Source of the DNA: an uncultured Spirochaetales bacterium
GTDB taxonomy: Bacteria; Spirochaetota; Spirochaetia; Sphaerochaetales; Sphaerochaetaceae
Assembly (NCBI GenBank): GCA_949285145.1
Contig: CASDXQ010000016.1
Coordinates: 1 to 34,798 of the forward strand
Direction: 5' to 3'
Length of the DNA stretch: 34,798 nucleotides
Both the position numbers and the translations under genes were made by a program. Shown here piece by piece: positions 1 through 34,798 of this stretch (positions are counted from its first letter, which is position 1; every line of letters starts with the position of its first letter). Below the pieces are notes generated by a model. That model made no database searches. It was given only the letters and a program-made list of their open reading frames with translations, and had not been told where the DNA came from.

Positions 1-312
1 CTGAAGAGGAAACTGCAGGAATCAAAGGCAGTAGGCCTGATGCCGTCAGCACTGCCGGGCAGTTACAAGCCGGTGCCCTTCTGGGCGGCGGTAGTTGACA
101 AGGCACTTTCTGAAAGAGGTTTCTGGTTTGAAAAAAGACAGTACAGAGCGCATGTGACGCTTGCCAGACGGGTGATCACGGCAGGGAGATGCGGAGCAAC
201 AGATCCGTTTAAAACGACTGTTTCTTCCTTTTCTCTCATGCTGTCAGAGCGTTCCGGAAAGTCGATGGTCTATACAAATGTCCATACTGTAAACAGTTGC
301 AAAAATAAATAA
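1..312 (+). CDS. thpR: RNA 2',3'-cyclic phosphodiesterase (ThpR / 2H superfamily), C-terminal fragment
   Basis: The reading frame is open from the first base of the window, so the 5' end of the gene is missing; only about 103 residues remain. The second signature of the 2H phosphoesterase superfamily is visible as RAHVTLARRV (H-x-T-L), preceded by a segment PVPFWAAVVDKALSERGF that matches the usual helix before this motif. ThpR enzymes hydrolyse 2',3'-cyclic phosphate RNA ends and were first described as 2'-5' RNA ligases. The first H-x-T motif must lie upstream of the window. The gene stops at TAA 310-312, and the next element is an independent promoter, so read-through into the following unit is not expected. 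The family call is fairly secure; the exact substrate is not. Confidence 0.75.
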   Translation: MKRKLQESKAVGLMPSALPGSYKPVPFWAAVVDKALSERGFWFEKRQYRAHVTLARRVITAGRCGATDPFKTTVSSFSLMLSERSGKSMVYTNVHTVNSCKNK

Positions 313-340
313 ACATTTTCGAAAAAATTGTAAAAAATAT

Positions 341-369
341 TTGCACCCTTTGGGAAAGCGTGCGATAAT
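341..369 (+). promoter_or_regulatory. sigma-70 type promoter of a candidate small RNA
   Basis: A -35 element TTGCAC (341-346) and a -10 element GATAAT (364-369) are separated by exactly 17 bp. Transcription would start near 376. No protein gene follows on this strand before the terminator at 451-480, so the promoter seems to serve a short non-coding transcript. Confidence 0.55.
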
Positions 370-385
370 GTTCCTATCAGGAACA
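369..385. promoter_or_regulatory. 17-bp palindrome over the transcription start (operator candidate)
   Basis: TGTTCC-TATCA-GGAACA is a perfect 6-5-6 inverted repeat that begins at the last base of the -10 element and spans the expected start site at about 376. This position is typical of a repressor operator. It could alternatively form a small hairpin at the 5' end of the RNA. The regulator is unknown; the adjacent ROK repressor is one candidate. Confidence 0.4.
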
Positions 386-480
386 GAGATTGTTTTGTGT
401 TGTGACTTCTGTTCTGACTGCAGACCCAGTGTTTGGGACTAAGGAGGTTGCCGCCCGGTTGATATCAGGCGGTTTTTTTT
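376..480 (+). ncRNA. candidate small RNA, about 105 nt, between thpR and the ROK gene
   Basis: The interval has its own promoter, no convincing reading frame and a terminal hairpin with eight T. GAACAGA (381-387) can pair with TCTGTTC (408-414). A Shine-Dalgarno-like AAGGAGGTTG (441-450) lies just before the terminator and is exactly complementary to a segment of the sigma-54-dependent RNA at 5581-5659. It does not match SRP RNA or tmRNA signatures that I know. It could also be a short leader peptide transcript, but the frames after AAGGAGG are only a few codons long. Confidence 0.4.
451..480 (+). terminator. rho-independent terminator of the candidate small RNA
   Basis: CCGCC (451-455) pairs with GGCGG (468-472), and eight T follow. 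The stem is short but G/C only. On the opposite strand there is no T-run, so it does not look like the terminator of the ROK gene. Confidence 0.6.
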
Positions 481-483
481 GTG

Positions 484-1626
484 TCATCCGGCATCATTAA
501 GCTTCATCAGGAGATTTTTTCTGAAGAAGAACTCTTCCAGTGCTGTAAGACCTGCTCCCTGAACGGTTCCTTTTTCCTTGTAGTATGAACGGTAGATCGG
601 GAAATCCTTGTAGGGGACAGCCGCACTTTTGCTGAATACGTCAAGCATGTAGGCAAAGTACTCATCCGGAAGGTTGGACAGACCCCCTCCGATCAGCACT
701 GCCGAAGCTCCTGTTGCGCACAGAGAGAAGACAAGAGCCTTCGCAAGAGCCTCCGCAGCTCTCATCAGTACCGGCTTGAATTTATCGCCCTGTCTTGCCA
801 TCTCCCTGCCAGTCATGCTGCAACCGTATTCCCTTTCCGATTCAACTCTCAGTCCATATCCTGATGCGATAGTCTCAAGACATCCTGCAGAGCCGCAGTG
901 GCACAGGTTTCTCTTCAGCATCGGCATGTGGGCGAAATTCATTGAAGGAATGATCCTGTCCCTGAGGATCAGTGCGGATGAAAGATGTTCTCCCCAGTTT
1001 ATGAAAAGCATGTTCTCCAGAGTGGATTCGAAATAGAAGCGCTCGGCTTCCGCCGCACAGATCAGAGCCGGGGCAAGTATGACAGGAAACGGATAGCCGG
1101 AGAAAAATGAGATGAAACGGCTGCTGTTGTTCAGAAGAGGAAGGAATGACGAGGTTATCTTTCCTTCTGCCGAAATGTTCGCATTTATTGCTATGCACAT
1201 TCCTATGACAGGAGCTGAAGAGAATGCGGCGAGTTTTTCTGCAGCTGCGTCTATTGTGTCGAAATAATCTTTGTCGGACTCAAAATCCCCGCTGGGATAT
1301 CGTTCCATGCGCAGCGGTGTGCCGAGAAGTGAGAAGAGTGTTATGGTTATCACCCTTGTGCTTATGTCCACTCCGATTGCGCATGCATATGATTCATTGA
1401 GGGAAAGGCTTGTTCCCGGCCGGCCTTTCGCGCTCTCCTGTTTCATACCTTCTGTCAGCACACCCTCATCAACAAGATCCTGTACGATTTCTCCCATTGA
1501 GACTTTATTGATGTTTATCTCTTTCGCAAGCTGGGCACGCGAAAGACCTTTCTTTGACCTCAGTGCGTTCACGACTTTCAGCCTGTTTATGTATCTTGCG
1601 TTCTCCGGCTTTGAGAAATTGAGCAT
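484..1626 (-). CDS. ROK-family transcriptional regulator (NagC/XylR type)
   Basis: 380 residues. An N-terminal winged helix-turn-helix (about residues 15-65, including LSRAQLAKEININKVSMGEIV) is followed by a ROK domain with the zinc motif CHCGSAGCLE near residue 245. ROK repressors bind DNA and release it when a sugar or sugar phosphate binds. The kinase features look lost: the phosphate loop reads GVDISTRVITITLF instead of the usual DxGGT, and the catalytic ND motif is replaced by APALICAAEAE. This should therefore be a pure regulator rather than a sugar kinase. The start ATG at 1626 has a good RBS (GGAGGA). No sugar genes adjoin it, so its effector cannot be inferred. A palindrome right behind its own promoter suggests autoregulation. 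Confidence 0.85.
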   Translation of the reverse strand: MLNFSKPENARYINRLKVVNALRSKKGLSRAQLAKEININKVSMGEIVQDLVDEGVLTEGMKQESAKGRPGTSLSLNESYACAIGVDISTRVITITLFSLLGTPLRMERYPSGDFESDKDYFDTIDAAAEKLAAFSSAPVIGMCIAINANISAEGKITSSFLPLLNNSSRFISFFSGYPFPVILAPALICAAEAERFYFESTLENMLFINWGEHLSSALILRDRIIPSMNFAHMPMLKRNLCHCGSAGCLETIASGYGLRVESEREYGCSMTGREMARQGDKFKPVLMRAAEALAKALVFSLCATGASAVLIGGGLSNLPDEYFAYMLDVFSKSAAVPYKDFPIYRSYYKEKGTVQGAGLTALEEFFFRKNLLMKLNDAG

Positions 1627-1651
1627 CTTTATATCCTCCGTGTGAAATCAT

Positions 1652-1669
1652 GATCAGATGATACTGATC
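1652..1669. promoter_or_regulatory. 18-bp inverted repeat, candidate operator of the ROK regulator
   Basis: GATCAG-ATGATA-CTGATC is a perfect 6-6-6 inverted repeat lying immediately after the predicted transcription start of the ROK gene and before its RBS. The location fits autorepression by the encoded winged-helix protein. This is inferred from position and symmetry only. Confidence 0.45.
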
Positions 1670-1677
1670 TAACAATT

Positions 1678-1706
1678 ATAATAAGGACGGGTTACAAAAG
1701 TGACAA
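1678..1706 (-). promoter_or_regulatory. promoter of the ROK regulator gene
   Basis: Read on the minus strand, TTGTCA (1706-1701) and TATTAT (1683-1678) are spaced by 17 bp. The predicted start near 1671 leaves a leader of about 45 nt that includes the palindrome at 1652-1669 and the RBS. Confidence 0.5.
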
Positions 1707-1814
1707 TATTTCATGTTTCACGGAATTCCGGCTGATCTTCCCTTGCCTCATTCCTGTCTCTTTATTATCTTTGCACTTTGAAAACAAACCTACACAGACA
1801 AATAAGGGGAGAAT

Positions 1815-3698
1815 ATGGGAAAAAAACAATTCAAGACAGAAGTCAGTGACCTTCTCAACCTGATAATCCACTCTCTGTATTCAAACAGGGAGATTTTCTT
1901 GCGAGAGCTTATTTCCAACGCATCTGATGCCATCGACAAGCTTAAATACCTGAGTCTGACAGATGAAAAGCTCAAGGGTTTCAGTTTTGATCCCTGCATC
2001 AACATCTCATTTGACAGCAGTGCCAGGACTCTAACCATCAGTGACAACGGAATCGGAATGGATGAGGATGAGCTCAACAACAATCTCGGTACAATCGCAT
2101 CAAGCGGCACACGCAAGTTTCTTTCGTCTCTGGGAGATGATGCGAAAAAGAACAGCAATCTCATCGGCCAGTTCGGAGTGGGATTCTACTCTGCTTTCAT
2201 GGTTGCGGATAAAGTAGTCGTGATTTCAAGAAAAGCCGGTGAGGAGACTGCCTTCCGCTGGGAAAGCGAAGGCAAAGCTACCTATTCTGTCAGCAGCGCT
2301 GAGAGAAGTGAACAGGGCAGCGATATCATTCTGCACCTGAATGAAGAAGGTTCTGATTATGCAAACCGCTGGCAGCTGGAGACTCTTATAAAGAAATATT
2401 CCGATCATATCGCATACCCGATATTCCTTGAGTATGATCAGGAACATTACAAGGATGAGAAGGACAGTGAAGGCAATCCTGTAAAGGAGACTGAACACAA
2501 AAGAGAGCAGATCAACAGCGCATCGGCACTGTGGACAAGATCAAAGAGCTCAATCAGGGATGAGGAATACAAAGAGTTCTACAAGAACAACTATTCTGAC
2601 AGCGATGATCCTCTTTTCTACATCCACACACATGCGGAAGGTGCGACTGAATATACGACACTCTTCTATATTCCGGCCAAGGCGCCTTTCGATATGTACT
2701 ATGCCGATTACCGCCCCGGTGTGAAGCTTTATGTGAAGAGGGTGTATATCACGGATGATGACAAAGAGCTTCTTCCCACTTACCTCCGTTTCGTGCGCGG
2801 TATCATCGACAGTGAGGATCTTCCTCTCAATGTTTCCCGTGAGATTCTCCAGGAAAACAAGATCATGAGCGCAATCAGAAACGGCTCAGTGAAGAAACTG
2901 CTTGGTGAATTCAAGAAGATAAGCGAGAACAATCCTGAGCTTTACACAAAGTTCATAGCCCAGTACAACAGGCCTCTCAAAGAAGGCCTTTACGGGGACT
3001 ATGCGAACAGGGAGGCTCTTCTTGAGCTGGTGCGCTACAAGTCCAGTGAAGTGGAAGGTTATACATCCCTTGCCGCATACAAGGAGAGAATGAAGGAAGG
3101 ACAGAACGCCATTTACTATATCACCGGCGGCAGGGAGAATATCCTCCGCAACAGTCCGCTTCTTGCGACATACAGGGAGAAGGGCTATGAAGTTCTCATC
3201 ATGGATGATGATATCGATGATATAGTGGTTGAGATGGTGCATGATTACAAGGATATTCCTCTCAAAGCCATCAACAAGAGCGGTGCGATTGATGATCTGA
3301 AGGACAAGAAGGAAAAGAGCGAAGATGAGAAGAAGGAAGAGAGCCGGCTTGCAGAGAAGATCAGGAAGGCTCTGGGCGATAATGTGAAGAATGTTGTCGT
3401 TTCCGATCGTCTTGCATCTGACAGCGCAGCTGTCATCGTCATGGATGAGAATGATCCTTCCCTGCAGATGCAGAAGATCCTCAGGCAGATGGGCGGCACT
3501 GAGGAAATGCCGGAGATCAAGCCTATTCTTGAGGTCAATGCGGATAACGCCGTCATAAAGAAGATTGACGCAAGTGATGATGAGGATTATATCAGGCGTC
3601 TTGCTTCGGTTATTCTTGCCCAGGCTTATCTTGCCGAAGGTCTCATGCCCAGAGATCCTGCAACCTACGTGAAAGAAGTCACAGATCTTCTCAGCTGA
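1815..3698 (+). CDS. htpG: molecular chaperone HtpG (bacterial Hsp90)
   Basis: 627 residues, the usual length for HtpG. The GHKL ATP-binding motifs are all present: NASDAIDKL at 35-43 with the catalytic Glu just before it, DNGIGM at 77-82, GTIASSGT at 92-99 and IGQFGVGFYSAF at 117-128. The middle domain carries LYVKRVYITDDDKELLP and the conserved NVSREILQE. HtpG is a cytosolic ATP-dependent dimeric chaperone that remodels client proteins with the DnaK system. The ATG at 1815 follows a good RBS (AGGGGAG). No CIRCE operator is visible upstream, so HrcA control is not supported. A clear terminator follows, so it is a single-gene unit. Confidence 0.97.
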   Translation: MGKKQFKTEVSDLLNLIIHSLYSNREIFLRELISNASDAIDKLKYLSLTDEKLKGFSFDPCINISFDSSARTLTISDNGIGMDEDELNNNLGTIASSGTRKFLSSLGDDAKKNSNLIGQFGVGFYSAFMVADKVVVISRKAGEETAFRWESEGKATYSVSSAERSEQGSDIILHLNEEGSDYANRWQLETLIKKYSDHIAYPIFLEYDQEHYKDEKDSEGNPVKETEHKREQINSASALWTRSKSSIRDEEYKEFYKNNYSDSDDPLFYIHTHAEGATEYTTLFYIPAKAPFDMYYADYRPGVKLYVKRVYITDDDKELLPTYLRFVRGIIDSEDLPLNVSREILQENKIMSAIRNGSVKKLLGEFKKISENNPELYTKFIAQYNRPLKEGLYGDYANREALLELVRYKSSEVEGYTSLAAYKERMKEGQNAIYYITGGRENILRNSPLLATYREKGYEVLIMDDDIDDIVVEMVHDYKDIPLKAINKSGAIDDLKDKKEKSEDEKKEESRLAEKIRKALGDNVKNVVVSDRLASDSAAVIVMDENDPSLQMQKILRQMGGTEEMPEIKPILEVNADNAVIKKIDASDDEDYIRRLASVILAQAYLAEGLMPRDPATYVKEVTDLLS

Positions 3699-3719
3699 TG
3701 TGAGGACAGGAAAATGAGG

Positions 3720-3746
3720 AAAGCTCTCCACATGGGGAGCTTTTTT
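3720..3746 (+). terminator. htpG terminator
   Basis: AAAGCTCTCC (3720-3729) and GGGGAGCTTT (3734-3743) form a 10-bp stem with one G-U pair and the tetraloop ACAT, followed by a run of T. It lies 21 nt after the htpG stop. Confidence 0.85.
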
Positions 3747-3825
3747 CATGCCTGCACATTTCATTCGTACCTTGAAGTCCTGTTTCTGTATCTGGCAGCT
3801 GAAAAACCAGTAGAAATAAACTCCG

Positions 3826-3871
3826 ACTCCTGATAATATTTTCCCCTGCGTAAAAATTATATATCAGGAGT
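3826..3871 (+). promoter_or_regulatory. inverted repeat enclosing the mscS ribosome binding site
   Basis: ACTCCTGATA (3826-3835) is perfectly complementary to TATCAGGAGT (3862-3871), which contains the Shine-Dalgarno AGGAG of the channel gene starting at 3880. If both arms are transcribed the RBS would be sequestered. However, an extended -10 (TG-A-TAATAT, 3831-3839) overlaps the left arm. In that case the RNA would start near 3846 and the repeat would act as DNA. Which reading is right cannot be decided from sequence. Confidence 0.45.
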
Positions 3872-3879
3872 TACAATAA

Positions 3880-4731
3880 ATGGATCCCGAAATTATTGAA
3901 ACAGTAGGAGACAATGTGGAAATTTTCATGTCATATTCACTTGAACAGCTTATCCACATCGGTATCTGTCTCGGACTTTCCCTTCTTACGGTTGTGATTG
4001 TCAAAATAATAATCAAACTTATCGGAAAGGCTCTGACAAAAGCAACAAGAATAAAGAATGCAAGACTGACACCGCTTATGTCAGGCTTTATTCTCAAGGT
4101 CGTGAAAGTCATATTCTGGATATTCGCAATACTGATCGTCCTTCAGATCTGGGGCATAAACCTCACACCGGTCATTGCCGGTCTGGGAGTTACCGGTGTT
4201 GTTCTGGGCTTTGCTCTTCAGGAATCGATAAGCAACATCTTTTCAGGTCTGCTTCTTGCGCTTAACAATCCGTTCGGTCTGGGAGATTACGTACTCATTG
4301 GAAGCATTGAAGGTACTGTCACGGGAATGGATGCGATCTGTGTGACATTGCTTTCTGGCGACAACAAGAAAATCACGATATCAAACAAGATAGTGCTGGC
4401 AGGGGCGATCGTGAATTATTCTTCCAGTGATATCCGTCGTGTCGATATGGCTGTAAGCGTTGCATACGGTTCAGATCTTGAAAAAGCAAAAGATGTAATT
4501 ACAAAACTTCTCATGTCCTATCCTGAAGTCATTGCCGACAAGCCGGTGATTGTGGAGGTCGGTTCTCTCTCAGCCTCCTCGATTGATTTCATCATTCGTC
4601 CGTGGTCAAAGAATGCTGACTACTGGACAGTGAAATGGAGATTCCAGAAAGATATCTGTCCGGCTCTCAAGGCTGCCGGAATTGAAGTTCCGTACAATAA
4701 ACTTGATGTCAATATTCTCACACAGAACTGA
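3880..4731 (+). CDS. small-conductance mechanosensitive channel, MscS family
   Basis: 283 residues, close to E. coli MscS. Three hydrophobic segments are visible in the first 125 residues. The third carries the glycine/alanine-rich pore helix and its continuation GLGVTGVVLGFALQESISNI, followed by FSGLLLALNNPFGLGDYV, the start of the beta domain. The C-terminal alpha/beta cage domain follows (RRVDMAVSVAYGSDLEKAKDVI). The homoheptamer opens under membrane tension and releases solutes during hypo-osmotic shock. The ATG has an AGGAG RBS at 3866-3870, buried in an inverted repeat. The gene ends with its own terminator, so it is monocistronic. Confidence 0.93.
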   Translation: MDPEIIETVGDNVEIFMSYSLEQLIHIGICLGLSLLTVVIVKIIIKLIGKALTKATRIKNARLTPLMSGFILKVVKVIFWIFAILIVLQIWGINLTPVIAGLGVTGVVLGFALQESISNIFSGLLLALNNPFGLGDYVLIGSIEGTVTGMDAICVTLLSGDNKKITISNKIVLAGAIVNYSSSDIRRVDMAVSVAYGSDLEKAKDVITKLLMSYPEVIADKPVIVEVGSLSASSIDFIIRPWSKNADYWTVKWRFQKDICPALKAAGIEVPYNKLDVNILTQN

Positions 4732-4760
4732 ATCTGAGGATATCGTTTAAAGGGGAAAAG

Positions 4761-4793
4761 AGGTGCAGGGAGGAGTCCCGAGCACCTTTTTTT
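4761..4793 (+). terminator. terminator of the MscS-family gene
   Basis: AGGTGC (4761-4766) pairs with GCACCT (4782-4787), extended by GGGA/TCCC inside, and followed by T7. Confidence 0.8.
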
Positions 4794-4809
4794 ACATGTG
4801 AGGACTGTC

Positions 4810-5409
4810 TCAGTTTTTGTCAAGCCCTATCAGATAGATTTCAAAGCTGTCATCCCTGCAGGCTTTAGGCTTGAAAGCTTTTGCTTTCCTGAACATTGCC
4901 CTCATTTTCCTCAGTATTTCCTCCTGTCCTCCTCCCTGGAATATCTTTAGAACGAGGTTGCCATGTGCCGCAAGCTGTTCTTCTGCCAGAAATACAACCT
5001 GTTCTGCAAGATACTCTGATCTTGAAGTATCCACGGTTCTGTTTCCGGTTGTCATCGGTGCTGCATCCGATATTATGCAGTCATAAGGACCTTCCTCAAC
5101 AAGGCGTGCCCTTATTTCCCTGCTGAAGGCATCACCTGTTATTTCAATCACGGTAGGTGGCACGGGATCAAGCCTCAGAGGATTGAGATCACATGAGACA
5201 ATCTTTCCTTTTCCCTTGATGAGCGCCCTGTGAACGTAAAGAGTCCAGGAACCGGGCGCAGCACCGACATCAAGCACGCTGTCTCCCGGTTTTATCAGAT
5301 GGTGTGCTGCATTTATCTCTTCAAGTTTGTATACCGAACGTGCTGGATATCCCTCTCTGTGGGCTCTCTGTGTGTATGAATCAGCCTTGTCTCGTCTGCT
5401 TGTTGCCAT
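4810..5409 (-). CDS. rlmE: 23S rRNA (uridine-2552-2'-O)-methyltransferase RlmE (FtsJ/RrmJ)
   Basis: 199 residues from ATG 5409. The Rossmann methyltransferase motif I is LDVGAAPGSWTLY (46-58), and the catalytic tetrad K-D-K-E can be assigned to K28, D115, K155 and E190. RlmE methylates the ribose of U2552 in the A loop and helps late 50S assembly. A longer frame starts at TTG 5493, but the extra 28 residues lie over a terminator hairpin and have no homology feel, so I reject them. The ATG has no Shine-Dalgarno; instead TG-A-TAATAT sits 7 nt upstream, which suggests a leaderless mRNA starting near 5409-5411. The gene lies directly behind the terminator of a sigma-54-dependent small RNA. Confidence 0.9.
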   Translation of the reverse strand: MATSRRDKADSYTQRAHREGYPARSVYKLEEINAAHHLIKPGDSVLDVGAAPGSWTLYVHRALIKGKGKIVSCDLNPLRLDPVPPTVIEITGDAFSREIRARLVEEGPYDCIISDAAPMTTGNRTVDTSRSEYLAEQVVFLAEEQLAAHGNLVLKIFQGGGQEEILRKMRAMFRKAKAFKPKACRDDSFEIYLIGLDKN

Positions 5410-5416
5410 GTTGGAA

Positions 5417-5425
5417 ATATTATCA
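5417..5425 (-). promoter_or_regulatory. extended -10 promoter of rlmE
   Basis: On the minus strand TG-A-TAATAT ends 7 nt before the ATG. The position 17 bp further upstream is only the T-run of the preceding terminator, so the promoter would depend on the TG extension. It would produce an mRNA with essentially no 5' leader. Confidence 0.4.
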
Positions 5426-5437
5426 GCAACAGAAGAA

Positions 5438-5540
5438 TAAAAAAAGTGCCGGGCGGAATAAATTGGGGTGGGAGAGAGGGCCGTCCGGCACAAGTTTTAT
5501 TTTTCATACAAAGGAGGCATGAAAAACTGTTGCTCTATGC
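5438..5540 (-). ncRNA. sigma-54-dependent small RNA A (about 100 nt)
   Basis: A GG-N10-GC promoter (5549-5566) predicts a start near 5540, and a strong terminator ends the transcript near 5438. No credible reading frame lies inside. The 5' part (AGAGCAACA, a U-run, then CCTCCTTT) is shared with RNA B just upstream, which indicates duplication. CCTCCTTT is complementary to the Shine-Dalgarno AAAGGAGG. The 24-nt terminator loop is cytosine-rich (CCCTCTCTCCCACCCC), a second likely seed for G-rich ribosome binding sites. By analogy with Qrr and GlmY/GlmZ, which are sigma-54-controlled in other phyla, I infer a trans-acting regulator. No homology to these is claimed. Confidence 0.55.
5439..5491 (-). 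terminator. terminator of small RNA A
   Basis: On the minus strand GTGCCGG-A-CGG (5491-5481) pairs with CCG-C-CCGGCAC (5456-5446): ten pairs with one A/C mismatch and a 24-nt pyrimidine-rich loop. Seven T (5445-5439) follow. It isolates rlmE from upstream transcription. Confidence 0.75.
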
Positions 5541-5548
5541 AAAAATAT

Positions 5549-5566
5549 AAGCAAAAGCCATGCCAA
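5549..5566 (-). promoter_or_regulatory. sigma-54 (-24/-12) promoter of small RNA A
   Basis: The minus strand reads TTGGCATGGCTTTTGCTT. The invariant GG and GC dinucleotides are separated by the required 10 nt, and it matches the TTGGCACG-N4-TTGC consensus except C to T in the -24 box and one base near it. An almost identical element lies about 120 bp upstream. Confidence 0.6.
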
Positions 5567-5580
5567 ACACATGACGAGGA

Positions 5581-5612
5581 ATAAAAGAGGCATCCGGGAG
5601 CTCCGGATGCCT
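5581..5612 (-). terminator. terminator of small RNA B
   Basis: AGGCATCCGG and CCGGATGCCT form a perfect 10-bp stem with a 5-nt loop (AGCTC on the minus strand). Only on the minus strand is it followed by a T-rich tract (CTTTTATT); on the plus strand no T-run follows. This fixes the direction of the transcript. Confidence 0.7.
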
Positions 5613-5659
5613 GATATTTCACACTAAAAGGAGGTTGAAAAAAACTTGTTGCTCTGTAC
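5581..5659 (-). ncRNA. sigma-54-dependent small RNA B (about 79 nt)
   Basis: It starts about 12 nt after the GC of the promoter at 5668-5685 and ends in a perfect 10-bp hairpin with a T-rich tail. Its 5' block (AGAGCAACAAG, U-run, CAACCTCCTTTTAG) parallels RNA A, with two extra U and small differences, so the two are diverged duplicates. The CCTCCTTT segment can mask Shine-Dalgarno sequences. CAACCTCCTT is exactly complementary to 441-450 in the candidate small RNA near thpR. No coding frame is plausible. Confidence 0.55.
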
Positions 5660-5667
5660 AAATCTAT

Positions 5668-5685
5668 ATGCAAAGACCATGCCAA
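5668..5685 (-). promoter_or_regulatory. sigma-54 (-24/-12) promoter of small RNA B
   Basis: The minus strand reads TTGGCATGGTCTTTGCAT, with GG and GC exactly 10 nt apart. The -12 box TTGCA matches the consensus, and the -24 box differs only in TTGGCAT for TTGGCAC. The same -24 variant is used in the promoter of RNA A. Confidence 0.6.
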
Positions 5686-5728
5686 CAGGTTTTCAACATG
5701 ATTCTCCGTATAAAAACATATTTTCAGA

Positions 5729-5745
5729 TGTGAAAAAACTTCACA
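5729..5745. promoter_or_regulatory. 17-bp inverted repeat, possible enhancer (UAS) of the small RNA locus
   Basis: TGTGAA-AAAAC-TTCACA is a perfect 6-5-6 inverted repeat centred about 79 bp upstream of the predicted start of RNA B. This distance is usual for bacterial enhancer-binding protein sites. It also lies just upstream of the rhomboid promoter on the other strand, so it may serve that gene instead. Confidence 0.35.
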
Positions 5746-5763
5746 GTGTGCAAAAAAGTGTCC

Positions 5764-5792
5764 TTGACGCATGAGCGCAGTGCAACTATTTT
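5764..5792 (+). promoter_or_regulatory. promoter of the rhomboid gene (leaderless)
   Basis: TTGACG (5764-5769), a 17-bp spacer and TATTTT (5787-5792) lie with the -10 ending 7 nt before the ATG at 5800. The start codon would be at or next to the transcription start, which fits the absence of a Shine-Dalgarno. Confidence 0.5.
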
Positions 5793-5799
5793 CAGATTT

Positions 5800-6426
5800 A
5801 TGAAAAATACATTCTTCAATAAGAAATTTGCATATACATATAATAATATTACGGCAATGCTGATTGCAGCCAATATTGCCGTATTCTGTCTGACTTATTT
5901 CCTGTTCCCTCGTCTGACGTATACGCTTGCCATGATCCCGGGTTCAATCTATTACAATCATTCCTACTGGCAGTTCGTGACTTACATGTTCACTCATGCA
6001 TCAGTAAGCCATCTGCTTTTCAATGTGCTTTCCCTTTACATATTCGCAACTGCTGTTGAAAGAAGAGTGGGAAGCAGGGAATTCCTGCTTTACTATTTTC
6101 TGACAGGAACTCTGTCAGGCATTGCAAGCTATGGTGTCTATTACCTGACGAATACAAATGTCGTGCTTCTGGGCGCATCCGGCGCCGTATATTCCCTTCT
6201 GATGCTGTTTTCCGTTCTGTATCCGCACTCTGTGATATATGTTTTCGGTATAATCCCGGTACCGGCGCCGCTGCTCATAATACTGTATTTCGTTATCGAA
6301 CTGTTCTCCGGGCTGCTGTCCTATGACGGGATTGCCCACATGACGCATCTTTTCGGTCTAGTGACGGGGCTTCTCTACATTCTCATAAGAATGAGGCTGA
6401 ACCCGTTGAGAGAATGGAGAAGGTGA
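5800..6426 (+). CDS. rhomboid-family intramembrane serine protease
   Basis: 208 residues with six hydrophobic segments, the bacterial rhomboid core. The catalytic dyad is visible: Ser127 in GASGAV and His183 in AHMTHLFG. The oxyanion Asn is N75 in HLLFNVLSLY, and the L1 region with YWQFVTYMFTHAS is also typical. The enzyme cleaves transmembrane helices of other membrane proteins; its substrate is unknown. I chose the ATG at 5800 rather than an upstream start at 5746. The latter would add 18 polar residues and run over the promoter, while the ATG sits 7 nt after a -10 box. There is no Shine-Dalgarno. Confidence 0.88.
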   Translation: MKNTFFNKKFAYTYNNITAMLIAANIAVFCLTYFLFPRLTYTLAMIPGSIYYNHSYWQFVTYMFTHASVSHLLFNVLSLYIFATAVERRVGSREFLLYYFLTGTLSGIASYGVYYLTNTNVVLLGASGAVYSLLMLFSVLYPHSVIYVFGIIPVPAPLLIILYFVIELFSGLLSYDGIAHMTHLFGLVTGLLYILIRMRLNPLREWRR

Positions 6427-6437
6427 GACAAGGGAAT

Positions 6438-6486
6438 GCAGATGGGTTTTTTCAGGGTGCGGAAAAGTCCTGATCTGCCTGTTTTC
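6438..6486 (+). terminator. probable terminator after the rhomboid gene
   Basis: GCAGAT (6438-6443) plus CAGG (6453-6456) pair with CCTG plus ATCTGC (6469-6478) as a bulged 10-bp stem, followed by CTGTTTTC. The bulge of nine bases makes this less certain than the other terminators. Confidence 0.4.
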
Positions 6487-6509
6487 ATCCTGCAATGAGG
6501 TCTTTCCTG

Positions 6510-6558
6510 AATGAAGTGACGGAAAATCACAGAATAAGTACATGAACTTCACTTCATT
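6510..6558. repeat. 10-bp perfect inverted repeat with a 29-nt gap
   Basis: AATGAAGTGA (6510-6519) is complementary to TCACTTCATT (6549-6558). It begins the 320-nt non-coding region between the rhomboid gene and the exported-protein cluster. It may be a protein-binding pair or an RNA stem; no function can be assigned. Confidence 0.4.
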
Positions 6559-6569
6559 TTACCGAACAT

Positions 6570-6695
6570 CTTGTGTTATAAGAACCTTTATCTTTATTTT
6601 TTCACGTCTTATGTCATAAGTAAACAGTGCTTTATAAAGAATTATTCGGAAAATCACTAAATTTTCCTTGACGGTTTTCAAACTTGTGACATAAG
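6570..6695. promoter_or_regulatory. three copies of a 13-bp partial palindrome CTTRTGNYATAAG
   Basis: Copies lie at 6570-6582 (CTTGTGTTATAAG), 6608-6620 (CTTATGTCATAAG, fully palindromic) and 6683-6695 (CTTGTGACATAAG). The third overlaps the -10 region of the promoter of the exported-protein cluster. Multiple sites of one dimeric regulator are the simplest reading. The motif was not noticed elsewhere in the window. Confidence 0.55.
6648..6667. promoter_or_regulatory. inverted repeat GGAAAAT-N6-ATTTTCC abutting a -35 box
   Basis: A perfect 7-6-7 repeat ends one base before TTGACG (6668-6673). A near-identical element, AGAAAAT-N6-ATTTTCT, lies at 11636-11655 before the ankyrin gene. This suggests a shared regulator or an UP-like element. 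Confidence 0.4.
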
Positions 6696-6697
6696 AT
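6668..6697 (+). promoter_or_regulatory. promoter of the exported-protein cluster
   Basis: TTGACG (6668-6673) and TAAGAT (6692-6697), spaced 18 bp, predict a start near 6704 and a leader of about 44 nt carrying the RBS GGAGGG. The -10 is weak, in keeping with regulated expression. Confidence 0.45.
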
Positions 6698-6747
6698 AGC
6701 GTTACGAAGGAAAAATCTTATCTATCTCTAATTGGAGGGAGACAAAA

Positions 6748-7467
6748 ATGAAAAAGATTCTTATTATCGGTCTTGCACTGATAATGTGCATGGGTATGGT
6801 GTTTGCTAATTACAATCTTATTCTAAGTGCAACCGTTGAAGGCATTACTGAGCCTGACAATAATGATCCAGTAACAGGTGATGATGAAACACCTGATATT
6901 GATGTTAATGGACTGCAGGGGTGGCTTTATTTTGATAGGACCGGATCAGGCAATCTGGGTGATAAAGACAGGTCCGGTCTTAAAGAGATAAATCCTGATA
7001 GCAATAATAGTACAGATCTTTATTTCTCTGATTTCGATCTTACAGGTAAGGCCTCTGGTGCTGATGCTCTTTATCTTTATATCGCCGCTGGTGAAAATAC
7101 AAAAGCCGGCAACGATGTTGTTGCATCAGTAACGTATTTTTCTGAGCACGGATGGGAGTTGTGCGATGCTGATGGAGAGCCATATGCTGAGGGTATGCCT
7201 GGATATAAAAATGTCCCAATAACATTTATATCTTCTGTTCAAGGTTATTCCGGTGCGGATACTCCGGTGACTCCGTATTTAAGTGTGGAAAGTGAAAATA
7301 AGGATGCCGGTGACAATTCTGAGACGATTACACTCACAGCTGCCGCTGGTACAAATACGGTAGATTCTGCGATTGTAGCTAAAACAACAGTTGTATGGGA
7401 ACAGGAGGCAGATTTACAGGCTGGTAGCTATGAAGCGACAGTTGCTATTACAATTGCAGCTAATTAA
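6748..7467 (+). CDS. exported beta-rich protein, paralog 1 of the array
   Basis: 239 residues beginning with a signal peptide (MKKILIIGLALIMCMGMVFA, cleavage near residue 20). The mature part is rich in Thr, Ser, Asp and Val and should form beta strands. Two features recur in the next three genes: a central block of the form LYLYIAAG-x-N ending in a strand before GW (SVTYFSEHGWEL), and a C-terminal strand AGSYEATVAITIAAN. The latter resembles the AGxYxDxVxVxV end of spore-coat-U and fimbrial subunit domains. No chaperone or usher gene is in the window. The protein is presumably periplasmic or on the surface. RBS GGAGGG is well placed. Function is unknown. Confidence 0.7.
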   Translation: MKKILIIGLALIMCMGMVFANYNLILSATVEGITEPDNNDPVTGDDETPDIDVNGLQGWLYFDRTGSGNLGDKDRSGLKEINPDSNNSTDLYFSDFDLTGKASGADALYLYIAAGENTKAGNDVVASVTYFSEHGWELCDADGEPYAEGMPGYKNVPITFISSVQGYSGADTPVTPYLSVESENKDAGDNSETITLTAAAGTNTVDSAIVAKTTVVWEQEADLQAGSYEATVAITIAAN

Positions 7468-7500
7468 AGATAATCAGCCTGCTGTTTGACGGTGTTATAA

Positions 7501-7524
7501 CAGGAGGCACTATTGTGCTTCCTG
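7501..7524 (+). repeat. imperfect hairpin between paralogs 1 and 2
   Basis: CAGGA-G-GCAC (7501-7510) pairs with GTGC-T-TCCTG around the loop TATT. There is no T-run, so it looks like an RNA stability or processing element or a weak attenuator in the 184-nt gap rather than a full terminator. Confidence 0.35.
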
Positions 7525-7567
7525 TCTACCGGTTTCCGCATGTACAGTGTTTGAAGGAAAGCAGTGT

Positions 7568-7651
7568 ATGAATAAATGCGGAAATTATTCAAATTGTTTA
7601 TTCTGCTTTTTCAGTGATAAATGTATTAAACATTTTATACGGGGATCTTGA
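7568..7651 (+). CDS. possible small cysteine-rich peptide (27 aa)
   Basis: The frame encodes 27 residues with cysteines at 4, 10, 13 and 18 and a basic end. An AAGGA motif (7554-7558) lies 9 nt before the ATG, and the TGA stop is directly followed by the ATG of paralog 2. This could be a leader peptide coupling translation to the next gene, or simply a chance frame. No family is recognised. Confidence 0.25.
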   Translation: MNKCGNYSNCLFCFFSDKCIKHFIRGS

Positions 7652-8269
7652 ATGAAGAAAGTAATATTGCTTTGTTGCTTGATTTCTTTATTCATTGTTA
7701 ATGCGTTTGCTTTGCCAAATACTTCTGATACGCTGAATGTCAGTGTCGCTGTAACTGAAGGCGCAGGGGCTGATAAAGATGAGGAAGATATAGTTCTTTC
7801 ACAAGGAATAATTCTTTCATTCCGGTATAAGATTCTTGACAATGATAATTACATTCCTGCAAATCTGGATGATTTTACAGTTGTCGAAAATAATGCTTCT
7901 GTATCGGTGACACTGCGTGGAGAGCATAGTTTATATCTGGCTGTTGGCGTAAATGGTAATCCTGTGAAGGATACAGCAGTGTCTCTTGCTTTTAATGTTG
8001 ATGGCTGGTATTTGGATAGTGGAGATAACAAAGTTGATGAATCATCTGCTACTATATCGCTTCGCGAGAATGGTATTGTAAAGCTATCACCTGTAGATAG
8101 TATGATTAGTACGCAGATTGAAGAGCCGAATATTCTGAAAATAATGCATTCTGCCGGACTTCAGAAAGAAAAGGTTTTTGCCGGATATGCTGTGTATGAA
8201 TGGAATGCTGTTTCTCCTAATGCAGGTTTGTACACAGCTACAATAACAGTAGGAATATCGGCAGCATAG
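7652..8269 (+). CDS. exported beta-rich protein, paralog 2 of the array
   Basis: 205 residues with a signal peptide (about 1-20, ending NAFA). It shares the array's central pattern, SLYLAVGVNGN followed by AVSLAFNVDGWYL, and the end AGLYTATITVGISAA. Codon use is visibly AT-richer than the flanking housekeeping genes (many TTA, AAT, GAT). The ATG is preceded by GGGGA at 7 nt. No cysteine remains after the signal peptide, so disulfides are not used. A structural or adhesive subunit is the best guess; function is unproven. Confidence 0.7.
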   Translation: MKKVILLCCLISLFIVNAFALPNTSDTLNVSVAVTEGAGADKDEEDIVLSQGIILSFRYKILDNDNYIPANLDDFTVVENNASVSVTLRGEHSLYLAVGVNGNPVKDTAVSLAFNVDGWYLDSGDNKVDESSATISLRENGIVKLSPVDSMISTQIEEPNILKIMHSAGLQKEKVFAGYAVYEWNAVSPNAGLYTATITVGISAA

Positions 8270-8282
8270 GCAGGTATGTTAC

Positions 8283-8957
8283 ATGACGAAACGGGTTTTA
8301 CCATTATTGCTGCTTTTTTCAGTCATTATTTGTAGTTCTGTTTTTGCAACAGTTGAAGATGGGAAAAAAGCGGCATCAGGTGTTTTTACACTTCAACTTG
8401 GTACTAATGTAAAAGACGGGTCTGGTACTTTTGAGGAAATTGAAAACATACCGGGCTATGACATAAATGGGATAACAATCTATCTGGGATACCGGTTAGG
8501 AAATTATTCTGCGAATGTACAGATGAAGGATCTTGTTCCAATGTCCGGTGAGAATGAGCAGCATGACACTGTTATCAATCTGGTTCCTGCTGATGATGAA
8601 TCCGCTGCCGATACTTCCGTCACTATTTATCTTGCTGCGGATTCAAACGTCAAATCGAATGTTTCTGTACGATTAGGTTTTAATGCAGGTGAAGGGTGGA
8701 TCCGTGAAAACGGTGATTTCTCTATTGAGATCCTCTCTTATTCTGGCGTCAGAACAGATATTATGTATCCCGATAACACAAATGTCACGGCAGTTGTTAT
8801 CGGAGGAGAACAGATCCAGCTGAATGCGCATCCGGGTAAACCGAAAGGTGAGGCGACACCGATTATCGCCTACTCGGTTCTTACATGGCCGAATGAAGGA
8901 ATACCGGCTGGGAACTACAATGCGGACGTTTCAGTTGTGATAGTGAATGAGGGATGA
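8283..8957 (+). CDS. exported beta-rich protein, paralog 3 of the array
   Basis: 224 residues with a signal peptide (MTKRVLPLLLLFSVIICSSVFA). The common core is present: VTIYLAADSNVKSNVSVRLGFNAGEGWIRE in the middle and a C-terminal AGNYNADVSVVIVNEG. It follows paralog 2 after 13 nt, so the two are cotranscribed. The frame overlaps an upstream alternative start of the next gene by 4 nt. The protein is secreted across the inner membrane and has no predicted anchor. Confidence 0.7.
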   Translation: MTKRVLPLLLLFSVIICSSVFATVEDGKKAASGVFTLQLGTNVKDGSGTFEEIENIPGYDINGITIYLGYRLGNYSANVQMKDLVPMSGENEQHDTVINLVPADDESAADTSVTIYLAADSNVKSNVSVRLGFNAGEGWIRENGDFSIEILSYSGVRTDIMYPDNTNVTAVVIGGEQIQLNAHPGKPKGEATPIIAYSVLTWPNEGIPAGNYNADVSVVIVNEG

Positions 8958-8968
8958 AGGGGGTTGAT

Positions 8969-9664
8969 ATGAGGAAGTACGCCATCGTGTTCTTGATAAT
9001 AACTGTGAGTTTCTTTTTTCCGCTGTTCGCGGCGGATGAGGCATCTCTTTCTCCGGTTCCGGCAATCGGTACTCTTCACATGTCAAGCAGTGTCGAACGT
9101 AATGCCGGAGTTGTGGTTCCGGAGGGAGCGGAGCTTGTGGGAAATATTCTTGTCGAGTACAGCCTGAACAGCTCCGAATGGTATTATGTGAACGAATCAG
9201 CGGTAACTGTTGATTCTCTCGGTGCCCAGAGCGATTCCATCTATCTCCGGGCAAGATATTACGGCAATGAGCCTTCAGAGTATAACTGTACCGTTGCTTT
9301 CTCAACTACGGGCTGGAACAGGACATCAAGAAGCTTCATCTCATCGCGCTCTGCAGATACAGAGAGAGATTACTATGACCAGATCAACGCAAATTCCGAC
9401 CTTCCCATTACGTTCGGCAATCTTGATATCTCATATACGGGAACAGAAGCCTCTGTGCAGAATTACGGGGCGGGCTATGACAGTCTGCGCAGCAATATAA
9501 TGGTTGAAAGCTCCTCTGACGATTCTTTCCGTCTGGTAGTTCCTGTACAGGGGCCTATCAATGGGGATCTGATAGCAACGCTTGAGGCTTCATGGCCGCA
9601 GAGCATACTGCCCAGCGGTGATTATTCTGCAGATATACAGATTGCTGTCAGCACGGGAGCATGA
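8969..9664 (+). CDS. exported beta-rich protein, paralog 4 of the array
   Basis: 231 residues from ATG 8969, chosen over ATG 8954 because AAGGGGG sits at the right distance and the signal peptide (MRKYAIVFLIITVSFFFPLFAADE) then begins cleanly. The array motifs appear as SIYLRARYYGN, TVAFSTTGWNR and the end SGDYSADIQIAVSTGA. Codon use is closer to the genome average than in paralogs 1 and 2. It lies 11 nt after paralog 3, so the operon continues. Confidence 0.7.
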   Translation: MRKYAIVFLIITVSFFFPLFAADEASLSPVPAIGTLHMSSSVERNAGVVVPEGAELVGNILVEYSLNSSEWYYVNESAVTVDSLGAQSDSIYLRARYYGNEPSEYNCTVAFSTTGWNRTSRSFISSRSADTERDYYDQINANSDLPITFGNLDISYTGTEASVQNYGAGYDSLRSNIMVESSSDDSFRLVVPVQGPINGDLIATLEASWPQSILPSGDYSADIQIAVSTGA

Positions 9665-9714
9665 AACATTTTGGACATACGGAAAATATATCTCATGCAG
9701 GAGGAGGTGAAAAT

Positions 9715-10365
9715 ATGAAGAAGAGAATCATTACAGCAGCCGCTGCTGTACTTCTGTGCCTTTCCTGTATGTTTGCCGAAGGTACGGCAGCATATGAAAC
9801 CCCGGCAGGACAGACTGTTTATACAGCTCAGGTTATCCTCAATATCCAGGATGAGACCAAGGTCGCATGGACATCTGATAAGTATGAACCTGGTAGCAAT
9901 TTTGCTTCAATATCTGATGGTTTGGTATCACTTCATGAAAACCCCCAGTCCGGGCAGTATACCAGCGCAGGTTCTGGCATCTTTGCTTCCGGGGAGTCCA
10001 ATCTTGATACTGCTGCGGCGAGAATAAAGATTTACGGCACTCCTCTTTATGAAGAGGGAAATAACACAGACCCGGAACGCATTGATTATAAACTACTTCT
10101 GGGAGCTCTGGAAAATGTTGAAAATAAGGTCACAGACGTTAACTTGTCGACAGCCAGCAATGCCGAAAGCACGGGTTACGGCACTCTTCTTGCTGAATTC
10201 TCTTCCACGTCTGAAAATGATAATTCCTCGGGATCCTGGCAACCTTGGGTATTCTCTATTCCCATAACAATAGAGACGGTCGGAGATTCACAGGAAACTG
10301 TGAATAAACTGTCCGGTGGAACAAGTTTAACGGGTACTCTCACACTTTGTGTAGAGTCCAGTTAA
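9715..10365 (+). CDS. exported protein, last gene of the array
   Basis: 216 residues from ATG 9715, which follows the strong RBS AGGAGGAGG. The frame is open upstream to 9661, but that part is not signal-like. The signal peptide is MKKRIITAAAAVLLCLSCMFA. The remainder is Ser/Thr/Asn-rich and beta-prone, but the GW block and the AGxY end of paralogs 1-4 are missing; it ends TLTGTLTLCVESS-like instead (one cysteine). It may be a different subunit type, for example a tip or base component, made by the same operon. No family is recognised. Confidence 0.6.
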   Translation: MKKRIITAAAAVLLCLSCMFAEGTAAYETPAGQTVYTAQVILNIQDETKVAWTSDKYEPGSNFASISDGLVSLHENPQSGQYTSAGSGIFASGESNLDTAAARIKIYGTPLYEEGNNTDPERIDYKLLLGALENVENKVTDVNLSTASNAESTGYGTLLAEFSSTSENDNSSGSWQPWVFSIPITIETVGDSQETVNKLSGGTSLTGTLTLCVESS

Positions 10366-10392
10366 TAAATCTCCAATGTTTAATACACATTT

Positions 10393-10438
10393 GACTGCAC
10401 TGCTGTCTTTCCTTCTGGCAGTGCAGTCGCCTTTTCTA
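10393..10438. terminator. terminator between the exported-protein operon and ada (bidirectional)
   Basis: GACTGCACTGC (10393-10403) and GCAGTGCAGTC (10418-10428) form an 11-bp perfect stem with a 14-nt loop. CCTTTTCT follows on the plus strand. It stands between two convergent units and can serve both. Confidence 0.7.
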
Positions 10439-11518
10439 CTCTATTGAATACTCTTTCCTCAAATCTGCGTACTGCTTTTTTATGACATCATAGATGATTC
10501 TGATTCTCTCATTATGATGTATGAATGCAGATTTCATCGCATTGAGTGTGATCTTTTCCAGATCCCTGAAGTTCAGATTGTATTTTTCACATGCGATCGT
10601 CATTTCCTTCGTGAGATTCGTGTCGCTCATCAGACGGTTGTCCGAGCAGAGAAAGACCCGGAAATTGTTGCGGTAGAAAATAGGGAAGGGATGTTTCTCA
10701 AATGATGGCACGGCTCCTGTTCCGACGTTGCTCGAAAGACACATTTCCATGGGAATACGCCTGTCCAGTATGAACTGTGAAAGAGATCCGAGTTTTGTCA
10801 CAGAACCGTTTTCTATCGTTATGTCTTCTGTCAGGCGCACTCCGTGACCGATCCTGTGGGCACCGCAGATCTGTATGGCCTGCCAGATGGATTCGACACC
10901 GAAAGCCTCTCCCGCATGTATCGTTATATTGAAATTCTTCCCTCTTATGTAATCAAAGGCGTCAATATATTTTTTGGGAGGATTTCCTTCTTCATCGCCT
11001 GCAAGATCAAATGCAACCACGCCTCTGTCTGAGAAGGCGGCGGCGATTTCCGCAATTTTAAGATTGTTCTCTGCTGTGTCTGTCCGCATTGCACACAGAA
11101 TGATGCCGACTTGCATTCCTGTTTCCGTACGGCCTCTGTTCACGCCGTCAAGCACTGCACTTACCGCTTCCTGTGCAGAAAGGCCTTTGTGTGTGTGCAG
11201 GTCGGGAGCGAACCTTATCTCTGCATAGACGACATTCTCTCTATGCAGGTCGAGAACTGCCTCATATGCGACACGCTCAAGGTTTTCCGCACTCTGCATG
11301 ACGGCTGTTGTATATCTGAAAGCCTCAAGATACAAAGAGAGGCTTCCTCTCCTGCAGCCTTGAGTGAACCAGTCCCTGAGCCGGGTTTCATCGTAGCTTG
11401 GAAGTTTTATGTTCTCCTTGCGGGCAAGCTCAATGATTGTCGGGACTCTCAGCCCCCCGTCAAGATGATCATGGAGTTCCACCTTCGGAACTCTCCTTAT
11501 CATGTCTTTCGTTACCAT
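10436..11518 (-). CDS. add: adenosine deaminase
   Basis: 360 residues. The amidohydrolase metal and catalytic motifs are in order: HDHLDGG at 16-22, HAGE at 201-204 with the catalytic Glu, RIGHG at 222-226, SSNV at 262-265 and SDNRLMS at 292-298, where the canonical ADA has SDDP. The enzyme deaminates adenosine or deoxyadenosine to inosine in purine salvage. The D-to-N change in the last motif still leaves the metal-binding Asp. The ATG at 11518 has no Shine-Dalgarno, but a perfect TATAAT ends 6 nt before it, so the mRNA should be leaderless. No purine transporter or phosphorylase adjoins it. Confidence 0.9.
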   Translation of the reverse strand: MVTKDMIRRVPKVELHDHLDGGLRVPTIIELARKENIKLPSYDETRLRDWFTQGCRRGSLSLYLEAFRYTTAVMQSAENLERVAYEAVLDLHRENVVYAEIRFAPDLHTHKGLSAQEAVSAVLDGVNRGRTETGMQVGIILCAMRTDTAENNLKIAEIAAAFSDRGVVAFDLAGDEEGNPPKKYIDAFDYIRGKNFNITIHAGEAFGVESIWQAIQICGAHRIGHGVRLTEDITIENGSVTKLGSLSQFILDRRIPMEMCLSSNVGTGAVPSFEKHPFPIFYRNNFRVFLCSDNRLMSDTNLTKEMTIACEKYNLNFRDLEKITLNAMKSAFIHHNERIRIIYDVIKKQYADLRKEYSIE

Positions 11519-11524
11519 ATCTGT

Positions 11525-11553
11525 ATTATATTAACAAACAGCTGATTGGACAA
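11525..11553 (-). promoter_or_regulatory. promoter of the adenosine deaminase gene (leaderless)
   Basis: On the minus strand TTGTCC (11553-11548), a 17-bp spacer and a consensus TATAAT (11530-11525) are followed by 6 nt and then the ATG. The seventh base after the -10 is the A of the start codon. Confidence 0.65.
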
Positions 11554-11635
11554 AACTTTTCTTCACCTTGTGTGAAATTTTTAAGACAGATTTTGTAACT
11601 TTTAGTAACAAATAGGATTACATAAATAAAAAATG

Positions 11636-11655
11636 AGAAAATAAGTGAATTTTCT
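11636..11655. promoter_or_regulatory. inverted repeat AGAAAAT-N6-ATTTTCT upstream of the ankyrin gene
   Basis: This perfect 7-6-7 repeat has the same architecture and nearly the same arms as the one at 6648-6667. An ACTAAATTTT stretch follows at 11660-11669, also present at 6657-6666. A weak promoter TTGTTT-N17-CAGAAT (11668-11696) follows it. Confidence 0.35.
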
Positions 11656-11729
11656 ATTTACTAAATTTTGTTTTATCGCTAGCCTTATTGCAGAATGAAA
11701 AAACATTAAGGAATTATTGGAGGAATATC

Positions 11730-12242
11730 ATGGCTAAGAAAGTTGAATCCCTTAACAAGAAACTTCTCGCAGCAGCAGTTTCCGCAACAAAGGCAAGCGA
11801 TATCAGGAAGCTTATCGAAGAAGGTGCGGAAGTCAACTGTCACAATGAATGGGGTCTCTCCCCTGTGATGCTCTCAGCACAGTACAATCACTGTGTTGCC
11901 ATCACAAAGGCTCTCATTGACGCAGGTGCCGACATCCACGAAGCTGAGCCGAAGTACCGCTCAAATGCTCTTCATCTCGCTGCCAACAATTCAGACAATC
12001 CGAAAGTTGTCGAGGTTCTTCTTGAGGCAGGTGCAAATCTTGATGCAAGAAACTATCTCGGCGAGACAGCTCTCATCATGGCTGTGAACAACAACCCGGA
12101 GACAAAGATGGCAACTCAGCTCATCAAGTCCGGAGCAGACATCAATGCACGGGATTATCAGGGACATTCTGTTCTTGATTATGCAAAGGTTGCAAAGAGA
12201 ACCTACATTGTGAATCTTCTCAAGGAGAAGGGTGCCAACTGA
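11730..12242 (+). CDS. ankyrin-repeat protein
   Basis: 170 residues from ATG 11730, preceded by TTGGAGG at the right spacing; a start at 11688 would skip this RBS. About four ankyrin repeats can be read, with markers such as EEGAEVNCHNEWGLSPVMLSAQYNH, DAGADIHEAEPKYRSNALHLAA, EAGANLDARNYLGETALIMAV and KSGADINARDYQGHSVLDYA. There is no signal peptide, so the protein is probably cytosolic and binds a protein partner that the neighbourhood does not reveal. It is monocistronic, between a 210-nt upstream region and a terminator. Confidence 0.85.
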   Translation: MAKKVESLNKKLLAAAVSATKASDIRKLIEEGAEVNCHNEWGLSPVMLSAQYNHCVAITKALIDAGADIHEAEPKYRSNALHLAANNSDNPKVVEVLLEAGANLDARNYLGETALIMAVNNNPETKMATQLIKSGADINARDYQGHSVLDYAKVAKRTYIVNLLKEKGAN

Positions 12243-12274
12243 TCTCTGGCTTTTATCACATGAAACATAAGAGG

Positions 12275-12304
12275 CTGCTGCATGATTTGCAGCAGTTTTT
12301 ATTT
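12275..12304 (+). terminator. terminator of the ankyrin gene
   Basis: CTGCTGC (12275-12281) pairs with GCAGCAG (12289-12295) around a 7-nt loop, followed by TTTTTATTT. Confidence 0.8.
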
Positions 12305-12318
12305 CCTCTGATGGTAAA

Positions 12319-12352
12319 AAATCCGGACGCTTTCGTGAAAACGTCCGGATTT
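12319..12352 (-). terminator. proS terminator
   Basis: AAATCCGGACG and CGTCCGGATTT form an 11-bp perfect stem. On the minus strand it runs into TTTTTTACC, so it terminates proS; it may also back up the ankyrin terminator. Confidence 0.75.
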
Positions 12353-12378
12353 CATTTTAATTCAGATATGTGAAGTGA

Positions 12379-14136
12379 TCAGTCAAGTTCCTTCTCAACG
12401 ATATTGCCGTCGATTTCCTTCTGAAGATTCGCGATTGTTGCCTTGACTTCATCTGCAAGGTCTTCAACAAGGAAAGAAGTGACTTCATCTGTTTCGCGGA
12501 TTTTAACTTCGACCTTGCCTTCCTTCAGGCTTCTGTTGCCTATTGTGATTCTTATGGGAATGCCGATGATGTCGGCATCAGCGAACTTCACGCCTGCGGA
12601 CTCCTTTCTGTCATCATAAAGAACTTCAATACCGGCAGCTTTAAGCTGGCTGTAGATGTCTTCCCCGATGGAAGTGTCTTTCACAAGGCTGATCAGATGC
12701 ACCTGATAAGGAGCTACGGAGATCGGCAGCTTCAGCCCTGCATCATCGTTGTATTCTTCGGCGATACAGGCAAGCAGCCGGCCGACTCCGATGCCGTAGC
12801 TACCCATGATGACCGGCTTTCTTGTACCGTCTTCATCTGTGTAGTAGCAGTTCATGCTCTCTGAATAACGGGTTCCCAGCTGGAAGATATTTCCGATCTC
12901 AACACCCTTGCTTGAATTGAGCTTCTCTCCGCATACCGGACATCTGTAATCCTGACGGGCTGATGCGATATCGGCGACAGTGCCGCTGTAGTCACGTCCG
13001 TAGTTTGTGTTGAGGTAGTGAAAGCCTTCCTCATTCGCACCTGCAACGAGGTTGTTGGAATTCGCGGCCGAATCATCGACAATGGCAATGAAATCGCCTG
13101 TGGCGCCGATAAGCGAACCGAAGCCAGGAACTATGCTGTGTGCTCTGATCTCTTCTTCATGAGCCGGGCGGATTGAGTTTGCCTTCGCTGCATTTGAAAG
13201 CTTGCTTTCCTCAACATCCATATCGCCGCGGATGATTGCGACTATGAGTTTCTCCTGTTCTTCACCTGTATGGTCATTTATGAATGTTCCGACCATGAAG
13301 ACAGCCTTGGCACTCTGGCGCGCTTCAATCTTCAGGTAAGCGGCAAGATCCTCGATTGTCTTCGCATCAGGAGTTGCAATCTTCTCAAGCGGCTTCATCT
13401 CTTCTTTGTAGTACTCCTTTCTGAATGCAGCTACCTGTCTGTTTGCCGTATAGCCGCAGTGGGGGCAGGTGATGATGGTATCTTCCCCGATCGGAGACAG
13501 GTACATGTACTCATGGCTTACCTTGCCGCCCATCATTCCTGAGTCAGCACCTACCGCGATGCACGGCAGCGCACAGCGCGAGAAGATCCTGAAGTATGCC
13601 TTGTAATGCTCTCTGTAAACCTTTTCAAGTCCTTCCTGATCCTTGTCGAAAGAGTAGGAGTCCTTCATGGTGAATTCCCTTACCCTGATGAGACCGGCTC
13701 TCGGGCGGGGATCATCCCTCCACTTTGTCTGGATCTGGTATACAAGAAGCGGAAGTCTCCTGTATGAGTCGATCTCTCCTCTGGCAAGATCTGTCACAGC
13801 TTCTTCATGTGTCATGGCGAGAACCATATCCCTGCCGTTTCTGTCCTCGAAACGGCTCATTTCCTTATCGATTGAGTAATAGCGTCCTGTTTCTTTCCAG
13901 ATATCGGCGGTATTTACGACCGGCATCAGTATCTCCTGTGCGCCGATTCTTTCCATCTCTTCCCTTATTATCCCTTCGATTTTCCGTGTTGCCCTGAATC
14001 CGAGGGGAAGGAGGGAGAAAATGCCGGCACCCAGCTGTCTGATGTACCCGGCTCTCAGTAAATATTCATAACCCTTGCTGTCAGCTCCGCTGGGGGCTTC
14101 CCTGAGGGTTCTGGAAAACATATTTGACATTCTCAT
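12379..14136 (-). CDS. proS: prolyl-tRNA synthetase, bacterial type with editing domain
   Basis: 585 residues, the length expected for a bacterial ProRS with the INS editing insert between motifs 2 and 3. Class II motifs are clear: motif 1 around GFRATRKIEGIIREEMERIGAQEILMP, motif 2 QTKWRDDPRPRAGLIRVREFTMKDSYSF, and motif 3 MGSYGIGVGRLLACIAEE. A CPHCGYTANRQVA segment and the INS domain (LAAYLKIEARQSAKAVFMV) follow motif 2. The anticodon-binding domain ends the protein. It charges tRNA-Pro in the cytosol. The ATG at 14136 has GGAGA about 8 nt upstream, and a TAGAAT box lies farther up. It is transcribed alone. Confidence 0.97.
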   Translation of the reverse strand: MRMSNMFSRTLREAPSGADSKGYEYLLRAGYIRQLGAGIFSLLPLGFRATRKIEGIIREEMERIGAQEILMPVVNTADIWKETGRYYSIDKEMSRFEDRNGRDMVLAMTHEEAVTDLARGEIDSYRRLPLLVYQIQTKWRDDPRPRAGLIRVREFTMKDSYSFDKDQEGLEKVYREHYKAYFRIFSRCALPCIAVGADSGMMGGKVSHEYMYLSPIGEDTIITCPHCGYTANRQVAAFRKEYYKEEMKPLEKIATPDAKTIEDLAAYLKIEARQSAKAVFMVGTFINDHTGEEQEKLIVAIIRGDMDVEESKLSNAAKANSIRPAHEEEIRAHSIVPGFGSLIGATGDFIAIVDDSAANSNNLVAGANEEGFHYLNTNYGRDYSGTVADIASARQDYRCPVCGEKLNSSKGVEIGNIFQLGTRYSESMNCYYTDEDGTRKPVIMGSYGIGVGRLLACIAEEYNDDAGLKLPISVAPYQVHLISLVKDTSIGEDIYSQLKAAGIEVLYDDRKESAGVKFADADIIGIPIRITIGNRSLKEGKVEVKIRETDEVTSFLVEDLADEVKATIANLQKEIDGNIVEKELD

Positions 14137-14211
14137 AGTACTCTGTCTCCTAATCGGTGCTTATTCTATCGTATTTTACAAATTACATGCAATTGCAAAT
14201 ATGAGAGAGAC

Positions 14212-14547
14212 TCATGAGACGAATGCTTTTTTATGCCAGCCACGTTTGTTGCAGTGAGGACATTTCAGGTATCTTGTTGTGAAAATGTGGGGAGAAAGAA
14301 GCATAGCTGTTCTTGACGGGACATGCTCTTCATGGCAGAAGGGACATTCATATGAACCTGCAAGCCTCTCGATTTCCATGATACAGAATATTCCGGCAAG
14401 GAAAAGAGTGAAAACAGCAGCGAAGAGACACAACATCAAAATCGTGCTGTCACATGTGAAAGCAATGACCATGACTGCAATAACGAAAAGCAGGATGATG
14501 GACAGCGCCAGCACTGACGATATTTTCATAAGATATCTTTCATTCAT
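14212..14547 (-). CDS. small membrane protein with C-terminal zinc ribbon
   Basis: 111 residues. Two hydrophobic helices (about residues 9-30 and 35-57) are followed by a soluble tail with two CxxC pairs (YECPFCHEEH and YLKCPHCNKRGW), a zinc-ribbon layout. The tail is probably cytosolic. An internal ATG seven codons later is possible, but GAGGTG upstream favours 14547. Another two-helix protein with a zinc ribbon occurs at 21406-21849, without obvious sequence identity. The role is unknown. Confidence 0.65.
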   Translation of the reverse strand: MNERYLMKISSVLALSIILLFVIAVMVIAFTCDSTILMLCLFAAVFTLFLAGIFCIMEIERLAGSYECPFCHEEHVPSRTAMLLSPHIFTTRYLKCPHCNKRGWHKKAFVS

Positions 14548-14611
14548 TTTCTTTTCACACCTCTGTCACGGCAATATTGTTTCGCCATTCCATTGATGAT
14601 AATCTCACTAT

Positions 14612-14974
14612 ATGGACATATTTTCAATGAAGTTGGGTAAAATTTACCCTCTGCTTGTGGCAAAAGCGGAAAGGAAAGGCCGGACAAAGGAAGAGGTGAA
14701 TGCACTCCTCTTCACTCTCATGGGCTACGATGAGTCTTCGCTTGAAAAAGCCCTCTCTGATGATATTTCATACGGTGAGTTCTTCAGTAATGCTCCGTCT
14801 TTCAACCCCGGCTGGGTCAATGTGAAGGGCAGCATATGCTCGGTTAGGATTGAGAATATCGAGGATGAGCTCATGAGGAAGGCGAGGGTGCTCGACAAGC
14901 TCGTCGATGATCTTGCAAAGGGAAAGCCGCTTGGAAAAATCCTTTCTTTCAGTACTTCCAATCAGGCCGTCTGA
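14612..14974 (+). CDS. DUF2200 family protein
   Basis: 120 residues that match the DUF2200 pattern along the whole length: YPLLVAKAERKGRTKEEVNALLFTLMGYD near the start and VRIENIEDELMRKARVLDKLVDDLAKGKPLGKIL at the end. The family is small, cytosolic and of unknown function. The ATG at 14612 has no Shine-Dalgarno; GATAAT ends 8 nt before it, which suggests another leaderless message. It is followed after 16 nt by the aldolase gene and DUF6062, probably one transcript. Confidence 0.85.
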   Translation: MDIFSMKLGKIYPLLVAKAERKGRTKEEVNALLFTLMGYDESSLEKALSDDISYGEFFSNAPSFNPGWVNVKGSICSVRIENIEDELMRKARVLDKLVDDLAKGKPLGKILSFSTSNQAV

Positions 14975-14990
14975 GCTTTACACTTTTCAT

Positions 14991-15614
14991 ATGAGTGATC
15001 TTAAAAGCGAAGTTGCTTCTTTCATGGCCCGTCTGTATGACAGAGGTCTCACGACAGCCGGAGGCGGAAATGTCTCTGCAAGAGAAGATGGTGTCATGTA
15101 TATCACGCCCTCCGGCGGGGACAAATCATGTATTCCGCCTTCGATGATCGCTGCTGTCGATATTGAAAGCGGGGAGAATATGACGCCTCATCTCAGACTG
15201 AGCATAGAGGCCGAGATGCACAGGGCCGTATACCTGGCGTATGATGATGTCCGCGCCGTGGTGCATTCCCATCCGCTTTATGCATCCATGTTCTCATCTC
15301 TAGAAGAGAGCATAGACACCCGTTTCATTGCCGAGAGCTATTACCTGCTTGGAAAAGTCGTGAAGGCGCCTTATGCCCTGATGGGCACAGCGGAGCTGGC
15401 AGAGAATGTATGCCGCGCCCTTGAAGGACGTAAAGCTCTTCTTCTTGAAAACCATGGGGCGCTTACGACCGGAGGCAGTCTGCTTCAGGCTTTTGAAAGA
15501 ATGGAGGTGCTTGAGAATGCGGCACGAATGACATATATGTGTGCGCCGGCGCTTCATCCGCTGCTTCTGGACGGGATGCGGCTTGATGAGATAAAAAGGA
15601 ATTTCGGAGGCTGA
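14991..15614 (+). CDS. class II aldolase, L-fuculose-phosphate aldolase-like
   Basis: 207 residues from ATG 14991; an upstream extension to 14907 overlaps DUF2200 and is rejected. The zinc and catalytic residues fall at the same numbers as in E. coli FucA: Glu73, His92 and His94 in HSHP, and His155 in ENHG, with GGNVSAR at 25-31 for phosphate binding. Such enzymes split L-fuculose 1-phosphate or related sugar phosphates into dihydroxyacetone phosphate and an aldehyde; some act on 5-methylthioribulose or 5-deoxyribulose phosphates. No kinase or isomerase adjoins it, so the substrate is open. The start has no Shine-Dalgarno; TACACT lies 6 nt upstream, or translation is coupled to DUF2200. Confidence 0.85.
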   Translation: MSDLKSEVASFMARLYDRGLTTAGGGNVSAREDGVMYITPSGGDKSCIPPSMIAAVDIESGENMTPHLRLSIEAEMHRAVYLAYDDVRAVVHSHPLYASMFSSLEESIDTRFIAESYYLLGKVVKAPYALMGTAELAENVCRALEGRKALLLENHGALTTGGSLLQAFERMEVLENAARMTYMCAPALHPLLLDGMRLDEIKRNFGG

Positions 15615-15615
15615 T

Positions 15616-16341
15616 GTGAAGATTGAACTTGAGACGATCCCTGTATGGGATGGTGTGAAAAGCGGCAGTGAGTGTTTTGTATGCGATCTGATGAATACTG
15701 CGGAGGAAGATGCGCTCAGCTATTATCTCGGTCCTGCGATCATGGTTCCCGAGATACGTGTCGAGATAAACCGGAAAGGCTTCTGCCCGGCACACTTCAG
15801 GGCGCTGGCCGCAAGAAACAAGGCCCAGAGCCTTTCTCTTGTGCTTGACACATACATGGATGAATCGAAGCCTCTTTTCAACCCTGTGCTTGACAAGATC
15901 ATTGCCTCATCCTCCGCAAGGAAAAGCCTGAAGCTTTTCGGTGAGCTTGATGAGATAAACGCGAAAAGGGAAAAAGGCTGCCTCGTGTGCGACTATATGA
16001 ATAACAGACTGGTGCGTTATGTGAGGACAGTGGCGGCTCTTTACCGTGATGATCCGCACTTCAGGAGCACGCTTGCTGAAAGCAAGGGCTTCTGTGTGCA
16101 TCACACCCTCTCTCTTGCTCACTGCGCAAAGGAGGAACTTTCAGGTTCGCTCCTTTCAGATTATCTCTGCCTGCTTGCAAAACTGCTGAAAGATAATCTT
16201 GAGAGATGCCAGAATGATGATGTCTATCTTTCGCAGAAATACAAGAGTGAGAACAAGGACAAGCCGTGGAACGGCTGTGAGGATGCCCATAAGCGCTGTG
16301 TGAGAAAGCTATTCGGGGAGAGCCGTATCCTCAGCAGATGA
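15616..16341 (+). CDS. DUF6062 family protein (cysteine-rich)
   Basis: 241 residues from GTG 15616, which has GGAGG 5 nt upstream and begins one base after the aldolase stop. The sequence holds two copies of a CxxCDxMN unit (SECFVCDLMN near 20 and GCLVCDYMN near 120), each followed by a GFCPAHF- or GFCVHHT-type motif. The arrangement suggests two metal sites made by an internal duplication. I assign it to DUF6062 from these motifs. Function is unknown. The 3' end overlaps the end of the convergent gene at 16309 by 33 bp. Confidence 0.75.
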   Translation: MKIELETIPVWDGVKSGSECFVCDLMNTAEEDALSYYLGPAIMVPEIRVEINRKGFCPAHFRALAARNKAQSLSLVLDTYMDESKPLFNPVLDKIIASSSARKSLKLFGELDEINAKREKGCLVCDYMNNRLVRYVRTVAALYRDDPHFRSTLAESKGFCVHHTLSLAHCAKEELSGSLLSDYLCLLAKLLKDNLERCQNDDVYLSQKYKSENKDKPWNGCEDAHKRCVRKLFGESRILSR

Positions 16342-16887
16342 AAGACTGTTCTCCTCTTTCTTTTTCCTGATTCTTTTCTTTTCCAGCTTGAAGAGCAGCT
16401 GGTCGGAGAGTATGTCCTCGTCACTGCTGCAGCGCCTGAGCACTTCCTCGCTGAAATCTTCCCGGGAGATGTGCAGGTAATCAGTATAGTTCTCGGCAAA
16501 GCGGTAGATGAGGAAGTAATCCTTGTCGGGAAGAAGTGAGAATGCGATGGTGAAACATCTCTTCTCCCTGTGAAAATCGCGGGCTTCTTCCTTTTCCTTC
16601 GCGCTCAGGTATCCGTCCTGCCAGTATATCGCCATAGTCGCTTTTCCCTTTCTGTCATGTATGATCATGTCCGGAGTGTAGGTCTGTTTTTCGCCTTTTA
16701 TCTGGAACTGCGTGTCGCACAGGTATGCCCTGCTGTCCAGTCCGGTTTCAATATACATGGCTATGCGGTGAGTGATAGGCCCCTTTTTCTTCTGTGTGGA
16801 GAAAAGGACAAAGTCATCACGGCAAAGCTTTTTCAGCGCCTGTGAAAAGGCATCAAAGAGGATGATTTCGGTTTCTCTGTCGCTCAT
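16309..16887 (-). CDS. unknown cytosolic protein, coupled to osmC-like gene
   Basis: 192 residues from ATG 16887, which overlaps the stop of the OsmC-like gene as ATGA and has GAGGTG just upstream; an in-frame start at 16923 would overlap that gene more deeply. No signal peptide or membrane helix is visible. The centre reads YTPDMIIHDRKGKATMAIYWQDGYLSAKEKEEA. This vaguely recalls a PD-(D/E)xK core, but the Glu/Lys pair is not clear, so I do not call a nuclease. The C-terminus is a basic, charged helix (KLEKKRIRKKKEE). I do not recognise a family. Confidence 0.6.
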   Translation of the reverse strand: MSDRETEIILFDAFSQALKKLCRDDFVLFSTQKKKGPITHRIAMYIETGLDSRAYLCDTQFQIKGEKQTYTPDMIIHDRKGKATMAIYWQDGYLSAKEKEEARDFHREKRCFTIAFSLLPDKDYFLIYRFAENYTDYLHISREDFSEEVLRRCSSDEDILSDQLLFKLEKKRIRKKKEENSLSSAEDTALPE

Positions 16888-17270
16888 AGCACCTCTGCTG
16901 TCACGTGCATCGCACTGACACATTTTATCGTCTGATACATAGAACAGTTTTCCTGCGCCCTGATTACGGCATTTCTTATTTTTTCTTCATCTTTCTCCTT
17001 GTCGCAGGCTTTTATCGTCAGATCTATGTATGTGTCCTTTAGAGTTGAAGGGATGTTTTCCCTTTTCTCTCCGTAAGTGTGCAGATCAATGGAGCATACT
17101 TCAATATTCATCTCCTTCAGGATATCGCGGAGAGTGGAGGTGAAGCATCCTGAAAGCGCTCCCATCAGGTATTCATATGCTCCCAGTCCCTCTTCATAGA
17201 AGAATTTCTTTCCGTTTTTTGTGAAGTATGACGTGATGTCATCAAAATGGGCATTCACTTCTCTTATCAT
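16884..17270 (-). CDS. OsmC/Ohr-family protein
   Basis: 128 residues from ATG 17270, preceded by a perfect AAAGGAGG; the longer frame from 17369 reads through this RBS and is rejected. The OsmC fold motifs are EYLMGALSGCFTSTLRDIL near residue 37, containing the first redox cysteine, and ENCSMYQTI near 108, where the second cysteine normally stands. Both active-site cysteines are therefore present. Relatives reduce organic hydroperoxides; this YhfA-like subgroup is less well defined. Its RBS segment AAAGGAGGC is exactly complementary to GCCTCCTTT of small RNA A. It is translationally coupled to the next, unknown gene. Confidence 0.8.
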   Translation of the reverse strand: MIREVNAHFDDITSYFTKNGKKFFYEEGLGAYEYLMGALSGCFTSTLRDILKEMNIEVCSIDLHTYGEKRENIPSTLKDTYIDLTIKACDKEKDEEKIRNAVIRAQENCSMYQTIKCVSAMHVTAEVL

Positions 17271-17336
17271 GAGCCGCCTCCTTTCTCTCATTATGATCAT
17301 ACTATGAAAAGGGAAATGGAAAAAGCACAGGTATGG

Positions 17337-17400
17337 AAGAAGGGAGGAAAAAGAAAATCGGTTCTGCAAAGTCCGTCACTTGTTGATTTTCTCCCTTCTT
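17337..17400. repeat. long interrupted inverted repeat before ilvA
   Basis: AAGAAGGGAG (17337-17346) pairs with CTCCCTTCTT (17391-17400), and AAAATC (17354-17359) pairs with GATTTT (17385-17390), leaving a 7-nt bulge. It ends 18 nt before the threonine dehydratase start, in the divergent region with the OsmC-like gene. It could be a leader structure of the ilvA transcript. No leader peptide or T-box signature is seen. Confidence 0.35.
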
Positions 17401-17418
17401 TGGCGCTAATGTGGAGTC

Positions 17419-18621
17419 ATGTTGACTTTAGATTCATTGTATCAGGCAGCTTTTGCCTTGAACGGGGTTGCCCGCATGACAGATCTCATCCGGGCACCGA
17501 GGATGTTCCCTGACAATGAGGTGTATCTCAAGACTGAGAACCTTCAGCTTACAGGTTCTTTCAAGCTCAGGGGCGCCTATAACAAAATCCACCGTCTGAG
17601 CGAGGAAGAGAAAAGGAAGGGTGTTGTCGCATGCTCTGCCGGCAATCATTCCCAGGGTGTGGCGCTTGCGGCACAGCGGGCCGGACTGAGTGCGGTAATC
17701 TGCATTCCTGAAGGGGCACCGATTTCAAAAGTCGAAGCTACCCGTTCCTATGGGGCAGAGGTTGTTCTTGTTCCCGGTGTATATGATGACGCATATGAGA
17801 AAGCACTCCAGATCGCAGCCGAAACGGGACGCACTCTCATACATCCTTTTGACGATGATGATGTCATCGCCGGACAGGGGACGATAGGTCTTGAAATCCT
17901 CAATGCGCTTCCCGAAATGGATACCTGCATCGTGCCGGTGGGCGGAGGCGGGCTGATCAGCGGGGTGGCTTTTGCCGTTAAGTCATTGAAGCCCGAATGC
18001 CGCGTGATCGGAGTACAGGCTGCAGGTGCAGCAAGCATGAAGCATGCTTTTGACGAGCACAGAAGGATTTCATTGGATCGCGTCTCCACAATCGCCGACG
18101 GGATTGCTGTGAAGATGCCGGGAGAGAAGACGTTCGAGTACTGCATGAAGTATGTTGATGATATCGTCACGGTAAGCGATGACGAAGTTGCAAGCGCGAT
18201 TCTCTCACTCATGGAGCGGCAGAAACTTGTAGCGGAGGGAGCCGGAGCTGTCCCGGTTGCGGCCGCAATGTCAGGGAAGGTTGATCTTGAAGGCAGGAAG
18301 ACCGTCTGTCTTGTCTCAGGCGGTAACATAGACGTCACGATCCTCTCCCGTGTCATCACGCGCGGCCTGATGATGCAGGGCCGTCAGGTGGAACTTGAAC
18401 TGGAAGTGTATGACAGACCCAATCAGCTGGCTCTTGTAAGCGCGAAGATCGCAAAGCTCGGTGCGAATGTGGTGTCCGTGGAACATGACAGGAAAACGGA
18501 CAGCATTGATCTGCAGCACTGTCTGCTGCGTCTTGGGCTTGAAACAAGAGACAAGGAACACGTCAGACAGCTCATTGATGCCATCAGAAATGATCTTGGT
18601 TACCGCTGCGAAGTGAGGTAG
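17419..18621 (+). CDS. ilvA: threonine ammonia-lyase with C-terminal ACT-like domain
   Basis: 400 residues. The PLP lysine is Lys49 in TGSFKLRGA, and the phosphate-binding glycine loop is PVGGGGLISG at 173-182; SAGNHSQG is the substrate loop. After about residue 325 an ACT-like domain (LELEVYDRPNQLALVSAKIAKLGANVVSVEHDR) suggests allosteric control. The enzyme converts threonine to 2-oxobutanoate and ammonia. The length and single ACT-like domain fit the ~400-residue clostridial/TdcB-plus-ACT form, so biosynthetic and catabolic roles are both possible. No other isoleucine genes are near. The RBS (GGAG, 2-3 nt before ATG) is tight; TTG 17422 could be the true start. Confidence 0.9.
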   Translation: MLTLDSLYQAAFALNGVARMTDLIRAPRMFPDNEVYLKTENLQLTGSFKLRGAYNKIHRLSEEEKRKGVVACSAGNHSQGVALAAQRAGLSAVICIPEGAPISKVEATRSYGAEVVLVPGVYDDAYEKALQIAAETGRTLIHPFDDDDVIAGQGTIGLEILNALPEMDTCIVPVGGGGLISGVAFAVKSLKPECRVIGVQAAGAASMKHAFDEHRRISLDRVSTIADGIAVKMPGEKTFEYCMKYVDDIVTVSDDEVASAILSLMERQKLVAEGAGAVPVAAAMSGKVDLEGRKTVCLVSGGNIDVTILSRVITRGLMMQGRQVELELEVYDRPNQLALVSAKIAKLGANVVSVEHDRKTDSIDLQHCLLRLGLETRDKEHVRQLIDAIRNDLGYRCEVR

Positions 18622-18625
18622 TGAT

Positions 18626-19426
18626 ATGAAGTATCTTTTTTTCGATGTTGACGGCACACTGCTTCCTTTTGGCAGAGGCCTGCCTGAAAATACGCTGCAT
18701 GCCCTTTGTGAGGCTCAGGCGAAGGGTAACAGGATATTCCTGTCAACCGGACGTTCTCCGGCAGAAATGGATCCCCGGCTCAAAGACGTGAGATTCGACG
18801 GCGGAGTCTATTGCGGCGGATCCAGGGCATTTGCCGGCGGAAAGGATGTTTTCAGTTCTTTCATCAGCAGAGCTGATCTTGAATATACATCGGCTCTGTG
18901 CGCGCAAAAAGGCTGGAGCCTTCTCATGCAGTGCGACGATTCTTCCTGGTACAAAGATGACTTTTATGAGCTGTATCTTTCATTTCTGGACAAATATGTC
19001 GGCGGCCGTATAAAAGTCGGATGTCTCAGGAAAGCTGAGGAGCTTCCTTTTGACAGAAAGAGTACCAAGCTGATTCTCCTCACCCCTGATGGGGATATGG
19101 CAGAAGCCCGTGCCCTGCTGTCAGACCGTTATGATGTCCTTAACAATACAATCGGAGTTCCTTCCTCCCTTATGGCGGAAGTCTGCCAGAAGAATGTGAA
19201 CAAGGCGGTGGGAATGAAGGCGATTTTAAGTTATTTCGGTGCGTCTGTCAGCGATGCGGTTGCTTTCGGTGACGGGTCGAATGATGTCGAGATCATAAAA
19301 GAGGCCGGTATCGGAGTGGCAATGGGCAATGCCTGCGATGAGATTAAGGCTGCTGCTGACTACATCACATCAGAGTGCACCGATGACGGGATCGGCAAAG
19401 CCCTCAGGCATTTTGGAATCATATGA
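18626..19426 (+). CDS. HAD-superfamily hydrolase, Cof type (IIB)
   Basis: 266 residues. HAD motif I is FDVDGTLL (nucleophile Asp7, acid Asp9), motif II is LSTGR near 40, a conserved Lys lies in DRKSTKLIL, and motif IV is FGDGSNDVEII near 213. The large C2B cap between motifs II and III marks the Cof subfamily of sugar-phosphate and nucleotide phosphatases. The substrate cannot be predicted. It starts 4 nt after ilvA and overlaps the TetR gene by 4 nt, forming a three-gene operon. Confidence 0.9.
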   Translation: MKYLFFDVDGTLLPFGRGLPENTLHALCEAQAKGNRIFLSTGRSPAEMDPRLKDVRFDGGVYCGGSRAFAGGKDVFSSFISRADLEYTSALCAQKGWSLLMQCDDSSWYKDDFYELYLSFLDKYVGGRIKVGCLRKAEELPFDRKSTKLILLTPDGDMAEARALLSDRYDVLNNTIGVPSSLMAEVCQKNVNKAVGMKAILSYFGASVSDAVAFGDGSNDVEIIKEAGIGVAMGNACDEIKAAADYITSECTDDGIGKALRHFGII

Positions 19427-20013
19427 AGGAAAAAGCAGAGTACAGATCATCCAGAAGAAGCAGGGCGCTCATAAGAAGCGCGCTGCTCTCTCTGATGAAA
19501 GACAAACCGTTTGACAAAATCACAATCACGGAAATCGCTCGCAGCGCTGACATAAACAGAGGTACGTTCTATGCCCACTACAAGAACATTTCGGAAGTCC
19601 TTGAGTCGATTCAGACGGATGTTGCCATTGAGATGAGCAGGATTTTCGAGGATCTTTCCCTCAGCAATGTTTTTGCAGACTGCGAGAAGATACTCACGAA
19701 GGCTGTGGAATTCATAAGCCGCGATCCTCAGTTCTACAGAACCCTTCTCTCGATTGATAACGGAAAGAATGTTGTTGAGATGTGGAAAAGCAACATAATA
19801 GGATATCTTGAGGCTACGAGTTTTTTCTCATCCGCAGGAATCTCGCAGCAGAAAATGCTTTCCTACAGATGCACGGTCACCTTCATTGTCAACGGAACCG
19901 TTGAGAGCATAATGGATTCTCTCCTTGGCAAGAACAATATCCCTCTTGAAATGCTACCCCATGAACTGGCGAAGTCAATAAGGACAGTAATGAAGAGCTA
20001 TATCAGGGTTTAG
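19423..20013 (+). CDS. TetR-family transcriptional regulator
   Basis: 196 residues with an N-terminal TetR helix-turn-helix (residues about 13-58, ITITEIARSADINRGTFYAHYKNISEVLESI). The C-terminal part resembles the TetR_C_7/DhaS-like group often found in Firmicutes. It overlaps the HAD stop as ATGA, so it is translated with ilvA and the HAD gene and may regulate that unit. Its 3' end overlaps the end of the convergent J-domain gene by 4 bp. Confidence 0.88.
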   Translation: MKEKAEYRSSRRSRALIRSALLSLMKDKPFDKITITEIARSADINRGTFYAHYKNISEVLESIQTDVAIEMSRIFEDLSLSNVFADCEKILTKAVEFISRDPQFYRTLLSIDNGKNVVEMWKSNIIGYLEATSFFSSAGISQQKMLSYRCTVTFIVNGTVESIMDSLLGKNNIPLEMLPHELAKSIRTVMKSYIRV

Positions 20014-20591
20014 AACGGACAACAGCACAGCCTCAGGGCGAAAATGGTGCAGCAGATGGATCCTATGTTTCCTGCAGGAGCATAATTCATGGTTGTTCTC
20101 CGGTATGCGCTCCTTCCCGATTCAAGATAGTTCAGCAGATCCTGGTATTCCATGTTGCCCGGCTCCATGCGGCAGGCCTTGCGTGCGGCAAAAGTCGCTT
20201 CCATCCTGTTACCGATACCGGCATATGCGATTGCGCTCAGATGGTACCACCTTGCAGTCCTTTCTCCTTCTCCTATCTGGCTGAGAGCCGTGAGAGCTTC
20301 ACTGAAGCGGTGGGCGCGGATGTAATTCTGGACAGCCTGGAAGATAAGAGGCTCTTCTTCATAAGGATGCGCCGAAGATGACGAATAGCTGCTCTCAAAC
20401 GGATTGTAGCTTGTCTTCCTGTTCATGAGCTCGTCATATGCGGCATTGATCTCCTGCATTTTCTTCTCGGCTTCGGGAGAATTGCCAGTGACATCAGGAT
20501 GATATTTCTTTGCAAGATTCTTGTATGCTTTCTTTATCTCATCTTCGCTTGCACCGGGACTTATTCCGAGCACACTGTAAGGATCTTTCAT
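20010..20591 (-). CDS. J-domain protein with TPR-like region
   Basis: 193 residues. Residues 1-60 are a J-domain (DPYSVLGISPGASEDEIKKAYKNLAKKYHPD, HPD at 31-33), which stimulates DnaK ATPase. A linker and an alpha-helical TPR-like stretch follow (AVQNYIRAHRFSEALTALSQIGEGERTARWYHLSAIAYAGIGNRMEATFAARKACRMEP). The tail is hydrophobic and cysteine-rich (ICCTIFALRLCCCPF). There is no G/F or zinc-finger region, so it is a type III J protein. It overlaps the DUF5685 stop as ATGA and is the last gene of a coupled trio. Confidence 0.88.
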   Translation of the reverse strand: MKDPYSVLGISPGASEDEIKKAYKNLAKKYHPDVTGNSPEAEKKMQEINAAYDELMNRKTSYNPFESSYSSSSAHPYEEEPLIFQAVQNYIRAHRFSEALTALSQIGEGERTARWYHLSAIAYAGIGNRMEATFAARKACRMEPGNMEYQDLLNYLESGRSAYRRTTMNYAPAGNIGSICCTIFALRLCCCPF

Positions 20592-21406
20592 TTCTCTTTC
20601 TTTTTCTCCCCGAATCCGGACCAGATTCCACTATATACTATATTCCTCAAGATAGAAAGATTGTCATCAAGGGGAAGCTCCTCAAGAGCTTCAGCGGCAA
20701 AGCTCGCCGCAGTCAGCAGTTCCTGCCTTACATCTTCCCTGAGTCTGTCATCATTCTTTCTGCCGGAGAACGGATTGTACCGTCCTTTCGCTTTGTCCCT
20801 GTCCAGATCATCATATGCATCAAGCACATAGATGAAATGTCCCATTCCGCTTCCGATTTTCTCAAGACGTGTTTTCCAGTTGTCTTCAAACGGCGCGAAT
20901 ACAGCTGCAAGTGCACAGGCAAAACAGCGGGAAGGCTTTTCTATGTCCATGATGTCATCATTCTCCGCTGCGGCAAGAAGCGCCAGATTCTTTCTTACTT
21001 CTCCGCTCTGGCGCGGATACTTCTCTTCCAGCTTCCTTTCCGTTTCAGCAAAGTCCCTGACGAATGCCGCGGCCTTCCGGCTGCCCTCATCCTCAGCCTT
21101 GTCCTTTGCACTGTACCAGGAGAGCATCATCTGCATGTCGGCGCAGTATGTGCTGAGGGCTGTATCGATGAATGTCCTTTTTGTCAGCGGATGCATGATA
21201 CAGTGTTCCCTTTCTTCTTTCTCCTCAGCGTTGTAGAGGTCGGACAGCAGGAGGTAAAGGAATGTGAGATCATAGCTGAGAAGCTTTGCTGCATTTCTCC
21301 CGTGCTCCCTTTCGAGAGCCTTGCATAGTCCGCAGTAGTAATATCTGTAGCGTTTCTTTTCTTTTTCATCCGCGCCTGCGGGGTTGAAGAGCACGTAGCC
21401 GAACAT
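20588..21406 (-). CDS. DUF5685 family protein
   Basis: 272 residues, starting MFGYV and carrying YYYCGLCKAL at about 22-31, both hallmarks of DUF5685. It is almost entirely alpha-helical. FIYVLDAYDDLDRDKAKGRYNPF at about 191-213 contains an aspartate cluster that recalls the DDxxD motif of isoprenoid synthase folds, but no such activity is shown. The family has no known function. It shares one base with the stop of the zinc-ribbon membrane protein (TGATG) and overlaps the J-domain gene by 4 bp. The three products are therefore made together and probably act in one complex or pathway with DnaK. Confidence 0.8.
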   Translation of the reverse strand: MFGYVLFNPAGADEKEKKRYRYYYCGLCKALEREHGRNAAKLLSYDLTFLYLLLSDLYNAEEKEEREHCIMHPLTKRTFIDTALSTYCADMQMMLSWYSAKDKAEDEGSRKAAAFVRDFAETERKLEEKYPRQSGEVRKNLALLAAAENDDIMDIEKPSRCFACALAAVFAPFEDNWKTRLEKIGSGMGHFIYVLDAYDDLDRDKAKGRYNPFSGRKNDDRLREDVRQELLTAASFAAEALEELPLDDNLSILRNIVYSGIWSGFGEKKKEK

Positions 21407-21849
21407 CAGGTTTTTCCTATGAATTTCTCACCGCATCTGGGACAGGTGATCCTGACTTTCCCCTTTCCTTTGGGAACGAAGCATGAAGCCTTGCATTTGG
21501 GACAGTAGAACAGCACATGGGTTCTGAGTTTTTCCCTGAGCCGTCTCTTCTGCTCCTTTTTCGCCTTTCTTTCCTGTGCTTTTGCTGAATTCCTTCCTCT
21601 GGTGAAGAAATTCACGAAAGCCTGGTTTTCCCTTGTGCGTTTCGCATCATCCTTTGAGAACACTCTGAAGACTGAATATATGATCAGGCCCATGCCGAAC
21701 AGGGAGAATATTGTCCTCACATCCCGGCTGGCGAATGCCGGAGAACAGAAAACCATTGCAAGCCCTGCAAGCGACAGGGTGAATGACAGATGATCAGAAC
21801 CATGCCGGCCTGAAAGGAATTCCTCGATTTTTCTTCTGAAATCATTCAT
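21406..21849 (-). CDS. membrane protein with C-terminal zinc ribbon
   Basis: 147 residues. Two hydrophobic segments (about 22-40 and 45-62) are followed by a strongly basic linker (SAKAQERKAKKEQKRRLREKLR) and a zinc ribbon with YCPKC and TCPRC. The basic linker suggests that the C-terminus stays in the cytosol. It is the first gene of the coupled trio with DUF5685 and the J-domain protein. Function is unknown; a membrane platform for the other two is a reasonable inference. Confidence 0.75.
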   Translation of the reverse strand: MNDFRRKIEEFLSGRHGSDHLSFTLSLAGLAMVFCSPAFASRDVRTIFSLFGMGLIIYSVFRVFSKDDAKRTRENQAFVNFFTRGRNSAKAQERKAKKEQKRRLREKLRTHVLFYCPKCKASCFVPKGKGKVRITCPRCGEKFIGKT

Positions 21850-21870
21850 AGAAAGAAATATGAGAAAAAG

Positions 21871-21899
21871 TTTTCAAATGGTCAATAAAGCATTAGACT
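21871..21899 (+). promoter_or_regulatory. promoter of the DUF2082/GDPD pair
   Basis: TTTTCA (21871-21876), 17 bp and TAGACT (21894-21899) precede the RBS AGGAGGAGG of the zinc-ribbon gene. The elements are moderate matches. Confidence 0.35.
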
Positions 21900-21916
21900 G
21901 GCAGGAGGAGGTTTGC

Positions 21917-22135
21917 ATGGAAAAAATACAGTACGTGTGCCCCAAATGCGGCAATATGCATTACGAGGTGGATCAGATACAGACGACAGGAGGAAATTTC
22001 TCCAAAATCTTCGATGTACAGAACAAGAAATTCACTGTTGTCACATGCACTCAGTGCGGTTACAGCGAGCTTTACAGAAAACAGAACAGCGCAGGATGGG
22101 ACATCCTCGATTTCCTGATCGGAGGCCATTTATGA
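21917..22135 (+). CDS. small zinc-ribbon protein (DUF2082 type)
   Basis: 72 residues from ATG 21917, behind the strong RBS GGAGGAGG; an upstream start at 21860 bypasses it. Two CxxC pairs (YVCPKCGNMHY and VTCTQCGYSELYR) separated by about 30 residues define the ribbon, and FSKIFDVQNKKFTVVTCTQCGYSELY is typical of the COG3478/DUF2082 family of predicted nucleic-acid-binding proteins. Its stop overlaps the start of the glycerophosphodiesterase gene (ATGA). Confidence 0.8.
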   Translation: MEKIQYVCPKCGNMHYEVDQIQTTGGNFSKIFDVQNKKFTVVTCTQCGYSELYRKQNSAGWDILDFLIGGHL

Positions 22136-22860
22136 TCAAAGTCTATGCACACAGAGGTTACAGCGGTCTGTATCCTGAGAACACAATGCTTGCATTCTCA
22201 AAGGCGCTTGAGGCCGGTGCCGACGGAATTGAAAACGACGTCCATCTATCAAAAGACGGAGAGGTGATGATCATGCATGACGAAAGTCTTGCCCGTACTG
22301 CCGGTCTCAATGAGTACATCTTCAACATGACGCGCAGCGGGCTGGAAAAGATCAGTGCCGGAAAGACAATGAACGACAGGTTCGGTTTCACGCCTGTACC
22401 TTCACTGGATGAGTATCTGTGTTTCATGAAAGATCATAAGGACAAGGTGACAAATATAGAGTTGAAAACAGCTCCGGTGTATTACCCCGGACTTGAAGAA
22501 AAGGTGATGAACCTCGTTGCCCGGTATTCTCTTGAGAACAATGTCATCTATTCCTCCTTCAACTGGCTGTCTGTCATGAAAATGAAGAGGATCGATCCTT
22601 CCTGCCGTGTTGGCCTTCTTTTCTCGGGCATGAAGCTGTACAGTCAGGCTTCCATCATGAGACAGCTCGACATAGATTTCTTCCATCCTGATTTTCATGA
22701 TATCGATGAGGCTTTCGTCAAAGGCATGCATGCAGAGGAAAGAGGCGTCAATGTATGGACAGTCAATGAAATGGAAGACATTGAAAGGGTGGTTTCCCTT
22801 CATGTCGAGGGCATAATAACAAACTTCCCGGAAAAAGTGATCTCTTTCATCAGGCATTGA
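22132..22860 (+). CDS. glycerophosphodiester phosphodiesterase
   Basis: 242 residues from ATG 22132 with GGAGG 6 nt upstream. The GDPD motifs are present: AHRGYSGLYPENTMLAF at 6-22 (HR and the E-N-T), the metal-binding GIENDVHLSKDGEVMIMHDESLARTA with E, D and H, and INIELK-like TNIELKTAP, then VNVWTVNE near the end. The enzyme hydrolyses glycerophosphodiesters to glycerol 3-phosphate and an alcohol. No signal peptide is present, so it is the cytosolic UgpQ type. It is translationally coupled to the preceding zinc ribbon. Confidence 0.93.
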   Translation: MIKVYAHRGYSGLYPENTMLAFSKALEAGADGIENDVHLSKDGEVMIMHDESLARTAGLNEYIFNMTRSGLEKISAGKTMNDRFGFTPVPSLDEYLCFMKDHKDKVTNIELKTAPVYYPGLEEKVMNLVARYSLENNVIYSSFNWLSVMKMKRIDPSCRVGLLFSGMKLYSQASIMRQLDIDFFHPDFHDIDEAFVKGMHAEERGVNVWTVNEMEDIERVVSLHVEGIITNFPEKVISFIRH

Positions 22861-22884
22861 CAATTTCCTTGATTTGAGAATAAT
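22857..22884 (+). promoter_or_regulatory. promoter of the zur-znu operon (leaderless)
   Basis: A consensus TTGACA (22857-22862), beginning inside the last codons of the upstream gene, is followed after 16 bp by AATAAT (22879-22884). The GTG start lies 9 nt after the -10, giving a leader of at most a few bases, and no Shine-Dalgarno is present. Confidence 0.6.
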
Positions 22885-22889
22885 TCTCA
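22875..22889. promoter_or_regulatory. Fur/Zur-family operator, 7-1-7 inverted repeat
   Basis: TGAGAAT-A-ATTCTCA has the 7-1-7 design and AATnATT core of Fur-family boxes (compare TGATAATnATTATCA for Fur). It covers the -10 element of the operon encoding a Fur-family protein and a zinc transporter. Zinc-dependent autorepression is the natural reading. Confidence 0.65.
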
Positions 22890-22893
22890 TTTT

Positions 22894-23268
22894 GTGAATT
22901 ACAATACCCGGCAGAAAACAGAAGTGCTTGATCTTCTGAAAAAAAGCACGCACGCCTTATGTGCCGGCGATATGATCAAGGCACTGCCCGATGTAGGCCC
23001 CTCTTCGATATACAGGATACTCTCTTCTCTTGAAGAAGAGGGTCTTGTCTCATCCTTTGTCAGAAAGAGGAGGCGCTTGTATTCCTATACCGGTTCCTGT
23101 TCCCGTCATCTTCATGCTTCCTGCTCTTCCTGCGGCGCACTGATCCATCTTGATGAGGATACAAGCCGTGCCATAACGACTCTGCTTGCCTCAAAGGGGT
23201 TTTGCATAAACGGCGGCTGCATGATTTCACTGATATGTCCGCAGTGCATGGAGAAGGGGGAAAAATGA
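22894..23268 (+). CDS. zur: Fur-family metal regulator, probably Zur
   Basis: 124 residues, short for the family. The winged helix spans about 1-65 (SSIYRILSSLEEEGLVSSF) and the dimerisation/metal domain contains RHLHASCSSCG, the H-x-H-x-x-C-x-x-C pattern, and a second structural pair ICPQC near the end. Its place as first gene of a zinc transporter operon argues for Zur rather than Fur or PerR. GTG start at 22894 without Shine-Dalgarno. It overlaps znuA by ATGA and should repress the operon through the box on its own promoter. Confidence 0.85.
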   Translation: MNYNTRQKTEVLDLLKKSTHALCAGDMIKALPDVGPSSIYRILSSLEEEGLVSSFVRKRRRLYSYTGSCSRHLHASCSSCGALIHLDEDTSRAITTLLASKGFCINGGCMISLICPQCMEKGEK

Positions 23269-24212
23269 GAAAGGCTCTTCCGATTCTTCTGATCATCTGC
23301 CTTTTTCTTCTTTTTTCCTGCGGCGGTTCTGATGAGAGCGATGATGACAGACTTGAGATAATAGCAGCCTCTTTCCCGTCCTACGATGCGGCGCGTGCCG
23401 TGACCGGAGATCTCGCATCCATCACAATGCTGGTTCCTCCCGGAGGAGGGGAACATTCCTATGAACCTTCGATTGAAGATGTGATCAGGATAAATGAAAG
23501 CGATCTTTTCATTTATAACGGAGGAGAAAGCGATACCTGGATCACGTACATCCTTTCCTGTCTGGATGATGACACTTCTCTTTTCTCCCTTCTGGAGAAT
23601 GCGTCATTCACCCTCTATGAGGATGAGGAGAACATTGTCCAGAGAGAAGAGGTGCATGATGGTCATGATCACGCTCATGGCAGGGTTCTTGACGAGCATG
23701 TGTGGACAAGCCTGGCCAATGAGATTGTGATCATACAGGCCTTATGTGAGGAAATATCATCACTGGATGAGGATAACAGACAGGTCTATGAAAGCAATGC
23801 CGCTGCCTATATCAAAGACATACTGGAAGTGCAGGCTGCAATCAGGGATATTGTCAAGAACAGCAAAAGAAGGGAGATCATCGTTGCCGACCGTTTCCCC
23901 CTGCTTTATTTCGTCACTGAATTCTCACTTGAGTATTATGCGGCATACCCCGGCTGCAGCAGCGAAAGCGAACCGTCTGCAAAGATTGTCGCTTCTCTGA
24001 TAGACAAGGTGAGGGAGGATGAGATTCCAGTTGTCCTCCATATGGAGCTTGCAAATACTCTGCTCAGTGAGGTTATAGCGGAAGAGACAGGTGCTGCTGT
24101 CATGGAGTTCTCGTCCTGCCATAACGTCTCAAAACGTGTTTTTGACAGCGGCATCACCTATGTCGACCTGATGCGGCAGAATGCCGCCGTACTGAAGGAG
24201 GCTCTCAATTGA
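23265..24212 (+). CDS. znuA: zinc ABC transporter substrate-binding lipoprotein (ZnuA type)
   Basis: 315 residues from ATG 23265, which overlaps the zur stop and has GGGGG upstream. A lipobox (LLFS-C, Cys19) anchors it to the membrane. Zinc-site features are His64 in GGGEHSYEPS, a His-rich loop HDGHDHAHG at 131-139 and His145 in DEHVW. The usual third histidine motif (HxAF) is replaced by ADRFPLLYF at 208-216, followed by GCSSESEPS. I recall this from a distinct subgroup common in gut anaerobes, where other residues must complete the site. It delivers zinc, possibly manganese, to ZnuBC. Confidence 0.9.
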   Translation: MRKALPILLIICLFLLFSCGGSDESDDDRLEIIAASFPSYDAARAVTGDLASITMLVPPGGGEHSYEPSIEDVIRINESDLFIYNGGESDTWITYILSCLDDDTSLFSLLENASFTLYEDEENIVQREEVHDGHDHAHGRVLDEHVWTSLANEIVIIQALCEEISSLDEDNRQVYESNAAAYIKDILEVQAAIRDIVKNSKRREIIVADRFPLLYFVTEFSLEYYAAYPGCSSESEPSAKIVASLIDKVREDEIPVVLHMELANTLLSEVIAEETGAAVMEFSSCHNVSKRVFDSGITYVDLMRQNAAVLKEALN

Positions 24213-24913
24213 TTCTTCTGGAAGCGAAAAATCTCACCCTTGGTTATGAAGGGCAGATTGTAACGGGAAACATAAACTTCCGTGTGGAAGAAGGCGACTA
24301 CCTGTGCATAGTGGGCGACAACGGAGCGGGCAAGAGCACGCTTGTCAAGGCGATACTCTCCCTGCATTCACCGCTCTCCGGTTCCCTTGATTTCAATATT
24401 GAAAGAAACAGCATCGGCTATCTGCCTCAGAGCAGCCATGTGGACAGCAGCTTTCCGACGAATGTCGGGGAGGTTGTTCTTTCTGGTAATGTCTCACGGC
24501 TTGGTGGAAAACATTTTTTCTATACTAAAGAGGAGAGAGTGAGGGCTCTGGGCAATCTTGAGAAAATGGGAGTGCTGGAGCTGAGAAAGAAAAGCTTTCA
24601 GACTCTCTCGGGAGGACAGAAACAGAGAGTTCTGCTTGCACGTGCCCTTACAGCAGCAAGCCGTGTCCTTCTTCTGGATGAGCCTGCTGCGGGTCTTGAC
24701 GTGCACACATCAAGCGAACTTTATTCTCTTATCGGTTCCCTGAACAAAAACGGCATGACGATAATGATGGTGACGCATGACATTCATCCTGCGCTCAACA
24801 GTGCCACACGCATATTGCATCTGGGACAAAGCATTTTCTTCGGCAGCCGTGATGAATATTTCTCATCCTCTGTGGGAAAGAAATATCTTGAGGAGGCAGG
24901 TCATTATGATTGA
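24209..24913 (+). CDS. znuC: zinc ABC transporter ATP-binding protein (ZnuC type)
   Basis: 234 residues. Walker A is GDNGAGKST (36-44), the signature is LSGGQKQR (133-140), Walker B is LLLDEPA (154-160) and the switch histidine is in VTHD. The start is TTG at 24209, overlapping the znuA stop, with GGAGG at the proper spacing. It energises the permease encoded by the next gene and is coupled to it by an 8-bp overlap. Confidence 0.92.
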   Translation: MILLEAKNLTLGYEGQIVTGNINFRVEEGDYLCIVGDNGAGKSTLVKAILSLHSPLSGSLDFNIERNSIGYLPQSSHVDSSFPTNVGEVVLSGNVSRLGGKHFFYTKEERVRALGNLEKMGVLELRKKSFQTLSGGQKQRVLLARALTAASRVLLLDEPAAGLDVHTSSELYSLIGSLNKNGMTIMMVTHDIHPALNSATRILHLGQSIFFGSRDEYFSSSVGKKYLEEAGHYD

Positions 24914-25727
24914 GATGTTTTCATATGCATTCATACAGAGAGCTTTCATAACAGGACTTCTGGTCTCGCTGTGCAGTGCCCTGCTTGGTGTGTCGCTGGT
25001 TCTCAGACGCTATTCAATGATAGGTGACGGTCTTTCACATGTCGGTTTCGGCGCTCTTGCGGCAGCAAGCGTATTGTCCGTCTCCCCGATGATCCTCACG
25101 CTTCCGGTTGTCGTGATTGCGGCCGTGCTTCTTCTGAGGCTGAACGAGAAAAGCCGCATAGGCGGAGACAGTGCAGTAGCTCTGATAGCCTCGTCATCCC
25201 TTGCGATAGGCGTTGTGCTCATAAGCTATGTGAAAGGAACCAATACCGATATAAACAATTTTCTTTTCGGTTCGCTGCTTGCGGTCGGAAAGAGCGACTG
25301 CATTCTTTCCGTGGTGCTTTCCCTCATTGTGATCATATCATACATCCTGCTTTATCCCCGGCTGTATGCCGTTACGTTCGATCCCGTCTTCGCCCGTTCT
25401 GCCGGCGTGAAAGCTGACAGATATACAACACTGCTTGCCGTTCTTGCCGCACTCACGATAACTCTCGGCATGAGGATGCTTGGAAGTCTTCTGATCAGTG
25501 CCCTGATCATTTTCCCCTGCCTGAGTGCGATGAGGGTAATGAAAAGCTACAAGGCCGTAACAATATATTCAGCTGTGCAGGCTGTTGTGTGTTTTATCCT
25601 CGGTTTCAGCGCAAGCTATGCCTTCGGCACGCCTGCCGGTGCAAGCATTGTCATAGTGCACCTCATTGCTTTCCTGCTTGCACTGGCTGCAGGATATCTG
25701 AAGGAGAGGGGAATCATCTGTCACTGA
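24906..25727 (+). CDS. znuB: zinc ABC transporter permease (ZnuB, ABC-3 family)
   Basis: 273 residues with seven to nine hydrophobic helices. The ABC-3 family pattern is visible in LVLRRYSMIGDGLSHVGFGALAAA near the start and in GMRMLGSLLISALIIFPCLSAM in the second half. ATG 24906 overlaps the znuC stop and follows GGAGG. It ends the zur-znuACB operon. Its last 7 bp overlap the end of the convergent hydrolase gene, so no terminator fits between them. Confidence 0.92.
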   Translation: MIEMFSYAFIQRAFITGLLVSLCSALLGVSLVLRRYSMIGDGLSHVGFGALAAASVLSVSPMILTLPVVVIAAVLLLRLNEKSRIGGDSAVALIASSSLAIGVVLISYVKGTNTDINNFLFGSLLAVGKSDCILSVVLSLIVIISYILLYPRLYAVTFDPVFARSAGVKADRYTTLLAVLAALTITLGMRMLGSLLISALIIFPCLSAMRVMKSYKAVTIYSAVQAVVCFILGFSASYAFGTPAGASIVIVHLIAFLLALAAGYLKERGIICH

Positions 25728-26545
25728 TCGCACTGATACCACAGCTCGGCATCCCCGTATGAGGCATCTTCTCCTTTGCGGAAGCCTTTCTCCATATATT
25801 TCCCTCTTATGCTACCGTTCAGGAGTCCTTCACTCAGGGTCAGGTAATCGCGGATTAGGGATTTATTTTCCAGCGGGCCGTTATGCCCGATTGCAAGAGC
25901 GTCAAACTCTTTTTCCATTTTCATCAGTTTCATAAGCGAGTCATGGTATTGCTTCACAATGCGCATGCTGCCGTCTTTCTGACGCGGCAGGATCACACTC
26001 CTGTTGACACAGTCTCCGCTGAAAAGCAGGCGTTCTTTCCTGTCAAGAAAACACAGGCTGCCTGCTGTATGGCCCGGGACTGCAATGCATTCCAGAGTGC
26101 GTCCTCCAAGATCGACGATATCTCCATCATCAAGCTCGCTGAAAGAGAATGGAACATCAGTCTCCTCTTCCGCAATCAGGGAGAGAAGCTCAGCTTCCTT
26201 TCCTTTCATGAGCACTGCAGCACGTGTTTCAACATAATGTCGCAGGAAAGCCTTGCCGGTGCCGAGGGAAAAAGTATGTTTTCCCTCCTCATCGCTCTTC
26301 ATGAAAACAGGACAGTCCGTGAAGCGGTATATCCCTCCCATATGGTCAAAATGAGTGTGTGTGAGGAGAATTGAAAGCGGCTTGTCAGTAAGTCTCATCA
26401 CGGCAGAGCGTGCATTGCCGAGTCCGCAGCCTGTGTCTATGACGGCGGCTCTGTCTTTTCCTTCGACAAGGAAAAAATTGACGAGATTGAATTCGCTGAT
26501 CTGCCATGTTTCACTGCAGATTCTGTGTGATGTGTGCTCAGGCAT
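25721..26545 (-). CDS. metallo-beta-lactamase-fold hydrolase 1
   Basis: 274 residues from ATG 26545, preferred over GTG 26554 because AGGAGGGG lies 8 nt upstream. Metal motifs: THTHFDH at 62-68, PGHTAG with His159, SGD with Asp178, and a final histidine in AIGHNGP. This is a complete dinuclear site of the glyoxalase II/lactonase type. The substrate is unknown. It follows a second hydrolase of the same fold, with a gap of only a few bases, so they form a pair. Confidence 0.85.
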   Translation of the reverse strand: MPEHTSHRICSETWQISEFNLVNFFLVEGKDRAAVIDTGCGLGNARSAVMRLTDKPLSILLTHTHFDHMGGIYRFTDCPVFMKSDEEGKHTFSLGTGKAFLRHYVETRAAVLMKGKEAELLSLIAEEETDVPFSFSELDDGDIVDLGGRTLECIAVPGHTAGSLCFLDRKERLLFSGDCVNRSVILPRQKDGSMRIVKQYHDSLMKLMKMEKEFDALAIGHNGPLENKSLIRDYLTLSEGLLNGSIRGKYMEKGFRKGEDASYGDAELWYQCDQ

Positions 26546-26550
26546 TTTAA

Positions 26551-27255
26551 TCACCCCTCCTGTGCATCAAGCAGGAATGATGCAATTGACACATCGTGTT
26601 TCATGACTTTCATGCCGTGTATCATGATGACCTCTCCTTCTGTCTTCCCTTCAAGAATCTCTTTTGCTTTTTCCTTCAGGCGGGGAATATAATCAGGGGT
26701 GAGGGGACATGTTCCATGGGATGGGAAAATGAGATCAAAACGGTTCATATAGCCTTCAAGCTTCTCAAGACTGCGGATGTATGCATGCATCTCCCTTCCG
26801 GCTCCGAACATGAAGATGCTGCCGTCCTGAACCGGGTCTCCGCTGAAAAGCCAGCCGCGTGAGGCATCAAGCACACCTATGCTTCCCGGTGTATGGCCGG
26901 GGAGGGTGATGATTTCAAGTTTTCTGTCACCGAGATCCAGTATGTCGCCGTTTTCAAGCGGGATGATGATGCCGCTTTTCTTCTGGACTTTGTAATAGTT
27001 TGATGCCTCGGCATCATTCATGTAGAAGGATTCGAATTCATCATTGCTTCCCACATGGTCGATATCGCCATGAGTGTTGAGGAGAAGAAGCGGAAGCGGG
27101 GTGAGAGTTCCGGCGATTTCCTTCGCATTGTGCACCATCATGCCGCTGTCGATAAGCAGTGCCTTCTCGTTTCCTTCAAGGAGGAAGAATCTGACACCTT
27201 CCTCGTCTATCCTGTATGTGTGGCTGTCAATCTGCAGGATGCGGTAAGCTGACAT
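26551..27255 (-). CDS. metallo-beta-lactamase-fold hydrolase 2, with altered metal motif
   Basis: 234 residues from ATG 27255, behind GGAGG; longer frames to 27306 lack an RBS. The first motif reads THGDIDH (61-67), so the second His of HxHxDH is Asp64. The other ligands, PGHTPGS and SGDP, and the final histidine in PSHGT are kept. The protein is a diverged neighbour of hydrolase 1 (shared LLEGxEKALLIDSG, GDILDLGDRKLEIITLPGHTPGS). The gene lies divergently from the MATE exporter. Confidence 0.83.
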   Translation of the reverse strand: MSAYRILQIDSHTYRIDEEGVRFFLLEGNEKALLIDSGMMVHNAKEIAGTLTPLPLLLLNTHGDIDHVGSNDEFESFYMNDAEASNYYKVQKKSGIIIPLENGDILDLGDRKLEIITLPGHTPGSIGVLDASRGWLFSGDPVQDGSIFMFGAGREMHAYIRSLEKLEGYMNRFDLIFPSHGTCPLTPDYIPRLKEKAKEILEGKTEGEVIMIHGMKVMKHDVSIASFLLDAQEG

Positions 27256-27304
27256 TGAAAAAACCTCCATGATTACTGATTTTAGCGCATTGCAACTTGA
27301 TCTC

Positions 27305-27322
27305 AAAGAGAGTAATCTCTTT
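27305..27322. promoter_or_regulatory. 18-bp palindrome at the MATE gene promoter
   Basis: AAAGAGA-GTAA-TCTCTTT is a perfect 7-4-7 inverted repeat followed by TT. It overlaps a possible promoter TTGCAA-N17-TAATCT (27290-27318) a few bases before ATG 27330. It may be an operator for the exporter; as RNA it would be a short terminator-like hairpin, but then it would lie upstream of the transcript. Confidence 0.4.
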
Positions 27323-27329
27323 TTCTGTC

Positions 27330-28667
27330 ATGCAGGACAAGGAATATCTTATCCACTACAGCCCGCTCAGGGCTCTCATCATATTTTCACTTCCGATGAT
27401 GCTGGGAAATCTTTTCCAGCAGCTTTACACGATGACGGATTCTGTCATTGTCGGACGCTTTATAGGCGAGAAGGCGCTTGCCGCTGTCGGGGCATCATAT
27501 TCCCTGACAAGCGTTTTCATTGCAGTTGCCATAGGAGGCGGGGTCGGTTCTTCCGTTCTTGTCAGCCGTGCATTCGGCTCCCGGGATTACGATTCAATGA
27601 AGGGAAGCATAAGCACCTCGCTTGTTTCCTTTATGGTCTTGTCTCTGGTTCTTGCTCTTTTCGGTTATATTTTCTCGCCTCAGATAATGAATGCGCTGAA
27701 CACTCCGGCGGACATTCTCCCCGATGCTGTGCTTTACCTGAGGATATATTTTCTCGGTCTTCCTTTTCTTTTCATGTACAATGTCCTTTCATCTGTCTTC
27801 AATGCACTTGGAAAGTCGAAGATCCCGCTGTACCTGCTTATCTTCTCATCACTTCTGAATATCATCCTTGATCTTGTCATGGTTGCCGTTTTCAGCTGGG
27901 GAATCGCTGGCGCCGCATGGGCAACACTTATTGCACAGGCGCTTTCCGCATGCATTTCATTTGCGATTCTCCTCAGGAATATCAATGCGATGGAAGGAAA
28001 AGTCGTCAGGATGTTTGACCGCGGCATTTTCACCCGCATGGTGCGTCTTGCCATTCCTTCCATAATCCAGCAGTCGACGGTATCCATAGGAATGATGCTG
28101 GTGCAGAGTGTCGTCAACAGTTTCGGCAGCGAAGTCCTTGCCGGCTACTCCGCCGGAATGAGGATAGAGAACATTGCAACGGTTCCGATGGTTTCAATCG
28201 GAAACGCACTCAGCTCGTATACTGCACAGAACCTCGGCGCAGGGAAGGAAGACAGAGTTGTGAAAGGCTACCATATGACTTATCTGATGGTGCTTTTCTT
28301 CGCACTTCTGGAATGCCTGATCCTCCAGCTTTTCTCGCATCAGCTCATTTCAATGTTCATCGGAGGCGAAGGTACGCCTGCGGCTTACAGGACAGGTGAA
28401 GATTATCTTACGTTCATCGGCTGGTTCTTCGCTGTCATAGGTTTCAAGATGTCCACAGACGGGCTTCTGCGGGGAAGCGGGGATGTGAAGGTTTTTACTT
28501 TCGCGAATCTCGTGAATCTGTCGGTGAGAGTGATTTCATCGTTCGCTCTCGCTCCACTCATCGGTGTCGAGGTGGTCTGGTATGCGGTTCCTGCCGGCTG
28601 GCTGTGCAACTGGGCGATTTCCTTCACGGGATACAGATACAAAAGAAGTAAGAAGCTGCTTGGCTGA
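27330..28667 (+). CDS. MATE-family multidrug/metabolite exporter
   Basis: 445 residues with twelve hydrophobic helices in two homologous halves. The first half begins SPLRALIIFSLPMMLGNLFQQLYTMTDSVIVGRFIG, a typical MATE opening, and the second half has AIPSIIQQSTVSIGMMLVQSVVNSFG. It should be an inner-membrane Na+ or H+ antiporter for cationic compounds. I start at ATG 27330; an in-frame TTG at 27297 would translate through a palindrome. There is no Shine-Dalgarno, so the message may have a leader of only about 5 nt. Confidence 0.9.
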   Translation: MQDKEYLIHYSPLRALIIFSLPMMLGNLFQQLYTMTDSVIVGRFIGEKALAAVGASYSLTSVFIAVAIGGGVGSSVLVSRAFGSRDYDSMKGSISTSLVSFMVLSLVLALFGYIFSPQIMNALNTPADILPDAVLYLRIYFLGLPFLFMYNVLSSVFNALGKSKIPLYLLIFSSLLNIILDLVMVAVFSWGIAGAAWATLIAQALSACISFAILLRNINAMEGKVVRMFDRGIFTRMVRLAIPSIIQQSTVSIGMMLVQSVVNSFGSEVLAGYSAGMRIENIATVPMVSIGNALSSYTAQNLGAGKEDRVVKGYHMTYLMVLFFALLECLILQLFSHQLISMFIGGEGTPAAYRTGEDYLTFIGWFFAVIGFKMSTDGLLRGSGDVKVFTFANLVNLSVRVISSFALAPLIGVEVVWYAVPAGWLCNWAISFTGYRYKRSKKLLG

Positions 28668-28687
28668 GAATCTTGTCACATAATTTA

Positions 28688-28717
28688 TTGACAATTTCGT
28701 GAATTTTTACTAACAAT
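28688..28717 (+). promoter_or_regulatory. promoter of the double-hairpin RNA
   Basis: A consensus TTGACA (28688-28693) is followed after 18 bp by AACAAT (28712-28717); TAACAA at 17 bp is the alternative. Transcription would begin near 28724 or slightly earlier, just before two hairpins. Confidence 0.45.
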
Positions 28718-28718
28718 A

Positions 28719-28780
28719 AGATGTCGTCCCAGCAGGGAGTGCTCTGCTGGCCCCTCACCAAAGGGTGAGGTTTTTTTTTT
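28719..28780 (+). ncRNA. candidate small RNA or attenuator with two perfect hairpins
   Basis: CCAGCAG (28729-28735) pairs with CTGCTGG (28744-28750), and CCTCACC (28753-28759) pairs with GGTGAGG (28764-28770) followed by ten T. With the promoter just upstream this defines a transcript of about 60 nt. The NYN gene starts 14 nt after the T-run, so the alternative is a transcription attenuator controlling that gene. No leader peptide is evident. It resembles no RNA family I can name. Confidence 0.45.
28753..28780 (+). terminator. strong rho-independent terminator before the NYN gene
   Basis: A 7-bp perfect G/C-rich stem with the loop AAAG is followed by T10. It would end the MATE transcript as well as the short RNA. 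Confidence 0.8.
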
Positions 28781-28794
28781 GTAAAGAGGATTTT

Positions 28795-29397
28795 GTGAAC
28801 AGGGTTGCTTTCTTTATTGATGGATTTAATTTATATCATAGCTTAAAATCCAATGCACCTGAATGTAGAGGGTTGAATATTAAGAAATTATGCGAAAAAT
28901 ATATCAATTTGGATAAAGAAGAGCTTGTCGCTGTGTATTATTTTTCTGCAATAGCAACATGGCATCCAGATCCTATGAAAGCTGTCAAACATAACAAGTA
29001 TATAGACAGACTTCGTCAGGAAAATGTTATTTCTGTACTTGGAAAGTTCAAAGAAAAAAGCATTTATTGTAAACTGTGTGGTCAGGTATTCAAATCTCAT
29101 GAAGAGAAAAGAACTGATGTTAATATTGCACTTAAAATGGTATCAGAAGCTGTTCTGGGAAATTACGATACAGCAATTCTTGTTTCAGGGGATACTGATA
29201 TAATACCAGCAATAGAAACAATTCGCAGTCTCAGTCTCAATAAAAGAATTGGCGTTCTTTTTCCGATTGGCCGCTTTACAAATGAATTAAAACAATGTGC
29301 TGATTTCAGCAGGAAAATAACGGCATCAGTTTTGAGAGAATGTCTGTTTGAAAGAGAAACAGCGCCTGATGGCTGGTATCCAGATACTCTTGATTGA
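28795..29397 (+). CDS. NYN-domain (LabA/DUF88) predicted ribonuclease
   Basis: 200 residues from GTG 28795, preceded by AAGAGGA; an upstream GTG at 28765 falls inside the terminator hairpin. The PIN-like acidic site is visible: Asp9 in FFIDGFNLYHSL, Asp108 in KRTDVNIAL and SGDTD at 131-135. A CxxC pair (YCKLCGQVF, 92-95) lies in the middle. NYN proteins cut RNA, and some act in anti-phage systems. The gene is clearly AT-richer than its neighbours (many AAT, TTA, ATA codons) and stands alone behind a strong terminator, which suggests recent transfer. Confidence 0.85.
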   Translation: MNRVAFFIDGFNLYHSLKSNAPECRGLNIKKLCEKYINLDKEELVAVYYFSAIATWHPDPMKAVKHNKYIDRLRQENVISVLGKFKEKSIYCKLCGQVFKSHEEKRTDVNIALKMVSEAVLGNYDTAILVSGDTDIIPAIETIRSLSLNKRIGVLFPIGRFTNELKQCADFSRKITASVLRECLFERETAPDGWYPDTLD

Positions 29398-29417
29398 AGG
29401 TCCTGTTGTTTGCTGTA

Positions 29418-29446
29418 TTAACAAATCTTTTCTGCCGTATTATATT
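29418..29446 (+). promoter_or_regulatory. promoter of the HD-domain gene
   Basis: TTAACA (29418-29423) and TATATT (29441-29446) are exactly 17 bp apart. A start near 29453 leaves a 14-nt leader that just contains the RBS GGAGG. Confidence 0.55.
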
Positions 29447-29466
29447 CTCCAGCATGGAGGTGAATT

Positions 29467-30018
29467 ATGATCACAAGAGATGAAGCTCTTGAGCTTTTCA
29501 GAAAATACAATAAGAGTGAGAGCCTTTACCATCATGCACTGTGCGTGGAAGCCGTAATGAGGGCTTTTGCAAGGGAAAAGGGTGAAGATGAGGATTACTG
29601 GGGTATCGTCGGGCTTCTTCATGATATCGACTGGGAAATGTTCCCTGAAGAGCATTGCAGAAAGGCTCCTGAACTTTTGAAGGAAATAGACACACCTGAT
29701 GATATGATTCATGCCGTATGTTCTCACGGCTGGGGACTTGTCAGTGATGTTGAGCCTGAGCGTGAGATGGAGAAGATTCTCTATGCTGTGGACGAACTTA
29801 CCGGTCTTGTGTATGCGACTGCACTGATGAGGCCCGAGAGAATGAACGGCATGAGCGTCAAGTCCGTCAAGAAAAAATGGTCCAGCAAGTCTTTTGCAGC
29901 GGGTGTCAACAGGGATGTCATCGAGAAAGGAAGCGAGATGTGCGGCATAGTGAAAGAACACCTCATTGAAGTCACGATCGGAGCTCTTGCTTCGATAGCT
30001 CCTGAGATAGGACTGTAA
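29467..30018 (+). CDS. HD-domain protein (predicted metal-dependent phosphohydrolase)
   Basis: 183 residues. The HD ligands are H22/H23 in SLYHHALCVEAVMRAFA and the HD pair in GLLHDIDWE (52-53), with a later D in VDELTGLVYA. The family includes nucleotidases and cyclic-nucleotide hydrolases; this single-domain form resembles the small HDIG proteins of unknown substrate that are common in anaerobes. RBS GGAGG lies 5 nt before ATG 29467. A 78-nt gap without a hairpin separates it from the convergent flavoprotein gene. Confidence 0.85.
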   Translation: MITRDEALELFRKYNKSESLYHHALCVEAVMRAFAREKGEDEDYWGIVGLLHDIDWEMFPEEHCRKAPELLKEIDTPDDMIHAVCSHGWGLVSDVEPEREMEKILYAVDELTGLVYATALMRPERMNGMSVKSVKKKWSSKSFAAGVNRDVIEKGSEMCGIVKEHLIEVTIGALASIAPEIGL

Positions 30019-30096
30019 GATGCGGGATGACAATGCCTGGATGGTCGGCGACGAGCAGGTGGAATGGACCGGACGTGCTGACGGCATAGACGGTGC

Positions 30097-31257
30097 TCAG
30101 CTTTCCTTTTCCGATATCGCCGAGAAGGCACAGAAGGCGGAGGCGAATGCGAACGAGAGGTTGTATCCTCCGCATTCTCCGTCGACATCAAGCACTTCGC
30201 CGATCAGATAAAGATCCTCACAAAGAAGGGACTGGAAAGTTTTCCTGTCAACTTCCTTGGTATCAACGCCGCCGTGTGTCACGGTGGCTCTTTTCATCTC
30301 GCCCTCAGTAGTGCATCCGCTTGTGAAGGATGAAAGACGGCGCACCGTCTCCCTTATGTCCTGCCTGTTCATCTCTGCGATATTCCTGTCTGCGAGGAAA
30401 GGGAGAAGGTTTTTCAGGAATCTGTCGGGAAGATGCGTGTACGCACTTAATGCATTCACTGCCTTTTTCCGTCCCTCAAGACGTTTGACGGCATTTTCCT
30501 CCATAGGGTGGAAACATATGGTTATCTCTCTTCTGCCGTCAGCATAGCGGGATGCATTCATCACTGCCGGTCCTGAAATACCGCTGTCAGTGAAAAGGAG
30601 AGGGCCGGTGAATGTCTTTCCGGCAAGGCGGAATGATACATTATCCAGAGTAATGCCTTCACAGAGAGGTATATTGTTCGCAAGCTTTATTCTGCACAGT
30701 CCCGGCCCGGGTGTGATGATGTGATGTCCGAAGGATGATGCAAGGGCATAGCCGTCGCCGTCTGAACCTGTGGAAGGGCATGATGCACCTCCGGCTGCAA
30801 GGACAAGATACTTTGAGGTGAATTCTCCTTTTGTGCTCTGTGTGATGAAAATTCCGTTTTCCTTTCTGACATTTGTAACACGGCAGGCAGTGATTATATT
30901 CCGGGTATTGTTTATGAGTGCATCGGCGACAGAGTGTGCATCGCGCGAAAGGGGAAAGACTTTTCCGTCCTCCCTTATGAAAGACGGTACGCCGAGTTCT
31001 TCAAAATGAGAACGTATGGCATGGCTGTCGTGTGAATATATTGCGGATGAGACAAAGGCCTTTTTCTCATAGTAGTGCTTCACCATTTCTCCCGCATCAT
31101 CGTCATGTGTGAAATTGCATTCTCCGCCGCCTGTCATGAGCAGCTTTGATGCGCATCTTTGTTTCTTCTCAATGAGAAGACAGTTTTTCATGAGATGGGA
31201 AAAGTAAAGGCCTGAGGCACCGCCGCCTATGACGACGGCGGTGTAATCTGTTTTCAT
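30097..31257 (-). CDS. NAD(P)/FAD-dependent oxidoreductase, HI0933 family (YhiN/BaiN-like)
   Basis: 386 residues. The FAD dinucleotide fold starts VVIGGGASGLYFS (8-20), followed by KLLMTGGGECNFTH and the second GG motif YLVLAAGGASCPSTGSDGDGYALA. The end has LYLIGEVLDVDGECGGYNLSFAFASAF, the usual FAD-binding close of the family. BaiN in Clostridium acts in bile-acid dehydroxylation, but most relatives have no assigned reaction, and nothing here points to bile acids. It ends 3 nt before aspS starts being counted downstream, so it is likely cotranscribed from the aspS side. Confidence 0.88.
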   Translation of the reverse strand: MKTDYTAVVIGGGASGLYFSHLMKNCLLIEKKQRCASKLLMTGGGECNFTHDDDAGEMVKHYYEKKAFVSSAIYSHDSHAIRSHFEELGVPSFIREDGKVFPLSRDAHSVADALINNTRNIITACRVTNVRKENGIFITQSTKGEFTSKYLVLAAGGASCPSTGSDGDGYALASSFGHHIITPGPGLCRIKLANNIPLCEGITLDNVSFRLAGKTFTGPLLFTDSGISGPAVMNASRYADGRREITICFHPMEENAVKRLEGRKKAVNALSAYTHLPDRFLKNLLPFLADRNIAEMNRQDIRETVRRLSSFTSGCTTEGEMKRATVTHGGVDTKEVDRKTFQSLLCEDLYLIGEVLDVDGECGGYNLSFAFASAFCAFSAISEKES

Positions 31258-31260
31258 AAA

Positions 31261-33051
31261 TCAGTCTTTCTGTTCAGGTGTGTCGATTTTCAGACACAGT
31301 TCCCTGAGCTGGATGTCCTCGACTTCAGCCGGGCAGTCGTCCATAGGAGACATTGCCGCAGTGTTCTTCGGGAATGCGATGACTTCCCTGATTGTGTTGA
31401 CCTTGCTTATGATCATGCACAGACGGTCGATTCCCGGTGCGATGCCCCCGTGCGGAGGAGGAGAGAAACGGAATGCATCAAGCAGGAAGCCGAATCGTTC
31501 CTGAGCTTTCTCGTCGGAGAAGTTGCAGATCCTGAAGATTCTCTTCTGCAGCTCGATATCGTGGATTCTGATTGAGCCTGAGGCAAGTTCGTATCCGTTG
31601 AGGACAAGATCATAGAGATCTCCCTTGACGTCGCCCGGATTGCTTTCAAGCGTGTCGATATACTCAGCCTGAGGCATGCTGAACATGTGGTGTGCAGCTT
31701 CCCAGTGTCCTTCCTCCTCGTTGTACTCGAAGAGAGGGAAGTCAATGATCCAGCAGAAGGCATAGCCGTCGCCGATCAGACAGAGATCCGCGCCGAGCTT
31801 GTTTCTCACAGCACCCATGCTGTTGCAGCATTTCTTCCAGTTCTCGTGAGCTATGATGAGGATGACATCTCCGTCCTGAGCTCCTGTTTCCTTTATGATA
31901 TCTGCGGCCTTGTCTGCAAAGAACTTGCTCACGCCGCCGGAAACGGCGCCTTCCTGAACTTTCATCCATGCAAGACCCTTTGCCCCGTACACCTTTGCGG
32001 CATCCTCAAGCTCGGTGATGTACTTTCTCGTGTATTCCTTCTTCTCGCTCTTCGGTGCGACGATGTATTTGACACAGCCGCCTTTCTCAAGGGCTTCTGT
32101 GAATGCATTGAATGCGCAGCCCTCAGCAAACGGGAAATCCTTTATTTCAAGGCCGAACCTCAGATCGGGCTTGTCGCTTCCATACCTGTTCATTGCATCG
32201 TTGTAGCTCAGGCGCATGAAGGTTTTCGGCAGATCCACATCAAGTACTTTCTTGAACACATCATTGAAAAGATCCTCGATGAGGGCAAGCACATCGTCTC
32301 TCTTCACATAGCTCATTTCGATATCGAGCTGTGTGAATTCAAGCTGTCTGTCACCTCTGGGATCCTCATCTCGGTAGCAGCGGGCTATCTGGAAGTATTT
32401 GTCCATGCCGGATACCATGAGCAGCTGCTTGTAAAGCTGAGGGGACTGGGGAAGGGCAAAGAACTTGCCGGGGTAGATTCTTGATGGCACGAGGAAGTCT
32501 CTTGCACCTTCCGGTGTGCTCCTGATGAGAGTCGGGGTCTCAATTTCAAGGAAGTCGGTCTTGTAGAAATACTCCCTGATCGCCTTGATGATCTTGTGGC
32601 GCATCACGATTCTGTCTGTCATACCCTTTGATCTGAGATCAAGATAACGGTACTTGAGCCTCAGGTCTTCCTTCGCATTGTTTTCATCTTCGATCATGAA
32701 AGGAAGAACCGCGCACTGGCTGAGTATTTCAATATGCTCTGCCTTGACTTCGACTTCGCCTGTAGCCATATCGGGGTTGATCATCGAATCGGGACGGCGG
32801 CGTACAATGCCTTTCACCGCTATGCAGTATTCAAGCTTGATGCGGCCCGCTGCCTCCTGCAGTTCAGCAGATGCGTCGTCATCCACGACGACCTGTGTTA
32901 TGCCGTAACGGTCTCTAAGGTTTATAAAGTGAAGTGCACCGTGATTTCTGTCCCGGTGTACCCATCCGTTGAGAACAACGCTTTTTCCTTCATCGCATGC
33001 GCGCAGCGCACCGCATGTGGTTGTTCTCTGGAGGAAAGCTTCTTCAGACAT
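31261..33051 (-). CDS. aspS: aspartyl-tRNA synthetase
   Basis: 596 residues from ATG 33051, which has GAGGA 8 nt upstream; ATG 33066 lacks an RBS. The N-terminal OB-fold for the anticodon reads VVLNGWVHRDRNHGALHFINLRDRYG. Motif 2 is ARCYRDEDPRGDRQLEFTQLDIEMSY, the bacterial GAD insert follows, and motif 3 is GGIAPGIDRLCMII. It charges tRNA-Asp, possibly also tRNA-Asn in a non-discriminating form. The flavoprotein gene follows after 3 nt on the same strand. Confidence 0.97.
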   Translation of the reverse strand: MSEEAFLQRTTTCGALRACDEGKSVVLNGWVHRDRNHGALHFINLRDRYGITQVVVDDDASAELQEAAGRIKLEYCIAVKGIVRRRPDSMINPDMATGEVEVKAEHIEILSQCAVLPFMIEDENNAKEDLRLKYRYLDLRSKGMTDRIVMRHKIIKAIREYFYKTDFLEIETPTLIRSTPEGARDFLVPSRIYPGKFFALPQSPQLYKQLLMVSGMDKYFQIARCYRDEDPRGDRQLEFTQLDIEMSYVKRDDVLALIEDLFNDVFKKVLDVDLPKTFMRLSYNDAMNRYGSDKPDLRFGLEIKDFPFAEGCAFNAFTEALEKGGCVKYIVAPKSEKKEYTRKYITELEDAAKVYGAKGLAWMKVQEGAVSGGVSKFFADKAADIIKETGAQDGDVILIIAHENWKKCCNSMGAVRNKLGADLCLIGDGYAFCWIIDFPLFEYNEEEGHWEAAHHMFSMPQAEYIDTLESNPGDVKGDLYDLVLNGYELASGSIRIHDIELQKRIFRICNFSDEKAQERFGFLLDAFRFSPPPHGGIAPGIDRLCMIISKVNTIREVIAFPKNTAAMSPMDDCPAEVEDIQLRELCLKIDTPEQKD

Positions 33052-33110
33052 AGATATTATCCTCATTAATGTTTAAAGATACTGGTGCTACTGTATCACT
33101 TCTTTCGTTT

Positions 33111-34289
33111 CTAGACTAGCTTGTACTGGTTGAGGTATGTGCTTTCAAGAAGCTTCTTCTCATAGCTTTCATTCTTCCTTACTCCGGGGATGGATGAAAG
33201 ACGCACAAGATGAGTCTGGTTCAGCCTGTCACGGGTCGTGAAATACACCTGATCACGGCGGAATATCTTGTCGATGAGAGGAGAAAGCTTGCTTGTCACT
33301 ATGAGCTGCGCTCCTTTCGGATTCGATCTGCGGTCTGAGAAAAGCGAGATGATGTGCGATGAGAGGAAATCATTGATCAGGGAGTCAAAATCATTGATGA
33401 AAAGAACAGTTCCTTCATCCAGGGCTTTCATTATAAGGGCAAGATTGCAGATGAGCTTCACTGTGCCGTCTGAAAGCAGGCCTCTGTCCTGGAAGATTCT
33501 TATTTTCTTTTCCATCAGTGCTTCTCCGTGCCTGTCGAAGACTGTATGGCTTGTCTCCATATCGACATATGATGATTCATGTATCAGTCTCATGTCCGAA
33601 ATGCCGCATTCGGCTTTTTTCAGGATTTCAAGTGCGCTTGCGATACTCTCTTCCTTGTCTTCAAAACAGAGAAGATCATCTCTTCTTGGCTCGAATGAGA
33701 TCGTGAGGCGCGTGAACCATCTGATGATGTCCTGTATTTCGCTGCTGATCTCGAGATTCAGTGATGATGCGGCTGTCAGAAAGAGGGTGAACGGGGAAGG
33801 GGAGAGAAGCCTCGCACTGTTTTTGCTCAGTCCCTTGATCTGGAGGGTGTATTCATCTCTTTTGAAAAGAGGGGTCAGTCTTTCACTTCTCCTGAAAAGC
33901 CACTCCTTCACGATTTCCTTTCCTCTTATCACGAAACCGTAGCGGTAATATGTATTGTTTTCTATGAATTCAGCATCGAAGTGGCTGTCCAGACTGCCGC
34001 TTTCGAACTGGAATGCGAACGGATCGTTCTGCCGTACTATCTGCACCATGCCTGCTGACATGAGTACGACTCTTTTCATGTAATCCAGCGCTCTCAGTAC
34101 ATTTGTCTTTCCGCTCGCTGTTGTCCCGAAGATGGCGGCACTTTTCACCAGAGCCCCTCCTTGTGGCAGGAGAGCGTTTCCCACTTCCCTGACATTGTCT
34201 CTTCTGCTCTCATCGCCTGTTGCCTCAAGAGAAAGAGTCTGCTCTTCAAGGTATGATTTGAAGTTCTTGAATGTGAATTTCACCAACAT
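33111..34289 (-). CDS. AAA ATPase, COG1106/AAA_15 type (RloA-like), orphan
   Basis: 392 residues from ATG 34289, behind AGGAGG; 34349 lacks an RBS. Walker A is FGTTASGKT (54-62), the ABC-type signature is LLSDGTVKLI (271-280) and the C-terminal RRDQVYFTTRDRLNQTHLVRLSSIPGVRKN block is typical of COG1106. Walker B reads VLFINDFDSLIND where relatives have LLIDExDxSLHP, so the Asp-Glu pair has become Asn-Asp. Relatives are often paired with RloB in phage-defence loci; no RloB follows here, and aspS lies downstream. The role is open. Confidence 0.8.
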   Translation of the reverse strand: MLVKFTFKNFKSYLEEQTLSLEATGDESRRDNVREVGNALLPQGGALVKSAAIFGTTASGKTNVLRALDYMKRVVLMSAGMVQIVRQNDPFAFQFESGSLDSHFDAEFIENNTYYRYGFVIRGKEIVKEWLFRRSERLTPLFKRDEYTLQIKGLSKNSARLLSPSPFTLFLTAASSLNLEISSEIQDIIRWFTRLTISFEPRRDDLLCFEDKEESIASALEILKKAECGISDMRLIHESSYVDMETSHTVFDRHGEALMEKKIRIFQDRGLLSDGTVKLICNLALIMKALDEGTVLFINDFDSLINDFLSSHIISLFSDRRSNPKGAQLIVTSKLSPLIDKIFRRDQVYFTTRDRLNQTHLVRLSSIPGVRKNESYEKKLLESTYLNQYKLV

Positions 34290-34361
34290 ATCAGTTCCTC
34301 CTGTTAAAAACTCTACTTCTAAACAGGGGAATTTGCAATAAATTTTCAAAAATACATATTA

Positions 34362-34403
34362 AGCAGATACGGCAGTGCAAAATAAAAGGCACTGCTTTCT
34401 GCT
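34362..34403. repeat. nested hairpin upstream of the AAA gene
   Basis: GCAGTGC (34372-34378) pairs with GCACTGC (34389-34395), and outside it AGCAG (34362-34366) pairs with CTGCT (34399-34403). No long T-run follows on either strand. It may be a weak terminator or a stable RNA element. Confidence 0.4.
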
Positions 34404-34746
34404 GATCTATATTTATAACAAATGAAAAATCGATAAAAGGTGTGTTGAGGGAAATTGTTATGAAAACTACTACAGAAAGCCAATGCCAGTGTTTTGTTTA
34501 CTGAATAATGATAAATTCATTTATCGCATTTGAAAAGGGAAAAATGCTGAATTATCACAAAAAGGGCAAGAGATGTGAATTTTGTTTCACTTTCAGTTCC
34601 TTTTCCTGCTTTCCCGGAGCACATTGACACGCAATTATGCTCTTTTGTTTTTTGGTGTATCAGAATGACCCATAGTGGAGGGAGAAAAAAGGGAACAGTG
34701 AGGCAGGTTTAAGAGTAAGTTGTTGTAATTAAAAGAAATGAATAAG
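34404..34746. other. 343-nt stretch without a convincing gene
   Basis: I see no frame worth calling. It holds a palindrome GATAAAT-TC-ATTTATC (34510-34525). There is also a 14-codon frame starting at 34459 (MKTTTESQCQCFVY) with GAGGGA 7 nt upstream, too short to support. A purine-rich stretch lies around 34677-34697, and a TTGACA (34629-34634) has no good -10. The base composition is AT-rich, as expected for a control region of a gene beyond the window. Confidence 0.5.
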
Positions 34747-34763
34747 TTGGCACACCTGATGCA
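34747..34763 (+). promoter_or_regulatory. sigma-54 type promoter pointing out of the window
   Basis: TTGGCAC at 34747-34753 is a perfect -24 box, and TGCA lies with GC (34761-34762) exactly 10 nt after GG. The -12 box is ATGCA instead of TTGCA. Transcription would start near 34774, and its product lies beyond the right end. Confidence 0.45.
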
Positions 34764-34798
34764 GTATCATTGGTGCAAAACAGAAAAGAAAACAAGGA

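Follow-up and report, generated by a model that had tools for sequence, protein, structure and literature searches.

What do two nearly identical GG-N10-GC elements transcribe that lie in tandem on the minus strand upstream of rlmE? An earlier note, made from the letters of the DNA, had proposed that they drive twin sigma-54-dependent small RNA genes. We pursued this proposal in the window, the whole stretch of 34,798 nt that was analyzed, which comes from a gut spirochaete, a member of the Sphaerochaetaceae in the same genus as Candidatus Aphodenecus. The elements were found 119 bp apart, at 5685-5669 (unit A, TTGGCATGGTCTTTGCA) and 5566-5550 (unit B, TTGGCATGGCTTTTGCT), and both match the sigma-54 promoter pattern. 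In the window TTGGCAYN5TTGC occurs twice, each time at one of these promoters (0.07 matches in shuffles), and the longer TTGGCAYRN4TTGCW has four matches in the 2.06 Mb genome, in which a control pattern had none. Two of the four are at this locus; the others stand upstream of a sigma-70-type gene and of a gene resembling a pspA paralogue. The rpoN gene is present in this genome and in 136 of the 139 genomes of the family. On one side the locus is bordered by rlmE (FtsJ/RrmJ; 4810-5409, minus strand; Pfam FtsJ 1.3e-41, and synteny), and on the other by a divergent rhomboid protease gene (5800-6426, plus strand; Pfam Rhomboid 1.3e-32).

After its -24/-12 promoter, each unit has a spacer that varies, a conserved 5' block of the form ACAGAGCAACAG-U5-7-CA...CCUCCUUU, and a terminator. 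The motif AGAGCAACA, followed by the U-run, CA, CCUCCUUU and the terminator hairpin, stands at the distance expected for transcripts starting at about 5658 and 5539, in agreement with the 5659 and 5540 that had been estimated before. The predicted sRNA A (5582-5658, minus strand, ~77 nt) would run from a +1 placed at 5658 (+/-2) by its spacing from the -12 element to the terminator, and the predicted sRNA B (5439-5539, minus strand, ~101 nt) from a +1 at 5539 to its own. The block reads AGAGCAACAAGU7CAACCUCCUUU in sRNA A (5627-5655) and AGAGCAACAGU5CAUGCCUCCUUU in sRNA B (5510-5535), and its pattern occurs in these two places only (0.08 expected). In predicted folds the C-rich motif is unpaired in a loop; that of sRNA B is a hairpin of GUUUUUCAU and AUGAAAAAU whose loop holds CCUCCUUU. 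The terminator scan returned terminator A (5612-5578), which consists of AGGCATCCGG, AGCTC and CCGGATGCCT, followed by CTTTTATTCC. Terminator B (5446-5491; stem 5491-5481 with 5456-5446, T7 at 5445-5439) is missing from the scan list because its loop is long, and is plain in the sequence; the loop (5480-5465) is C-rich, CCCTCTCTCCCACCCC. Both T-tracts can be read on the minus strand only. The claim that nothing protein-coding fits inside either unit did not hold to the letter, since a mechanical minus-strand open reading frame of 91 codons (5772-5497) spans both. U-runs and linkers vary by indels among relatives, which makes a conserved reading frame unlikely.

Is this layout conserved as expected of a promoter and its transcript? 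We built a sequence model of the promoter and 5' block, R1, from 27 seed units (alignment A1), in all of which the GG and GC dinucleotides are invariant. R1 recovered the element from 128 of the 139 family genomes, spread over 19 of 22 genera, in one to four copies per genome and usually two; relatives that carry it include Sphaerochaeta halotolerans. In the window it matched 5620-5685 (sRNA A, minus strand, E 1.9e-15) and 5504-5566 (sRNA B, minus strand, E 8.7e-16), the window being itself one of the R1 seed sequences. Of 92 units examined, 91 have CCUCCUU; TTGC and the block are mostly 12-17 nt apart, and the U-run has 5-7 residues. The spacer between -12 and +1 varies while the flanking promoter and 5' block are kept; this is the pattern expected of a promoter plus transcript, with the non-conserved sequence in its proper place. 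Within the genus, both-side changes occur at 7 of 9 pairs of the terminator A stem and at 4 of 11 pairs of the terminator B stem, counts attained by 0 or 1 of 500 shuffles. Covariation was counted within the genus alone because MAFFT misaligns the terminator stems across genera. The hairpin with CCUCC in its loop (hairpin 1) varies so little in sequence that it draws no support from covariation.

A blastn search with the 301-bp segment hit 29 of 61 genomes, nearly all of the same family, among them 16 of 16 of the genus if one includes G002, which was matched by a spurious short alignment alone. In that genome (95 percent complete) rpoN is present and a recognisable unit absent, which may reflect loss, divergence or an assembly gap. 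Presence or absence of rpoN was ruled out as the reason for sRNA-less genomes, nearly all of which carry the gene. Diverged homologues occur in three further families (f3, f4 and f17), most of them directly before rlmE; they have the promoter and UUUUUCAUACCUCC in common, and several have a C-rich terminator loop. Their seeds (GCAACUAG, GCAGUC) are unlike that of the Sphaerochaetaceae, which makes U-tract-CAUACCUCC the most ancient part. Weak R1 matches in family f24 (G306 and G365) were both inspected and are not units; like a match in G059, they look coding. Pattern matches scattered outside the Spirochaetes (e.g. Desulfovibrio, Bradyrhizobium, Clostridia) were taken as chance, the three that were read (L072, L087 and L089) all being without a unit, and the plasmids searched gave no match. 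Rfam returned nothing at gathering score in the window, and for seven related loci nothing even at E values as high as 1, in line with the view that these RNAs are unrelated to Qrr and GlmY/Z.

The sequence features by which a sigma-54 sRNA gene is recognised are found here: a GG-N10-GC promoter, rpoN in the genome, an upstream dyad and an intrinsic terminator on the same strand. At this level, independent units with sigma-54 promoters, dyad and terminators, conserved throughout the family, are well supported, and we infer that both units are transcribed. Each genomic test that could be run supports the twin sigma-54 sRNA reading. Two of these had been named in the earlier note as conditions that would refute it, a missing rpoN gene and loss of the GG/GC dinucleotides in relatives, and both outcomes favor the proposal.

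The dyad, TGTGMA-N5-TKCACA (17 bp), is exact in 37 of 91 unit upstreams (0.1 in shuffles) and present with at most one mismatch in 65 (0.2 expected from shuffles), counts in which some upstreams take in a dyad that belongs to an adjacent unit. The window copy, TGTGAAGTTTTTTCACA (5729-5745), is a putative activator site; it begins 60 bp ahead of the unit A -24 element and is the sole exact TGTGMAN5TKCACA match in the genome. Coupled to the sigma-54 promoter pattern, the dyad was found in 46 of 138 family genomes, and a reversed control in none. Thirty such loci were examined, of which 29 stand before a recognised unit and the thirtieth (L182) before a diverged one; two further matches, in G027 and G161, stand before a sigma-70-type factor gene near an NtrC-type response regulator gene. 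Across these inspected loci, the pairing of dyad and promoter is near-exclusive to the units. Since units without a nearby rhomboid gene retain the dyad, it belongs to the sRNA. It is probably the binding site of an activator, judging from this recurrence; helical phasing of dyad to promoter, at 10-11 bp, was not seen. Candidate activators in the window genome are two AtoC/NtrC-like response regulators, E1 (C1) and E2 (C17); a third protein, E3, is PspF. Relatives of E1 and E2 are both widespread in the small genomes checked, which singles out neither. A CRP-type protein may read the dyad instead. Other related features were seen in passing: a dyad-like TGTTACAAATTTTCACA (L032, 2108-2133) lies upstream of a groES-like gene and possibly serves the same regulator, and two pspA-like genes have sigma-54 promoters (L038, 2122, plus strand; L033, 1501, plus strand), one of the two being named pspA by NCBIfam and one lying divergent from pspF.

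How would the RNAs act? Beyond the units themselves we infer an activator, an action in trans, a block of translation, a set of targets and an envelope theme, and the scheme that joins them strikes us as probable. Two tandem sibling genes, each with its own sigma-54 promoter, would be turned on upon some signal by an NtrC-type activator that probably binds the upstream dyad. Each RNA would offer a conserved single-stranded 5' region first and an intrinsic terminator last, with CCUCCUUU exposed in a hairpin loop or a single-stranded stretch. The motif and the adjoining U-tract, which are complementary to AAGGAGG...AUGAAAAAA, would most likely pair in trans with Shine-Dalgarno and start regions and block translation, and mRNAs of exported proteins would be affected more often. 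A gene for Hfq was found in none of 15 genomes, in which positive controls were detected, and such pairing would proceed without Hfq.

Mean duplex energies with start regions are lower for the sRNAs than for shuffled RNAs, and an anti-Shine-Dalgarno action is plausible from the complementarity. Among 283 start regions of the genome itself, predicted duplex energies favored genes for signal-peptide or N-terminal-membrane proteins, with an AUC of 0.71 for sRNA A (p 5e-6) and 0.63 for sRNA B (p 0.004); in a Sphaerochaeta genome (272 genes) the AUC values were 0.62, 0.57 and 0.57, the signal-peptide classifier and start calls behind all these figures being crude. None of 40 mononucleotide shuffles attained any of these values in either genome; since shuffling breaks the anti-Shine-Dalgarno motif, this shows that the motif matters, not that targets are specific. 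Mutation of CCUCC in silico abolished the exported-gene preference of sRNA A. When folding costs were added, the AUC was 0.61 for sRNA A and 0.48 for sRNA B, for which the effect was gone. The predicted bias towards exported proteins is thus modest. The best single candidate target is the window gene at 9715-10365, which encodes a predicted secreted protein and, once folding costs are counted, ranks first in silico for sRNA A. The plus strand of the window carries at 6748-10365 a cluster of genes for predicted secreted proteins of ~200-240 aa, and none of the three tested had a Pfam match.

The sigma-54 sRNAs might instead serve one or a few specific mRNA partners, recognised through the seed ACAGAGCAACAG, with the CCUCC loop adding affinity and no general exported theme. 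Within the family the conservation of the seed equals or exceeds that of CCUCC, though other families have a different one; no other part of the RNA is conserved more strongly, yet the exported-gene bias is independent of it, since scrambling the seed in silico did not lower the preference of sRNA A (AUC 0.63). These observations lend weight to specific partners, whereas the examined part of the genome, roughly 20 percent, yielded no recognisable target with extended pairing to the seed; we take this explanation seriously without holding it to be the probable one. A bolder version of the translation-block scheme, which we consider unlikely, would make the locus the RNA arm of an ancient spirochaete sigma-54 envelope response: one activator with its dyad would command one to four sibling RNAs, mimics of the 16S rRNA 3' end (CACCUCCUU), which without Hfq would turn down translation for the whole class of exported proteins. 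If that were true, the dyad-driven sigma-70-type factor of some lineages would make RNA and sigma cascade a single switch.

Could the C-rich loops, instead of pairing with mRNA, titrate some other RNA or a protein that binds RNA? Units of type B have a second, long C-rich loop (CUCUCUCCCACCCC) that is preserved while its stem drifts, and the one to four copies are near-identical, both of which would suit a sponge. Type A, by contrast, has the first loop alone, and Hfq, the usual hub of such titration, is the very protein not found in the 15 genomes. The complementarity of CCUCCUUU and the U-tract to start regions, with mean duplex energies below those of shuffled RNAs, likewise speaks for mRNA pairing. 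We therefore think titration improbable and retain trans pairing with Shine-Dalgarno regions as the preferred action.

The neighborhood raises the question of whether the units belong to rlmE. The usual gene order is a divergent rhomboid gene, one to four units, and rlmE. Of 113 unit matches, among which one Sphaerochaeta unit appears twice owing to an overlap of promoter matches, 83 are followed by rlmE on the same strand, 82 have a divergent rhomboid gene upstream, and 95 have at least one of these. The last unit stands at a near-constant distance before rlmE (in most cases 143-200 nt between -24 and ATG, at many loci and also in other families), as one would expect if unit B, and A with it, were a regulated 5' leader, transcribed from sigma-54 through an attenuator with the short RNAs as by-products. 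This is very improbable in light of the start of rlmE itself. In the window, a -10 box of its own (TGATAATATTTCCAACATG, 5409-5425) immediately precedes the rlmE ATG, and a Shine-Dalgarno sequence is absent. The same holds in the families that were sampled: a TANNNT box is present in 55 of 56 rlmE upstreams, nearly always 6-7 nt ahead of the start codon (background, 41 of 435 genes), and a Shine-Dalgarno match in 1 of 56 (background, 299 of 435). Most likely, as read from these signals, rlmE is leaderless and transcribed from its own promoter 3' of the sRNA terminator, and consequently the units would not be its leader. Arrays of up to four units and copies far from rlmE, moreover, retain promoter, 5' block, dyad and terminator. 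Together with a leaderless rlmE, such arrays and copies elsewhere mark the units as independent genes. In three loci of one genus (L018, L042 and L075) the sRNA is not next to rlmE and instead adjoins a divergent gene resembling apt. A leaderless rlmE mRNA should escape an anti-Shine-Dalgarno RNA, also under the class-wide envelope response.

The plus strand has a negligible claim to function: the reverse complement of the 5' block does resemble a ribosome-binding site and start codon for small cysteine-rich peptides (MKNCCSMQ... and a related second one) behind AAGGAGG, but the AGGAGG-to-start spacing is 0-1 nt, start codon or frame is lost in relatives (e.g. TTTTTTCACCTCC and TTTTTTTCAATATACCTCC), and promoters and T-tracts are readable on the minus strand only.

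Sigma-54-driven sRNAs are known mainly in proteobacteria and usually require Hfq. Searches of the open-access literature found no Sphaerochaeta sRNA and no sigma-54-dependent spirochaete sRNA described, which agrees with the earlier note in that no such locus was known in this group; an rlmE-adjacent sigma-54 sRNA gene is apparently undescribed. It would add a new RNA regulator of the stress type to a phylum with few known. A compact version found family-wide, with no Hfq detected, a characteristic putative activator site and a constant gene neighborhood, would offer an entry into RNA regulation in the Sphaerochaetaceae, both host-associated and environmental, and since the unit is also present in cultured members, Sphaerochaeta halotolerans among them, the scheme is directly testable.

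The closest parallels are Qrr1-5 of Vibrio (sigma-54, LuxO), likewise several sibling sRNAs with sigma-54 promoters and an NtrC-family activator, the activator here being putative. Qrr sRNAs use Hfq, which was not found in 15 genomes here, and their sequences are unrelated, the units here having no Rfam match. GlmY/GlmZ of Enterobacteriaceae (sigma-54, GlrR) are also a sigma-54 sRNA pair with an envelope theme, which here is tentative, and also differ in sequence; glmY is cited as sigma-54 dependent in PMC3162934. GlmZ activates glmS and is controlled by RapZ (PMC7073468), in contrast to the ribosome-binding-site blocking that we propose. Comparative genomics has linked sigma-54 to control of the cell exterior (PMC3162934), a theme to which the present unit would also tie it. 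Tandem sibling sRNAs are known from Neisseria as NgncR_162/163 (PMC9973317), and LhrC, AbcR and RoxS/RsaE are sRNAs with C-rich loops (PMC8216469). Sibling copies and C-rich loops are shared with the units described here, the sequences being unrelated. In these known sRNAs the C-rich loops pair with Shine-Dalgarno regions; to our knowledge none of them is sigma-54 dependent. Among spirochaetes, the Rrp2-RpoN-RpoS cascade of Borrelia couples sigma-54 to an NtrC-type response regulator (PMC3037356, PMC2940757). As there, a strict sigma-54 promoter precedes an RpoD/RpoS-type sigma gene in the present genome (L032, G000:C1, 597-1517, minus strand), and in G027 and G161 the sigma gene preceded by a unit-type dyad (L271, 6070-6939; L272, 6961-7815) has a response-regulator EBP gene near it. 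By analogy, this arrangement is reminiscent of the sigma-54 to sigma-70 step from RpoN to RpoS. We know of no RNA output of the Borrelia cascade, whereas the Sphaerochaetaceae would have added one in the form of these twin sRNAs.
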